From Synergistaceae bacterium (GTDB taxonomy: Bacteria; Synergistota; Synergistia; Synergistales; Aminobacteriaceae), in NCBI GenBank assembly GCA_017540085.1, contig JAFYBQ010000022.1, positions 1 to 53,036 of the forward strand: DNA of 53,036 nt. The letters are read 5' to 3'. Below, piece by piece: positions 1-53,036 of this stretch. Below the pieces are notes generated by a model. That model saw nothing but the letters and a program-made list of their open reading frames with translations. It was not told the origin of the DNA and ran no database searches. Every line of letters begins with the position of its first letter. Within the stretch, counting starts at the first letter, position 1. Both the position numbers and the translations under genes were made by a program.

Positions 1-57
1 GGCCAGAAGTGTAAGTGCTGTGAGGCATTGAGCTGACTGGTACTAAAAATCTTTACA
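1..57 (+). rRNA. rrl: 23S ribosomal RNA, 3' end only
   Basis: The first bases match the conserved 3' end of bacterial 23S rRNA, including the run GAGCTGACTGGTACTAA near position 30-46. The gene is cut by the window edge. The exact 3' end is approximate. A 5S gene follows, as expected for an rRNA operon. Confidence 0.88.
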
Positions 58-116
58 CTTGTTCTTTCTTTCATGGCTGTGAATGTATTGATTGAAGATG
101 TGTTCAGGGAAAAATT

Positions 117-231
117 ATTGGTGACAAATGCGGCAGGGTTATACCCGGAAACATGCCGAACCCGGAAGTCAAGCCTGCGAGCGTTGATGGTACTGTGCGG
201 GGTACGCACGGGAGAGCAAACCGTTGCCAGT
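117..231 (+). rRNA. rrf: 5S ribosomal RNA
   Basis: The 5' bases ATTGGTGAC pair completely with GTTGCCAGT at the 3' end, forming the closing helix I. Internal 5S landmarks are present: ACATGCCGAACCCGGAAGTCAAGC in the middle and GAGAGCAAACCG near the end. About 115 nt, the normal size. An open reading frame crosses this gene but is only a shadow. Confidence 0.92.
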
Positions 232-245
232 TTAGATTACATACA

Positions 246-283
246 AGAGAGGAAGTTCACTTATTGGGCTTCCTCTCTTTTTG
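246..283 (+). terminator. rRNA operon terminator
   Basis: Perfect 10-bp stem AGAGAGGAAG / CTTCCTCTCT with a 13-nt loop, followed by a T run. It lies just past 5S and ends the rRNA operon. Confidence 0.85.
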
Positions 284-326
284 TGTTTGTGCGCTTGTGC
301 TGTCATTTCTCTTTTCATGCTCAACA

Positions 327-335
327 TGATATAAT
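327..335 (+). promoter_or_regulatory. extended -10 promoter for the GmrSD-like gene
   Basis: TGATATAAT, an extended -10 element, lies about 42 bases before the ATG at 377. No convincing -35 is visible by eye. Confidence 0.5.
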
Positions 336-376
336 CCCGTTATCCTAAAATTTATTGCATTGGAGATTATTTTTTT

Positions 377-2099
377 ATGCCTATGAGACTAGACATAAAT
401 CAGAGAACAGTTTTTGAGCTGTTATCAGGCAAAAACTCCTATTTTCTCATCCCCGATTATCAGCGGCCTTACTATCAGCGGCCTTACTTGGGAGGAAAAC
501 GAATGCTCTACCCTATGGAATGATGTTCTGTCGTTCGCGTTCCCCGATAATAATTGCGATAAATTCAATAATGACGATGTTTATTTTCTTGGGCCGATCG
601 TGTTATTCACAAATTCTGACAGAAAACTTGAAGTTATTGACGGCCAGCAGAGACTCACTACTTTAATGCTTCTGTTGCGAGCCTTCTACCATGCTTACGG
701 AAATGATATGCAGGATTCGCGCTCTCTCACCGTAAAGCGCAATATAGAGCAATGCCTCTGGAAAACAAACGCTTTTCAAGAGCCGGATATGTCAGTCCTA
801 AAAATTGACTCCGAAACTGCTACAGACAATGACAAAGAAGAATTCATCAGCATACTTCGTACAGGCAGTGCGCCCGCTGAACTCAAAAGCAAGTACGCAA
901 TCAATTACAGGTTCTTTCAGGAAAAAATCAGCGGCTTCAAAAATAAAATGCCGGATTATTTCTCATTCCTTCCCATTAGGATTTTGGGAAATTGCATACT
1001 CCTTCCAATCGAAGCAGAGTCACAAGATACAGCACTGCGGATTTTCTCAACGCTTAATGACAGAGGTATGCCGCTATCTGATTCTGACATATTCAAAGCT
1101 CAACTGTACAAGGCGTTTTCTGATGACGGACTGAAGAATGAATTTATTGCTGACTGGAAAAATCTCGAAAATCTTTGCGGGAAAATTTTTCAGCTCACAA
1201 GCGATAACCCGATGGACGAAATTTTCACCCGCTATATGTATTTCGAGCGGGCTGAACGCGGCGTAAGAGTCTCTACGCTTGAAGGGCTGCGGAAATTCTA
1301 CGAGGCTAATAATTATGAGCTTCTCAAAAAATATCATCATCAGACTTTCGACAACATAAAAGCACTCGCAAATTTCTGGAATGACGTTGCTAATCAGGAC
1401 GGCACAAGATTTTCTGACCGGGTATTGCGGCGGCTGTTCGTTCTCAATTACGCCCCTAACAGCATGTGGACGTTCATCACTTCAGTGTATTTCCTCCAAA
1501 ACAGAAATGCGGCAGGATTGCTTGATAATGATGATTTCTATGAGTTCCTCACAAAGATTACTGCGTTCATCTGGGCTTTCACGATTCTTAGGCCAGGCGT
1601 TAATATTCTGCGGACTCCGATTTTCGCCGAAATGCTCAACATCGTAAACGGCAGAAAAGTTACGTTTGACGGGTTCGCATTCAACATTACAGAGCTGAAA
1701 AACGCGCTGAGTATTTACTCGTTCACAAACAACAGGCCGATTACAAGATCTATGCTTGCATGGTTCGCCTTCACTGACCCGGAGCAGATTGTTTTCCCGC
1801 TTGAGACTGAACACATTTACGCCCGCAACAGATTCCCAATCCCGGAAAATATCGAGGCAATCGGAAACAAGTCGCTACTTGAGAAGAAAATCAATATCCG
1901 AGCCGCTGACTACAAATTTCAGGACAAAGCAAAATATTACCTCGGACTCGTTCCCAAAAAGCCCGCGACAAATATTCATGAGCTTCAAGCACTCGCAAGG
2001 ACAATGAGCGACTTCACAGCGCAGGACATTTCACAGCGCACGGAAAAAATCATCACAGCTTTCATAAATTTCATCACAGAAAACAGACTCGCAAGGTAA
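377..2099 (+). pseudogene. GmrSD-type (DUF262/DUF1524) type IV restriction protein, frameshifted near its start
   Basis: GmrSD enzymes cleave phage DNA carrying modified bases. The main frame (414-2099, 561 codons) carries the DUF262 signature DGQQRLTTL about 76 residues in. Near the C-terminus (about residues 461-510) it has a DUF1524 HNH-like region with EHIYARNR and a following GNKSLLEKKIN. The true N-terminus, however, is read from ATG 377 in another frame: it gives MPMRLDINQRTVFELLSGKN and then IPDYQRPY, the classic DUF262 opening. The two frames meet at about 488, directly after a 15-bp tandem duplication (458-487). Here TAC-T-TGGGAG needs one base removed or two added to read on into WEE. 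GGAG at 362-365 supports the 377 start. Either the gene is recently broken or the duplication is a sequencing error. The gene is by eye more AT-rich than its neighbours. Confidence 0.75.
458..487 (+). repeat. 15-bp tandem duplication at a frameshift
   Basis: TATCAGCGGCCTTAC occurs twice head to tail (458-472 and 473-487) inside the DUF262 opening motif. It duplicates the residues YQRPY. The reading frame is lost immediately after the second copy. Confidence 0.9.
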
Positions 2100-2118
2100 G
2101 CAATTTTACCCGGCTCCC

Positions 2119-2127
2119 TGATATAAT
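2119..2127 (+). promoter_or_regulatory. extended -10 promoter for citX-like gene
   Basis: TGATATAAT lies 32 bases before the ATG at 2159, in the gap after the GmrSD-like gene. No clear -35 hexamer is visible. Confidence 0.5.
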
Positions 2128-2158
2128 TTTACGTAAAGACAAGGGGGCCTTCTTCTTT

Positions 2159-2668
2159 ATGGACGGCAATGAAATAACACTACAGCAGATGCTCTCACGC
2201 CGCGAAATGAGAGCGGACAGCCAGCAAAAATTTCTCACTCAATATCATTCACCGCTGGTATCATTTACCATGAACATACCCGGCCCAGTCAAGACAAACG
2301 ACTCTATACGCCGGGCATTTGACATCGGGCAGATATTATTGCTTGAGGGACTCGCCAGCTCAGGCGCACAAATTCTCGGAGCGTCAGAAATTCATGAAGA
2401 CACGGGAGACGAATTACTGTTAGCCGTAAGCAATATTCAGCCCGAAACACTAAAGGACATGGCCATAAGTATTGAGACTTTCTTGCCTCTCGGACGGCTT
2501 TTCGACATTGATATTATTGACGTACACGGCCGGAAATTGTCGCGTCCTGAGTTCAGGAAGTGCATTATCTGCGGGAAACAGGCTCAGGAGTGCGCGAGAG
2601 CTAGGACTCATTCAGTCAGCGATTTGCAGGAGGCTGTATCGCGCCTTCTGTCTGAAAATCTGCATTAA
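2159..2668 (+). CDS. citX: CitX-like phosphoribosyl-dephospho-CoA transferase
   Basis: CitX attaches the phosphoribosyl-dephospho-CoA prosthetic group to the acyl carrier subunit of citrate lyase. The 169-residue protein has the family hallmarks: a GRLFDIDIIDVHG segment around residues 111-123, followed by a Cys-rich tail (CIICGKQAQECARARTHS) matching the CitX C-terminus. Length fits the family. A GGGGG stretch at about 2142-2146 may serve as a distant ribosome site. No citrate lyase subunits (citDEF) are in the window, so its partner must be elsewhere, or it serves a related lyase. The family call is fairly firm and the substrate is inferred. Confidence 0.75.
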   Translation: MDGNEITLQQMLSRREMRADSQQKFLTQYHSPLVSFTMNIPGPVKTNDSIRRAFDIGQILLLEGLASSGAQILGASEIHEDTGDELLLAVSNIQPETLKDMAISIETFLPLGRLFDIDIIDVHGRKLSRPEFRKCIICGKQAQECARARTHSVSDLQEAVSRLLSENLH

Positions 2669-2691
2669 CTTTACAGGAAGGGGATTTTATC

Positions 2692-5385
2692 GTGAAGGCA
2701 AAATATCTCATCGGACTCGCGGCGGCATTCATGCTCATTATCGGGGCAGGGTGCAGTATGGATCACAGGAGCAAGGACGACGGCGGCGGAGGAAGCTCAA
2801 GCACTGACACAGACTATACCAGACTCAGCGCAATTCTGTATCTCAAGTCATCGGACATTGATGTGAGGGCGAATCTTCTGACCGACAAGAACAATGACAA
2901 CGTGCTGACCGTTACGAACGAGACTCAGGAATTTATGTACTACAGGTTCAGCAAAAGGGGAGGCACTGACGGCGAGGATACAGAAGCTGACACTCTCGGC
3001 AAAAACGCGGCTATACTGGCTAAGGATTCGGCTCAGTTCACGCTGAGGGACTCTCTTGTTCTCTCCTACGGATCTCACGCGCACGGGCTTTTCTCGCTAG
3101 GCGAAGGAACAAATATTATTGTGTCGGACTGCGTTATTCTCACTATGAGCAATGACTCTAGCGGCCTCATGACTTCTGACGGAGGGAAAATCAGCGCGAT
3201 TCATGTTACAGCAGGGACTTACGGAACAGGGTCGCCCGCCGTGAATGTCAGCGAGGGAGGCGGCTCCGTAATGGCTGAACGGGGACATTATTACACGGAA
3301 GGGACAAATTCACCCGCAATTCTGGCAAGGGGCGAGGCCGGAATATCAATGGCAAAGATTGAGGCCGGGTCATCTCAGGCCGTAAAATCTGAGGGGGAAG
3401 CCGCTGTAACCCTTCAGAGCTGCGATATTACAGCGAATCACGAGGCAATACCGACAGACAATATATCACCGTATCAGGCTGTTATGATTTACAGGGCTGA
3501 CTCAGGAAATCCGCTGTCTGAAACAAGCTATTTCACAATGAACAACGGAAAATTAGACTGCATGAAGGGTGATGTGTTCTACGCCACAAACGTCAACGCG
3601 ACAATATCCCTCATGAACGCCGACATAACAAATCATGACTCTGACGGTGCATTTCTCCGGGCGGGCGCGTCATCATGGGGTACAAGCGGCATAAACGGCG
3701 GCAAAATAACTCTTTCGGCATTAGGTCAGAACATTGACGGGAATATAATTCTTGACAGCGCGTCTGACATGAATATGTACCTCACAGAAGGCTCACTCTT
3801 CACGGGCGCGGTGAATCCGACAGGAACAAGCGCAAGAATATTCGTCAGCCTCTCGAACTCAAGATGGATTCTCACAGGGGACTCGCATGTTTCAAGCCTT
3901 GCCTGCGAAGCCGGGAGCATTAATCTTAACGGCCACACGCTTTATGTAGGTGAAACGGCTTACACTGCGGGGACTGAGAGCAGCGGAAGCGCGGTAGATT
4001 TCGCGTCAGACAGAAATTCAGCCTCAAACGGCACAAGCTCAGATCAATCTGACACAGCCGGACACAACAGCACCAATACAGACAGCGACACAAGTCTGCC
4101 GATAACATCATCTGACAAAAGCGCGGGAAGCACAGCGCAGAAGCTCTTATTCAGCCCGGCGATATACACAACGGGAACAGTAAACGGCGTATCATACCGA
4201 GCGTATAACAATATCGCGTATGTATCATCCCCGGTCAACCAAGACTATCAGAAATTGAGCATATATATTCCTGAGCCGTATTTCAGCAGCAGACCCCTCA
4301 ACGGCTACACGGCCTCAACCGCTCCGATATTCATACCGAACAATTCCGGCGGTTACATGGCCGCAGAAATTATGACACCTTCAGCAGAAAACCCCGTTGG
4401 GCTTGCGCTTTCACGGGGGCTTGTTGTCGTGTCTCCGGCTCTCAGGGGGCGCAACGTAACAAACGGCACAGCTCCCGCGGCAATAGTCGACTACAAAGCG
4501 GCGGTGAGATACATACGCTCCAACAAATCACGACTCCCGGCCGGAAACACTGACAGGATTATAGCCTGCGGGGTGAGTTCGGGCGGTGCGCTGGCGGCTT
4601 TGCTTGGGACTGCGGGAAACTCTGAAGCCTACAGCGAATGGCTTAACGCGGCGGGGGCGGCGGCCTCTGAGGACAAAATTTACGCGGCGGCCTGCTACTG
4701 TCCTGTTACTGACCTTGAGAACGCTGACGGGGCATATGAATGGATGTTCGGCGGGTCAAAATACGGCTCTGACTCCGTGAATCTCATTGGGAATTACGAG
4801 TCATACATTGATTCTCTAAGACTCAAGAAGGAAAGCACAGCCCTCACCGCCAGCGGAGATAATGACACCTTCACGCGCTACATTGAGGGGATATTCATTC
4901 AGGCGGCGCAGAATGCTCTTTCTTCCGGGACTGCGGTCAGTGCGTCATGGCTGAAAGTCAGCGGGACAGAAGTAGTCAGCGCGGATCTTGAGAAATACGC
5001 CGACAGTTTCACCGCGAGGCAGAAGAGTGTTCCGGCGTTCGACAAATTCGACCTGAGTTCACCCGAAAACAGCGAGTTCGGCTACAAGCATTTCACCGAA
5101 TATTCAGCCCAGAGAAGCACAGCGGGCGGGGCAATGGCGGATGAGGCTGTAATCTCAGCCATGAATCCTATGGACAGCACGGTGTATTCTGAGGTGTGCA
5201 GGTTCTGGAGAATACGACACGGCATTAATGACAGGGACATCCCCGTGAATGTCTCGGCGGTTCTTGCGCTCACTCTCGAAAATGCCGGCTGTGAGGTCGA
5301 TTTCTCTGCTGTGTGGGATCAGGGCCACGGCGGATATTATGATACTGACTCGCTTTTTGACTGGATCGACTCAATCTGCAAATAA
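2692..5385 (+). CDS. lipoprotein with beta-helix-like region and tannase-like alpha/beta-hydrolase domain
   Basis: Starts with GTG after AGGAAGGGG. A lipoprotein signal ends at IIGAGC with Cys21, followed by a Gly/Ser linker. Residues of roughly 45-430 are repetitive, rich in Ser, Gly, Asn and short beta-strand-like units, suggesting a right-handed beta-helix. A Ser/Thr/Asp-rich linker (about 430-475) leads to an alpha/beta-hydrolase domain of about 420 residues. The nucleophile elbow GVSSG places Ser629, and a candidate catalytic His879 lies in QGHGGYY at the C-terminus. The surrounding sequence recalls bacterial subtype-B tannases and feruloyl-esterase-like proteins. It is probably a surface esterase acting on plant or host esters. 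Substrate is not established, and the N-terminal fold is inferred. Confidence 0.65.
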   Translation: MKAKYLIGLAAAFMLIIGAGCSMDHRSKDDGGGGSSSTDTDYTRLSAILYLKSSDIDVRANLLTDKNNDNVLTVTNETQEFMYYRFSKRGGTDGEDTEADTLGKNAAILAKDSAQFTLRDSLVLSYGSHAHGLFSLGEGTNIIVSDCVILTMSNDSSGLMTSDGGKISAIHVTAGTYGTGSPAVNVSEGGGSVMAERGHYYTEGTNSPAILARGEAGISMAKIEAGSSQAVKSEGEAAVTLQSCDITANHEAIPTDNISPYQAVMIYRADSGNPLSETSYFTMNNGKLDCMKGDVFYATNVNATISLMNADITNHDSDGAFLRAGASSWGTSGINGGKITLSALGQNIDGNIILDSASDMNMYLTEGSLFTGAVNPTGTSARIFVSLSNSRWILTGDSHVSSLACEAGSINLNGHTLYVGETAYTAGTESSGSAVDFASDRNSASNGTSSDQSDTAGHNSTNTDSDTSLPITSSDKSAGSTAQKLLFSPAIYTTGTVNGVSYRAYNNIAYVSSPVNQDYQKLSIYIPEPYFSSRPLNGYTASTAPIFIPNNSGGYMAAEIMTPSAENPVGLALSRGLVVVSPALRGRNVTNGTAPAAIVDYKAAVRYIRSNKSRLPAGNTDRIIACGVSSGGALAALLGTAGNSEAYSEWLNAAGAAASEDKIYAAACYCPVTDLENADGAYEWMFGGSKYGSDSVNLIGNYESYIDSLRLKKESTALTASGDNDTFTRYIEGIFIQAAQNALSSGTAVSASWLKVSGTEVVSADLEKYADSFTARQKSVPAFDKFDLSSPENSEFGYKHFTEYSAQRSTAGGAMADEAVISAMNPMDSTVYSEVCRFWRIRHGINDRDIPVNVSAVLALTLENAGCEVDFSAVWDQGHGGYYDTDSLFDWIDSICK

Positions 5386-5408
5386 TCCCGCTGTCTGAAT
5401 TGCTGTTG

Positions 5409-5444
5409 CACCCTCTGTTATCATGCAGGGGGTGTAATTTTTTT
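5409..5444 (+). terminator. rho-independent terminator after lipoprotein esterase
   Basis: Stem CACCCTCT / AGGGGGTG with a 10-nt loop, followed by TAATTTTTTT. It lies 20 bases past the stop codon. Confidence 0.75.
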
Positions 5445-5458
5445 GTGAGGAGTGATTC

Positions 5459-6256
5459 ATGTTGAGACGTTCAAGAATCTTTCTGTTACTGTCCGCAGTC
5501 ATCATCATCATCATCTCAATGTCAGCTCCGTGTTATTCGGCTGACTCATTCAGAAAAACTTTCTACAAATCATTGTCCGCAAGGCTCGGAAAACACCGCG
5601 CCGATTATCCCAATTTGAGCGACTCAGATTTCGCGAATTTCCGCATGGTGAAAACTTCAGGGATTGCGCCGGGAAAATTATTCCGCTCGTCATCCCCTAT
5701 AAGCACATGGGGAGAGCGTAACGCAATCGCCGACAGGCTTTCACGCGAGGCAGGAGTCAGCACATTCATCAACCTTGCTGACTCTGACAACGGCATGACA
5801 AAGCACAAAGGCTGGGCGGGAAGTTATTACAGCACACGGAAAATTATCGGGCTGAAACTCGGCATGAAGTTCAAGAGCAGGGATTTCCGCAGGAGTCTTG
5901 CGCGTGGTATTCACTTCATGGCCGGAAATGAGCCGCCGTATCTCATTCATTGCAGTCTCGGAAAAGACCGGGCCGGGTTCGTCTGCGCCGTTGTCGAGAG
6001 CCTCGCGGGAGCATCATGGGAGGAAGTCGAGCGGGATTATATGATCTCATTCCGCAACTATTTCGGGATTTTGCCGGGAACAAAGGAGTATGATTTTGTC
6101 GTGAGGAATGAAATCTATAGAATCTTGTCGGAAAATTTCGGGGCGGCGAATCTTATGGCCGTAAATCTCTCAGTGTATGCAGAAAAATATCTGCGCGGAA
6201 TCGGAGTCAGTCAGCAGGATATTGACACACTGCGGGAAAAATTGAGGGGCGAATAA
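5459..6256 (+). CDS. secreted tyrosine phosphatase-like protein
   Basis: The 265-residue protein has an N-terminal signal peptide with an Ile-rich hydrophobic core (residues 6-28). The phosphatase P-loop HCSLGKDRAGF fits CX5R, with Cys165 and Arg171, and marks a dual-specificity or PTP-like enzyme. An upstream FRSSSPIS segment fits the Y_phosphatase3-type entry region. A ribosome site (GAGGAG) precedes ATG 5459. The stop overlaps the trmFO start by one base (TAATG), so the two are probably co-translated. It should act in the periplasm. The substrate could be protein, inositol phosphate or lipid phosphate, which the sequence does not decide. Confidence 0.75.
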   Translation: MLRRSRIFLLLSAVIIIIISMSAPCYSADSFRKTFYKSLSARLGKHRADYPNLSDSDFANFRMVKTSGIAPGKLFRSSSPISTWGERNAIADRLSREAGVSTFINLADSDNGMTKHKGWAGSYYSTRKIIGLKLGMKFKSRDFRRSLARGIHFMAGNEPPYLIHCSLGKDRAGFVCAVVESLAGASWEEVERDYMISFRNYFGILPGTKEYDFVVRNEIYRILSENFGAANLMAVNLSVYAEKYLRGIGVSQQDIDTLREKLRGE

Positions 6257-7557
6257 TGCCGGACATCATCATTATAGGCGCGGGGCTTGCGGGTTGCGAG
6301 GCGGCATATCAGCTTTCACGGCGGGGATTCAGTGTTGACCTTCACGAAATGCGCCCGGGAGTTATGACACCCGCCCACAAAACCGGGCTTCCCGCTGAAA
6401 TCGTCTGTAGTAACTCGTTAGGCTCCGAGAACAAAGACGGACGAATTACAGCTGCAGGAATCCTCAAAGAAGAATTGCACATGCTTGACTCGCTGATACT
6501 GTCTTGCGCGGAATTATCGCGAGTCCCTGCGGGGGGTGCTTTGGCTGTTGACAGGGAGAAATTCTCCGGGCTTGTCGCTGAAAGACTCAGTGCCGAGAAA
6601 AATATCAATCTCATACGCGGCGAATACACCGACATTCCGGCCATGACCGCAATAATATCATCAGGCCCCCTCACGTCAGACGCTCTTGCGGAAAACCTGC
6701 GCGAAATTACAGGCGAGGGGATATATTTCTATGACGCTGTAGCCCCGGTGATTATGCGCGAGTCTGTAGACATGTCAAAAGTTTTTGTTACTGGGCGTTA
6801 CGGCAGGGGCGATGACTATATCAACTGCCCGATGTCCCGCGGGGAATATTCCGCCTTCTATGACGCATTAATTCACGCAGAACGCAATATCCCTCATGAT
6901 TTCGAGAAGGGAAAATATTTCGAGGGTTGTATGCCTGTTGAAGCACTTGCTGAGAGGGGGTACGACACACTGAGATTCGGCCCTATGAAGCCCCGCGGAC
7001 TTGTTGACCCGCGCACAGGCCGCGAGCCGTTCGCAGCAGTTCAGCTCAGGCAGGATAACGCAGAAGGAACGCTCTATAACCTCGTGGGATTCCAGACGGG
7101 ACTAAAATGGCCGGAACAAAAGCGAGTATTCTCCATGATTCCCGGACTCGAACATGCCGAATTTGCCCGGCTAGGCGTAATGCACCGGAATACATCCGTA
7201 AATGCTCCCGCCGTCCTCGATGAGTATTTGAGGCTCAAGACACGGGATAATATTTTCCTTGCGGGACAGATTACGGGCGTTGAAGGCTACGTAGAAAGCA
7301 CAGCAATGGGACTCGCCGCCGGGATTAACGCTTCATGTTTGCTTGCGGGGAAAAATCTTCCGTCATGGCCGCGTGAGTCGGCGATAGGCTCATTGATTCA
7401 CTATCTCATGACGACAGACCCGGCGCACTTTCAGCCCATGAATATGAATCTCGGAATATTCCCGGCTGTTACAGGGATTCGCGGCAAGAAGGAGCGCGCA
7501 GAATTTCACCGGGGCAGGGCATTAGCGGCGATTCGGGAGTTTATATCATGGCTGTGA
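6256..7557 (+). CDS. trmFO: methylenetetrahydrofolate-tRNA-(uracil-5-)-methyltransferase TrmFO
   Basis: Makes 5-methyluridine at position 54 of tRNA using methylene-tetrahydrofolate and FAD. The N-terminus has the dinucleotide-binding motif GAGLAGCEAAYQL, followed by HEMRPGVMTPAHKT and CSNSLGS, which are diagnostic of TrmFO rather than the related MnmG. CMPVEALAERG and the C-terminal GIFPAVTGIRGKKER are also typical. Length of 433 fits the family. Start overlaps the upstream phosphatase stop by one base, and its last 10 bases overlap cobJ. TrmFO is characteristic of many Firmicutes and other bacteria lacking TrmA. Confidence 0.95.
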   Translation: MPDIIIIGAGLAGCEAAYQLSRRGFSVDLHEMRPGVMTPAHKTGLPAEIVCSNSLGSENKDGRITAAGILKEELHMLDSLILSCAELSRVPAGGALAVDREKFSGLVAERLSAEKNINLIRGEYTDIPAMTAIISSGPLTSDALAENLREITGEGIYFYDAVAPVIMRESVDMSKVFVTGRYGRGDDYINCPMSRGEYSAFYDALIHAERNIPHDFEKGKYFEGCMPVEALAERGYDTLRFGPMKPRGLVDPRTGREPFAAVQLRQDNAEGTLYNLVGFQTGLKWPEQKRVFSMIPGLEHAEFARLGVMHRNTSVNAPAVLDEYLRLKTRDNIFLAGQITGVEGYVESTAMGLAAGINASCLLAGKNLPSWPRESAIGSLIHYLMTTDPAHFQPMNMNLGIFPAVTGIRGKKERAEFHRGRALAAIREFISWL

Positions 7558-8294
7558 TTTACGCTGTGGGAATCGGGCCGGGGGGAGCTGAGACTATTAC
7601 CCCGCAGGCCATGAATATTTTACGGTCGTGTGATGTCATAGCGGGATATGAGAAATATGTTGACATGCTCCGGGACTTTACGCCGGGAAAAATTCTTTTC
7701 ACCACAAAAATGACTCAGGAGGTCAGCCGCTGCGAATGGGCTTTGATGTTTGCGCGTGATTACGGGAAAAATGTCGCTCTCGTCTCAAGCGGGGACTCAG
7801 GCGTTTACGGCATGGCGGGATTGATGCTCGAAATCGCGAAAGGGTCAGGCGTTGAAGTCATCGTGATTCCAGGAGTAACGGCGGCAAATTCCTGCGCGTC
7901 AGTTCTCGGCGCACCCCTCATGAATGACTATGTTACAGTCTCACTCAGCGACAGATTGACGGACTGGCATATTATTGAGCGGAGACTCATTGCGGCCAGC
8001 TCCGGCGATTTCGTGATATGCGTCTACAACCCTGCAAGCAAGCAACGCCCCGACAATTTCAGGAGAGCCTGCGACGTAATCATGAGACGTTACAGACCTT
8101 CAACGCCCGCCGGATATGTGCGGAACATGGGACGAGGGGAAATGACTCACGCCGTTATGACTCTCCGCGAGATTCGCGAGGCTGATATTGATATGCTGTG
8201 TACAGTCATCATCGGCAACTCTCAGACATATATACTTGACGGCAGAATGATTACGGCGAGGGGGTATAATATCCCGGAGGTGAAAATTACGTGA
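7548..8294 (+). CDS. cobJ: precorrin-3B / cobalt-precorrin-3 C17-methyltransferase
   Basis: SAM-dependent methyltransferase of corrin synthesis that methylates C17 with ring contraction. The 248-residue sequence has the family start YAVGIGPGGAETIT, the VSSGDSGVYGMAG motif and the segment ICVYNPASKQRPDN, all typical of CobJ/CbiH. The start codon lies inside the trmFO 3' end (10-base overlap) and the stop overlaps the next gene by four bases. Other corrin genes in this window (cobQ, cobD, cobT) are far away, so the pathway is scattered. An anaerobic (CbiH) role is likely given the anaerobic gene content. Confidence 0.9.
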   Translation: MAVIYAVGIGPGGAETITPQAMNILRSCDVIAGYEKYVDMLRDFTPGKILFTTKMTQEVSRCEWALMFARDYGKNVALVSSGDSGVYGMAGLMLEIAKGSGVEVIVIPGVTAANSCASVLGAPLMNDYVTVSLSDRLTDWHIIERRLIAASSGDFVICVYNPASKQRPDNFRRACDVIMRRYRPSTPAGYVRNMGRGEMTHAVMTLREIREADIDMLCTVIIGNSQTYILDGRMITARGYNIPEVKIT

Positions 8295-8635
8295 AGAGAA
8301 TCATAATATCGGCGGCACTGACGCTAATTCTTGCGGGGAATGCGTATGCCATCAGCGAATCGGACTACAAGAGCCTGAAGAAATCAAGCGCGGATCTTGC
8401 GCGGGCTGACAGGAAACTGACTCAGGTCTGGAAGAAAATCGCCGGAAAAATGCCCGGCATACCCTTCAAGACATTGCAGAACGAGCAAAGAGACTGGATA
8501 GCAGAAGGCCGCGACGAGGAAGCCGAACGCTATATAGGCATGGGATATTCACAGGCAAAAGCCTACGCGCTTGCCACAGACGACCGCGCCGAATATCTCC
8601 CGGAACGCGCCCGCGAAATCATGAATATGCGTTAG
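8291..8635 (+). CDS. DUF1311 / LprI-like secreted protein
   Basis: A 114-residue protein with a short signal peptide ending near Ala20. The mature part carries the DUF1311 pattern: a helical repeat around LARADRKLTQVWKKI and the LQNEQRDWIAEGRDEE motif. Related LprI-type proteins can inhibit lysozyme, but this is only known for some members. It begins at GTG 8291, overlapping the cobJ stop (GTGA), with GGAGG about 10 bases upstream inside cobJ. It ends the phosphatase-trmFO-cobJ run. Confidence 0.7.
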   Translation: MKRIIISAALTLILAGNAYAISESDYKSLKKSSADLARADRKLTQVWKKIAGKMPGIPFKTLQNEQRDWIAEGRDEEAERYIGMGYSQAKAYALATDDRAEYLPERAREIMNMR

Positions 8636-8672
8636 CGGCAAGGGGGCAGGGGATAAATCTTTCTCCTGTCCT

Positions 8673-9614
8673 TTATTCTTTCCCTTTCCTGCTGAATTGT
8701 ATCCTTTCACGCATATTTAGCGTCATGTCGCACATTCCAATGACGATGAGCCACGGCCAGAAAAACGGCAAGAACATAACCGCGCCCAGTGCCATTTTGA
8801 TTCCCTTCCTCAGCCTGAAGCCCTCCATTAGCCAGAACGAAAGCGACAGCCCTTCAGCAAACATAATGACGTTGGCGACAATCTGAAGATTCAGAATGAA
8901 CATCATCACCGTCAAATCAGCCTCAGCATCAATCAGCCATCCCAGCGCGAACGCTCCCAATGACACAAAGAATATTGACACGGGAAAACGCCACAGCGTG
9001 AACGGAGGCAGCTCCGGCGGGTAAGTTTTTGAGGCGGGGAAAAATTTTCGTGTTACGGAATAGCAGAGGGAGTAATTCAGGTACGACTCAATTCCAGCGA
9101 ATATCACAAGCAGCGAGGGCATAAGGCGCGGAAATATCGCGATAATCTGCCGCAACGCCGTCATAAGTTCGGGATTGTCCCCGTAAAGCTGAGTCATAAT
9201 CTCGTTCAATTGCGACTGATCCGGGAATAGTATATTTCTGCCCGTGAAGAACCAGAATGCCCACAGCAATAACGCTTTGAAGAGAATACTTGCTCCGGCG
9301 CATATGAGATAGCTTTCTCCGGCTGTGAGTTTTTTCGAGTCCCTGAAAGATTCTTGAGACAGCATGAAGAGAGTCGCCGACAGCGGAGCGCACCCAAGAA
9401 GATAATATGCCGCTAATGTAGGTGAAATGACAAGGAATAATGTTGCCTCAATGAGAAGTTCGGCCGCGCTCATGCTTTTGCGTCCCTCAGCACAGCCCAG
9501 TACGCTCAAAGGAACGGGACATAGCATTATCCCAAGAACGCCGAAAAGGGGCAGGAAACTCCCTGCGAGAATCAAAGCAAGGGTGATTAATACACAGGGA
9601 ATTACCCGCTTCAT
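8673..9614 (-). CDS. DUF2232 (YybS-like) integral membrane protein
   Basis: A 313-residue polytopic protein with about eight hydrophobic segments (for example residues 6-40, 55-82, 101-125, 157-180, 210-230 and 235-300). It sits directly after rpsR in the rpsF-ssb-rpsR cluster, the same place as the DUF2232 gene yybS in Bacillus-like genomes. Resemblance to that family is by layout and hydrophobic pattern. The function of DUF2232 proteins is not known. The stop lies about 40 bases from that of the convergent DUF1311 gene. Confidence 0.7.
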   Translation of the reverse strand: MKRVIPCVLITLALILAGSFLPLFGVLGIMLCPVPLSVLGCAEGRKSMSAAELLIEATLFLVISPTLAAYYLLGCAPLSATLFMLSQESFRDSKKLTAGESYLICAGASILFKALLLWAFWFFTGRNILFPDQSQLNEIMTQLYGDNPELMTALRQIIAIFPRLMPSLLVIFAGIESYLNYSLCYSVTRKFFPASKTYPPELPPFTLWRFPVSIFFVSLGAFALGWLIDAEADLTVMMFILNLQIVANVIMFAEGLSLSFWLMEGFRLRKGIKMALGAVMFLPFFWPWLIVIGMCDMTLNMRERIQFSRKGKE

Positions 9615-9619
9615 GTCAG

Positions 9620-9919
9620 TTAGTCGAGTGAGTACGGCAACAAGGCCATGTATCTGGCGCGCTTGATTGCCTCTGTGAGAAGCCTCTGATGCTTGGCGCA
9701 GTTTCCTGTTACGCGGCGGGGGATGATTTTGCCTCTCTCGCTGATGTACTTGCGGAGTTTCTCCACGTCTTTGTAGTCTACATGCTCCTGCTTCTCTACG
9801 CAGTAATAGCAGAATTTCGGCCTGCGTCTTGACGCTCCCCGGCGGGGTCCGCCCGGAGCTGTGTTTCTTGCGGGCGCACCTGCTCTGCTCTCACGCTCTG
9901 TATTTTCGCGCTCGTTCAT
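9620..9919 (-). CDS. rpsR: 30S ribosomal protein S18
   Basis: S18 of the small ribosomal subunit, with an unusually long basic, disordered N-terminal extension of about 30 residues before the conserved core. The core has FCYYC, the [16 protein letters not shown] segment, and CAKHQRLL, then [11 protein letters not shown] near the C-terminus. The CxxC plus a later Cys-X2-His suggests the zinc-binding (C+) form. It follows ssb by 33 bases and is followed by the DUF2232 gene. Confidence 0.95.
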
Positions 9920-9952
9920 TCTGTGATAATTTCTCCTTTTTGTGTGATGTTG

Positions 9953-10489
9953 CTAGAACGGTATCCCGCTGTCGGGTGTCCCGTTATTGTCGCTGTTGCT
10001 GTTGTCCTGGAATCCGCCGGAAAATTCCCCTCCGCCGAATCCGCTCTCGCCTATGCTCCTGCCGAAATCCTCATCGCTGGGAGTGTATCCCCCTGTGCCG
10101 TAGTCCGTACCGACAACGCCCGCTGACTGTTGCCCGTAAGAAGCTCCGCCGCCCTCGCGTGAACCTAGCATTATCATGTTGTCAGCCCATATTTCTGTCG
10201 TATACCTTTTGCCGGAGCCGTCTTTAGCGTCATAACTTCCTGTGCGTATACGTCCTTCAAACAGCGCAGGGCTTCCCTTTTTGAGATATTTCCCGCAGGT
10301 TTCGGCCAATGATCCCCAAGCTACAACGTTGATATAGTCTGTGCCTTCTTGATATTCGCCGTTAGCATTCTTATAGCGGTAATTCACTGCAACACCCATC
10401 CGGGCAAATGTCCTCTTGCTGACGGTAACTTTCACTTCAGGGTCTTTTGTCAGATTTCCGGCAATAATAGCGCGGTTGAATCCTCTCAT
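9953..10489 (-). CDS. ssb: single-stranded DNA-binding protein
   Basis: Binds single-stranded DNA during replication, repair and recombination. An N-terminal OB fold (about 105 residues) opens with MRGFNRAIIAGNLTKDPEV. A Gly/Ser-rich linker follows and the protein ends in DSGIPF, the acidic tip that recruits partner proteins. 178 residues, normal for SSB. It lies between rpsF and rpsR, the standard order, 15 bases after rpsF. Confidence 0.95.
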   Translation of the reverse strand: MRGFNRAIIAGNLTKDPEVKVTVSKRTFARMGVAVNYRYKNANGEYQEGTDYINVVAWGSLAETCGKYLKKGSPALFEGRIRTGSYDAKDGSGKRYTTEIWADNMIMLGSREGGGASYGQQSAGVVGTDYGTGGYTPSDEDFGRSIGESGFGGGEFSGGFQDNSNSDNNGTPDSGIPF

Positions 10490-10504
10490 CGCTTAACGCC
10501 TCCC

Positions 10505-10786
10505 CTACTCATCAACAACTGTCATCAGCTGACGGTAAACATTCGCTCTCAGGCCGAGTATACGCCTAAGCTCAAACGTCTGCGAAGGCTCAAGCTCAAA
10601 GCTGAACAGCACATAAAATCCTTCTGTCTTTTTCCTGATGGGATATGCAAGGGTCTTTTTCCCCCAAGCGTCTGACTTTGACACAGTTCCGCCCAGATTC
10701 TTGATTACGTCCTCGATCTTTGCGATCTCCTCGCTCTGGTTCTCCGTGCCAGCGTCAAGAATGGCAAGCATTTCATATTTACGCAC
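10505..10786 (-). CDS. rpsF: 30S ribosomal protein S6
   Basis: S6 pairs with S18 on the small subunit platform. The 93-residue protein has the MRKYEMLAILDAG start, the central WGKKTLAYPIRKKTEGFYVLF and the C-terminal RANVYRQLMTVV, all conserved. It starts with GTG at 10784-10786 behind a strong AGGAGGTG. It is first in rpsF-ssb-rpsR-DUF2232, read from an extended -10 promoter at 10863-10871. Confidence 0.95.
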   Translation of the reverse strand: MRKYEMLAILDAGTENQSEEIAKIEDVIKNLGGTVSKSDAWGKKTLAYPIRKKTEGFYVLFSFELEPSQTFELRRILGLRANVYRQLMTVVDE

Positions 10787-10862
10787 TCTTCCGCACCTCC
10801 TCCCTATGGTCTATTCGGCCTTCCGTTTTGTGCGTCTTCACCCGAAAGGCAGGGCGGGAATG

Positions 10863-10871
10863 ATTATAGCA
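10863..10871 (-). promoter_or_regulatory. extended -10 promoter of the rpsF operon
   Basis: On the minus strand this reads TGCTATAAT, an extended -10 element, about 75 bases before the rpsF start. No good -35 is visible. It lies just after the tRNA-Pro terminator, so the operon has its own promoter. Confidence 0.6.
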
Positions 10872-10880
10872 TACACACGC

Positions 10881-10918
10881 AAAAAATGAGGCTCTCACGT
10901 TTTCCGCAAGAACCTCAT
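10881..10918 (-). terminator. terminator of tRNA-Pro
   Basis: On the minus strand a 14-bp stem (outer ATGAGG / CCTCAT, inner TTCTTGCG / CGTGAGAG with wobble pairs) and a short A-rich loop are followed by TTTTTT. Confidence 0.85.
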
Positions 10919-10936
10919 CCGTTATTCTCTGAATTA

Positions 10937-11015
10937 TGGTCGGGACGAGAGGATTCGAACCTCCGACCCCCTGCACCCCATGCAGATGCGCTAAGCCAGA
11001 CTGCGCTACGTCCCG
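10937..11015 (-). tRNA. tRNA-Pro (anticodon GGG)
   Basis: On the minus strand the acceptor arm is CGGGACG / CGTCCCG. The anticodon arm is TCTGC-ATGGGGT-GCAGG, giving anticodon GGG. The T arm is GAGG-TTCGAAT-CCTC. Discriminator A and an encoded CCA follow. The D loop is somewhat long. It has its own downstream terminator. Confidence 0.95.
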
Positions 11016-11044
11016 TAACGGGGAATTATTTTAGCGCAAATTCC

Positions 11045-11314
11045 CTATTCGTCAAGTTTGCGCTTCATCACCGCGAAAAATACATTCGGGTCAAAAGTCG
11101 TCCTCACCGCGAAAATTTCGGCGATCTCCCAGCCGTCAGAGCCTTTCTCATTCAGGAGACCTTCAACTTCCGCCGTTTTCTGTGAAGCACCTTTGCTTTT
11201 CTGCAATGACGTTAGAGAGCCGAGCGGGACAATTTTGTACTCAAATTTCACGGCTCCTTCAGCAGACAGGACAAGCGCGAACATCATCGCAATCACAGCA
11301 AGAAATTTCTTCAT
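11045..11314 (-). CDS. small secreted DUF4177-like protein
   Basis: An 89-residue protein with a signal peptide (residues 1-20). The mature part begins with VKFEYKIVPLGSL and later has LLNEKGSDGWEIAEI and a closing FAVMKRK. That strand-helix-strand pattern with 'GWE' is typical of DUF4177. Function is unknown. It begins 15 bases after the SLBB exporter gene and is probably the last gene of that operon. Confidence 0.6.
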   Translation of the reverse strand: MKKFLAVIAMMFALVLSAEGAVKFEYKIVPLGSLTSLQKSKGASQKTAEVEGLLNEKGSDGWEIAEIFAVRTTFDPNVFFAVMKRKLDE

Positions 11315-11329
11315 GGCCGGAAATCTCCC

Positions 11330-13651
11330 CTAATCTACAGCGCGGATGACAACACCCGTAGCCACCGCGACACGGTATATTATGTCAACAGCGTCTTTGA
11401 ATGCGTCAATGCCCTGTCGGTCAACGTACTTCACCGGCACTACTATTGTGTCTCCCGGCTCAATGGCCGCCGAATATCCGCGTGGAGGAGTCCACTGTTT
11501 AGACGAAAGCATACCCGTGTTACGTGTGAGTCTCAGCGTTGTTCCGTCAGACTTTATGACGTATACCATTCGTTTATGTGCGCTCCTCAATGCACCGCCC
11601 GCCGCGCTGATATAGGCGTTTATGCCCATGTCAGGCCGGAAAACCTGAGTCGTTGACGAGTAGACCGCGCCGAGTACATTAACTGTAAGCGGTGTTGTCG
11701 GGACTCCGAGATAGTCGCCGTTCTCAAGCTCATAATCCCATACGGTGCCGCGAATATTGGCGGGAGTGTCGATTTTCGTTACAACGCGCCCAATTATGTC
11801 CATGTGCCTCAAGTTGTCGATGAGTTGCCTTCTCCGCTGGTATTCCTGATTCATTCCCTGCGTTGCGCCTGTGGTTGTAGCTGATCTTGATGTGTTCTGC
11901 GACGATTCGAGAAGCTCCCGCTCCATTCTGTCGGCCATCTGATTCATGGATCTCCGCTGATCCGCCGCGATGCTTCTGCGCGTGAAGACAGCTCCCCGCA
12001 GGAATGCCTTGGACGTGAATCCTCCGGCGCGCTCTATGAGGTCTGACAGCTTTTCGCCGGGGAACATTGAGTAGCTTCCGGGGCGGTGGACTTCTCCGGC
12101 GATTGTAACGCGGATTTGCTGCTTCCAGTCAGGTATTATCATGACTGTAATTTGATCCATGTTCTCAAGCACTATATCATTAACGGGGTCTCCTTCAAGA
12201 GCGCGGAATATGTTTACGGTAAAGCGTTCGTTTACGGGGCCGTTTAGAGAAGGGGTTGTGCGTGTGATTTCGGCTGTGTCCGAGGCTGTAAGGGTAGTGC
12301 CTCCTGCGCGTTTTATGATTTCAGACAGCCTTGTCTGCCCGGGAATTATCGCGAATCTTCCCGGCCTCACCAGCGGGCCTGTAATTAATACGGTTGATGA
12401 TAGGTTGTAGATAGGGAACAGCCTTATTATGTCGCCGTCCTGAAGCTCCCTGTCGGCTACTTCGTCAAGTGTCCCCTCTGCGGCCCGTGCGTAGGAATTA
12501 TTGAAGATTCTGTAGTACTGTACGCGGCCTTTGAATGTCCTTGCGTTTAATCCTCCGGCAACGTAAAGAAGATCCTGAAGCCTTGTCGCGCCGTTAAGCT
12601 CATATATGCCGGGTCGGTGAACTTCTCCCGCAAGACCCACGAGCGGCCCTACTGTCGGGATGTGTATAACGTCCCCGGCCTGAAGCCTTACGTCCTGAGC
12701 CTTGTCGCCGTGAAGAAGCATTGCGTACATGTCGAAAACCGCCACTATCCTGCCGTCGCGTTTAAGCTCGATATTGCGGAGTGTTCCGTTTGCTGACGGC
12801 CCCCCGGATGCTATAAGGGCGTTGACCAGAGTCGAGAATGAAGAGACCGTATATGCTCCCGGCCTGCGGGCATTTCCTGTAACATAAATCATGATTGAGC
12901 TTAGGCTGCCCATTGCAAGATTCATCTGGAAGCCGGTGTAATACTGGCTGAGGCGTGCGCTTATGACTCTTTCGGCCTCCGCCATCGTGTAGCCTGCAAG
13001 CCGAACCATTCCGATATGAGGGATTGCCGCCATTCCGTCGCGGTTTACGCTGAAGCGGTAATTTCCTTCTTCAGGGATTCCCCATACCGTGAGGGTCATT
13101 TCGTCGCCGACTCCGATTCTGTAGCCCTGCGTCACCGGCACTGAGTCTCGCGGGGCATAGGTTGAAGGCGGCCTGCGGAAGAATGACATTCCGTAGCGGG
13201 GAAGCCTCCTGAATAGGTTTCCCATTGGGTTGCCGGTTGTCGCTGAGGAAAGTATCTCATCAAAATATGCGTTTACCTCGTCTTCTGTTATGCGTTCCTC
13301 GTCAGCGGTAAAATCCTCGGCGTTCTGCTGATTTTCGTCATTCTGCGTCCTTGTCTGAGAGTCATTTCCGGTTGTGTCGATGTTCTCTACGCGGGTTCTG
13401 CCTGAAGGAGTCGTGGAGTCTAGCCCGGAGAGGTCTACTCCTCCTGTGCCGGGTATGTTCGGGACTACAGGCGAGGAAGGCCCCGTAGGTGTCGACGGGA
13501 TTGATGGTATGTCTGATGTTCCCGGCATTGCGATAGGCACACCGGGAGCCGCAAGCACCGCAGGCCCTGCGTCAGCCCCGAACGCGCATGAAGCGAATGA
13601 AAGTATTATTAGTGTTGCTGTCAGAAATTTTGCTGTTCTCAATATTATCAC
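11330..13651 (-). CDS. outer-membrane polysaccharide export protein with SLBB domains (Wza/KpsD-like)
   Basis: Up to 773 residues with a signal peptide, then a Pro-rich and an acidic low-complexity stretch (about 27-135). A polysaccharide-export domain begins at YRIGVGDEMTLTVWG (about 177-192) and is followed by a series of SLBB modules, recognisable by repeated 'GEVHRPGxY' (GLAGEVHRPGIYELNG, TIAGEVHRPGSYSMFPG). Such proteins form the outer-membrane or periplasmic channel for exopolysaccharide. The GTG at 13651 lies within the GGGGTG ribosome site, so TTG at 13642 (protein beginning MRTAKFLTATL) is the more likely start. It follows the YjbH-like gene by 30 bases. Confidence 0.85.
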   Translation of the reverse strand: MIILRTAKFLTATLIILSFASCAFGADAGPAVLAAPGVPIAMPGTSDIPSIPSTPTGPSSPVVPNIPGTGGVDLSGLDSTTPSGRTRVENIDTTGNDSQTRTQNDENQQNAEDFTADEERITEDEVNAYFDEILSSATTGNPMGNLFRRLPRYGMSFFRRPPSTYAPRDSVPVTQGYRIGVGDEMTLTVWGIPEEGNYRFSVNRDGMAAIPHIGMVRLAGYTMAEAERVISARLSQYYTGFQMNLAMGSLSSIMIYVTGNARRPGAYTVSSFSTLVNALIASGGPSANGTLRNIELKRDGRIVAVFDMYAMLLHGDKAQDVRLQAGDVIHIPTVGPLVGLAGEVHRPGIYELNGATRLQDLLYVAGGLNARTFKGRVQYYRIFNNSYARAAEGTLDEVADRELQDGDIIRLFPIYNLSSTVLITGPLVRPGRFAIIPGQTRLSEIIKRAGGTTLTASDTAEITRTTPSLNGPVNERFTVNIFRALEGDPVNDIVLENMDQITVMIIPDWKQQIRVTIAGEVHRPGSYSMFPGEKLSDLIERAGGFTSKAFLRGAVFTRRSIAADQRRSMNQMADRMERELLESSQNTSRSATTTGATQGMNQEYQRRRQLIDNLRHMDIIGRVVTKIDTPANIRGTVWDYELENGDYLGVPTTPLTVNVLGAVYSSTTQVFRPDMGINAYISAAGGALRSAHKRMVYVIKSDGTTLRLTRNTGMLSSKQWTPPRGYSAAIEPGDTIVVPVKYVDRQGIDAFKDAVDIIYRVAVATGVVIRAVD

Positions 13652-13681
13652 CCCGAAAAATTTATTGTATTTTATATTAAA

Positions 13682-15811
13682 TTAACGGAATATGTATTCA
13701 AGTATGCTTGTTACGGTTTTATCACCTTCCGTATTATCCTCATCGTCTGCATATGAGCAGTACTCTCGCAGCATTCTCACGACATTTTTCTTCAGCGGGA
13801 CGGGGCGTAACTGGCTCATGAATCTTTCAGGAGAGCGCACTATTCCGCCGTCGCGCCCTGAATGCATCCTCCACGTTGAAATCAGCATAGTGTTCTGCTC
13901 CCAAATGTGCGGGCTTGCGTTCCCGAACCATGAGCCGAACCATTTATCCGCGGGAATCTCCATGTGAACGCCTGCCTTTGTGAAATCTTTTCCGGGAGCG
14001 TTTATATCTGTCGCGATGTACCAGAAGCCCAGGGCGGTGTCATCCCAGTGCCTTGTGGCGGAAATCTTCCAGCCCCTATCATCATCGACAAACCAGCCGT
14101 AATCAGCCTGAATATCAAGGTCAAGCCCGGGAATGTTTATGCCTGCCTGAAGCCACTGCGCGTTGAGCCAGTCTTTTCCGCCGTCGTCCATATCGATAGC
14201 CCTGCCGCCGATGTATTTCATCCTGTGATCAGTCAGCCCGGCGAATGAATACGGGTCGCGGTCATGATATATTGACGCTCTCGCACCTATCCACCATAAA
14301 CCCGAATCGCCGTAATATCTTGCCCATACATTTCCGCCGAACCATTCCTCATCGAGATAGCCGCCCTCGCCGAAGAACCAGAATCTACCGCTCTGCCCTA
14401 CCTGATTCGCGTAGGTCATGGCCGCCTGCTGAAGGCGTATATTGTTGTTGAGGTCTTTTTCCCACCACAGCCCGGTGTAGTCTGACGTGTCGACATGCTC
14501 ATATATAGGGAAACGAACATCAGCCAAAGCCCCCCAGCCGTGAGAGTAACGCCCCGTGTAAATCGCGTCAATGTTGAGCCTGTCCATGTATACCTCGTTG
14601 AGTGTCTGATCTATTCTCGGCTCGTAGACACACATCGCCTTAAACTCGTTCTCAGCTTTTGAGGCAAGGACTCTCGCGTCAGGGTCTTCAATGTCCGCGC
14701 TTGCCCATGAGAATACAGCCGCGTTCATCTCGTCATCATCCCTGAGAGTGCGCGCCCTTATGTCAAAAAGAATCGTGCCGGGAAACTCTGCTTTCACGAT
14801 AGGAATACTGGCATTCTTGGCGATAAGGAGCAGCGAATCTGTTTCGGGCATTACACTGGCAAGCACAATAAGAACCGTTGACATTGCCTCGGCGTGTGAA
14901 GCGTAGCCGTAATTCTCGTACGACAATGAAAGCCGCTTATGTTCCTCTTCTGTGTCCTCAAGTTTTATTTCAACGTCGCGCACCCTTGTGTATTTCTCAA
15001 GCCCGGTCTTTATCTTTGCTATGAGGTCCTGCGATTCTATGTCGTCCCAGTTTGCATTTCTGAAGCCGCCGGAGACATCGAATTTTCTGCGCCCGTTTCC
15101 GAGAATAGGCCCGCCCAAATGTATTTTCTGTGAGATACTGAATGACCATTCATCACCGCGCTGATAGCTCACTGCCCCCTGCATTCCCCACGGAGCTTTA
15201 AGCACGAGTCCGGCGTTGTATTTGCTTGAGGGAAGCTCCCTGAGAATCCTGCGCCCAGAGGCTTTGTCCTGTGCATAATCAAGAGGGGAATATTCAGCCT
15301 TAACCGTAAGCCAGTCGGCAATGTCCCATTCAAGCCCGGCATAAACACCGTTCAGCCTGTCTGAGCCGTAGCCCACTGTCGCGGCAAAATTGCCCCATCT
15401 CCATGTCGCCGCACCGTAGTACGCCTTCATAAGCTCCGTACCCATTATATCCGTGATACCCACAGCGAGGGAAGGAACATACCACAGTTTAGGGTTCTTT
15501 GTGTGCCATAGCATTAGCTTCAAGTCTACAGCCTTGTCCATGTAGCGACGTGTTGCAATGTAGACTGAACTGAAAGTAGTAAAGCGGGCGTTAATCTCAA
15601 GCCACGGAAGCCACGCGATGTCAAGAAAATAATATGCGTATGGAGAAGACCGAGTGTAGCCGAATCTCCCCGCGCCGTCTTCGGGCATTTCAGCAGTAGG
15701 ATATTCCCATAGCCCCGTCAGCCCCGTGTTGCCTCCTGTTGATGCAAAAGCCCCGCCGTAAAAATTAACTGTCAGGATAATGACGAGACAGAACAGAATT
15801 ACCCTCCGCAA
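13682..15811 (-). CDS. YjbH-family outer-membrane protein (exopolysaccharide-linked)
   Basis: The 709-residue protein has a signal peptide (1-23). It opens with GNTGLTGLWEYPTAEMPEDG and the phrase PWLEINARFTTFSS, the hallmark start of YjbH (DUF940) proteins, which are beta-rich outer-membrane proteins in exopolysaccharide operons. Many aromatic beta strands continue to the end, and residues of about 265-400 form a more helical periplasmic-looking insert. It starts with TTG at 15811 with AGGAG about 9 bases upstream; the nearby ATG is out of frame. It is first in the operon with the SLBB exporter. No polysaccharide synthase is adjacent. Confidence 0.8.
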   Translation of the reverse strand: MRRVILFCLVIILTVNFYGGAFASTGGNTGLTGLWEYPTAEMPEDGAGRFGYTRSSPYAYYFLDIAWLPWLEINARFTTFSSVYIATRRYMDKAVDLKLMLWHTKNPKLWYVPSLAVGITDIMGTELMKAYYGAATWRWGNFAATVGYGSDRLNGVYAGLEWDIADWLTVKAEYSPLDYAQDKASGRRILRELPSSKYNAGLVLKAPWGMQGAVSYQRGDEWSFSISQKIHLGGPILGNGRRKFDVSGGFRNANWDDIESQDLIAKIKTGLEKYTRVRDVEIKLEDTEEEHKRLSLSYENYGYASHAEAMSTVLIVLASVMPETDSLLLIAKNASIPIVKAEFPGTILFDIRARTLRDDDEMNAAVFSWASADIEDPDARVLASKAENEFKAMCVYEPRIDQTLNEVYMDRLNIDAIYTGRYSHGWGALADVRFPIYEHVDTSDYTGLWWEKDLNNNIRLQQAAMTYANQVGQSGRFWFFGEGGYLDEEWFGGNVWARYYGDSGLWWIGARASIYHDRDPYSFAGLTDHRMKYIGGRAIDMDDGGKDWLNAQWLQAGINIPGLDLDIQADYGWFVDDDRGWKISATRHWDDTALGFWYIATDINAPGKDFTKAGVHMEIPADKWFGSWFGNASPHIWEQNTMLISTWRMHSGRDGGIVRSPERFMSQLRPVPLKKNVVRMLREYCSYADDEDNTEGDKTVTSILEYIFR

Positions 15812-15900
15812 AATAAATCGCTCCTCATGGAAATTTTTTGCTTATTTTACACTAAATACTAAATCGCAAGAAGACTCCCACTTCTTATAAAGTTTAAGTT

Positions 15901-15909
15901 TGCTATAAT
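15901..15909 (+). promoter_or_regulatory. extended -10 promoter upstream of the mobile element and purB
   Basis: TGCTATAAT on the plus strand, just before the likely left end of the IStron. It points toward purB, whose start is at 17917 beyond the element. Inference: this was the purB promoter before insertion and now transcribes through the element. Confidence 0.5.
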
Positions 15910-15969
15910 TCATTGCGTTGAATAACAGGAATAAAAGAAATTCCGACAACGATATGTAAAAATGAAATT

Positions 15970-16480
15970 GGTACCTATGGGTAACGAAACTGTTACGAAA
16001 AATCTAAACAAAGATTAACAAAGTTATTCAAAAGTATAGATTTAGAACAGAAAACCCTTTGTATCGAGTAATCGGTGCAAACTCAACGTTTAATGCTTTT
16101 AATCCCTAATAGCCATGCTACCTAAACAGTAGTCGGAAACGGCAAGCTGAACGGCGCGAAAGCAGAAAAAACAGCATGGATGGCGCAAGGTGAAATAAAA
16201 CAGATTAGTGTTGATGAATGGTAAATCATACGTGGCACATCAAAAACGTCTGCCCTAAACGCTTTTAACAATGGGTTTTTAGCAGGGAACGCCCTAAACC
16301 CTTTAAGGGCATGGGAGACCCCCAACGACTATCTCCTTGAGGGAGAGTAAAACCGCAAGCCAATGGCGGAAGAAAAATGTTGCCCCGTGAATAACGGGTG
16401 AAGATATAGTCTGCGCTGGCATGAAAGTGTCAGAGGTCTGCTTGTGAGAGTAAGACTGCTATAGAAGTTGCGTTCTATGG
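15970..16480 (+). ncRNA. group I intron catalytic core (subgroup IA-like)
   Basis: Seen in the sequence: S element AAGATATAGTC (16401-16411). P7 pairs GACTAT (16327-16332) with ATAGTC (16406-16411). P3 pairs GGTTTT (16274-16279) with AAAACC (16349-16354). Between P7 and P3' is a small hairpin CTCC-TTGA-GGGAG (16333-16345), like the P7.1 of IA introns. P8-like CCCGT/ACGGG (16384-16398) precedes S. P9 is CTGGCAT-GAAA-GTGTCAG (16416-16433). A P5-like hairpin lies at 16291-16310. Two further pairings lie upstream: GTAAC/GTTAC (15981-15996) and CCATGCT/AGCATGG (16113-16179). The order of P3, P7, P3', P8, P7' is the group I pseudoknot. P1 and P10 could not be fixed. Confidence 0.78.
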
Positions 16481-16561
16481 TGAACAAGATAAATATATAC
16501 AAACTTTACAAAGTTATATAACTCCTTTATAATTATACAAAACTGTAAAGGAGGGCTGTTT

Positions 16562-17182
16562 ATGGAACTAATAAGCATAGGGAAATTTGCTAAAATGGTC
16601 GGCGTTACCCCTACTACGTTAAGACGTATGCACCTTCGCGGTGATTTTATTCCTTACCACATAACGAAAAGTGGGACACGCTACTATTCAATGGAGCAGC
16701 TCAAAGAGTTTTCATCCGGCCCACGCATTTCCGAGAAAATTGTGATTGGCTATTGCAGGGTATCAACTCCAGCACGGAAAGATGACCTTGAAACACAAGT
16801 CCAGAATGTGAAATCTTATATGTATGCCAAAGGTTACAAGTTCGAGATTATTACGGACATAGGCTCAGGCATAAATTACAAGAAAAAAGGACTGCTGGAG
16901 CTAATCAAAAAAATCAATAATCATGAAGTCTCAACAGTAGTTGTACTATACAAGGACAGGCTAATACGATTTGGATTTGACCTTCTGAATTACCTTTGCG
17001 AAATTAACGGCGTGAAGATTGAGATAATCGACAACACCGAATACAGCAAAGAGCAGGAATTAACAGATGACCTAATCCAGATAATTACAGTATTTGCCAA
17101 TCGTCTTTACGGACAGCGTTCAAAGAAAACTAAGAGACTGATTGACGAGATAAAGCAAAATGCTAAGGGCAATCAGGATTAA
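16562..17182 (+). CDS. tnpA: IS607-family serine recombinase (TnpA)
   Basis: Catalyses integration and excision of IS607-type elements. The 206-residue protein has an N-terminal MerR-like helix-turn-helix (about 1-50: IGKFAKMVGVTPTTLRRMH). The recombinase domain follows, with catalytic Ser68 in GYCRVST, the GSGINYKKKGL loop, and KDRLIRFG (131-138). Length and all key residues look intact. GGAGG (about 16550-16554) precedes the ATG at 16562. It overlaps tnpB by 23 bases, the usual arrangement. Since IS607 transposition needs only TnpA, the element could still move despite the tnpB defect. Confidence 0.92.
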   Translation: MELISIGKFAKMVGVTPTTLRRMHLRGDFIPYHITKSGTRYYSMEQLKEFSSGPRISEKIVIGYCRVSTPARKDDLETQVQNVKSYMYAKGYKFEIITDIGSGINYKKKGLLELIKKINNHEVSTVVVLYKDRLIRFGFDLLNYLCEINGVKIEIIDNTEYSKEQELTDDLIQIITVFANRLYGQRSKKTKRLIDEIKQNAKGNQD

Positions 17183-17747
17183 GCTAAATCCCACGCCGGA
17201 ACAGGAGATATTGTTCTGGAAAAGCGCGGGGACAGCAAGGTGGGCATATAACTTTTATCTTTCGGAAAAAGAGCGCGTCTATCATGAATACCTGGATAAC
17301 GGCATGAACGGCAAGAAAGATATTTCAGGGTGCGAAATTAGGAAGTATATTAACAACGTACTGAAGAAGACAACGCACAAATGGCTATCTGAAGTCGGGA
17401 GCAATGTCATGAAGCAGGGTGTCAGGGATGCGGAAGAAGCGTATCGGCGATATTTCAAAGGACTGTCCGGCAAACCGTGTTTCAAGTCAAGGCGCAGAAG
17501 CAAAATCAGCTTTTACGTGAATTACGAGAGCTTGAAATGTATACAGGGCGGATTTCACGGTGAGAAACTTGGTTTTGTCAAAACATCACAGCCATTGCCT
17601 AAACTCCGTAAAGGGCAGAAATATTCCAATCCTAGAATTTCATATGACGGCAAATATTGGTACTTGTCGATTGGATATGAAGTCAAAGAAGAACCTAAGC
17701 CGGAATTAAGCGGATGTAGGGAAGTTACGCCTTTGGAGAGGAAATAA
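17160..17747 (+). pseudogene. tnpB: TnpB with the RuvC nuclease and zinc-finger region deleted in frame
   Basis: TnpB is an RNA-guided DNA nuclease, usually around 370-400 residues. This copy has 195. Residues 1-185 match the N-terminal half: it opens with AIRIKLNPTPEQEILFWKSAG and later has KPCFKSRR and the PRISYDGKYWYLSIGYEV strand. The sequence reaches ELSG, where intact TnpB continues into the RuvC-I segment (GIDLG). Instead it jumps to CREVTPLERK and a stop, which resembles the extreme C-terminus of IS607 TnpB. So the catalytic RuvC acids and the zinc ribbon are gone while frame and tail are kept. No cleavage activity is expected. Whether the fragment is made or has any role is unknown. 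Confidence 0.8.
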
Positions 17748-17821
17748 GACACTGGCAGAACATCGCGGCGCAACCTCGTAGAATTAGGAAGCCTCCATAA
17801 CCGCAAGGGGGGGTAGTTCAC
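17690..17821 (+). ncRNA. omega-RNA-like 3' end of the IS607 element
   Basis: The 3' end keeps a layout that I recall from TnpB guide RNAs: AGGAAGCCTCC, a short loop, GGGGGGG, then TAGTTCAC ending at 17821. It overlaps the tnpB tail. The bases after 17821 (ACTAAACCGCATAG...) would be the guide if this is the element boundary. Recognition is from memory of related elements and was not searched. The 5' end is not defined. Confidence 0.5.
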
Positions 17822-17916
17822 ACTAAACCGCATAGAATCTCCCAATCTTGACGGGGATTTGACGCGCAATTAAAATCATCATCATCACAAATTCACAGCA
17901 CTGGAGAAAATTGCCC

Positions 17917-19212
17917 ATGATAGAAAGATATTCCGAGCGTGATATTTCAGCCTTGTGGGACGAATATAACAGGCTCAAAGTCATGCTTGATGTTGAAATT
18001 GCCGTGTGTCAGGCGTGGTGCGAGCAGGGAAGAATCCCGGAGGAAGCCTTAGAGGACATCACAGCCCACGCAAGTTTCACGGTTGAGCGGGTGCAGGAGA
18101 TCGAGAAGAAGACACAGCATGACGTAGTTGCGTTCGTCAGCGCGGTGGCCGAAAATGTCGGGGAAAACGGAAGGTATCTGCATCTCGGCATGACCTCAAG
18201 CGACATTCTTGACACAGCAAGCTCTATAATGTTACGGGACTCGCTTGACATAATCATTAACGCAGTGAAAGAGCTTGACGCGGAAATTATCAGCCTCGCG
18301 AAAAAGTACAAGCACCTTCCCACGATAGGCAGGACTCACGGAATCCACGCCGAGCCGACATCACTGGGACTAAAATTCCTCAATTGGCACTCGGAAATTC
18401 TGCGCGACATCGGAAGACTCGAATATGCCCGCAAAGACGTATCAGCCGGGAAAATCTCCGGGGCTGTCGGAACATACGCGATGTGCAATCCCAAACTTGA
18501 AGCCCGTGTGTGTGAGCTTCTCGGACTTGAACCCGCTAAAGTCTCAAATCAGATACTTCAGCGCGACCGCCACGCAGGAGTCCTCAATGCCCTTGCGGTT
18601 TTCGGGTCAACGCTTGAGCGCATAGCACTTGAGATTCGCAACCTTCAGCGGACGGAAGTGCGTGAAGCCTTTGAGCCTTTCGGTGTCGGTCAGAAGGGAT
18701 CCTCGGCCATGCCTCACAAGCGGAACCCGGTGAAGTGCGAGCGTATCTGCGGAATGTCGCGGCTTCTGAGGGGATATGCTTTGACGGGTATGGAGAATAT
18801 AGCACTGTGGCACGAACGGGACATATCACACTCAAGCACAGAGCGCGTAATATGGCCGGACGCTTTCAACATTGCGGTGTTCATGACTCGGAGCATGACG
18901 AAAATTTTACGGGGGCTTGTTGTCGATGAGTCCAGAGTCCGCCACAACGTGAACCAGACAAACGGACTCGTGTACTCACAGAGGGTATTGACATTTTTGC
19001 TTGACGAGCTGAAATTGTCGCGTGAGGATGCTTACGCCATCGTCCAGGAGAACGCAATGAAGACAGCTTCAAGCGGGGTGGCGTTCCTCGACCTGCTATT
19101 GAGCGATGAGCGTATGAAGTCTGTTGACCCTGACAGGCTGAAGGCACTTTTCGAGAATGATTTTTACCTGCGCTATGTTGATGAGATTTTTGCGCGTTTC
19201 TTTGCGGAGTAG
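17917..19212 (+). CDS. purB: adenylosuccinate lyase
   Basis: Purine biosynthesis enzyme that releases fumarate from SAICAR and adenylosuccinate. The sequence has HDVVAFVSAVAE and LHLGMTSSDILDTA early, GRTHGIHAEPTSLGLKF, and the signature loop GSSAMPHKRNPVKCE, which carries the catalytic Ser. About 431 residues, usual length. GGAG at 17903-17906 is best spaced for ATG 17917; the frame also opens from TTG 17911. The next gene starts 3 bases past the stop. Its leader region is occupied by the IStron, so expression may depend on splicing or on a promoter inside the element. Confidence 0.95.
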   Translation: MIERYSERDISALWDEYNRLKVMLDVEIAVCQAWCEQGRIPEEALEDITAHASFTVERVQEIEKKTQHDVVAFVSAVAENVGENGRYLHLGMTSSDILDTASSIMLRDSLDIIINAVKELDAEIISLAKKYKHLPTIGRTHGIHAEPTSLGLKFLNWHSEILRDIGRLEYARKDVSAGKISGAVGTYAMCNPKLEARVCELLGLEPAKVSNQILQRDRHAGVLNALAVFGSTLERIALEIRNLQRTEVREAFEPFGVGQKGSSAMPHKRNPVKCERICGMSRLLRGYALTGMENIALWHERDISHSSTERVIWPDAFNIAVFMTRSMTKILRGLVVDESRVRHNVNQTNGLVYSQRVLTFLLDELKLSREDAYAIVQENAMKTASSGVAFLDLLLSDERMKSVDPDRLKALFENDFYLRYVDEIFARFFAE

Positions 19213-19215
19213 GCC

Positions 19216-20373
19216 GTGAAAAACTTTCTGTATATTGCCAACCGTTATGATGCCCATCCTGCCGGAGGGACTCAGATTGCCCGCTCGCACTATAAAATCT
19301 TGTGTAGTATTGCCGCTGAAGGAACAGTAATATCACTGCTCGGAAAAGATAAGGAGGAGAGACCGGAGCCGGGAAAAATATCAGTACGGGCATGGAGATC
19401 TCGCCTAAGCTCCGCGGTAGGTGCTGTAACGGGAAAAAGAACCTATATGGCTCATTACTGCGCGGAGGCTGAGAATGACATTCTGAGGATTGTCCGTGAA
19501 GGCTCATATGATTTCATCTGGTTTGACGACTGTATATACGGCTCAACGATCCGAAAGATAAAGCAGTTTCGCCCGGAAATTCCCGTTTTCGTGTTCTATC
19601 ATATTGTCATGCCAGGCAGCCTGCGTGAGGTTTTGCGGCAGAATAGGCGAAAAATCCGCGGTGTGCTGGGTCTTCTGAAGTATGCAAACTTTATCAGGCA
19701 GCAGAAACTTTCAGCACTCCATGCCGATGTGAATGTCCTTCTGAATGAGAGAGACAGCGCGACTTTCACCAAAATTTACGGACAGAGAAATCAGCTTATG
19801 TTTCCGGCATGTTTTGCAGACACGGCAAATATTGAGCCGGCTGAGAAAATATCTGGGGAGTTCAACATGTTTTTTGTAGGACTCGGCGGACACGACCCTA
19901 ACATTGAGGGTATAAGATGGTTTGCTAGGGAAGTCATGCCCGCTATCAGGCCGGAAGCAAAACTTTCAGTAGTCGGCACAAATATGGACAAAAATCTCAA
20001 AGACGCGCCGGAAATCAAAGACAATCCGAGAATTACCGTCAAAGGAAGAGTGGAAAGTCTTGACCCGTATTATAATTCAGCGGATGTTGTTATCGTTCCG
20101 ATTTTCTCAGGGGCGGGAATGATGACGAAAGTAGCCGAAGCGTTAATGTACGGCAAAAATATACTTGCCACAGGCCACGCGCTTAACGGCTATGACGGCC
20201 TCGAAAAATGCAGGTGCGACACGGCGGAGGATTTCATAGCGAGGATTAATAGCATGATAGAAACAGGCTCACAGAGATACAATCCGGCCATGAGGAAAAT
20301 ATACGAGGAAAAATATTCGCTTCCCGCAATGGAAAATATACTGCGCGAATATCTCAGGGAAAAAGGAATATGA
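19216..20373 (+). CDS. GT4-like glycosyltransferase
   Basis: The 385-residue protein is a two-domain GT-B glycosyltransferase. The N-terminal half has a glycine-rich acceptor-side loop (RYDAHPAGGTQIAR). The C-terminal half has FVGLGGHDPNIEGIRWF and the nucleotide-sugar site IFSGAGMMTKVAEALMYGKNILAT, typical of group 1 (GT4) enzymes. It begins with GTG 19216, three bases after purB, and overlaps miaB by four bases (ATGA). The sugar and acceptor are unknown. It may contribute to surface polysaccharide, but that link is only thematic. Confidence 0.8.
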   Translation: MKNFLYIANRYDAHPAGGTQIARSHYKILCSIAAEGTVISLLGKDKEERPEPGKISVRAWRSRLSSAVGAVTGKRTYMAHYCAEAENDILRIVREGSYDFIWFDDCIYGSTIRKIKQFRPEIPVFVFYHIVMPGSLREVLRQNRRKIRGVLGLLKYANFIRQQKLSALHADVNVLLNERDSATFTKIYGQRNQLMFPACFADTANIEPAEKISGEFNMFFVGLGGHDPNIEGIRWFAREVMPAIRPEAKLSVVGTNMDKNLKDAPEIKDNPRITVKGRVESLDPYYNSADVVIVPIFSGAGMMTKVAEALMYGKNILATGHALNGYDGLEKCRCDTAEDFIARINSMIETGSQRYNPAMRKIYEEKYSLPAMENILREYLREKGI

Positions 20374-21701
20374 TAAAAGCCGGAAAATTCTGCGTCAAAG
20401 TCTACGGCTGTCAGATGAATGTTTATGACGCTGACAGGGTTCGAACGGTGCTATGTTCGCGGGGCTGGGAGGAAGTCAGCGAGTCGGAAGCGGACGTGAT
20501 TATGATTACGGGGTGCAGTGTCCGCGCAAAGGCCGAACAAAAAGTTTGGAGCGAGCTGGGACTCTATGACTCCCAGTGGAAAAAGACTCAGCGTCCCCTT
20601 GTCGCCCTCACCGGGTGCATAGCGCAGAGAATCGGCCTCAATGCCCTTAACCGATTTTCCTATGTGAGACTCGTTGCCGGGCCTCGTCATATCGGCTTCC
20701 TTCCTGACGCAATCGAGCAGATTTTCACGCACCCGAAATCACGCATTAACCTTCTTGATGATGACCCGCGGGAATTTTACGGCCTCAATTTCGACCCGGG
20801 CAATATCACCATCAAGCGCGGGAACAAGCACAAAGCCTACGTAACAATCGCACACGGCTGTGATAATTTCTGCACGTACTGCATTGTGCCGTATGTGCGG
20901 GGGCGTTTTGTGTCGCGAAATCCTGATGATGTCATTGACGAGTGCCGGATGTTAATTGCTGACGGTGTGAAGGAAATAACGCTTTTAGGGCAGAACGTCA
21001 ACAGCTACGGTAAGGACATCGGACTCACTTTCGCGGGGCTTCTTGAGACTGTCGCAAAACTTGACGGGATTCGGCGCGTCCGTTTCGTAACGTCATTGCC
21101 GCAGGATTTCACGCCTGATATTGTGTCGGTCATGGCCGGAAATGAGACCGTATGCCCGTCTCTGAATCTTCCGGTTCAGTCGGGAAGCACGAAAATTTTG
21201 CGCCTCATGAATAGGAAATATACCCGCGAGGAATACATAGAGAAAGTGAGAATGATACGGGAGAAAATTCCCGGTCTCGGTCTGACAACAGATTTGATTG
21301 TGGGATTTCCCGGTGAGACTGAAGAAGATTTTGACGAGTCTATGAGCCTGCTTAGTGAGATAAGATTTGACCTTGTACACAGCGCGGCATATTCGGAAAG
21401 AGACGGCACTCCGGCGGCGAAAATGGAAGGTGCTTTGCCTGTTGACGTGAGATTAGAGAGGCTTAACCGACTCAACGCCCTTCAGGACGCAATAACGCTT
21501 GAGATTAACGAGGCATTGACGGGACAGACGTTTGAGATTTTAGCGGATGACTTTGCGCCGAAAGGTGAAGGACTCTTGCAGGGGCGGACACCTTCAGACA
21601 AGGTAGTAATCTTTGAGGGAGACGAGTCAATTCTCGGCCAGTTCGTCAAAGTGAGAATTACATCTGCTGAGGCGTGGTGCCTTCACGGTGAATTAGCCTG
21701 A
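20370..21701 (+). CDS. miaB: tRNA-2-methylthio-N6-dimethylallyladenosine synthase
   Basis: Radical-SAM methylthiotransferase that adds the 2-methylthio group to i6A37 of tRNA, after MiaA. Domains in order: UPF0004 with cluster cysteines at about 14, 49 and 83 (YGCQMNVYD, ITGCSV, LTGCIA); the radical-SAM core with CDNFCTYC (Cys164, 168, 171); and a C-terminal TRAM region. The QMN phrase favours MiaB over RimO/MtaB. 443 residues is normal. Its 3' end overlaps the antisense cobQ gene by 44 bases. miaA is at 31436-32380. Confidence 0.93.
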   Translation: MIKAGKFCVKVYGCQMNVYDADRVRTVLCSRGWEEVSESEADVIMITGCSVRAKAEQKVWSELGLYDSQWKKTQRPLVALTGCIAQRIGLNALNRFSYVRLVAGPRHIGFLPDAIEQIFTHPKSRINLLDDDPREFYGLNFDPGNITIKRGNKHKAYVTIAHGCDNFCTYCIVPYVRGRFVSRNPDDVIDECRMLIADGVKEITLLGQNVNSYGKDIGLTFAGLLETVAKLDGIRRVRFVTSLPQDFTPDIVSVMAGNETVCPSLNLPVQSGSTKILRLMNRKYTREEYIEKVRMIREKIPGLGLTTDLIVGFPGETEEDFDESMSLLSEIRFDLVHSAAYSERDGTPAAKMEGALPVDVRLERLNRLNALQDAITLEINEALTGQTFEILADDFAPKGEGLLQGRTPSDKVVIFEGDESILGQFVKVRITSAEAWCLHGELA

Positions 21702-22527
21702 GAATGTAACCGACATCGAGAGAGTCCGACAGAACGCGGGCTATTTCGTCAAAGGCTGAATCAAGTCCTGCGGGTGTGATGGCTTCATGCCCGCTTTGAT
21801 TTTCCGCCCCTCTGCGTATGAGGCTGTCCTCTTCAGGAAGATTAACGCCCTTCACGAACGGGACAACTCCCAGCACCCTAACGCCCGTATAATTCTCCGT
21901 CCATCTCACAGCGTCAGCAAACAAAGAAATATCCCCCCGGAACATGTTGAAGATTATCCCCTTCACGCGCTCACGGTCATCACCCAATAACGCGAGAGTC
22001 CCCGCCACAGCCGCCAAAGCTCCGCCCCGGTCAACATCAGCCACAAGAATCACAGGCACATTTGCTTCACGGGCTATTCTCATGTTGACGATCTCGGAGT
22101 GATTCAGGTTGACTTCTGCGGGACTCCCGGCACCCTCGATGATTACGGCCTCGAAATTTCCGGCGATATGCGCGAGAGCCTGACGCACGGCCATGATTCC
22201 GGCGGTCTGCGTGAATTTGCGGTAATCAGGATTGGAGTCGGCGTAAATTTTCCCGTTGAGGATGATTTGTGATGAGCGGTCATTCTGCGGCTTGAGGAGA
22301 ATGGGATTCATGAACGCTTCCGGGGTAAGCCGTGCGGCTTTTGCCTGAATGTATTGCGCGGCGGCTATTTCGAGTCCGTCATGAGTGAGCGCGGAATTGT
22401 TGCTCATGTTCTGCGACTTGAACGGGCAGACGTGAAGCCCTTTGTCCGACAGGAGGCGGCATAGCCCCGTTACAATGAAAGTTTTTCCCGCCCCGCTTGA
22501 TGTTCCCTGTATCATTATTCCGTTCAT
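21658..22527 (-). CDS. cobQ: cobyric acid synthase lacking the glutaminase domain
   Basis: CobQ/CbiP amidates four corrin side chains using ATP and glutamine. The N-terminal ATP-dependent domain is well preserved: MIQGTSSGAGKTFIVTGLCR (P-loop), FKSQNMSNNSALT, EGAGSPAEVNL and VADVDRGGALAA. Usual length is about 490-510, but this protein has 289. After LGVVPFVKGVNLPEEDSL it goes almost directly to a helical tail (FDEIARVLSDSLDVGYILRL) resembling the end of full-length CobQ. The GATase domain, with its catalytic Cys and His, is missing. The last dozen codons lie antisense to the miaB end. It may use free ammonia or a separate amidotransferase, or be inactive. Next to cobD. Confidence 0.82.
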   Translation of the reverse strand: MNGIMIQGTSSGAGKTFIVTGLCRLLSDKGLHVCPFKSQNMSNNSALTHDGLEIAAAQYIQAKAARLTPEAFMNPILLKPQNDRSSQIILNGKIYADSNPDYRKFTQTAGIMAVRQALAHIAGNFEAVIIEGAGSPAEVNLNHSEIVNMRIAREANVPVILVADVDRGGALAAVAGTLALLGDDRERVKGIIFNMFRGDISLFADAVRWTENYTGVRVLGVVPFVKGVNLPEEDSLIRRGAENQSGHEAITPAGLDSAFDEIARVLSDSLDVGYILRLIHREGTTPQQM

Positions 22528-22530
22528 AGT

Positions 22531-23502
22531 CTATTCTCCCTTCATGGCCGAGACAAGAATATTATTCTCCTCCGGGTGTCTTGTGGCGACTCGTATATAT
22601 TTCCCGTCAAGCCCCGCAAAATTCCGCGTGTGCCTCACTGCTATTCCCCTCGTCAGCAAACGCCGTATCATCTCAATATCATCATTCACTTTCACGAGGA
22701 AATAATGTACGTCCGAGTCCATCACGGAAAATCCCGCGTCCCTGAGTCCGTCAGCAAACAGCGGAGTATTGACCCGGTAAAATTCTCTCGTTCGCCGCAA
22801 AAATTCCCCGTCAGCAAGAAATCTCACCGCTAACTCCTGCGCGAATGCATTGACGCTCCACGAGGGAAGACGCTCTTTCATGGCCGAAATAATATCCCCG
22901 TCAGCGATAACATATCCTATCCGCGCCCCCGAAAGGTGAAATATTTTCGTGAGCGACCGCAGTATTATCACGTTCGGAAAATCTATGAGCCTCTCAGGTT
23001 TTCCCGTCATCAGGAAATCTATATATGCCTCGTCAATAATGAACAGGGTATCAGGATATTTCATGATTATGCGCGAAAGGTCAGGGATAAATTTTCCCGT
23101 CGGGTTATTGGGATTAGTGATAATGACATGGCCGAAATTCCCCGCGTCGTCAAGCGTGAAAATGTCGCCCGCCTTCCTGAATGCCCGCCTGTATTCGGTG
23201 TAACACGGCTGTAATATCGCGGTGCTGTCCGGGAATAATTCTGACAGGAGAAATATTGCCTGATTGATTCCGTTCGTGAATAGTATTCTTGACGGGGAAA
23301 TATTTTCGCGCTCTGAAATGATTTCCCGGAGCTTTACGCATTCGGGGTCAGGGTAATTTGACGCGAGGGACTCAGCCTCAAGACTCATTTCCGGCCATGC
23401 AATAATGTTAGTATTAGTGCTGAAGTCGAGAATTTTTGCGGGAATGGGAATATTGAAGGCTCTGTACAGATTTTCGGGGTTAGCTCCGTGCAAAATATCC
23501 AT
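22531..23502 (-). CDS. cobD: threonine-phosphate decarboxylase-like aminotransferase (CobD)
   Basis: PLP enzyme of the histidinol-phosphate aminotransferase family. In B12 synthesis CobD makes aminopropanol phosphate from threonine phosphate. The protein opens with ILHGANPENLYRAFN, close to the 'HGGN' start typical of CobD. It has ITNPNNPTGKFIP, IIDEAYIDFL and the PLP-lysine segment LRSLTKIFHLSGARIGY. 323 residues, slightly short. Three bases separate it from cobQ downstream and from the CutA/Nif3-like gene upstream, so it is co-transcribed. A HisC role is possible but the N-terminus and neighbours favour CobD. Confidence 0.8.
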   Translation of the reverse strand: MDILHGANPENLYRAFNIPIPAKILDFSTNTNIIAWPEMSLEAESLASNYPDPECVKLREIISERENISPSRILFTNGINQAIFLLSELFPDSTAILQPCYTEYRRAFRKAGDIFTLDDAGNFGHVIITNPNNPTGKFIPDLSRIIMKYPDTLFIIDEAYIDFLMTGKPERLIDFPNVIILRSLTKIFHLSGARIGYVIADGDIISAMKERLPSWSVNAFAQELAVRFLADGEFLRRTREFYRVNTPLFADGLRDAGFSVMDSDVHYFLVKVNDDIEMIRRLLTRGIAVRHTRNFAGLDGKYIRVATRHPEENNILVSAMKGE

Positions 23503-23505
23503 GTA

Positions 23506-23832
23506 TCACAGCCCCGTGCGTATCAGCGGAATGACGTTAATCACAGGCTCTTCATACGGGTGAATAGCTTTCACGGCCATGATTATGCGGTCAATGTCAG
23601 CAACACGGCATGTTACTTCCGCTTTGATTTCGTCCTCTGTGCTGATTTCGCCCTGAGTCCCGCTGTAGGGGTGAGTCCCAGCAAGAGGCCGCCACGTAGC
23701 TTTCACGCGAGAATACGACATGCACGAGTCATAATTCCCGATATGACCCGCTCCGCATTCCCGCAAAGTTTCCTGCAAGAGTCCCAAGTGCGACTCCGGG
23801 ATAAATATTTCGGCCTTGCAGTATTCCATCAC
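23506..23832 (-). CDS. Nif3/YqfO C-terminal-like small protein
   Basis: A 108-residue stand-alone domain with the pattern of the YqfO/NIF3 insert (CutA-like ferredoxin fold): AEIFIPESHLGLLQETL, GAGHIGNYDSC, RPLAGTHPYSG, and a closing AIHPYEEPVINVIPL. These domains are trimeric in structures known to me. The biochemical role is unclear. It overlaps the thpR stop by four bases and precedes cobD by three. Confidence 0.7.
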   Translation of the reverse strand: MMEYCKAEIFIPESHLGLLQETLRECGAGHIGNYDSCMSYSRVKATWRPLAGTHPYSGTQGEISTEDEIKAEVTCRVADIDRIIMAVKAIHPYEEPVINVIPLIRTGL

Positions 23833-24371
23833 ATTAACTGCGAGTAGACCGGGCCGGAGGGCTTGAGGTCGCTTTTCATGAGGAACAATTCATCACAGAC
23901 CCACGAAATTTTCGGGACTTCACCGAGTTTTCTCAGCAAATTTTCAGGGAGATATGAGTCCTTCAGCCTTGCCAGCGTCAGATGTGCCTGAAACTTTTTC
24001 GGCTCACGTTCAATCCCGGCCATGTCGTATAACGTATCATTGACCTTTTTCGACAGAGTGCCGAGTTCCCGCGCTCCTTTGTCCCCTGAGAGCCACAGCA
24101 CACGGGGCGCGCTCAGGTTCGGGAACGCTCCTATGTACGACAATTCGACCGTGAAAGGCTCAAAATGTTTCAGCGGACTCAATGCGTCAATAACATCCTC
24201 CGTAACGGCGCGTGAATTTTCACCCAAGAATTTCAGCGTAATGTGAAACTGTGAGCGGCGAACCCATCGGATTTTAGCCAGCGGGCGAATCTCGGACAGG
24301 AAATTTTCGAGAACGTCAGCGGCATTCCCCGGAAGTTTCACCGCCACGAACGAGCGTATAAGCTCCGGCAT
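23829..24371 (-). CDS. thpR: RNA 2',3'-cyclic phosphodiesterase (2H/LigT family)
   Basis: The 180-residue protein has the two HxTx motifs of the 2H phosphoesterase family: HITLKFLG (about 44-51) and HLTLARLK (about 130-137), spaced as in ThpR/LigT. It opens with RSFVAVKLPGN, also typical. It hydrolyses 2',3'-cyclic phosphates on RNA ends. It follows the nitroreductase by two bases and overlaps the next gene, so it belongs to the minus-strand run ending with cobQ. Confidence 0.85.
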   Translation of the reverse strand: MPELIRSFVAVKLPGNAADVLENFLSEIRPLAKIRWVRRSQFHITLKFLGENSRAVTEDVIDALSPLKHFEPFTVELSYIGAFPNLSAPRVLWLSGDKGARELGTLSKKVNDTLYDMAGIEREPKKFQAHLTLARLKDSYLPENLLRKLGEVPKISWVCDELFLMKSDLKPSGPVYSQLM

Positions 24372-24373
24372 TC

Positions 24374-24892
24374 CTATAACACGCTCACGATGTCGTCAAA
24401 ATTCTTGCGGACATAATGACGGTCAGCGGGCATCGCGTCATCAGCCGGGTAACCCACAGGGAACAGCGCAACAAGGTCATACGCTTTCATTTCGGGGAAT
24501 AACTCCTTGACTTTCGGAGCGTCAAAATATCCTACCCACGTTGAGCCGAGTCCCTCATTGTGAATCGCGAGCATGATATGAGTCGCAACTATTACCGCGT
24601 CAACGTCCTCAAAGTTGCGATTGTCTGATGGCCTGACGAACGCGCCTTCTTCCGTGCCTCCAACAGCGATGACAACGGGAGCATTTTTCATCCACACGAA
24701 CGGAGCGCAGGACTTTATTTTTTCGAGTGCTGACTCGCTTTTTATGACCCAGATTTTCACGGGCTGTGCGTTTTTGGCGGTAGGTGCAGAGATCCCAGCG
24801 TCAAGAATCGCGCGGAGCTTTTCTTCTTCAACGGGCTTGTCGGAAAATTTGCGGCATGAATAACGCGCCTTCACTAACTCTGAATACGTCAT
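24374..24892 (-). CDS. nitroreductase family flavoprotein
   Basis: Small FMN oxidoreductase of about 172 residues. It has YSELVKARYSCRKFSDKPV at the N-terminus (FMN phosphate site), APTAKNAQPVKIWVI, and HNEGLGSTWVGYFDAPKVKELF, all nitroreductase landmarks. The frame is open to 24934, but ATG 24892 follows a good AAAGGAG and matches the family start, so it is preferred. It is first in the minus-strand run with thpR, the Nif3-like gene, cobD and cobQ. Substrate unknown. Confidence 0.85.
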   Translation of the reverse strand: MTYSELVKARYSCRKFSDKPVEEEKLRAILDAGISAPTAKNAQPVKIWVIKSESALEKIKSCAPFVWMKNAPVVIAVGGTEEGAFVRPSDNRNFEDVDAVIVATHIMLAIHNEGLGSTWVGYFDAPKVKELFPEMKAYDLVALFPVGYPADDAMPADRHYVRKNFDDIVSVL

Positions 24893-24912
24893 AATTTTTC
24901 GTTCTCCTTTGA

Positions 24913-24921
24913 TGATATAAT
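24913..24921 (+). promoter_or_regulatory. extended -10 promoter of the MATE-ATPase operon
   Basis: TGATATAAT, about 47 bases before the ATG at 24968. It overlaps the upstream in-frame ATG at 24920, which supports 24968 as the real start. Confidence 0.55.
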
Positions 24922-24967
24922 GCAAGTCTATCACACAGTTAATTTATATCAGAGGGAAAATTTACAC

Positions 24968-26773
24968 ATGCTGAAAAGTGATTCACAATCCGACTTAATA
25001 CCCTCAATGTTTGTTTCAACGGCTGTAGCTATGATCTTCACACAGCTTGCCGGGTATGTTGCAGTTCTTATTGACGGAATAATCACAAGCAGGGCTTTAG
25101 GGTATCTGGCATACTCGGCAATATCTCTTCTCGTTCCCTTCAACGGCGTAATACTCCTCGTAAGCATGGGAATTTCAGCGGGCGTAAATGTCGTATGCTC
25201 TCAGGCTGTAGGGCGCGGCGAAAAGGACAAAGCTCATTCCGCTTTCACTGTCGGTGTTATTGCGGTGATTGTTTCTGCGCTGCTTCTTGTCATTGCGTGC
25301 GTGTTATGGCCGTCTGAGCTTTTCAGAATCTGCGGAATAACAGAAACTTCACACCCCGAAATCTATTCGCACATGGCCGGTTACCTTAAAGGCTACATGC
25401 CCGGAATACTTTTCCATATGATGATACAGATTCTCGGCCCTGTAATAGTTATTGACAGCGGCAAGGCGTTATTCACATCGTCGTCATTCTTTTTTGCGGG
25501 CGCGGATATTGCCGGGGATTTGCTGAATGCGTATGTCTTTCACGGCGGCACTTTCGGAATGGGACTCGCTACGTCAGCTTCATACTTTCTTCAGTTCTTG
25601 ATGCTTATGACTCACTTCATGAAGAACACCTCTTACTTCAGGATTTCGCTGAAAGGCTTCGAGTCTTCACAGCTCACGGAAATGATGAAGGCCGCTTCAC
25701 CTATGTTAGTGCTTAAACTTGCTACGGCGTTAAGGGATTTGGCCGTCAACAGAATCAATCTCAGCGTTGCACTTTCAGCGGCGGCGATTGCGGCGAGGGG
25801 TATACAGAACGATTTGAACACCGTGCTTTTCTGCATAGGAATCGGAATCGGGAATGCCGTTATCATAATGGCAGGAATGTTTTTCGGAGCCAATGACCGC
25901 CGGGGAATGAACCGCCTTTTCTCATGCACTGTGAAAATGTCTGTCATCATTGCCGGTACTGCAGGTGTGATTTCGTATTTCTTTGCTGAATGGATTGCTG
26001 AGTGTTTCACGTCTGATCCTGAAGTCATAAATTTTGCGGCATTCAGCATAAAGTGCATGGCATTGGGGCTTGTGCCTGATACCTTGTCGGTTGTGTATCA
26101 GCGTTACCTGCAGGGAATCAATGAGCGCGGGCTTGTAAATTTCCTGAGTTTTGCTGACAGATTTTTTATCCCTGTGGCAGCTGCTTACGTTATGGGAATT
26201 TATTTCGGCTCAAAAGGCATAATGGCTTCAATTGCTGCCGGAAAAATTATTCTCATCATTTTTATTGCGGTTACAATTTTAGTGCGTACAGGCTCACTCA
26301 GAAATTTCATGTTCCTTCCTAAAAATTTCGGCGGAACAAACGCGGATAACATTTACTCTTCGATAACTTCACAGTGCGATGTCATGAGAGAATGCAAGAG
26401 GGCTGAAATATTTTGCCAGGCTCACGGAGTCAGCGCGAAGGACGCAAAATTGATGGCGCTGTTCGTTGAAGAGACAGCCGGGAATATTATTGCTCACGGG
26501 AAACCGAAACGCTTTCACAGACTCAGGGCAGATTACCGGCTCTCATACAGCGATGGGAAAATCTGCATGACATTGCGCGACTGCTGCAGACATTTTGACC
26601 CTTCAGCATTCTACGAGGCGCACAAAGACGAGTCAGCCGGAAAAATATCAGGAATAAAAATTGTGATGGGACTCGCTGATGATGTAAGATACTTCAATGC
26701 TTTCAGCAGCAATAACATAATGATATATATTGATACGTCTAAAGGAGGATTTAATTGTGAAAATTTACATTAA
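24968..26773 (+). CDS. MATE-family transporter fused to a C-terminal anti-sigma-type ATPase domain
   Basis: About 601 residues. The first 450 form a MATE exporter with about 12 membrane helices. The sequence opens in the membrane at PSMFVSTAVAMIFTQLAGYV and has GISAGVNVVCSQAVGRGEKD in the first half. The last 140 residues resemble an RsbW/SpoIIAB-like HATPase: FVEETAGNIIAHG matches the N-box, LRDCCRHFDP stands where DxGxGFDP is expected, and GIKIVMGLADDVRYFNAFSSN matches the closing motif. The glycine-rich ATP-lid residues are replaced, so ATP binding is doubtful. ATG 24968 follows AGAGGG. Its 3' end overlaps the next gene. The fusion suggests transport coupled to a phospho-relay, which is inference. 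Confidence 0.7.
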   Translation: MLKSDSQSDLIPSMFVSTAVAMIFTQLAGYVAVLIDGIITSRALGYLAYSAISLLVPFNGVILLVSMGISAGVNVVCSQAVGRGEKDKAHSAFTVGVIAVIVSALLLVIACVLWPSELFRICGITETSHPEIYSHMAGYLKGYMPGILFHMMIQILGPVIVIDSGKALFTSSSFFFAGADIAGDLLNAYVFHGGTFGMGLATSASYFLQFLMLMTHFMKNTSYFRISLKGFESSQLTEMMKAASPMLVLKLATALRDLAVNRINLSVALSAAAIAARGIQNDLNTVLFCIGIGIGNAVIIMAGMFFGANDRRGMNRLFSCTVKMSVIIAGTAGVISYFFAEWIAECFTSDPEVINFAAFSIKCMALGLVPDTLSVVYQRYLQGINERGLVNFLSFADRFFIPVAAAYVMGIYFGSKGIMASIAAGKIILIIFIAVTILVRTGSLRNFMFLPKNFGGTNADNIYSSITSQCDVMRECKRAEIFCQAHGVSAKDAKLMALFVEETAGNIIAHGKPKRFHRLRADYRLSYSDGKICMTLRDCCRHFDPSAFYEAHKDESAGKISGIKIVMGLADDVRYFNAFSSNNIMIYIDTSKGGFNCENLH

Positions 26774-27536
26774 CACATGCGTATTGCCGCGTTGTAGATT
26801 GGAGACGGCGAAAATTTACCGCGAGGCATTCGGGGATAAAGTCTGCTTTGAAATTCTGCCGATGTTTGACCTGCCGAATTTCGAGTCAAATCTTGAGGCA
26901 AATATTGATTTCCTGCGTGAAGGGTCTGTGAGTTTTCATGAGCCTGTGTTCTGCGTTGAGCATTCAGCACCCAAAGGAAGCCCCAAATATGAAGAGACAA
27001 TGCGGCACATTATGCTGACGAAAAAATTTGCCGACATACTTCACCCCGTCCACATTGTCTATCACCTTAATAACTGCAAAGTTACCCCCGAAACAAAAGG
27101 CTCAATGCTGAAAACTTCCCTCGAAAATTTAGAGGAGATACGCGAAATATTTTCCGGCGTTCAGATTGTCATCGAAAATGTCGGAACTGAAGTAAAGGGC
27201 GACAGGCTGTTAGATCAGGAAGAATTTACAGCTTTGTGCAGGGAGAAAAATTTTGACGTGTTAATAGATGTCGGACACGCAAACGCAAATTCATGGGACA
27301 TTCGCAGGCTCATTCACGATTTGCGGACTCAGATTCGCGCGTACCATCTCCACAACAATGACGGAGTTCACGATCTTCACAACCGGCTCAATGACGGAAC
27401 GATAAACTTTGCGGAGCTTATGCCTTATATCCGCAGCGAGACTCCTGACGCGAGACTCATAATCGAGTACATAAGGCCGGAATATCACGGTCAGCCGCTG
27501 ACGGAAGACATAGAGACATTATGCCGTACGATATGA
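26757..27536 (+). CDS. TIM-barrel sugar isomerase / AP endonuclease 2-like protein
   Basis: The 259-residue protein has the xylose-isomerase-like TIM barrel pattern. Strands end in acidic or His residues: VCFEILPMF, VHIVYHLNN, QIVIENVGTE, VLIDVGHANAN, AYHLHNNDG and LIIEYIRPEY. Those Glu, Asp and His residues fit a divalent-metal site. GTG 26757 behind AAGGAGG is the best start, although the frame is open from 26730. It overlaps the MATE-fusion end and the cyclase start, giving a three-gene operon. Substrate unknown. Confidence 0.75.
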   Translation: MKIYINTCVLPRCRLETAKIYREAFGDKVCFEILPMFDLPNFESNLEANIDFLREGSVSFHEPVFCVEHSAPKGSPKYEETMRHIMLTKKFADILHPVHIVYHLNNCKVTPETKGSMLKTSLENLEEIREIFSGVQIVIENVGTEVKGDRLLDQEEFTALCREKNFDVLIDVGHANANSWDIRRLIHDLRTQIRAYHLHNNDGVHDLHNRLNDGTINFAELMPYIRSETPDARLIIEYIRPEYHGQPLTEDIETLCRTI

Positions 27537-28831
27537 CGGAAAAACTCCTGGCGTATATTTTCTCGAACATGGCCGATGCCATGTGCATAACCGCCAAGAA
27601 CGGAGAAATACATTACACCAGCAAGAGCGCGGAAAAACTTTTCGGGTTCGGCGAATCTTCAGCAGGCTGCAAAATCTGGGAAGTTATCCCCTTCACCGAG
27701 AGGAACGACAAACTGATACAGCTTTTCATTGACGCTGTGAAAATGCAGAGGGATATACATTCTTTTGCTGACTACGAGAACAACGCCGGGAAAATTTTCA
27801 GGCTTCACATCAGCATGTCATACATGAAAGGCGAGGGCGGAATATTCGTTATTATCGCGACGGATTTGACCGAGTTTTTGCGGATAAATTCGGCGTTTGA
27901 GCGTTACACATCACCGGAAATAGCAAAATACGTACTCCGCACACCTGAAGGCGAGAAGCAGGGCGGAAAATTGAAGGACGTTACTATTCTCATGAGCGAC
28001 TTGCGGGGCTTCACGGCATTAAGCACAAAACTTTCAGCCGATACCCTGATAACGATACTCAATCACTATTTTGAGAAAATGATTGCGGTGATTGAACGCT
28101 GGAAAGGAACTATGATTGAGTTTCTCGGCGATGGAATATTTGTTGTGTTCGGCGCGCCCAATGATGACGAGAATCACGCGGATCACGCTGTATCTTGTGC
28201 TGTCGAAATGCAGGACGCTATGAAGTCCGTAAACGAATGGAACGCGGAAAATAATTATCCCCTGCTTGAGATGGGAATCGGGATTAATTCCGGGCCTGCT
28301 GTTGTCGGGAATATAGGTTCAGCCCAGAAAATGAAGTACGGCTGCATAGGTGAGACAGTGAATCTTGCGGGAAGGGTTGAGACTTTCACGGTCGGAGGAC
28401 AGATATACATCTCGGAGCGTACAAAGGAAAAAATCACGGAGAATCTTTTCACGTCAGACGAACAAAGTTTCATGCCTAAAGGAGCAGCGAGTCCCATGAA
28501 AATTTTTGCGGTTGACGGGATCGGGGACATTCACATTTTACACAGGGATTATGTGATGAAAGATGTTGCGCGCAAGTGTGAAGTAAAATTCTCAGTGATT
28601 GCGGGAAAAATTGTTGACGGGGAAAAATATTCCGGCCATGTCGTGAAAATTTCAGATGATGAACGCTACGCAGTGATTGAGACTGACGCAAAAATTGAGG
28701 CCATGCAGAATTTGCTGATTGATATCGGCGGGAGTCTTTACGCAAAAATTCTCAGCAAAGACGGCGAACAGGTTACAGTTTGCTTCACGTCAAAGCCTGA
28801 CTGTTTCGGTGAATGGGTAAAATCCCTGTGA
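27521..28831 (+). CDS. PAS-domain class III nucleotidyl cyclase
   Basis: Makes cAMP or cGMP. An N-terminal PAS sensor (about 8-115: SNMADAMCITAKNGEIHYTS...) leads through a short helix to a cyclase domain (about 145-330). Metal-binding Asp residues lie in ILMSDLRGFT and FLGDGIFVVFGAP. The NxxxR catalytic pair is in VNLAGRVE. About 85 further residues at the C-terminus (KFSVIAGKIVDGEKYSGHVV to the end) look beta-rich and faintly PilZ-like, but are not assigned. Cytoplasmic, no membrane segment. It overlaps the TIM-barrel gene by 16 bases, linking a second-messenger signal to the transporter operon. Confidence 0.85.
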   Translation: MPYDMTEKLLAYIFSNMADAMCITAKNGEIHYTSKSAEKLFGFGESSAGCKIWEVIPFTERNDKLIQLFIDAVKMQRDIHSFADYENNAGKIFRLHISMSYMKGEGGIFVIIATDLTEFLRINSAFERYTSPEIAKYVLRTPEGEKQGGKLKDVTILMSDLRGFTALSTKLSADTLITILNHYFEKMIAVIERWKGTMIEFLGDGIFVVFGAPNDDENHADHAVSCAVEMQDAMKSVNEWNAENNYPLLEMGIGINSGPAVVGNIGSAQKMKYGCIGETVNLAGRVETFTVGGQIYISERTKEKITENLFTSDEQSFMPKGAASPMKIFAVDGIGDIHILHRDYVMKDVARKCEVKFSVIAGKIVDGEKYSGHVVKISDDERYAVIETDAKIEAMQNLLIDIGGSLYAKILSKDGEQVTVCFTSKPDCFGEWVKSL

Positions 28832-28839
28832 ATGACAGC

Positions 28840-28871
28840 AAAAAAACGGCCTCCCCCTGAAGAGAGAGACC
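28840..28871 (-). terminator. terminator of the miaA-ispH-S1 operon
   Basis: On the minus strand the stem GGTCTCTC / GGGGAGGCC (8 pairs, two wobble) is followed by G and seven T. Confidence 0.75.
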
Positions 28872-28897
28872 GCCGAAAATTTTTCCGTGTTACGCCG

Positions 28898-30562
28898 CTA
28901 TTCTTTCGCCCATTCGGATCCCTTGAAGGCTTCCGCGAATGGGTTGTACTCTAACGCTTCTCCGTCATCCTCGTAGCCGCTGGACTCCTTGAAGCCGCGT
29001 GAGCGTCCTCCCTTCCTGCGCTCCCTGCGGTCGGGGCGTTCTCCTTTGGCCTCAGGCTTTCCGGGTTCGCGCTCCTCACGTACGGGTTCGGGTTCGGGTT
29101 CGGGGACTGGCTCAAGTGCGCTGAGTGAGAGTCTCATTCTCCGCTGTTCGGGGCTGACCTCAAGCACACGCGCTGTAACCTCTTGCCCTTCCTGCAGAAC
29201 GTCCGCGGGCTTCTCGACTCTCTTCCGGCTTAACTGCGAAATGTGAATGAGTGCCTCGACTCCCTCTTCAACCTCAACGAACGCGCCGAAATCAGCAAGG
29301 CGCACAACTTTGACCGTGATGTCCTGCCCGGGAAGATATTTCTTGTCGATCTCGTTCCACGGGTCATTGAGCTGTTTGCAGCCGAGGCTGATGCGCTTTT
29401 TCTCCATGTCGACATCAAGCACGAGAACTTCAAGCTCCTGCCCCCGTTTGAGAACATCGCGGGGCTTCTTGATTCTTGCCCATGAAATATCGCCCACGTG
29501 AACGAGTCCCTCAATGCCCGGCTCAATCTCAACGAACGCGCCGAAATCTGTCAGGTTCGTTACAGTCCCCTTCATCACGTCGCCCTTGTGGACTCTCTGG
29601 TCTACTGTGTCCCAAGGATCGCCGGCTACCTGCTTTATGCTCAGTGAAATTCTGTCTGTGGCGCGGTCAATCCCGATAACCTTCACCGTAACTTTGTCGC
29701 CCTTCTTGAACATCTCTTTGAGCTTGAACGAACGCTTCCACGTGATTTCCGTGAGGTGAACAAGGCCGTCCATCTCGCCGAGATTCACGAAAACGCCGAA
29801 ATCTGTCAGGCTTGAGACTTCACCCTCTAGCGTGTCGCCCTCGTGGACTCTCTCGTAGAATTTTGCTTTGCGCTCATTCTCGGCTTCCTCAAGAAGTACC
29901 CTGCGCGAGAACACAAGCCTGTGCTTTCTCTTGTCGTGGTCAAGAACTTTCACCGTAAGAGTCTGCCCGACAAAATTCTGCGGGTTCGCGCCCCTTCCGG
30001 CTAATGTGAGCTGTGATACAGGTATGAATCCCTCAAGACCCATAGCATTCACCATGAGGCCGCCTTTCACACGGCTGACTCCCTTCACATCAATAACGGG
30101 ATTCGCCCTCAATGCCGCGTCAAGTGCTTCCCATCTCCTGTCGAACTCGTGCCGCCAGCGTGAAAGCAGTAACTGCGCGTCATCCCCGTCCCGGACACTG
30201 ACAACTTCAACCTCAATGACATCGCCGGGCTTAGGCTCTGAGCCTTCCTCCTCGATTAGTGCGTGGTTAGTGTATTCCCTCATGGGCAATAACCCCTCGC
30301 ACTTGAATCCGACATCAACGAGGAATCCGGCATCGTTCCTGTTTATGACGGTGCCTTTACGGATTTCGCCCTTGCGGAGGTGAACATTGTCGCCGTACTG
30401 GTCTAACGCTTCCTGCATTGTTTCAGGCTCGTGGGACTGCGCTTCTGTTGCCGGGACTGTTTCCGGTGCTGTCTGTGCCGCTTCTGCTGACGGTGTTTCT
30501 GTTACGGGTGCTTCTGTTGCTTCTGTTGTTGCTTCCTGCATAACTTCCTGCTGATTCTCCAT
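28898..30562 (-). CDS. S1 RNA-binding domain protein (ribosomal protein S1-like)
   Basis: About 554 residues with five S1 modules, recognisable by repeats such as LTDFGVFVNLGEMDGLVHLTE, LTDFGAFVEIEPGIEGLVHV and LADFGAFVEVEEGVEALIHIS. An N-terminal acidic/Thr-rich tail (about 45 residues) and a charged C-terminal tail rich in Pro, Glu and Arg flank them. Probably binds mRNA for translation initiation. ATG 30562 (MENQQEV) is preferred over the more upstream open frame because that extension lies inside ispH. It begins 8 bases after the ispH stop; in many Firmicutes these two are adjacent or fused. Confidence 0.85.
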   Translation of the reverse strand: MENQQEVMQEATTEATEAPVTETPSAEAAQTAPETVPATEAQSHEPETMQEALDQYGDNVHLRKGEIRKGTVINRNDAGFLVDVGFKCEGLLPMREYTNHALIEEEGSEPKPGDVIEVEVVSVRDGDDAQLLLSRWRHEFDRRWEALDAALRANPVIDVKGVSRVKGGLMVNAMGLEGFIPVSQLTLAGRGANPQNFVGQTLTVKVLDHDKRKHRLVFSRRVLLEEAENERKAKFYERVHEGDTLEGEVSSLTDFGVFVNLGEMDGLVHLTEITWKRSFKLKEMFKKGDKVTVKVIGIDRATDRISLSIKQVAGDPWDTVDQRVHKGDVMKGTVTNLTDFGAFVEIEPGIEGLVHVGDISWARIKKPRDVLKRGQELEVLVLDVDMEKKRISLGCKQLNDPWNEIDKKYLPGQDITVKVVRLADFGAFVEVEEGVEALIHISQLSRKRVEKPADVLQEGQEVTARVLEVSPEQRRMRLSLSALEPVPEPEPEPVREEREPGKPEAKGERPDRRERRKGGRSRGFKESSGYEDDGEALEYNPFAEAFKGSEWAKE

Positions 30563-30569
30563 AAGTGAA

Positions 30570-31436
30570 TCAATCCCCCTGTAAATCCTGCTTTGCCGCA
30601 ATAATTTTTGTGATTTTATCGATAAGCCATTCGGGTGTGCTTGCACCCGCAGCAATACCAACCATATTTTTGCCGTTGAACCATTCCGAATTTGCTTCTA
30701 TGTCGTTCTCATCCTCAGCCCACAGGACATTAACGCCCTCGGATTCGAGTATGTCGCGCAACTTTCCTGTGTTCGCGCTAGATTTTCCGCCAATAAGCAC
30801 AACGCCGTCAAGATTGTTATTCCGCACAAGATTCCGGGCGGCCTCCTGACGCTGTGCCGTAGCCTTGCAGATAGTGTTGCAGACTCTAAGCTCTGACGAT
30901 TTCCCGACAAGAATCCCGGCGACACGTTCGAGTCTTTCCTCGCGCTGTGTTGTCTGTGAAATGAGTGCTGTTTTTGCGTGAAACTGAATCCGCGATGCTT
31001 CGTCCTCATTTGCTACAACTTCCGCAGTTTTGTTGTCTGCTACATGGCCGATTATGCCGCGTATTTCGGGGTGATTTCTGTCGCCCAATAAGACAACATG
31101 ATACCCTTCGCGTGATAACTGTGCTGCTTTCTCCTGGGCTTTTCTGACAAATGGGCAAGTCATATCCTCGACATTAACGCCCCTTGCTTTAAGCCTCTCT
31201 GTAACTTCAAGCGGCTCACCGTGAGCGCGGATTAAGACCTTTGCGCCGTCAGGAATCTGCGAGTCATTGTCCGCGACTCTGAGTCCGAGCGATTCGAGTC
31301 TTGAGACTTCCTGCGGGTTATGTATCGGGAGTCCTATCGTCCATACTTCCGGCTCATGTCTGAGGGCTTCCGAAATAGCGTCAACCGCCCTTTTCACGCC
31401 GAAACAGAATCCGGCATGTTCGGCCTTGATTATCAT
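30570..31436 (-). CDS. ispH: 4-hydroxy-3-methylbut-2-enyl diphosphate reductase
   Basis: Last step of the MEP pathway, giving IPP and DMAPP with a [4Fe-4S] cluster. The 288-residue sequence has the three cluster cysteines in HAGFCFGVKRA, DMTCPFVRK and RVCNTICKATAQRQEA, and GGKSSANTGKLR plus GIAAGASTPEWLI near the C-terminus. It overlaps miaA by one base upstream and precedes the S1 gene. DMAPP made here is also the substrate of MiaA, a sensible pairing. Confidence 0.95.
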   Translation of the reverse strand: MIIKAEHAGFCFGVKRAVDAISEALRHEPEVWTIGLPIHNPQEVSRLESLGLRVADNDSQIPDGAKVLIRAHGEPLEVTERLKARGVNVEDMTCPFVRKAQEKAAQLSREGYHVVLLGDRNHPEIRGIIGHVADNKTAEVVANEDEASRIQFHAKTALISQTTQREERLERVAGILVGKSSELRVCNTICKATAQRQEAARNLVRNNNLDGVVLIGGKSSANTGKLRDILESEGVNVLWAEDENDIEANSEWFNGKNMVGIAAGASTPEWLIDKITKIIAAKQDLQGD

Positions 31437-32380
31437 TATGATGATGCCTCTTTGTGTATGTGTCTGTTTATCGTGTCTATGATTTCTTCCTCGTGATTAG
31501 ATTCGGACATGTCGAACCACACAGCCGGCGAAAATTTTTTGAACCATGTCTGCTGGCGGCGGCAGAATGCTTTTGTCCGTGATATTGATATTTCTAGGGC
31601 GTTATCGAGCGTGATTTTTCCCCTGTGATAGTCTATTAGCTCCTTGTAGCCGAGTCCCTTCAGCGGGTTGTATCTGTCATCAAATCCGTGCTTCATGAGC
31701 CATTCGACTTCCGCCGGAAAATCTGATGAGTATTCCTGCTCCAAACGAATCTCAATCCGCCTGAATAATTCCTCCCTAGGACGCGACAGCCCTATGTACA
31801 GAATATCGAATCCGTAATCGCGTTTTTCCCCTCCGCTGTAAATCTGTGATGGAGCCTTCCCGGTAAGCTCGAAAATCTCAAGTGCCCGCGTAACCCTCTG
31901 AATGTCGTTCTTGTGGAGACGCTGTGCCGTGTCGGGGTCAACTTCAGCAAGCCTCATGTGCAGTAATTCCGCCCCCTGCGAGTTTGCGAGGGCCTCATAC
32001 TTTCCGCGAACGTCAGAATCAGACGGCAGGTCAGTATTCAGTGAGGCGTGAAAAAGCGCGTTGTAGTAGAACGGAGTCCCTCCGACAAAAAGCGGGATTC
32101 TATTGCGGGATAATATTCTCCGGGCGGCCTGTGATGCTTTGTCTGCGAAATCTGAGACGGTAAATTTTTCGTCCGGGTCTGCGATGTCGATCATGTGATG
32201 AGGAATTTCACGGCGCAACGAGGCTGATACTTTATCCGTACCCGCGTCCATATAGCGATACACTTGGCGTGAATCTACAGAAATTATTTCAGCGTTTAAT
32301 TTCTCTGCGGCGGATAAGCTAAGTGCCGTTTTTCCTACGGCTGTAGCTCCGATAAAAGCAACCGCGGGCTGCCTGTTCAT
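31436..32380 (-). CDS. miaA: tRNA dimethylallyltransferase
   Basis: Adds a dimethylallyl group to A37 of tRNAs reading UNN codons. The 314-residue protein has the P-loop GATAVGKTALSL, IISVDSRQVYRYMDAGTDK, the phrase PHHMIDIADPDEKFTVSDF, and a C-terminal TKAFCRRQQTWFKKF. Length is normal. First gene of miaA-ispH-S1, with an extended -10 about 60 bases upstream. Its product is the substrate for MiaB, encoded at 20370. Confidence 0.95.
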   Translation of the reverse strand: MNRQPAVAFIGATAVGKTALSLSAAEKLNAEIISVDSRQVYRYMDAGTDKVSASLRREIPHHMIDIADPDEKFTVSDFADKASQAARRILSRNRIPLFVGGTPFYYNALFHASLNTDLPSDSDVRGKYEALANSQGAELLHMRLAEVDPDTAQRLHKNDIQRVTRALEIFELTGKAPSQIYSGGEKRDYGFDILYIGLSRPREELFRRIEIRLEQEYSSDFPAEVEWLMKHGFDDRYNPLKGLGYKELIDYHRGKITLDNALEISISRTKAFCRRQQTWFKKFSPAVWFDMSESNHEEEIIDTINRHIHKEASS

Positions 32381-32433
32381 GAAAATCGCAAGACCTCATT
32401 TAATGAAACGTGATGAAAAACAAAGTGAAGTGA

Positions 32434-32442
32434 ATTATAACA
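32434..32442 (-). promoter_or_regulatory. extended -10 promoter of the miaA operon
   Basis: On the minus strand TGTTATAAT, about 55 bases before the miaA start. A plus-strand TATAAT at 32464-32469 could serve the divergent rhodanese gene. Confidence 0.5.
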
Positions 32443-32513
32443 CAATATGAAAAATTGCAAGGGTATAATAATCAAAATTCATCCCGAAAAAAATTCAGGA
32501 AGGTTATATTGAC

Positions 32514-33041
32514 ATGAAGAGAAAATATCCCCCGCTTGAAGTCGTCGCGCCTGTGATGTTTGCGCTTGTGTTTGTTGTTACGCTGATATATTCGCGCTTT
32601 GAGCCTCATGTTGATGATGTTGACGCGGAATACGTGAAGGAGTTTTCCGGGAAGCCCGGCTATATTCTCGTTGACGCACGCCCTGAAGAGTCATACATGG
32701 GAAAGTCGCCCCGCCCCGGAGTCCCCGGAGGCCACATTCCCGGAGCCATCAATTTCCCGATAGAACACCTAAGCGGAAGGACTCAGATTGTCGCGGCGTT
32801 GTTGGCCAAAGAAGGAATCACTAAGGACAAGACGGTGATACTTTACTGCAACACGGGCGTATTGTCCGGGAGAATGGCGGATCAGCTGGTAACGCGGTTC
32901 AATTTTTCGTCAGCAAGAGTCAAAAACTACAGGGGCAGCACGGTCGAATGGGTGAAAGACCCGGACAATATATTACTGCCTGAAGATCATGAGACGGGAT
33001 TTCTTAATGATGTGGACTCTGAGGCGTTCAGGGGAAAATAA
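32514..33041 (+). CDS. membrane-anchored rhodanese-like protein
   Basis: A 175-residue protein with one N-terminal transmembrane segment (about 8-26) and a rhodanese domain. Features are ILVDARPEESYMG, GGHIPGAINFP and the active-site loop YCNTGVLSGRM with a catalytic Cys near residue 121. Single-domain rhodaneses transfer sulfane sulfur, but the partner is unknown. The domain probably faces the periplasm. It precedes the aminotransferase gene by about 40 bases and is divergent from miaA. Confidence 0.8.
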   Translation: MKRKYPPLEVVAPVMFALVFVVTLIYSRFEPHVDDVDAEYVKEFSGKPGYILVDARPEESYMGKSPRPGVPGGHIPGAINFPIEHLSGRTQIVAALLAKEGITKDKTVILYCNTGVLSGRMADQLVTRFNFSSARVKNYRGSTVEWVKDPDNILLPEDHETGFLNDVDSEAFRGK

Positions 33042-33081
33042 TTGCCTTCAGGTGTGATAATAATTGCAGGAGATGAAATAA

Positions 33082-34218
33082 TTGACAGTACCAATATTAG
33101 ACTTGTCGCGGTCATTCGGTGAAATAAAGCCTGATGTATTCGCGGCGATGGAAAGAATATTTGACGCTCAGAGCTTCATACTTGGGCAGGAAGTGAAAAC
33201 GTTTGAGTCTCACTGCGACTCATATCTTGATGTCCCGGAAAATTCCTGCGTAGGGTGTGCCTCCGGGACTGACGCTCTTTTGCTTGCGCTGATGTCGTGC
33301 GACATTAAGCCGGGGGACGAGGTAATCACGACTCCTTTCACGTTCTTTGCGACTTCCGGGACGGTTGCCAGGCTCGGAGCTGTTCCCGTTTTCGCTGACG
33401 TTGACCCGCAGACCTACAATATCAATATCGAGCAGGCCATGACGAAAATCACGGAGCGGACGAAAATATTTCTCCCCGTTCACCTTTTCGGGCAGATGGC
33501 ACCGATTGAGGGCGTAATCTCGGATCTTCACGAACGCAATATACTCACGGTAGAGGACACCGCGCAGGCATTCGGGGCGACTCGTTCTGCTGACGGGAAA
33601 ATTCTGCGGGCGGGGACTGTCGGTGATGTCGGGTGCTTCTCGTTCTTCCCGACAAAGAATCTCGGCGGGTGCGGCGACGGCGGAATGGTTGTAACACGCG
33701 ACAAGGATAGGGCAGAGCGTCTCAGGCGGCTTCGTGTTCACGGCTCCGGGGCAACGTACTATCATGACGAAATCGGCATAAATTCCCGGCTTGACGCGAT
33801 ACAGGCGGCTATCCTCGACGTAAAGCTGAAACATCTTGAGGCGTGGAACGAGGAGCGCAGGAAGGCCGCTGACTATTATCGGCTTCTGTTCAAGTCCAAC
33901 GACCTGAACGAATTTATCACAGCCCCCGCCGAGCTTGACGGGAATTATCACATCTATCATCAGTATGTTGTGCGTGTGAGTGAAAAGCGCGATGAGCTTA
34001 TGCAGTATCTTAACGCTGAGGGATTCGCCGTGAGGGTGTATTATCCTTTACCGCTGCACCTTCAGCCGTGCTTCTCGTACTTGGGCTACAAGGCCGGGGA
34101 TTTCCCTGTGAGCGAGCAATTGTCGCGTGAGGTTCTAGCCTTGCCGATTTTTCCGGGACTGAAGGCGGACGAACAAGAGTCATTAGTCGCGGCCATGAGA
34201 AAATTTTTCAGGAAGTAA
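33082..34218 (+). CDS. DegT/DnrJ/EryC1/StrS-family sugar aminotransferase
   Basis: PLP enzyme that usually aminates nucleotide-linked keto sugars for surface glycans. The 378-residue protein has VPILDLSRSFGEI, GCASGTDALLLAL, EDTAQAFGA, the PLP lysine in SFFPTKNLGGCGDGGMV, and NSRLDAIQAAIL. It begins with TTG 33082 behind AGGAGA. The terminator at 34225 follows directly. No sugar-nucleotide genes are adjacent, so the pathway is unclear. Confidence 0.88.
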   Translation: MTVPILDLSRSFGEIKPDVFAAMERIFDAQSFILGQEVKTFESHCDSYLDVPENSCVGCASGTDALLLALMSCDIKPGDEVITTPFTFFATSGTVARLGAVPVFADVDPQTYNINIEQAMTKITERTKIFLPVHLFGQMAPIEGVISDLHERNILTVEDTAQAFGATRSADGKILRAGTVGDVGCFSFFPTKNLGGCGDGGMVVTRDKDRAERLRRLRVHGSGATYYHDEIGINSRLDAIQAAILDVKLKHLEAWNEERRKAADYYRLLFKSNDLNEFITAPAELDGNYHIYHQYVVRVSEKRDELMQYLNAEGFAVRVYYPLPLHLQPCFSYLGYKAGDFPVSEQLSREVLALPIFPGLKADEQESLVAAMRKFFRK

Positions 34219-34224
34219 AACGAG

Positions 34225-34258
34225 TCCTCCCTCAGAAATTCCGGGGGAGGATTTTTTT
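34225..34258 (+). terminator. terminator after the aminotransferase
   Basis: Stem TCCTCCC / GGGGAGGA, loop TCAGAAATTCCG, then seven T. The loop and stem closely resemble those at 46695 and 48655. Confidence 0.88.
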
Positions 34259-34263
34259 GCGCG

Positions 34264-35370
34264 TTATTCTGCGTGAAGTGTGAAGAGTGAAATTTCTGAC
34301 GGGTCAAATAATCTCATCGGGAAGCCGTCCCACTGTGATGTACCCGAGCTGACGTATAACTTCATGCCGTCAATGTCGTACCATCCCCGGACAAATCCGC
34401 CGTTTACCCTCCGCACTAGCTGAAAGACTACGGGAATTTGCCCGCCGTGTGTGTGTCCTGAGACCTGAAGCGAGACTCCTAATTTTGCGTTGTCGTGTGC
34501 GAATCTGGGCTGATGATCCATCAATATCACCGGGACATTCGCGGGGGAGTCTTTCAGAGCGCGGGGTGTGTCGTGATTTCCGCTCGTAGGGTCATTGACT
34601 CCGGCTATGACGAGCTGAGAGTCCCCGGAAGTGATTGTTACGTGTTCATTGTCGAGAAACTTTATGCCGAATCCCGTGAGAGTCTCAAGCCATCCCCGCA
34701 GGTCATAATAATATTCGTGATTGCCCGTAACGGCGTACACTCCGAATTTTGCGCGGAGATTGGCGAGCGGTTCGAGGTCATATTTTCGGTCTTTCACATG
34801 GCCGTCAACAAAATCTCCCGGAATCAATATAACGTCCGGGCTTAGGGCGTTTACGCGGTCAACAACGCTTTCAACAAATGGCCGTCTGTTTACTGACCCT
34901 GCATGAATATCAACGATCATTGCGACTCTGAGTCCGTCAAAACTTTTCGCGAGGCCGGGAATTTTCACATCATGGCGAATCACGTCCGGGACTCTCGTTC
35001 CCTGATACACGCCGTAAACTGTAGACACTGCCGCGAGGATTAATACTGTCAGTGAGGCATAATGCGCTGGGAATTTAGCGTGAAGGAACACCCGCCAAAG
35101 TACTTGGGCTATGTCTTTCACGATAAGCATTATCGCCGCCGTAATCATGAAGCTGAACATGGCCGAAAGGAGGAGGGCGATATTTCTAGTGAGTTCGGGA
35201 ATCGTGAAGCCTGAAGGAGTCATTCTCATGATGAGCATTTTAGCAGGGCCGGAAAGTATAAGCAGTATGAGAAATATTTTCACGAGCCACGAAAAGCGCA
35301 GGGGGAATATCATGCTGAGGATGTCATAAAGGCATATCAGGCAGGGGACTAACATAAATGGACTGAACAT
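34264..35370 (-). CDS. membrane-anchored metallophosphoesterase
   Basis: 368 residues. The N-terminal 130 contain about four membrane helices, followed by a calcineurin-like phosphoesterase domain. Metal-binding motifs appear in order: DIHAGS, GDFVDG, GNHEYYYD, and SGHTHGGQIP. Related to YkuE/YaeI-type enzymes, some of which cleave UDP-diacylglucosamine or other membrane-linked phosphates. Active site location relative to the membrane is uncertain. It converges on the aminotransferase gene. Confidence 0.85.
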   Translation of the reverse strand: MFSPFMLVPCLICLYDILSMIFPLRFSWLVKIFLILLILSGPAKMLIMRMTPSGFTIPELTRNIALLLSAMFSFMITAAIMLIVKDIAQVLWRVFLHAKFPAHYASLTVLILAAVSTVYGVYQGTRVPDVIRHDVKIPGLAKSFDGLRVAMIVDIHAGSVNRRPFVESVVDRVNALSPDVILIPGDFVDGHVKDRKYDLEPLANLRAKFGVYAVTGNHEYYYDLRGWLETLTGFGIKFLDNEHVTITSGDSQLVIAGVNDPTSGNHDTPRALKDSPANVPVILMDHQPRFAHDNAKLGVSLQVSGHTHGGQIPVVFQLVRRVNGGFVRGWYDIDGMKLYVSSGTSQWDGFPMRLFDPSEISLFTLHAE

Positions 35371-35478
35371 AAATTTTTGCTCCTGTAATTTTTGCGGGAA
35401 TTATACAGGGTAAATCCGGCTTCAAGCAAAGAAATCCCCGCCCGGAGTTTTTTTCACAGGCAGGGAAAACACAGCTTC

Positions 35479-35793
35479 CTATTTCATTTTTCTCCATGAG
35501 TGCATACCGCCGTACCTGCACTGTGAGAACGAGTACACAAAATCAAGTCTCGGATCCGCGCCCTTGAACCAGAATTCCCCGCACCTCGCGCACCTGTAAA
35601 CTATGACATTCTTCCCGCTTCCCGCTTTTCTCTTCTTTGAGGATGACTTCTTCCGTGCCTTTCTTTTCGCTTTCTTTCCGGCGGCGGCAAAGGAAGGTTC
35701 AGAAAAATGGAGAAGGTCAGCAATTGGAGTCATTGCCACACTTACAGCAAGAATAAATACAGTTACGAGCCTGAAAAATAATCCGCGCTTCAT
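35479..35793 (-). CDS. small secreted Lys-rich protein with CxxC motif
   Basis: 104 residues from ATG 35793, which follows AAAGGGGG. The frame is open further upstream to 35871 but that part crosses the rnf terminator. A signal peptide (about 1-36) precedes a strongly basic stretch (AGKKAKRKARKKSSSKKRK). A C-terminal module has YRCARCGEFWFKG and a later Cys (SQCRYGG), which could bind zinc. No family recognised. It might bind an acidic polymer or nucleic acid at the cell surface, which is conjecture. Confidence 0.55.
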   Translation of the reverse strand: MKRGLFFRLVTVFILAVSVAMTPIADLLHFSEPSFAAAGKKAKRKARKKSSSKKRKAGSGKNVIVYRCARCGEFWFKGADPRLDFVYSFSQCRYGGMHSWRKMK

Positions 35794-35825
35794 ATATTTT
35801 TCCCCCTTTATGGCTTCTGACGGCC

Positions 35826-35868
35826 AAAAAAATATCGTTCTGCCCGGAATATTACACAGACAGAACGA
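35826..35868 (-). terminator. terminator of the rnf operon
   Basis: On the minus strand the perfect 8-bp stem TCGTTCTG / CAGAACGA has an 18-nt loop and is followed by TATTTTTTT. It lies 40 bases past the rnfB stop. Confidence 0.8.
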
Positions 35869-35907
35869 CACATTAGGGTACTTTTGCTTTGTCTTACGCT
35901 GACTTTG

Positions 35908-36741
35908 TTACGCTGATTTCTCCATCACTGTAACTTTTTCGCCGACATTGATACATTTTGCCGGGCAGACTTTCGCGCAGAGTCCACACTTCACGCACTT
36001 GTCCTGATTGATGACCGCCAAATCATTCACGATGTCGATAGCTTCCTTCGGGCATTTCTTAGCGCATAACGTACAGCCGATACACCCAGCACTGCAGACG
36101 CTCTTCACCGCCGGGCCTTTCCAGTGTGAATTACACGCCACAATCACATCAGCAGTCGCAGGAACAAGCGTAATGACTCCTTTCGGGCAATGCTCAACAC
36201 ACGCACCGCACCCGACACATTTCGACACGTCAACTTTCGGCAGACCGTCAGCCCCCATCGACAGCGCACCGAACTGGCACACGCTAACGCACGTTCCCAG
36301 CCCAATGCACCCGAACGGACACGCATTCGGAGACCCGCCCGGAATTACAGCCGCGCTCTTGCAGTCCTTTATTCCCTCATAAATTAATTGACGCGGTGAA
36401 GCCTCACACGTTCCCTTGCACTTGACGAATGCCCGCATAGGCACCGATGCTCCCGCCTCGACTCCCATAACCTGCGCGATAATCTCAGCAACCTTTGAGC
36501 CTCCTACGCTGCATTTGTTGACAGGCGCGCCGTCATTCACGACTCCCGCCGCGTAGCCGTCGCACCCGGGATAGCCGCAGCCACCGCAGTTAGCACCCGG
36601 AAGAGCCGCACGGATGAGGCCGATTCTTTCGTCCTGATGTACGCGGAATACTATTGACGCAATCGCCAGCAGTACGCCGAAAATACCGCCCATTATCCCC
36701 ATCAAAGCAAGGGGAGTTATCATTGTGTGCATTATGTCCAT
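35908..36741 (-). CDS. rnfB: Rnf complex subunit B
   Basis: Iron-sulfur subunit that receives electrons from reduced ferredoxin. An N-terminal membrane anchor (about 8-30) is followed by the RnfB cluster motif GANCGGCGYPGCDGYA, then several ferredoxin-type [4Fe-4S] motifs: CIGLGTCVSVC, CVGCGACVEHCPKG, CIGCTLCAKKCPKE and CVKCGLCAKVCPAK. 277 residues. Last gene of rnfCDGEAB. Confidence 0.95.
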   Translation of the reverse strand: MDIMHTMITPLALMGIMGGIFGVLLAIASIVFRVHQDERIGLIRAALPGANCGGCGYPGCDGYAAGVVNDGAPVNKCSVGGSKVAEIIAQVMGVEAGASVPMRAFVKCKGTCEASPRQLIYEGIKDCKSAAVIPGGSPNACPFGCIGLGTCVSVCQFGALSMGADGLPKVDVSKCVGCGACVEHCPKGVITLVPATADVIVACNSHWKGPAVKSVCSAGCIGCTLCAKKCPKEAIDIVNDLAVINQDKCVKCGLCAKVCPAKCINVGEKVTVMEKSA

Positions 36742-36756
36742 ATTTACCCCTCCTCC

Positions 36757-37344
36757 TTACTTTATTATTCCCGTGAAGCCCATGAAGGCAATCGACATTA
36801 ACCCCGCTGTGATTAACGCCATCGGAAGTCCCTGCAAGCTGTCCGGGATTCCGTCATTGTCTTCAATCCTTTCACGTATTCCGGCCATGAGAGAAATTGC
36901 CAGCAGGAAGCCCAATGACGAACCGAGCGCATTAACGAGAGCCGCCGCCAGTCCGTAGCCCTCATTCATATTCAGGACTGCCACGCCGAGAACAGCGCAG
37001 TTTGTTGTGATTAACGGCAGGAAGATTCCCAGCGACTTATACAGCGCGGGATTCAGCTTCTTCAATGCAAGCTCCACGAACTGAACTAACGCCGCAATTA
37101 CGAGAATGAATGACAGCGTGTAGAGGTACTCAAGATGTAACGGCACTAATAAATAGTTGTACGTTATCCACGTCATGAGGGACGCAAGCATTATGACGAA
37201 TACGACAGCCGCGCCCATTCCCTGAGCGGTTTTGAGCTTTGAGCTTACTCCCATGAACGGACAGCAGCCCAAGAATCGCGACAGCAAAATATTATGCACA
37301 AATATCGAGCTGACAAAGAGCAGGAATAATTCTGTGAGTGTCAT
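36757..37344 (-). CDS. rnfA: Rnf complex subunit A
   Basis: Integral membrane subunit of the ion-pumping ferredoxin:NAD+ oxidoreductase. The 195-residue protein has six hydrophobic helices and typical phrases such as NNILLSRFLGCCPFMGVSSK-like NILLSRFLGCCPFMG at 19-33 and TTNCAVLGVAVLN at about 113-125, the conserved paired half with Asn-Cys. It lies 15 bases upstream of rnfB. Confidence 0.95.
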   Translation of the reverse strand: MTLTELFLLFVSSIFVHNILLSRFLGCCPFMGVSSKLKTAQGMGAAVVFVIMLASLMTWITYNYLLVPLHLEYLYTLSFILVIAALVQFVELALKKLNPALYKSLGIFLPLITTNCAVLGVAVLNMNEGYGLAAALVNALGSSLGFLLAISLMAGIRERIEDNDGIPDSLQGLPMALITAGLMSIAFMGFTGIIK

Positions 37345-37361
37345 TTACTGTTTCGCCTCCC

Positions 37362-38144
37362 TTAGCCCTTTAACCCTTCCGGCTCAAGCGAGCCACCTTC
37401 CCTTGACAGGGACGGCATTTCCTCTCTCCTGCAAAGGGGAGATGTCTGACCATCAGACAGAGGGTTTTCCTTGTTGCAGAATTTCGCCATCACGCAAGCC
37501 CCGCAGCCCATCGGCCTAGCCTCAGCAGGAGTCGCACCGAGTCCCCTTATTTTCGCGGCTCTTGCCTGAATCGCCCTGAACGCACCCATGCAGCAGCCAA
37601 GAACGATAAATCCCCCCGGCGCAAGCACAATCAGTAACGCAGGCTCAAAGCTCACTACAGGATTTCCGAGCAGAGTCCCGGCTCCGAAAACTTCACGGAT
37701 TGCACCGAGAAACATTAGCGCGATCGTGAAGCCGAGTCCCATTCCGATTCCGTCAAGCGCAGAAGCAAAGACTCCGTTTTTTGACGCGAAAGCCTCAGCG
37801 CGTGCGAGAATGATACAGTTGACGACAATCAGCGGAATGAATATGCCCAGCGATTTATTCAGCTCCGGCGCAAATCCCTTCATCATGAACTCAATCACCG
37901 TAACAAACCCCGCAATGACGACAATAAATATCGGTATCCTGACCTCATCCGGGACTATCTTCCGCAGAAGTGAGATGACTATATTTGACGCAACAAGAAC
38001 GAATGTAGCGGCGATTCCCATTCCGAGACCGTTGGCGACGCTTGTTGTTACCGCGAGAGTCGGACAAAGCCCAATGCACTGCACGAACGTGGGATTTTCC
38101 GACAGTATTCCGTTTGTGATGATTCTGAATTTTCCCTGGCTCAA
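37362..38144 (-). CDS. rnfE: Rnf complex subunit E with an extra repeat-derived C-terminus
   Basis: Membrane subunit homologous to RnfA. The first 200 residues have ENPTFVQCIGLCPTLAVTTS and VNCIILARAEAFA, typical of RnfE. The normal sequence ends near a Cys-rich MGCGACVMAKFC. Here about 34 more residues follow (LSDGQTSPLCRREEMPSLSREG and on). They are translated from a palindromic, C/G-rich repeat at 37366-37466. This makes the protein 260 residues, longer than the usual 200-230. The tail probably faces the cytoplasm and may be harmless. Confidence 0.92.
   Translation of the reverse strand: MSQGKFRIITNGILSENPTFVQCIGLCPTLAVTTSVANGLGMGIAATFVLVASNIVISLLRKIVPDEVRIPIFIVVIAGFVTVIEFMMKGFAPELNKSLGIFIPLIVVNCIILARAEAFASKNGVFASALDGIGMGLGFTIALMFLGAIREVFGAGTLLGNPVVSFEPALLIVLAPGGFIVLGCCMGAFRAIQARAAKIRGLGATPAEARPMGCGACVMAKFCNKENPLSDGQTSPLCRREEMPSLSREGGSLEPEGLKG
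37366..37466. repeat. palindromic repeat inserted at the rnfE 3' end
   Basis: Contains nested inverted repeats: TGTCTGA-CCA-TCAGACA (about 37443-37459) and GGCTC-AAGC-GAGCC (about 37381-37394). Read on the minus strand it encodes SPLCRREEMPSLSREGG, a phrase that I recall from intergenic repeat families in gut bacteria. The rnfE stop codon lies just past it. Confidence 0.65.
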
Positions 38145-38146
38145 CT

Positions 38147-38761
38147 CTATTCAGCCCCCTTCAGATTCTTGCTCCAGTAATCGACAGCACCATTCACGCC
38201 GCTGATTACCGCGTTTGATGTTATTGTCGCTCCTGATATTGCTGATATTTCGTCAGGATTTGACGCTCCGCCCTTAACGACTTTGAGCGGGAACGATGAT
38301 TTTTCCGCAAACTGCCCGTAAAATTCCGGCTCTGTTGACTTTGCGCCGAGTCCGGGAGTCTCAGAGTGATTCAAAATGTTGATGGCCTTCACAGTTCCGT
38401 CTTTCGTGATTCCGACAACGAATCCGATCTGCCCTCCGTAACCCTTTGAGCTTACCGAGACGCACCAGCCTACAACGCCTGACTCATCGCTTGCCTTAAC
38501 GACTCCTGTAACAAAATCGTCCGGCTTGACTTCTGAGTCCTCGAAAGTTTTTCCGGCGGGCATTATTATTTTGTAGGCTTCATTCCTCGCGGCTATTTCG
38601 GCCTGAAGTATTGCCTTGCTGGTAACGTTCTCGACAAGTCCGAGTATTATTCCTGTTACTGCTGTTACCGCGAAAAGAGTCCCCCCTAAGTGAAGGGCTT
38701 TCCTTAATGCGTCATGAAACGATACGGAATCATTTGCCGCTTCTTTTACTGCTTCTGACAT
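38147..38761 (-). CDS. rnfG: Rnf complex subunit G
   Basis: Membrane-anchored, periplasm-facing flavoprotein. One N-terminal membrane helix (about 31-52) is followed by an FMN-binding domain. The covalent flavin site is the Thr in SGATITSNAV near residue 176. GLGAKSTEPEFYGQF is also typical. 204 residues. It overlaps rnfD by one base and is followed by rnfE after two bases. Confidence 0.95.
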   Translation of the reverse strand: MSEAVKEAANDSVSFHDALRKALHLGGTLFAVTAVTGIILGLVENVTSKAILQAEIAARNEAYKIIMPAGKTFEDSEVKPDDFVTGVVKASDESGVVGWCVSVSSKGYGGQIGFVVGITKDGTVKAINILNHSETPGLGAKSTEPEFYGQFAEKSSFPLKVVKGGASNPDEISAISGATITSNAVISGVNGAVDYWSKNLKGAE

Positions 38762-39723
38762 TATGATTTGCCCCCCATCCTCTTGAAGAAATTACTTTTC
38801 GGCGCGCCCAGTGTCCGAGGCTCTGTATACTTGTCGATTAACGGTACTGCAATGTTCATGATGAGAATCGAGAACGATACGCCTTCAGGGTAGCCGCCCC
38901 ATGTCCTGATTAACGCTGTAAGAAGCCCGCAGCCGAACGCGTAAATGTACTGCCCTTTCTCCGTCATCGGTGATGTAGTGTAGTCAGTTGCCATGAAGAT
39001 AGCACCGAGAAGGAGTCCGCCCGTCAGAATTTCGTGAACGGGGAACATTCCCCCGCCGTGATTGAAGAGTGCCGACAATATAGCTGTAGTCAGTATGTAG
39101 GTCAGGGGGATACGCGCAGAGATTACGCCCTCCCAGACGAGATAAGCCCCGCCGAGTATGAGAAGTATTGCGCTAGTCTCGCCGATACAGCCGCCCATGT
39201 CGCCGGAAATTAGGCTCCACCATGAGAGATTAGCGGGCATTGTTCCGGCCTTCATTGCCGCAAGAGGAGTCGCCCCTGAGATTCCCTGCACTGTCCATGT
39301 AGTCATAGCTGTTGGCCATGAGATTAGCATCATTGCACGCGCGGCTAACGCAGGGTTGACGATGTTGCAGCCTATTCCGCCGTAAAACTGTTTCACGATA
39401 ATTATCGCGAACACTGAGCCGCAAACCGCCATCCAAATTGGAATCGTAGGGGGAAGGTTATACGCTAACAATAATCCCGTAACAACTGCTGAAAGATCCC
39501 CGGTAGTGTCCTTCCTGTGCATGATAAATTTCTGCCAGCACCATTCGCAAAGGACGCACGCCGCAATACACGCGATAATCACGAGAAGCGAACGGAAGCC
39601 AAGAAGGTACACTCCCATAATCCCGGCGGGCACGAGCGAATATATGACCATGCCCATAATTTTCTGTGTGCTGAAATCGGAGTGAACATGCGGTGATGAT
39701 GATACTGTGAGTTTTGTTGACAT
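38761..39723 (-). CDS. rnfD: Rnf complex subunit D
   Basis: Polytopic subunit of the NqrB/RnfD family with about nine helices. The covalent FMN site is the Thr in GISGATPLAAM. NPALAARAMMLISWP and FMATDYTTSPMTEKGQ are conserved phrases. 320 residues. Two bases follow rnfC. Confidence 0.95.
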   Translation of the reverse strand: MSTKLTVSSSPHVHSDFSTQKIMGMVIYSLVPAGIMGVYLLGFRSLLVIIACIAACVLCEWCWQKFIMHRKDTTGDLSAVVTGLLLAYNLPPTIPIWMAVCGSVFAIIIVKQFYGGIGCNIVNPALAARAMMLISWPTAMTTWTVQGISGATPLAAMKAGTMPANLSWWSLISGDMGGCIGETSAILLILGGAYLVWEGVISARIPLTYILTTAILSALFNHGGGMFPVHEILTGGLLLGAIFMATDYTTSPMTEKGQYIYAFGCGLLTALIRTWGGYPEGVSFSILIMNIAVPLIDKYTEPRTLGAPKSNFFKRMGGKS

Positions 39724-39725
39724 GA

Positions 39726-41084
39726 CTATTTCGCCTCCTGTTTCGCTTTTGCCTGAGCCGCCGCTTTTCTCCGTGCGAGATTTACCGCCGCTTTACCCTC
39801 TTTGCACGTCTGAGTCAGATGTCTTGACGCAGGGCAGGAATACGAGCAGCACCCGCACTCAATGCAATTCATACCGTTATACGCCTCGAATGACTCATAG
39901 TCGCGTTTCCTCACAAGCTGGTCTAAATATGTCGGGTTAAGGTGCATGGGACAAGCCTCGATACATTTCCCGCAGCGAATACAGGCTGACTCCTCGGCGA
40001 TATAGGCGAGTTTCTTTGTGAGGGCTAAAATTCCCGATGTGCCTTTGACGACAGGGACATCAACCGAGCGCATAGCGAGTCCCATCATCGGCCCGCCCGC
40101 AAGAATCTTCACAGGCTCATCACTGAATCCCCCGCAGAAGTTCACAAGCTCACGGACTGAAATCCCTAACGGAACCTGCACATTTTTCGGCTCACATACA
40201 GCATCGCCGGTTACGGAGATTACGCGCTCTGTTACCGGCTCTCCGTCCTCAATGGCCTTGCAGATGTGCCACGTTGTGCGGGTGTTGAGGATGATACAGC
40301 CGACATCAGCGGGCAGAGCAGGCACTAACGGAATTTCCTGGCCTGTTACTGACCATATGAGCATTTTTTCCGCGCCCTGCGGATATTTGACGGTGTGAGG
40401 CATGACGGAAATACGCGGGTTCTTGTTGCGGGCTGTCATTGTCGCGATTGCTTCGGGCTTGTTGTTCTCAATGGCAATGACTCCGGCGGCCTCCGGGAAA
40501 ATCTCAAGCACATAGCCCAGCCCCCGTATAATCTCGTCAGGACTCTCAATCATTAGCCTGTTGTCGCAGGACAAATACGGCTCACACTCCGCGGCGTTTA
40601 CGATTATCCATTTGATTACGCGGTCTTTCGGCGGTGAAAGTTTGACGTGAGTCGGGAAACATGCTCCGCCCATGCCGACAATGCCCGCCGAGCGAATCAG
40701 CTTCACATACTCGGACGGCTGCGGCTTGTGTCCGAACTCCTCAAGCAGGGACGGTGCTTTCTCGTATTTTCCGTCGCTCTCGATGACTATGCACGGGTCA
40801 ACGCTTCCGGCTATCGTCATTCGCGGGGCGACTTCCTTCACCGTTCCCGATACCCCTGAGAAAATCGGGGCTGATACGAACGCTTCAGAGTCGGCGATTT
40901 TTTGTCCTGCAAGAACGTGATCGCCCTTCTTCACGAGAGACGAACACGGCGCACCGATATGCTGGGACAGCGGATAAACGAACTCACGCGAATCAGTCGG
41001 CCTCAAAATTTCTATGGCTTTGTTCTCCGTGAGTGCTTTGCCTTCAGGGGGATGCACTCCCCCTAAGAATGTAGGCAGGTTCAT
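39726..41084 (-). CDS. rnfC: Rnf complex subunit C
   Basis: NADH-binding and FMN-binding peripheral subunit. The protein starts with NLPTFLGGVHPPEGK, then has GMGGACFPTHVKL, NAAECEPYLSCD, and two ferredoxin motifs CIRCGKCIEACPMHLNP and CIECGCCSYSCPAS. A short Ala/Lys-rich tail closes it at 452 residues. First gene of rnfCDGEAB. A minus-strand TATAAT lies at 41127-41132, about 45 bases upstream. Confidence 0.95.
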   Translation of the reverse strand: MNLPTFLGGVHPPEGKALTENKAIEILRPTDSREFVYPLSQHIGAPCSSLVKKGDHVLAGQKIADSEAFVSAPIFSGVSGTVKEVAPRMTIAGSVDPCIVIESDGKYEKAPSLLEEFGHKPQPSEYVKLIRSAGIVGMGGACFPTHVKLSPPKDRVIKWIIVNAAECEPYLSCDNRLMIESPDEIIRGLGYVLEIFPEAAGVIAIENNKPEAIATMTARNKNPRISVMPHTVKYPQGAEKMLIWSVTGQEIPLVPALPADVGCIILNTRTTWHICKAIEDGEPVTERVISVTGDAVCEPKNVQVPLGISVRELVNFCGGFSDEPVKILAGGPMMGLAMRSVDVPVVKGTSGILALTKKLAYIAEESACIRCGKCIEACPMHLNPTYLDQLVRKRDYESFEAYNGMNCIECGCCSYSCPASRHLTQTCKEGKAAVNLARRKAAAQAKAKQEAK

Positions 41085-41126
41085 CGTGTAACAAACACTC
41101 CCCTCAATAATTTATGGAATGAACGT

Positions 41127-41132
41127 ATTATA
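41127..41132 (-). promoter_or_regulatory. possible -10 element of the rnf operon
   Basis: Perfect TATAAT on the minus strand upstream of rnfC. No TG extension and no clear -35 seen. Confidence 0.4.
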
Positions 41133-41237
41133 GCGTAACAGCGGGAAAATTTTTGCCGTCGTGAAGAATATCAAAGCTCCAAAATTTTTGACAGAAGAAA
41201 TTTTGCTTGTTGTGTTATAAAATTCGGGCAAAATATT

Positions 41238-43190
41238 ATGCAAAAGCGGGATGATTTGAGATTGAATACAAAATCAGTATTGGCATCTTACGCGACCTTC
41301 AAAGAATTGTACAAGTCAAAAAAGTACAAAAGCCCTTATCAGATTCTTTCGGAGTTTATCAGATATGTTATTGCTTCAAGACATCTGCCTTCTTTTACGT
41401 CTACCAAAATTCAGGATTTGCTGACGGAGGAATTTGGTTTTCATCTTCCTGTAGCTGTAATCAGAACCGCGCTCCGAAACATAGATGAAGTAGGGCTTGA
41501 GCATCAGGAGTATACGCTCAAACAAAATGATGTTGACAGCAACGCATATTTCTTGGCGGCACAGCAAAAATCAGAGGATCATAGAGTGAGCTTAATGGAT
41601 GCTCTTACCAAGTTTATAAAGCTGAAAGATGTAGTTCTTGATGAAGGCAGGCTTGAACAGGAACTTATAGCTTTTGTGCTTAATGAGGACGGGAGCGAGC
41701 AATATCAGAAAGTCATAGGCGAGTTTATTCTAAGCAACAAGGATAATCCCGGAATAACAGATGCTTTGTCTACAATTCAGGAAGGAAGCATATTGTACAC
41801 TGGCCTGACATATAATATTTCTGAGCTGGGCAGCTTGAAAACTCATCTGACATTATTTCTCGACACAGAAATTTTATTTGACATTGCCGGGCTGAATGGT
41901 GAGCTGTACAGAATTTTAGCTGATGATTTCCTGAAACTTGTTGATTCTGCAAACCGCGGAGGAAAGTTAATAACGTTGCGATATTTCTCGGACGCGGCTG
42001 TAGATATTGACAGTTATTATCGGCAGGCCGAAAAAGTTCTTGAAGGAAAAGGCGAAGTGCCGCTCAATCACGCTATGAGGGAGATTATCAAAGGCTGCAA
42101 AGATATTTCTGACATAGCGGACAAAAAAACAGACTTATACAGAAAAATTCAAACAGACTGCGGCATCAGGGAAGATGACAAGAAAAATTACTATGGAGCT
42201 TGTGATCATCCGTATAATCTTGAAGCGGAAACTATACAGGGTTTCCCTTATACAGACCCTGCTAATTCGGAAGGATTTCGGTTCTGCAGCCATATTAATG
42301 TTCTCAGAAAAGGAGAAGAAACAACTGATTTTTTCTCTTCAAAATTTCTGTTTGTTACTGAGACAAGAAGAGTCCTTGAAATCTCAAGAGCAATTGCTGA
42401 ACAGAGACGCAATACAGCCACCGGAGAAATATACTGTGGTTATGCAGTAAGTCTCAGCAGAATCACAAATCTTCTTTGGTACAAAATGAACCGGGGCTTC
42501 GGCTCGGCAGATTTTCCGCAAAATCTTGACGCTGTAATAAAAGCTAGGATTATTTTGTCCGGGTATATTTCCCAAGGTGTCAAAATAACATATGAGGAGA
42601 TAAAAGAGAAATATAAAAAAGGTGAATTAAGCCAAGAACAAGCCGCGGCTTACATAGTTACTTTGAAGGGGAAATCAGCCCTGCCAGAGGAGCTTGATTC
42701 TGATAATGTCGAGGATAATTTAGATTTCAGCGAGGAATACTTCAAGAGATTCGCGGAAACAATATCTCTCAATGAACAACATCTAAAGGATAAAGATGAT
42801 GCCATAAAGGTACTCTCAGGAAGCGTCAGAGATCTGGAAGAGAAGTTATCGCAGGCAAATGAGGACAATCAGCAGAAAAATCAGCAAATAGATGATTTAA
42901 CCGAAAGAATCAAGGCACTGGAGAGCAGGGAAGCCGAGAAAGTTTACAGAAAAAAGGTTATTGTCAGCCGCATGATTCTGGCCTGCTCATTCGCATGGAA
43001 GATACTTTTGATAATTGGCGCGGTTTGGTTGACATGGTACACATGCAAGATTTTCAATGCCGATTTCGGAACATGGCTGTCTATTGTTATCGGTCTTATC
43101 GGTATAGCAGGACTGTTCTTCAATTTTTTCAGCAGAGATATTACAAAGCATAAAGAACGGTGTGAAAAAGCAAGGAACAAAAAATTGTGA
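41238..43190 (+). CDS. orphan PIN-like, coiled-coil membrane protein
   Basis: A 650-residue protein I cannot name. Residues 35-95 look like a winged-helix or dimerisation module. Residues 203-385 resemble a PIN-like nuclease fold: it begins LTLFLDTEILFDIAGLNGELY (acidic Asp209, Glu211) and later has FLFVTETRRVL where PIN proteins have a 'TxD' strand end. A coiled coil (505-570, heptads rich in Leu, Lys and Glu) leads to two C-terminal membrane helices (583-603 and 611-631). No strong ribosome site precedes ATG 41238. TTGACA at 41188 and TATAAA at 41216 are too far apart for a standard promoter. By eye it is much more AT-rich than its neighbours, so it is probably acquired. A phage-defence role is plausible but unproven. 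Confidence 0.55.
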   Translation: MQKRDDLRLNTKSVLASYATFKELYKSKKYKSPYQILSEFIRYVIASRHLPSFTSTKIQDLLTEEFGFHLPVAVIRTALRNIDEVGLEHQEYTLKQNDVDSNAYFLAAQQKSEDHRVSLMDALTKFIKLKDVVLDEGRLEQELIAFVLNEDGSEQYQKVIGEFILSNKDNPGITDALSTIQEGSILYTGLTYNISELGSLKTHLTLFLDTEILFDIAGLNGELYRILADDFLKLVDSANRGGKLITLRYFSDAAVDIDSYYRQAEKVLEGKGEVPLNHAMREIIKGCKDISDIADKKTDLYRKIQTDCGIREDDKKNYYGACDHPYNLEAETIQGFPYTDPANSEGFRFCSHINVLRKGEETTDFFSSKFLFVTETRRVLEISRAIAEQRRNTATGEIYCGYAVSLSRITNLLWYKMNRGFGSADFPQNLDAVIKARIILSGYISQGVKITYEEIKEKYKKGELSQEQAAAYIVTLKGKSALPEELDSDNVEDNLDFSEEYFKRFAETISLNEQHLKDKDDAIKVLSGSVRDLEEKLSQANEDNQQKNQQIDDLTERIKALESREAEKVYRKKVIVSRMILACSFAWKILLIIGAVWLTWYTCKIFNADFGTWLSIVIGLIGIAGLFFNFFSRDITKHKERCEKARNKKL

Positions 43191-43239
43191 CTCAGAGAAT
43201 ACGCCCTGCAATTTATAAGGCCAAGCTATTTTTCCTTCA

Positions 43240-43248
43240 TGCTATAAT
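43240..43248 (+). promoter_or_regulatory. extended -10 promoter of the recO-like/cobT operon
   Basis: TGCTATAAT, 39 bases before the ATG at 43287, with AGGAGG between. No clear -35. Confidence 0.55.
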
Positions 43249-43286
43249 TTTTCAACACACAATCACAAACACAGGAGGCAATCATC

Positions 43287-43916
43287 ATGTTCAACGGTGA
43301 AAATTTCCTCACCGCAAAAGGCGTAACCCTCCAGCGCGAAATCTCCGGTGAAAATAAATTATGGGTGCGTCTCTTTCTTCAGGGCGAGGGAGTCGTCAGT
43401 CTCACGTCAAAAAATTTCAGGGGAGACTCAGAGCCGTTTATATGGGCAGTATACTCCTTCAGGAAAATGGCAAGGAGCGCAAAATATCTCGTTGATGACA
43501 TTGACGTGAAGGATGACATGTTCCGCCTGAGACGAAGCCGCGAGACTATATTGACCGCTCAGAAATGGGCCGCCCTCCTCGCTAAATTCATGCCTCACGA
43601 ACAGCCCGATGATGATTTGCTGAACATACTTTACTGGAACATGAAGCTGCTTGCGACTCCTCCTGTGCCTTTCAGCGTCCCGGACTGGCGTTTTCTGTGG
43701 CAGTGGATAGAATTATGGGGATTAGCTCCCGATATAGTAACTTTTCACGAGGCAAATAATTTCAGCAGGGACGAAATACATTTAATGATACAAGTATCAA
43801 CACTGAACGCAGACGGAGTAATCAGACTTTTCACAGTTCCGTTAGCCATAAGAATACGCGAAAATATTTTTACTGTAGCCGCAAAACTCGCCGCAAAATT
43901 TCTCCGACAGATATGA
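43287..43916 (+). CDS. divergent RecO-like protein (tentative)
   Basis: The 209-residue protein starts with a beta-rich segment (FLTAKGVTLQREISGENKLWVRLF, an OB-fold-like opening) and continues with helices. WRFLWQWIELWGLAPDI resembles the RecO segment near its zinc site, but the usual cysteine cluster is absent. Length is a little short for RecO. A good AGGAGG lies upstream, and its stop overlaps cobT by four bases. Treat the RecO suggestion as a hypothesis. Confidence 0.45.
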   Translation: MFNGENFLTAKGVTLQREISGENKLWVRLFLQGEGVVSLTSKNFRGDSEPFIWAVYSFRKMARSAKYLVDDIDVKDDMFRLRRSRETILTAQKWAALLAKFMPHEQPDDDLLNILYWNMKLLATPPVPFSVPDWRFLWQWIELWGLAPDIVTFHEANNFSRDEIHLMIQVSTLNADGVIRLFTVPLAIRIRENIFTVAAKLAAKFLRQI

Positions 43917-44959
43917 ACCGAATAGCCTCAATTACTCCGCCCGACTCCCAGGCCATGAAAGCCGCCCACGAAATTCAAGCCTCACTCGCAAAACCTTCCG
44001 GCAGTCTCGGAGAACTCGAACAAATCACAGTCAAACTCGCAGGAATCACAGGACACGCAAAAAACCCAATCCCCCGGAAAATTATTTGCCTATTCGCCTC
44101 AGATCACGGAATCTACGATGAGGGAGTCTGCTCTTCTCCGCAGGAGTTTACCCGGAAATTGATGGAGCTTTACGCAGGGAGTCAGAATGCCGCGATAAAT
44201 ATTCTTTCACGCCAGGCAAATGCAGAGTTACGGCTCTATGATCTCGGAGTCAAAAATCTTGCCCCCCGTCAAAATATAATCACCCGAAAATTTCTGCCGG
44301 ACGGGACAGCTAATTTCCTTCATGGTCGTGCAATGTCTCCTGAAACAGTGAGGGCTGTTATCTCATTCGGGATTGATGTCGTACGTGATTTGCGCTCTGA
44401 GGGATTCGGGCTAATCGGCACAGGCGAGGCCGGAATGGGAAACACGTCCCCTGCCTGCGCGTGTATCATGGCCGGGACTGGGACGCATGATGCCTCACTT
44501 GTCGGACGCGGGGCGGGACTCGATGACGAATCATTTTCCCGCAAGAAGAGAGTCATACTTGACGCGCTGAAGCTCCACGCTCCGAATCTCTCTGACCCCG
44601 TAAACATTCTCTCATGCATCGGAGGTCTCGACATTGTCGCGATTACGGGAATATTTCTCGGCGGTGCTGTGTATCACGTTCCTGTTGTTGCTGACGGGGT
44701 AATATCGATTGCCGGGGCATTGATGGCGTATATGATTGAGCCGCTGACACGGGAATATATGTTCACGTCCCACGAGTCGCAGGAGCCTGCATATTTTCAC
44801 GCGCTGAAGGCTATGAATCTTTCAGCCCCCCTGAAGCTGGGAATGAGATTAGGCGAGGGAACCGGGGCGGCAATAATGATGCAGATAATTGATGACGCAA
44901 TCGCTATAATTAACAGCATGGCAAAACTTCAGGAGCTTACCCCTCCCGGCCTCCCCTAA
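43913..44959 (+). CDS. cobT: nicotinate-nucleotide:dimethylbenzimidazole phosphoribosyltransferase
   Basis: Activates the lower-ligand base for cobalamin using nicotinate mononucleotide. The 348-residue sequence has LAKPSGSLGELEQI, FASDHGIYDEGVCSSP, GTGEAGMGNTSPA and GAGLDDESFSRK. The C-terminal LGMRLGEGTGAAIMM holds the likely catalytic Glu. It overlaps the RecO-like gene. A CTCCC-N8-GGGAG hairpin straddles the stop codon (about 44951-44970). A nicotinamidase follows, which could feed nicotinate toward CobT's substrate pool. Confidence 0.95.
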   Translation: MNRIASITPPDSQAMKAAHEIQASLAKPSGSLGELEQITVKLAGITGHAKNPIPRKIICLFASDHGIYDEGVCSSPQEFTRKLMELYAGSQNAAINILSRQANAELRLYDLGVKNLAPRQNIITRKFLPDGTANFLHGRAMSPETVRAVISFGIDVVRDLRSEGFGLIGTGEAGMGNTSPACACIMAGTGTHDASLVGRGAGLDDESFSRKKRVILDALKLHAPNLSDPVNILSCIGGLDIVAITGIFLGGAVYHVPVVADGVISIAGALMAYMIEPLTREYMFTSHESQEPAYFHALKAMNLSAPLKLGMRLGEGTGAAIMMQIIDDAIAIINSMAKLQELTPPGLP

Positions 44960-45000
44960 ATTATGGGAGGGAGAAAATTATTGAGAGGAGAAATATTGTT

Positions 45001-45555
45001 ATGAAAGAAATATTAGTAGTGGACTGCCAATATGATTTTATTGACGGCTCATTAGCCTGCGGGCATTCGGAGGAAGCTGTGAAGAACATCATCACATTTA
45101 TCAACAAGAACCCAGACGCAAAAATCTTCTACTCAGCCGACAATCACAGCGCGAAACATTGCAGCTACATTCCCAACGGCGGAACATGGCCGATACATTG
45201 CCAGGCAAAGACTCACGGCGCGGAGCTTCACGAGTCATTTACTCGCGACATCAATAACCCTTCACAGCGTCCGAACGAGTACACGACATACTACAAGGGC
45301 GAAGATGATTCAGTCGAGGAATATTCAGCATACGAGGCCAAAAATATCGCCGGGGAAAAGTTATGCGACATTCTTGGGCGTGAAGTTACCGTTACGGGAA
45401 TCGCTACAGAATTTTGCGTGAAGGAGAGCGTTATTGCCCTCATAAATTCCGGGCGGAAAGTTACGGTTAAGGCTGACATGCTCGGATGGGTTGACGCGGA
45501 AAATCACAAGAAGACTCTTGACGAGCTTGCGAAAATGGGCGCGGTGATTGAATGA
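45001..45555 (+). CDS. pncA: nicotinamidase / isochorismatase-family hydrolase
   Basis: Converts nicotinamide to nicotinate. The 184-residue protein has Asp8 in VVDCQYDFIDGSLA, FYSADNHSAKHCSY (metal-site Asp and His), GGTWPIHCQAKTHGA, and the active-site Cys in GIATEFCVKES. These fit PncA better than other isochorismatases. AGGAG precedes ATG 45001. It overlaps the HAD gene by four bases. Placed behind cobT, it links NAD salvage to the CobT substrate. Confidence 0.85.
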   Translation: MKEILVVDCQYDFIDGSLACGHSEEAVKNIITFINKNPDAKIFYSADNHSAKHCSYIPNGGTWPIHCQAKTHGAELHESFTRDINNPSQRPNEYTTYYKGEDDSVEEYSAYEAKNIAGEKLCDILGREVTVTGIATEFCVKESVIALINSGRKVTVKADMLGWVDAENHKKTLDELAKMGAVIE

Positions 45556-46160
45556 TTAACACTGTGATATTTGACATAGGCGGAGTCCTTGTTGATTTCG
45601 ACTGGGAGGGCTTCATTCACCGAATGTTCCCGGGACGCAGGGAATTAATCGCGGAGCTTGACGAGGCTGTCTGGGGTAATAGGCGGTGGGACAGGCTTGA
45701 CGCGGGCGACGACCCGGAGGAAGTTTTCACGGACATAATCGCCCATGCTCCCGGCCATGAGTCAGAACTCCGAAAAGTTTTCGCCAACGTCGGCGACACC
45801 CTCAAGAAGAGACCTGCGACCCCCGTTTGGCTGAAGGACGTAAAATCGCGGGGCTATCGTGTGCTTTACCTGTCGAACTACTCGCGCTACGTCATGAGCT
45901 GTAACCCTGATGTTCTCGACTTCCTGCCATTGATGGACGGGGGTATATTTTCGTGTGATGTGCGTATGATAAAGCCTGACCGGGAAATCTACGAGGCTTT
46001 AGCGGTGAAGTATAATCTTGTGCCGTCTGAGTGTGTCTTCATTGATGATCTTGAACGTAATGTGAAGGCCGGAAGGGATTTCGGGTATCACGCGATTCAG
46101 TTCGTAACACTGAGGCAGGCTCAGGAAGATTTGAACAGGCTGTTAGAGGAGGAGAAGTAA
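45552..46160 (+). CDS. HAD-superfamily hydrolase (subfamily IA)
   Basis: 202 residues with HAD motif I VIFDIGGVLVDFDW, motif II YLSNYS, motif III Lys in MIKPDREIYE and motif IV FIDDLERNVKAG. Resembles YihX-type sugar phosphate phosphatases. The first motif has DIGG, meaning the second Asp of DxD is replaced by Gly, as in several YihX-like proteins. Substrate unknown. It overlaps pncA and precedes the DUF308 gene by two bases. Confidence 0.85.
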   Translation: MINTVIFDIGGVLVDFDWEGFIHRMFPGRRELIAELDEAVWGNRRWDRLDAGDDPEEVFTDIIAHAPGHESELRKVFANVGDTLKKRPATPVWLKDVKSRGYRVLYLSNYSRYVMSCNPDVLDFLPLMDGGIFSCDVRMIKPDREIYEALAVKYNLVPSECVFIDDLERNVKAGRDFGYHAIQFVTLRQAQEDLNRLLEEEK

Positions 46161-46162
46161 CA

Positions 46163-46666
46163 GTGAAAAGTTTGCGCGTAAATTTGTGGGTAACAGGCGG
46201 AATATTAATCGTCATGGGCGTGTTGATGATGCGTTATCCAGTCGAGGCGATAATGACGGCGGGAATGATTCTCGGCATCGGAATAATCGCGACGGGAATC
46301 AATCACATATCGGCGTGGTATTTCTTCAGGCAGACTCGCTTTCTTGTGGCGGGATTTCTTGACATCATCGCGGGGCTTGCGCTGGTGATTCAGCCGGGTA
46401 TTAGCGCGTTCCTGATTCCGTTCGTGATTGGCCTGTGGCTTTTCTCTGAGGGAATAAGCCGGACATGCGCGGCGTTCTGGCTGGGCGGGGCAGAGATTCC
46501 CGGCTGGTGGATGGTGCTAATCAGCGGGCTTGCTATGACGGCGTTCGCGGTGATGATGTGCGTTGCGCCTCTGAGCAGTACATTTTCGGTGATGATGATT
46601 CTTTCGGGGGTGCTGATTGCGTCAGGGGTGCTTGCGGTGATTGAGGGCTTTGTGACTCCGCGTTAG
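46163..46666 (+). CDS. DUF308 / HdeD-like membrane protein
   Basis: 167 residues with six hydrophobic helices in three repeats. Repeated features are GGILIVMGVLMMRYP, FLDIIAGLALVIQPG and MVLISGLAMTAFAVMM, a pattern typical of HdeD/DUF308 proteins. Starts with GTG 46163. Function unclear; E. coli HdeD is linked to acid resistance. Last gene before the terminator at 46695. Confidence 0.75.
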   Translation: MKSLRVNLWVTGGILIVMGVLMMRYPVEAIMTAGMILGIGIIATGINHISAWYFFRQTRFLVAGFLDIIAGLALVIQPGISAFLIPFVIGLWLFSEGISRTCAAFWLGGAEIPGWWMVLISGLAMTAFAVMMCVAPLSSTFSVMMILSGVLIASGVLAVIEGFVTPR

Positions 46667-46694
46667 GCGTTCAGAATTTGAGCGTGAAATTTTG

Positions 46695-46732
46695 CCGTCC
46701 CTCTGTGAAATTCGGGGGGCGGTTTTTTTTTT
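46695..46732 (+). terminator. terminator after the DUF308 gene
   Basis: Stem CCGTCCC / GGGGCGG with a loop containing TGTGAAATTC, followed by ten T. Confidence 0.88.
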
Positions 46733-46737
46733 GCGTT

Positions 46738-46746
46738 TGTTATAAT
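46738..46746 (+). promoter_or_regulatory. extended -10 promoter of the poly-G gene
   Basis: TGTTATAAT directly after the T run of the terminator, 43 bases before ATG 46789. Confidence 0.5.
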
Positions 46747-46788
46747 TGGAGCGTCCAAAAATTTTTACGTAAAAGGCAGGCGCGTAAC

Positions 46789-47505
46789 ATGAAATTTTCC
46801 GTCAAAGTTCTTCTCCTCCTCATTGTGTGATTTCTGCGTGTTTTACTTATCCCGGTGGGGGGGGGGGGGGTATTAAGCCTCTCACACGCGAGTGAAGCAC
46901 CGTCAGAAGTTTCTGCAGAACAGAATCAAGAAGGCTTCTTCAGCAAAACAGCAGGCATTATTTCTTCATTCTTCAGCTGGTCGATCAGCACGTTCGGAAA
47001 TACGGCAGGAAAAATTTTAGGCTGGCTCGGAATCGGAACACCCGCATTATTTCTTCTCTGGATCGTCAAAAAGATCATCGGCCATTTCTTTCACAAACAT
47101 GTAATCATTCCGGCGAAAAAAGCTGTCAACAAACATACAATGAGCACGTACGGCAAAAACGTATTTGCTAATGAGAATGTAGAGATAAAAGCTCCAAGAC
47201 CATCCTTAACGGAATGGGACATCAGATATATCACCGGGAAATATGGCGCAACAGAGAAGGATAACGAGACTTACGATCATCAAGAAGTATATACGGAATG
47301 GCAGTACGGTGTAGCAACGTGGTACTTTGTGTATTTCTGCGATGACGGCATTCACGCGCGAAAAGGATTATTTTCTGACGAACGTACATTCATGGACTAT
47401 GATACGTTAAGGGAAGATGATACAACGATGTCCTTTCTTCAAATGTGGTTTGATGATTATCCGGGAGAATTTTACAATATGCTATGGGAGCTTCACGAGG
47501 CTTAA
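46789..47505 (+). pseudogene. membrane protein with an in-frame stop and a G14 tract near its start
   Basis: ATG 46789 (behind AGGCAGG) opens MKFSVKVLLLLIV, a signal-peptide-like start, and then hits TGA at 46828. The same frame continues with FLRVLLIPVGGGGVLSLSHAS and stays open to 47505. The long open part (from GTG 46855, 216 codons) has a membrane segment at about 58-78 of that frame, a Lys/His-rich stretch, and a soluble C-terminal half with many aromatic and acidic residues (EWQYGVATWYFVYFCDD). A run of 14 G lies at 46857-46870. No family recognised. It may be degraded, phase-variable or carry sequencing error. Confidence 0.5.
46857..46870 (+). repeat. homopolymer tract, 14 G
   Basis: Uninterrupted run of 14 G inside the start of the gene above. 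Such tracts slip during replication and are also error-prone in sequencing. Confidence 0.9.
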
Positions 47506-47562
47506 AGATTTTTCGTTGCGCTATAATGTGCGTGTAATGCAAATCTTAAGGAGGCATTTTTC

Positions 47563-48636
47563 ATGCAGTACGGAAAAATTGAAGCTCTCTTAGGCTCAGA
47601 GGCCGAGTCGCTCCTGACTCACGAATGCAAAACCATCAGCAAAGATATGCTCTCACTTCCCGGCCCGGATTTTGTTGACCGCGTAATCAGCATGTCCGAC
47701 CGCCCTGTACCTGTCATGCGCGCAATGCAGACTCTTTTCTCACATGGCCGTCTCGCAAACACCGGGTATATTTCGATTCTTCCTGTCGATCAGGGCATAG
47801 AGCATTCAGCAGGCGCGTCATTCGGCCCGAACCCGATATATTTCGACCCTGAGAACATCATAAAGCTCGCTATTGAGGCAGGCTGCAACGCTGTGGCAAC
47901 AACTCTCGGCGTTCTCGGCGCAACTTCACGCAAATACGCCCACAAGATTCCGTTCGTCCTCAAGCTGAATCACAATGAGCTTCTCACTTACCCGAACCAG
48001 TTCGACCAGGTATTATTCGCGTCAGTCGAGCAGGCGTACAATCTCGGAGCTGTGGCAGTAGGCGCGACAATCTATTTCGGCAGCCCTGAGTCAACGAGGC
48101 AGATACAGGAGATCTCAAAGGCATTCCATCAGGCTCACCAAATGGGAATGGCGACAATTTTATGGTGCTACCTGAGAAATTCCGCGTTCAAAGTCAAGAA
48201 CGGCGACAAGGTTACGGACTACCACGCCTCAGCAGACTTAACCGGGCAGGCCAATCATCTCGGTGTTACGATTGAGGCCGACATCATCAAGCAGAAATTA
48301 CCCGAAAACAACGGCGGCTATCCCGCAATGGGCAAAGGCTACGGCAAAACGTCAAAGGAAATGTACGACAAGCTCACGACAGATCACCCAATAGATTTGG
48401 CGCGCTATCAGGTCGCAAACTGCTACATGGGCAGGGCTGGTCTCATCAATTCGGGCGGGGCTTCCGGCGAAAATGACCTCGCGCAGGCAGTACGCACAGC
48501 CGTAATCAACAAGAGAGCCGGCGGAATGGGACTCATTCTCGGCAGAAAGGCTTTCCAGCGTCCAATGTCTGAAGGTGTGCAGATCATCAACGCAGTACAG
48601 GATGTATATCTCTGCAAGGAAATCACAGTAGCGTAA
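47563..48636 (+). CDS. fbaB: class I fructose-bisphosphate aldolase (FbaB/DhnA type)
   Basis: Splits fructose 1,6-bisphosphate by a Schiff-base lysine. The 357-residue protein has [44 protein letters not shown] and [14 protein letters not shown] near the C-terminus, all typical of the archaeal-type FbaB family. AAGGAGG precedes ATG 47563. A TATAAT at 47522 may be its promoter. The terminator at 48655 follows, so it is a single-gene unit. Confidence 0.92.
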
Positions 48637-48654
48637 AAGACGATAAAATTTCCG

Positions 48655-48687
48655 GCCTCCTCTGAAAATATCGGGGGAGGCTTTTTT
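48655..48687 (+). terminator. terminator after fbaB
   Basis: Stem GCCTCC(TC) / (GG)GGAGGC with loop TGAAAATATC, then six T. Confidence 0.88.
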
Positions 48688-48700
48688 GTCGGCTCAATGC

Positions 48701-48709
48701 TGATATAAT
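48701..48709 (+). promoter_or_regulatory. extended -10 promoter of hydGF
   Basis: TGATATAAT, 72 bases before the hydG start. The leader is rather long. Confidence 0.5.
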
Positions 48710-48780
48710 CATGTCAAAAATTTCTGACGGCTAAGAGATTTTTTCACTCTCTGACCCTGAAGAAGGAGGGCAAAACTATA

Positions 48781-50223
48781 ATGTACAATCCATCATCGCC
48801 ACATGCTGACGACTTCATTAATCACGAGGAAATACTAGACACGCTCATTTACGCCGAGTCGCACAAAAACGACAAGGCACTAATCGACTCGCTCCTCGAA
48901 AAAGCAAGGCCGAAATTCAACGCTAACGGCTGCACATGCTCAGGGCTGACTCACCGCGAAGCCTCCGTGTTACTGGCGTGTGAAGACCCCGAAATCATCG
49001 CAAAAATTTACAGCGTCGCAGAGGAAATCAAGCAGGCTTTCTACGGCAACAGAATCGTACTGTTCGCGCCCCTGTACCTGTCGAATTACTGTATCAACGG
49101 CTGCCTTTACTGCCCGTACCACACAAAGAACAAGACAATCCCCCGCAAGAAATTAACGCAGGACGAAATCCGCGCAGAGGTCATAGCACTTCAGGACATG
49201 GGACACAAGCGTCTTGCGATTGAGGCGGGAGAAGACCCCGTGAATAATCCGATAGAGTACATACTCGAAAGCATTGCGACGATCTACAGCGTTCACCACA
49301 AGAACGGAGACATACGCCGCGTGAACGTCAACATTGCCGCAACGACTGTAGAGAATTTCCGCAAACTGAAAGAGGCCGGAATAGGGACGTACATATTATT
49401 CCAGGAGACGTACAACCGAAAACGCTACGAGGAATTGCACCCGACCGGACCCAAACATGACTACGCATATCACACGGAAGCACACGACAGAGCCATGCAG
49501 GGCGGAATTGATGACGTAGGACTCGGAGTCTTGTTCGGGCTTGAGGGGTACAAGTACGAATTTGCGGGATTGCTCATGCACGCGGAACACTTAGAGGCCG
49601 TTTTCGGAGTCGGGCCTCACACGATAAGCGTACCAAGAGTGAAGCCGGCAGATGACATTGACCCGGAGGAGTTCAACAACTCTATACCCGATGAGATATT
49701 CACGAAAATTGCGGCGTGTATCCGTGTCGCCGTTCCCTACACTGGGATGATAATTTCGACACGCGAGAACGAAAGAGTCCGGGCGAAAATGTTACAGGTA
49801 GGGATCTCGCAGATTAGCGGAGGCTCGCGGACATCAGTCGGAGGATATACGACAGAGGAAAGGCCGCATGACACAGAACAGTTTGACGTGTCGGATCAGC
49901 GGACGCTTGACGAGGTTGTGCGGTGGCTGATGGAACAGAATCATATTCCGTCATTCTGCACGGCGTGTTACAGGGCTGGGAGAACGGGAGACAGGTTTAT
50001 GTCGCTCTGTAAGTCCGGGCAAATCCTCAACTGCTGCCACCCGAACGCCTTAATGACCCTCACGGAATACTTAGAGGATTACGCCTCGCCGGAGACAAAG
50101 CGAATCGGCTATGAGATGATAGCGCGAGAGCTTGAGAGAATCCCCCGCGAGAATGTCCGGGAAATCGCACGACAGAATATCGAGGCCATGAGAAATGGTA
50201 ACGCAAGGGACTTCAGGTTCTAG
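48781..50223 (+). CDS. hydG: [FeFe]-hydrogenase maturase HydG
   Basis: Radical-SAM tyrosine lyase that makes the CO and CN ligands of the hydrogenase active site. The radical-SAM motif CINGCLYC places Cys104, 108 and 111. The C-terminal cluster is in CTACYRAGRTGDRFM and CKSGQILNCCHPNA. GGSRTSVGGYTTEERP lies between. 480 residues, as expected. AGGAGGG precedes ATG 48781. It overlaps hydF by 29 bases. HydE and the hydrogenase itself are not in the window. Confidence 0.95.
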   Translation: MYNPSSPHADDFINHEEILDTLIYAESHKNDKALIDSLLEKARPKFNANGCTCSGLTHREASVLLACEDPEIIAKIYSVAEEIKQAFYGNRIVLFAPLYLSNYCINGCLYCPYHTKNKTIPRKKLTQDEIRAEVIALQDMGHKRLAIEAGEDPVNNPIEYILESIATIYSVHHKNGDIRRVNVNIAATTVENFRKLKEAGIGTYILFQETYNRKRYEELHPTGPKHDYAYHTEAHDRAMQGGIDDVGLGVLFGLEGYKYEFAGLLMHAEHLEAVFGVGPHTISVPRVKPADDIDPEEFNNSIPDEIFTKIAACIRVAVPYTGMIISTRENERVRAKMLQVGISQISGGSRTSVGGYTTEERPHDTEQFDVSDQRTLDEVVRWLMEQNHIPSFCTACYRAGRTGDRFMSLCKSGQILNCCHPNALMTLTEYLEDYASPETKRIGYEMIARELERIPRENVREIARQNIEAMRNGNARDFRF

Positions 50224-51514
50224 CCTTAACGAAACACCGTCAGGCGAACGGGTACACATTGCCTTTTTCGGACTCAGGAACGCCGGAAAATCGTCCCTCG
50301 TCAACGCCGTAACAGGTCAGAATCTCGCGATAGTCTCAGATGTCAAAGGCACAACAACAGACCCCGTCCGCAAGGCTATGGAGTTATTGCCTCTCGGCCC
50401 TGTCGTGATTATTGACACGCCCGGACTCGATGATGAGGGCGAATTAGGCGGGATGAGAGTCAAACGCGCCATGAATGTGCTTGCGAATTGTGATGTGGCT
50501 GTGCTGGTTCATGATTCGACGCAGGAATTTTCCCCGGCTGAGTCTGACCTGCTGAAACTTTTTGACGAGCGTAATTTACCGCATATAGTTGCGTACAACA
50601 AAGCCGATTTGATTGCCGCCCCCCCCTTAATTCCCCCTACTGAAGTATTACCCCCCTTAATCCCCCCTAATTTAGGGGGGACACGGCTTGCCGAGAGGGG
50701 TCATGCTTCCCAAGAGGGGAGGGAGTGCGAGCAGAAGAGGGGTAATGTTCTCTACGTCAGCGCGACAACAGGCGAAAATATCACAGCCCTGAAGGAACGT
50801 ATTGCACTCCTCGCAAAGAAAGACGCGCCCGAAAAGAGACTCGTTGCTGACCTCCTCAAGCCCAGCGATATTGTGATTCTCGTTGTCCCTGTCGACAAAG
50901 CAGCCCCGAAAGGCCGTCTCATTCTCCCTCAGCAGCAGACTATACGCGACATTCTCGACTCGCATTGCTCGTGCTTAGTGTGCCAGGACTTACAGCTTCC
51001 GGCCATGTTCGACTCCCTGAACGCAAAGCCCGCAATAGTCATCACGGACTCGCAGGTTTTTTCACGGGTTGACGCTGTTACGCCGAAAGATATTCCGCTG
51101 ACATCATTCTCGATACTTTTCGCACGGTACAAAGGAGATTTGCGGACTCTTGTTGACGGTGCAAAGAAACTCTCACAGCTTCATGACGGCGACAGGGTAT
51201 TAATCTCGGAAGGCTGCACACATCACAGGCAGTGCGGGGACATCGGAACGGAGAAGATTCCCGAATGGATACGGAAATATTCAGGGGCAAGGCCGGATTT
51301 CTCGTTCACTTCCGGCGGAGAATTTCCCGACATCGACACGCTGAGGGAATATGCGCTTGTCGTTCACTGCGGAGGCTGTATGCTTAATGAGCAGGAAATG
51401 AAATCACGACTCACCCGCGCAAGCATGGCCGGAGTCCCAATCGTCAATTACGGTGTCGCAATAGCCGAAATGCACGGGATATTACGCCGGAGTCTTGAGC
51501 CGTTCGGACTGTAG
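50195..51514 (+). CDS. hydF: [FeFe]-hydrogenase maturation GTPase HydF, with a repeat-derived insertion
   Basis: Scaffold GTPase that delivers the 2Fe subcluster to the hydrogenase. G1 is GLRNAGKSSLVN, G3 is DTPG, G4 is NKAD. The C-terminal cluster region has EGCTHHRQCGDIGTEKIPEW and HCGGCML. Between NKADLI (G4) and LYVSATTGENI (G5), about 40 extra residues are read from a palindromic repeat (50617-50743): PPLIPPTEV, PPLIPPNLGG, GHASQEGREC. The frame is kept. The insert falls in a surface loop of the G domain, so function may survive. Confidence 0.93.
   Translation: MVTQGTSGSSLNETPSGERVHIAFFGLRNAGKSSLVNAVTGQNLAIVSDVKGTTTDPVRKAMELLPLGPVVIIDTPGLDDEGELGGMRVKRAMNVLANCDVAVLVHDSTQEFSPAESDLLKLFDERNLPHIVAYNKADLIAAPPLIPPTEVLPPLIPPNLGGTRLAERGHASQEGRECEQKRGNVLYVSATTGENITALKERIALLAKKDAPEKRLVADLLKPSDIVILVVPVDKAAPKGRLILPQQQTIRDILDSHCSCLVCQDLQLPAMFDSLNAKPAIVITDSQVFSRVDAVTPKDIPLTSFSILFARYKGDLRTLVDGAKKLSQLHDGDRVLISEGCTHHRQCGDIGTEKIPEWIRKYSGARPDFSFTSGGEFPDIDTLREYALVVHCGGCMLNEQEMKSRLTRASMAGVPIVNYGVAIAEMHGILRRSLEPFGL
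50617..50743. repeat. palindromic repeat inserted in hydF
   Basis: Contains CCCCCCTTAATTCCCCC, a second CCCCCCTTAAT, and a perfect palindrome CCCCCCTAATTTAGGGGGG (50662-50680). Length of about 126 bases is a multiple of three within my uncertainty, as the frame stays open. Confidence 0.7.
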
Positions 51515-51521
51515 CAGGCGC

Positions 51522-51559
51522 AAAAAAAATCCCCGTCCTGAATCTGCGGGAAGGGGATT
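51522..51559 (-). terminator. terminator of the secreted protein gene at 51564
   Basis: On the minus strand AATCCCC / GGGGATT stem followed by a T run (eight). It lies between convergent genes and could also act weakly for hydF. Confidence 0.75.
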
Positions 51560-51563
51560 GATT

Positions 51564-52268
51564 CTATTCTGTGATTTCCGGGCTTAACTCAAGTATTCCG
51601 TCGCCCAGCCCCTGATATGTTATCTGCCAGCCTTCGGAATCATTGGTATAGTTCCAGAAATTTCCGCGCCGCCTCATTTCCGGGAGGCTGTACATTTCTG
51701 TTATCATGTTCACAAAATTTTCATGCGTCATATTCTTTGCGTCCAAGTCGCTCTGCCTGATACGTATTGACGCGACTCTCATGTCATCCGTGAATGATAT
51801 GCAGTCTTCCGTAATGCGGGTATTCGTTCCCCTGAAGTTTACCGTCTCGACTCCTGCTTTCTCGATTTCCGCAAGAAGGTCTAACAGTTTCATGTTCTCA
51901 TTTTTTAGGCGGTAAAATCCTCTTGCCGCACTCACAATCCTGAACTCGGTAATCTCTTTGTCTTTGCCCGTGAATAATATTGACATGCTTCCGGTCTCTG
52001 ATGGTTTTTTGCCGGGTATCCTTTCGCTGTTTATATCAAGCGTGAACGGAACACCCCGGAGATTTGCGCGCCACCTGACTATATCGCGCAGGGACATTTT
52101 CATGCCTAATCTTGTTCCCGCGACTCTTGGGCCGAAACCGCTCATGTTTTCCCTGAACGGGTCAATAGAATATGACGGCCTTGCGGGAATTACTGAGAGG
52201 AAAAATAGCAACAACAACAATTTTGCGTATCTCACTGATATAAGCACTCTCCTTTTTTCAGAATACAT
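51564..52268 (-). CDS. secreted protein of unknown function
   Basis: 234 residues with a signal peptide (basic start, hydrophobic 16-28, cleavage near residue 34). The mature protein is mixed alpha/beta: FTLDINSERIPG, SMSILFTGKDKEITEFRIVSA, a helix NENMKLLDLLAEIEKAG, and a C-terminal GWQITYQGLGDGILELS. No family recognised. The frame begins ATG 52268. A terminator lies just past the stop. Confidence 0.65.
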   Translation of the reverse strand: MYSEKRRVLISVRYAKLLLLLFFLSVIPARPSYSIDPFRENMSGFGPRVAGTRLGMKMSLRDIVRWRANLRGVPFTLDINSERIPGKKPSETGSMSILFTGKDKEITEFRIVSAARGFYRLKNENMKLLDLLAEIEKAGVETVNFRGTNTRITEDCISFTDDMRVASIRIRQSDLDAKNMTHENFVNMITEMYSLPEMRRRGNFWNYTNDSEGWQITYQGLGDGILELSPEITE

Positions 52269-52361
52269 TGATTGACATTATCCTTTAATTTATCATACTG
52301 CTGTGAAATTTCAAAGAATGCGGGCTATAATCTCCCGTAACATTTTCAGGAGGCGTTAATC

Positions 52362-52508
52362 ATGACTGAGGTAGAAATTCTGCGGATGAGGCTTGAAGAA
52401 GTTACGCGGGAAAGGGACGAGCTTAGGTGGGAGCTTGAAGCTCTGAGGAGGACTCCCGCTCACACGTCAGAAGCCGTTGAAGAATGGTTTGAGCGCGGAT
52501 TCTACTAG
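52362..52508 (+). CDS. small coiled-coil protein, 48 residues
   Basis: ATG 52362 lies 7 bases after a strong AGGAGGCG, with TATAAT at 52326-52331. The product starts MTEVEILRMRLEEVTRERDE, a clear amphipathic helix or coiled coil, and ends EEWFERGFY before TAG. Codon use resembles the neighbours and the protein is cleanly spaced before the convergent gene. Function unknown. It may bind a partner protein through its helix. Confidence 0.65.
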   Translation: MTEVEILRMRLEEVTRERDELRWELEALRRTPAHTSEAVEEWFERGFY

Positions 52509-52510
52509 TA

Positions 52511-52755
52511 TCACTTCATGAGGAAGTCAGCCGCGATTTTTGCCGCGATATTCTCGAACCCCGTGAAGCCGTCCCGTGAATGAGGCACACAGACCCGGTG
52601 AATTTCTCGGCGGTCTGATATATCGGGAGAGTCTGAGCCGTCAATATATATTCGCGCCCTATGCTGTAGCTGTCAATCGTCAAATTCTCAGTCTCAGCGA
52701 AAACTGACCCTGCCATGAGCATAACAACAAACAGCACCGCAAATATTTTCCTCAT
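52511..52755 (-). pseudogene. small secreted protein gene, apparently frameshifted
   Basis: One frame (from ATG 52755) gives a signal peptide MRKIFAVLFVVMLMAGSVFA and the mature start ETENLTIDSYSIG. Around 52650-52665 a second frame reads on more convincingly: RIYIDGSDSPDISDRREIH, then RVCVPHSRDGFTGFENIA, then AAKIAADFLMK and a stop at 52511-52513. The first frame's own tail is Ser/Arg-rich and looks random. So a single-base change near the middle splits the gene. The intact product would be about 81 residues and secreted. No family recognised. Sequencing error is possible. Confidence 0.55.
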
Positions 52756-52911
52756 GAATTTTCCCTCCGTGTGAAAATTTCTGCATGAAGTATATATCCC
52801 TATGGCTGATTCATGAACAGCGGAATGATAGAATCTCAGTCAAAAACAGGAGGCATAGCTAGATAGGCAAATAGTATAAAACCGTGAGAAAAAGAGTTCT
52901 GAAAACCACAC

Positions 52912-52940
52912 TTGACAAAATTATAAAGGAGGGTTAATCT
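52912..52940 (+). promoter_or_regulatory. strong-looking -35/-10 promoter near the window end
   Basis: TTGACA (52912-52917), exactly 17 bases, then TAATCT (52935-52940). It is the only near-consensus -35/-10 pair that I found in the window. Predicted start is about 52947. Confidence 0.55.
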
Positions 52941-52946
52941 GCTGCG

Positions 52947-53036
52947 CAATGTCAGGTGCTGGACAGGCATTACCAATCCATAGAAATATGGCTACCTCCG
53001 GCTAGGGGGGAAGTTAAAGCCTCTGGACTGCTGAAC
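52947..53036 (+). ncRNA. possible structured RNA cut by the window edge
   Basis: No open frame of note follows the promoter. The sequence folds into CCATA-GAAA-TATGG (52978-52991) and CCTCC/GGGGG (52995-53009). It then has GGGGAAGTTAAAGCCTCTGG, which resembles the GGGAAGTTACGCCTTTGGA in the omega-RNA region of the IS607 element here. It may be the 5' part of a transposon-linked guide RNA (omega-RNA, HEARO type). Identification is tentative. Confidence 0.35.

What the first reader, a model, noticed from the sequence alone, without database searches (positions are those of the whole stretch)
15960..17880. IStron (group I intron plus IS607 element) in a likely Synergistota genome, placed in the purB leader
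The 5' part shows the group I order P3-P7-P3'-P8-P7'-P9 with perfect P7 and P3 pairings and the S motif. An intact IS607 recombinase follows. IStrons are established mainly in Clostridia and Bacilli. Here the element lies between an extended -10 promoter (15901) and the purB ribosome site (17903), in the same direction, so splicing out about 1.9 kb would restore a short purB leader.
Basis: partly seen in the sequence, partly recalled or inferred. Interest (0 to 1): 0.85.

Follow-up and report, generated by a model that had tools for sequence, protein, structure and literature searches.

The report
Truncated IStron nested in another transposon
A mobile element that joins a self-splicing RNA to an IS607 transposon, of a type known from a Selenomonas plasmid, sits in a Synergistaceae genome but has lost its 3' third, lies inside an older transposon remnant, and probably neither splices cleanly nor controls the purB gene beside it.

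Summary
A group IA2-type group I intron is fused to an IS607 transposase at this place, so the core observation is real. Rfam RF00028 matches 16187-16433 at 30.2 bits (below its cut-off), and a five-sequence comparison supports 13 helices with compensatory changes in 25 of 63 pairs. The closest named relative is SrISt1 of Selenomonas ruminantium, a known group B IStron (TnpA 82.5% identical). The genome belongs to a genus of Synergistaceae.

(1) Empty-site comparison puts the boundaries at 15982..17713, not 15960-17880; the target TACCTATGGG|ATGTAGG lies inside an IS605-type tnpB/omega-RNA element already in the purB leader. (2) The IStron is 3'-truncated: tnpB keeps about 185 residues, and the RAGATH-18 guide RNA, closing 3' inverted repeat and P9.0 strand are gone, so accurate splicing is unlikely. 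(3) purB has its own conserved promoter-like site (17848-17876) downstream of the insertion.

New here: IStrons of both known groups in Synergistaceae, a phylum absent from the 2014 survey, and an IStron nested in an omega-RNA locus. Overall: a new, partly decayed member of a known kind.

The parts
15850..15981 (+). left part of a decayed IS605-type tnpB/omega-RNA element in the purB leader (exact left end uncertain, near 15850), with a promoter-like extended -10 near 15901
   Evidence: purB-leader orthologues L021 and L031 lack everything between about 15857 and 17814; similar left parts joined directly to the right part in L129, L130, L132, L135, L041
15982..17713 (+). IStron (SrISt1-like, group B), 3'-truncated; inserted at TACCTATGGG|ATGTAGG with GG at both ends
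   Evidence: 35 of 44 matched segments read straight across the joined junction; sister copy L014 shares only 15987-17689; SrISt1 starts GGG|TAAC
15982..16486 (+). group IA2-type group I intron component, P1 to P9.2 plus GAACAA motif
16084..16090 (+). P3 5' strand (pairs 16376-16382)
   Evidence: compensatory changes at 3 of 7 pairs
16327..16331 (+). P7 5' strand (pairs 16407-16411)
   Evidence: invariant in 5 sequences
16487..16526 (+). 5' arm of the AU-rich inverted repeat that closes IStrons; its 3' partner is missing here
   Evidence: duplex energy about -27 to -29 kcal/mol with the terminal 45 nt in three complete relatives, -4.3 in the window
16505..16533 (+). tnpA promoter-like site TTTACA-17-TATAAT
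   Evidence: 11 of 12 matches; TTGACA-17-TATAAT at the same place in L014 and SrISt1 (read)
16562..17182 (+). tnpA, IS607-family serine recombinase, 206 aa, intact
   Evidence: NF033518 212 bits; PF00239 and PF00376
17160..17747 (+). truncated tnpB ORF (195 aa): about 185 aa of IStron TnpB up to 17713, then host-element sequence; RuvC part absent
   Evidence: NF040570 positions 1-192 of 389; full TnpB of 392 aa in L014
17714..17821 (+). right part of the older IS605-type element: omega-RNA-like 3' end, ending GTAGTTCAC
   Evidence: multicopy across related genomes; the 3' end of full-length tnpB genes in L032 and in three loci of this genome
17848..17876 (+). purB promoter-like site TTGACG-17-TAAAAT
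   Evidence: same spacing in L016, L021, L031, L032
17917..19212 (+). purB, adenylosuccinate lyase
   Evidence: TIGR00928 496.6 bits

Best explanation
This is a 3'-truncated member of the SrISt1 lineage of group B IStrons, which join a group IA2 intron to IS607 tnpA and tnpB. History, mostly shown by comparison: an IS605-type tnpB element entered the purB leader and decayed to its promoter-bearing left end plus its omega-RNA 3' end. An IStron then inserted into the GGG of that remnant through IS607-type recombination at a GG core. Later, or during transposition, the IStron lost its 3' part. The break joins GAATTAAGCGG inside tnpB to the target, where the native end is CGTAGCGG; the shared AGCGG (5 bp) points to a microhomology deletion or to TnpA using a false right end (inferred). 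The RNA core should still fold and could attack the 5' splice site (inferred). The 3' splice site has lost the AU-rich closing stem and the CGUA strand that would form P9.0, so exact splicing is probably weak or absent (inferred). TnpA could still act; TnpB lacks its RuvC half and its guide RNA, so it should be dead (inferred). purB is most likely expressed from its own promoter downstream (inferred from a conserved site).
For: Intron: RF00028; covariation, 25 of 63 pairs with double changes against 13.6 in shuffles and 0-5 in slid controls. IS607 tnpA. Kinship: SrISt1 TnpA 82.5%, intron 78-79.5% nt; sister copy L014 with full tnpB, RAGATH-18 and right end. Boundaries: empty sites and the purB-leader series L031/L021 empty, L032 with a full IS605-type tnpB, window with the nest. 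Truncation: no native right end in the window, no RAGATH-18 at 15850-17960 even at E 10, no 3' inverted repeat, P9.0 UGCG/CGUA in relatives, UACG/CGUA in L050, absent here. RAGATH-18 RNAs are the guide RNAs of IS607 TnpBs (PMC11061315). Group B signature: insertion after GG, 3' CGG, GAACAA after P9.2, long AU-rich inverted repeat (PMC4227781).
Against: No RNA data, so neither splicing nor its loss is shown. A CGTATCGG motif at 17440-17447 resembles the native 3' site and could serve as a cryptic one. The deletion rests on one fragmented assembly (42 contigs); a misjoin is unlikely with only 5 shared bases but cannot be checked without reads. P9.0 rests on few sequences.
Confidence: 0.85

Rival explanations
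1. One reading: an intact IStron at about 15960-17880 that splices from the purB leader and so permits purB expression.
For: The intron core through P9.2 is intact and well conserved; the element is in the direction of purB.
Against: Empty sites set other boundaries; 3' end, guide RNA and tnpB RuvC half missing; a purB promoter-like site lies downstream of the insertion and is conserved in relatives.
Confidence: 0.05
2. The IStron still splices despite the truncation, using the new end AAGCG|G or a cryptic 3' site in tnpB, and in the first case rebuilds the omega-RNA of the host element, which full-length TnpBs of the same family elsewhere in the genome could use.
For: Core intact; the last bases AGCGG equal those of the native end; three full-length TnpB genes with the matching 3' end in this genome.
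Against: The P9.0 strand and the strong closing stem are lost; no sign that the host element is still transcribed or used.
Confidence: 0.08
3. The short repeats are deletion derivatives of this same IStron (MITE-like), so the element really spans about 15850-17821 and the IStron has not inserted into anything.
For: Both flanks recur together in many copies, and the tnpB frame runs on into the right flank.
Against: The full-length IStrons L014 and SrISt1 do not carry these flanks; the flanks are the end of a different tnpB family present in full in L032 and in this genome; the join falls exactly at the GGG target that group B IStrons use.
Confidence: 0.02

Closest known systems
SrISt1, group B IStron of Selenomonas ruminantium subsp. 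lactilytica (plasmid pSRC1, NC_017078.1)
   Same: TnpA 82.5% identical; intron 78-79.5% nt; same start GGG|TAAC, same helices, same AU-rich 5' repeat arm with tnpA promoter
   Different: window copy lacks the tnpB RuvC half, RAGATH-18 guide RNA, 3' repeat arm and native right end; host is Synergistaceae, not Bacillota; inserted in another transposon
G009:C125 / RGIG3217 copy (L014, L043), complete IStron in the same genus
   Same: intron 86% nt, TnpA 85%; GG target
   Different: complete, 392-aa TnpB, inserted in a gene of unknown function
CdISt1 and other group A IStrons (IS200/IS605)
   Same: IA2 intron plus IS with tnpB
   Different: other transposase, TTGAT-type target and TCAG end; group A-like elements are seen in sister genomes (L047, L048), not at this locus
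IS607 TnpB with RAGATH-18 reRNA (ISFba1)
   Same: same transposon family; the complete relative L014 carries RAGATH-18 after tnpB
   Different: no intron mentioned in that paper; the window copy has lost this part

Membership tests
group I intron, IA2 | P3-P7 double-helix core with P4, P5, P6, P8 | tested here: met
   Rfam 30.2 bits, below the gathering score
group I intron, IA2 | P7.1 and P7.2 hairpins; P9, P9.1, P9.2 | tested here: met
   class definition from PMC4227781
group I intron, IA2 | 3' splice site held by P9.0 | tested here: not met
   UGCG at 16412-16415 has no CGUA partner at the element's end; relatives have it
group I intron, IA2 | self-splicing | not testable with these tools
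   needs RNA
IStron, group B | IS607 ORF A downstream of P9.2 after GAACAA | tested here: met
   GAACAA directly after P9.2; TnpA NF033518
IStron, group B | insertion after GG, 3' terminus CGG, no target duplication beyond the core | tested here: met
   GGG|TAAC and AAGCGG|ATG against the empty site GGG|A(C/T)G
IStron, group B | long AU-rich inverted repeat enclosing the ORFs | tested here: not met
   3' arm deleted; this lowers the claim that it works as an IStron; descent from the SrISt1 lineage is still clear
IStron, group B | full-length ORF B (tnpB) | tested here: not met
   only about 185 of 392 residues; the survey saw no IStron with complete ORF A and degenerate ORF B (PMC4227781)
IS605-type tnpB element (host element) | same 3' end as intact tnpB genes and presence at the orthologous site | tested here: met

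The most novel reading that the evidence does not exclude
A group I intron inside a transposon guide-RNA gene: splicing of the IStron would rebuild the omega-RNA of the older IS605-type element and so tie one transposon's guide RNA to another's ribozyme.
Probability: 0.04. Interest if true: 0.7.

Novelty: new member of a known kind. Interest (0 to 1): 0.35.

Why it matters
The 2014 survey found IStrons only in Firmicutes and Fusobacteria. Here both groups occur in one genus of Synergistaceae, and the closest named relative is on a plasmid of Selenomonas ruminantium, which suggests transfer between phyla. The copy is also an unusual natural deletion, with ORF A complete and ORF B, guide RNA and 3' splice apparatus gone, the opposite of what the survey reported. 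The empty-site series shows nested transposons step by step in one promoter region.

Tried and rejected
Rfam at gathering threshold gave no group I hit; only the relaxed search did. RF00028 also missed the complete sister intron L014 at E 0.1, so it is a weak detector for this lineage and comparative folding was used. The snR50, CRISPR-DR35, mir-471 and similar matches and HIV-1_SL4 are taken as chance (below or barely at the cut-off, mostly eukaryotic or viral families). A viral-contig scan for the exact left end found nothing. A search for an uninterrupted homologue of the gene hit by the L014 copy gave only a fragmentary match. L044 (Desulfovibrionaceae) and L045 (Ruminococcus) were checked as possible IStrons: L045 has a gene ending just before tnpA and L044 shows no intron match beyond the tnpA promoter region, so they look like plain IS607 elements. 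The 2024 work on conflict between IStron introns and guide RNAs is known to me only by title and is not held in the library (one search found only papers citing it), so its species range could not be checked.

Full report
Observation. The window holds at 15982-16486 a group I intron component and at 16562-17182 an IS607-family transposase gene. Rfam at its own cut-off reports no intron here, but a relaxed scan of 2.1 kb matches RF00028 along its whole length at 16187-16433 with 30.2 bits, E=2.8e-5. In the whole genome the same place is the better of two weak RF00028 hits. Because the RF00028 match starts downstream of the true P3, the structure was rebuilt by comparison. Five related intron regions (window, G009/L014, SrISt1/L117, L050, L058) were aligned. 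RNAalifold found P2 to P6, P7.1, P7.2, P8, P9, P9.1 and P9.2, including the long-range P3, with 130 pairs, 52 of them with changes on both sides. A named structure of 13 helices gave 98.4% paired cells and 25 pairs with double changes, against 13.6 in shuffles (0 of 500 reach it) and 0 to 5 in slid controls. P7 is GACTA/TAGTC in all; P3 is CAACGUU/AAUGUUG here and CAGUGUU/AAUACUG in SrISt1. P1 across the junction pairs GUAAC with GUUAC (window and SrISt1; only partly kept in the others).

What it belongs to. TnpA is NF033518 IS607 (212 bits). Its best named relative is on plasmid pSRC1 of Selenomonas ruminantium TAM6421, 82.5% identical, in an element with the same left end GGG|TAACAAAACTGTTAC. 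The 2014 survey lists SrISt1 of that organism as a group B IStron with four copies (PMC4227781); that this plasmid copy is one of them follows from the organism and size and was not read from an accession list. A complete sister copy sits in the same genus (G009:C125, L014; identical to L043 from Synergistaceae bacterium RGIG3217), with TnpA 85%, a 392-aa TnpB, a RAGATH-18 RNA after tnpB, and the right end CATATTTATCGTAGCGG. RAGATH-18 RNAs are the guide RNAs of IS607 TnpBs (PMC11061315).

Boundaries and setting. In related genomes the window's flanks recur without the IStron: window 15930-15981 joined to 17712 onward. A query made by joining 15860-15981 to 17714-17860 aligns across the join in 35 of 44 matched segments, reading TACCTATGGG|ACGTAGG or close variants. 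Some of these segments are the same locus fetched twice, and most of the crossing ones start only about 10 bases left of the join, so the longer matches (L129, L136, L132, L130, L131, L135, L133, L134, L041) carry most of the weight. The IStron therefore spans 15982-17713, with GG at both ends as IS607 recombination predicts. The flanks are the ends of a different, IS605-type tnpB element: in G030 (L032) a full-length tnpB of this type lies at the same place before purB, with the same right end GTAGTTCAC; in G004 (L031) and G029 (L021) the purB leader has neither element. This genome carries three full-length tnpB genes of that family elsewhere. The order of events is thus leader, IS605-type element, IStron.

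Truncation. The sister copy and SrISt1 continue from the stretch before RuvC into the RuvC domain; the window instead passes at GAATTAAGCGG straight into the target. No native right end is in the window with up to 3 mismatches, no RAGATH-18 match appears, and the 5' arm of the closing repeat has no partner: -4.3 kcal/mol for the last 45 nt against about -27 to -29 in three complete relatives, where the best-placed partner reaches -29 to -34. The four bases after P7' (UGCG; UACG in L050 and L058) can pair with CGUA next to the native end in the complete relatives, a likely P9.0; the window end reads AUUAAGCGG. The native and the new end share AGCGG, which suits a microhomology deletion or use of a false end by TnpA; the data do not decide.

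Effect on purB. A promoter-like site TTGACG-17-TAAAAT at 17848-17876 stands at the same place with the same spacing in L016, L021, L031 and L032 (TTGACT in L032), with or without an insertion. The scan finds about as many promoter-like sites in shuffled sequence, so it is the conservation that counts. The -10 at 15901 lies in the IS605-type element and a similar sequence recurs with it in L041. purB therefore need not be read through the IStron.

Wider distribution. Among 188 Synergistota genomes only G000 and G009 hold a close TnpA. G003 (L015) and G011 (L020) hold remnants with the same right end. RF00028 finds above-threshold group I introns in G009, G041, G036 and G003; those in G041 and G036 are followed in the same direction by tnpB genes, and TCAG follows the right-end hairpin, the pattern of group A IStrons. 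The 2014 survey had IStrons only in Firmicutes and Fusobacteria; later work could not be checked in full.

Verdict. The finding is real in kind and in host, wrong in its boundaries and in its main functional claim. It is a new member of a known kind, partly decayed, with modest interest as an inter-phylum case and as a nested-transposon fossil.

Noticed in passing
window 15850-15981 with 17714-17821; L129, L130, L132, L135, L041: Many short copies of an IS605-type left end with a promoter-like site joined directly to an omega-RNA 3' end, without tnpB, occur across the genus: apparent solo omega-RNA elements, while full tnpB genes of the family exist in the same genome.
   Followed up: partly
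L047, L048: Group I introns followed by tnpB with short hairpin ends and TCAG after the right-end hairpin: group A-like IStrons in the same Synergistaceae genus.
   Followed up: partly
L046, L049: RF00028 introns above the cut-off inside prophage-like gene neighbourhoods without an IS gene beside them.
   Followed up: no
L015 / L139 (G003:C147): Derivative with full tnpB and the IStron right end but with tnpA and nearly all of the intron deleted.
   Followed up: partly
L020 (G011): Remnant keeping both IStron ends and the region after tnpB but no ORFs, MITE-like.
   Followed up: no
window 17440-17447: CGTATCGG inside tnpB resembles the native 3' end CGTA(A/G)CGG and could act as a cryptic 3' splice site.
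   Followed up: no
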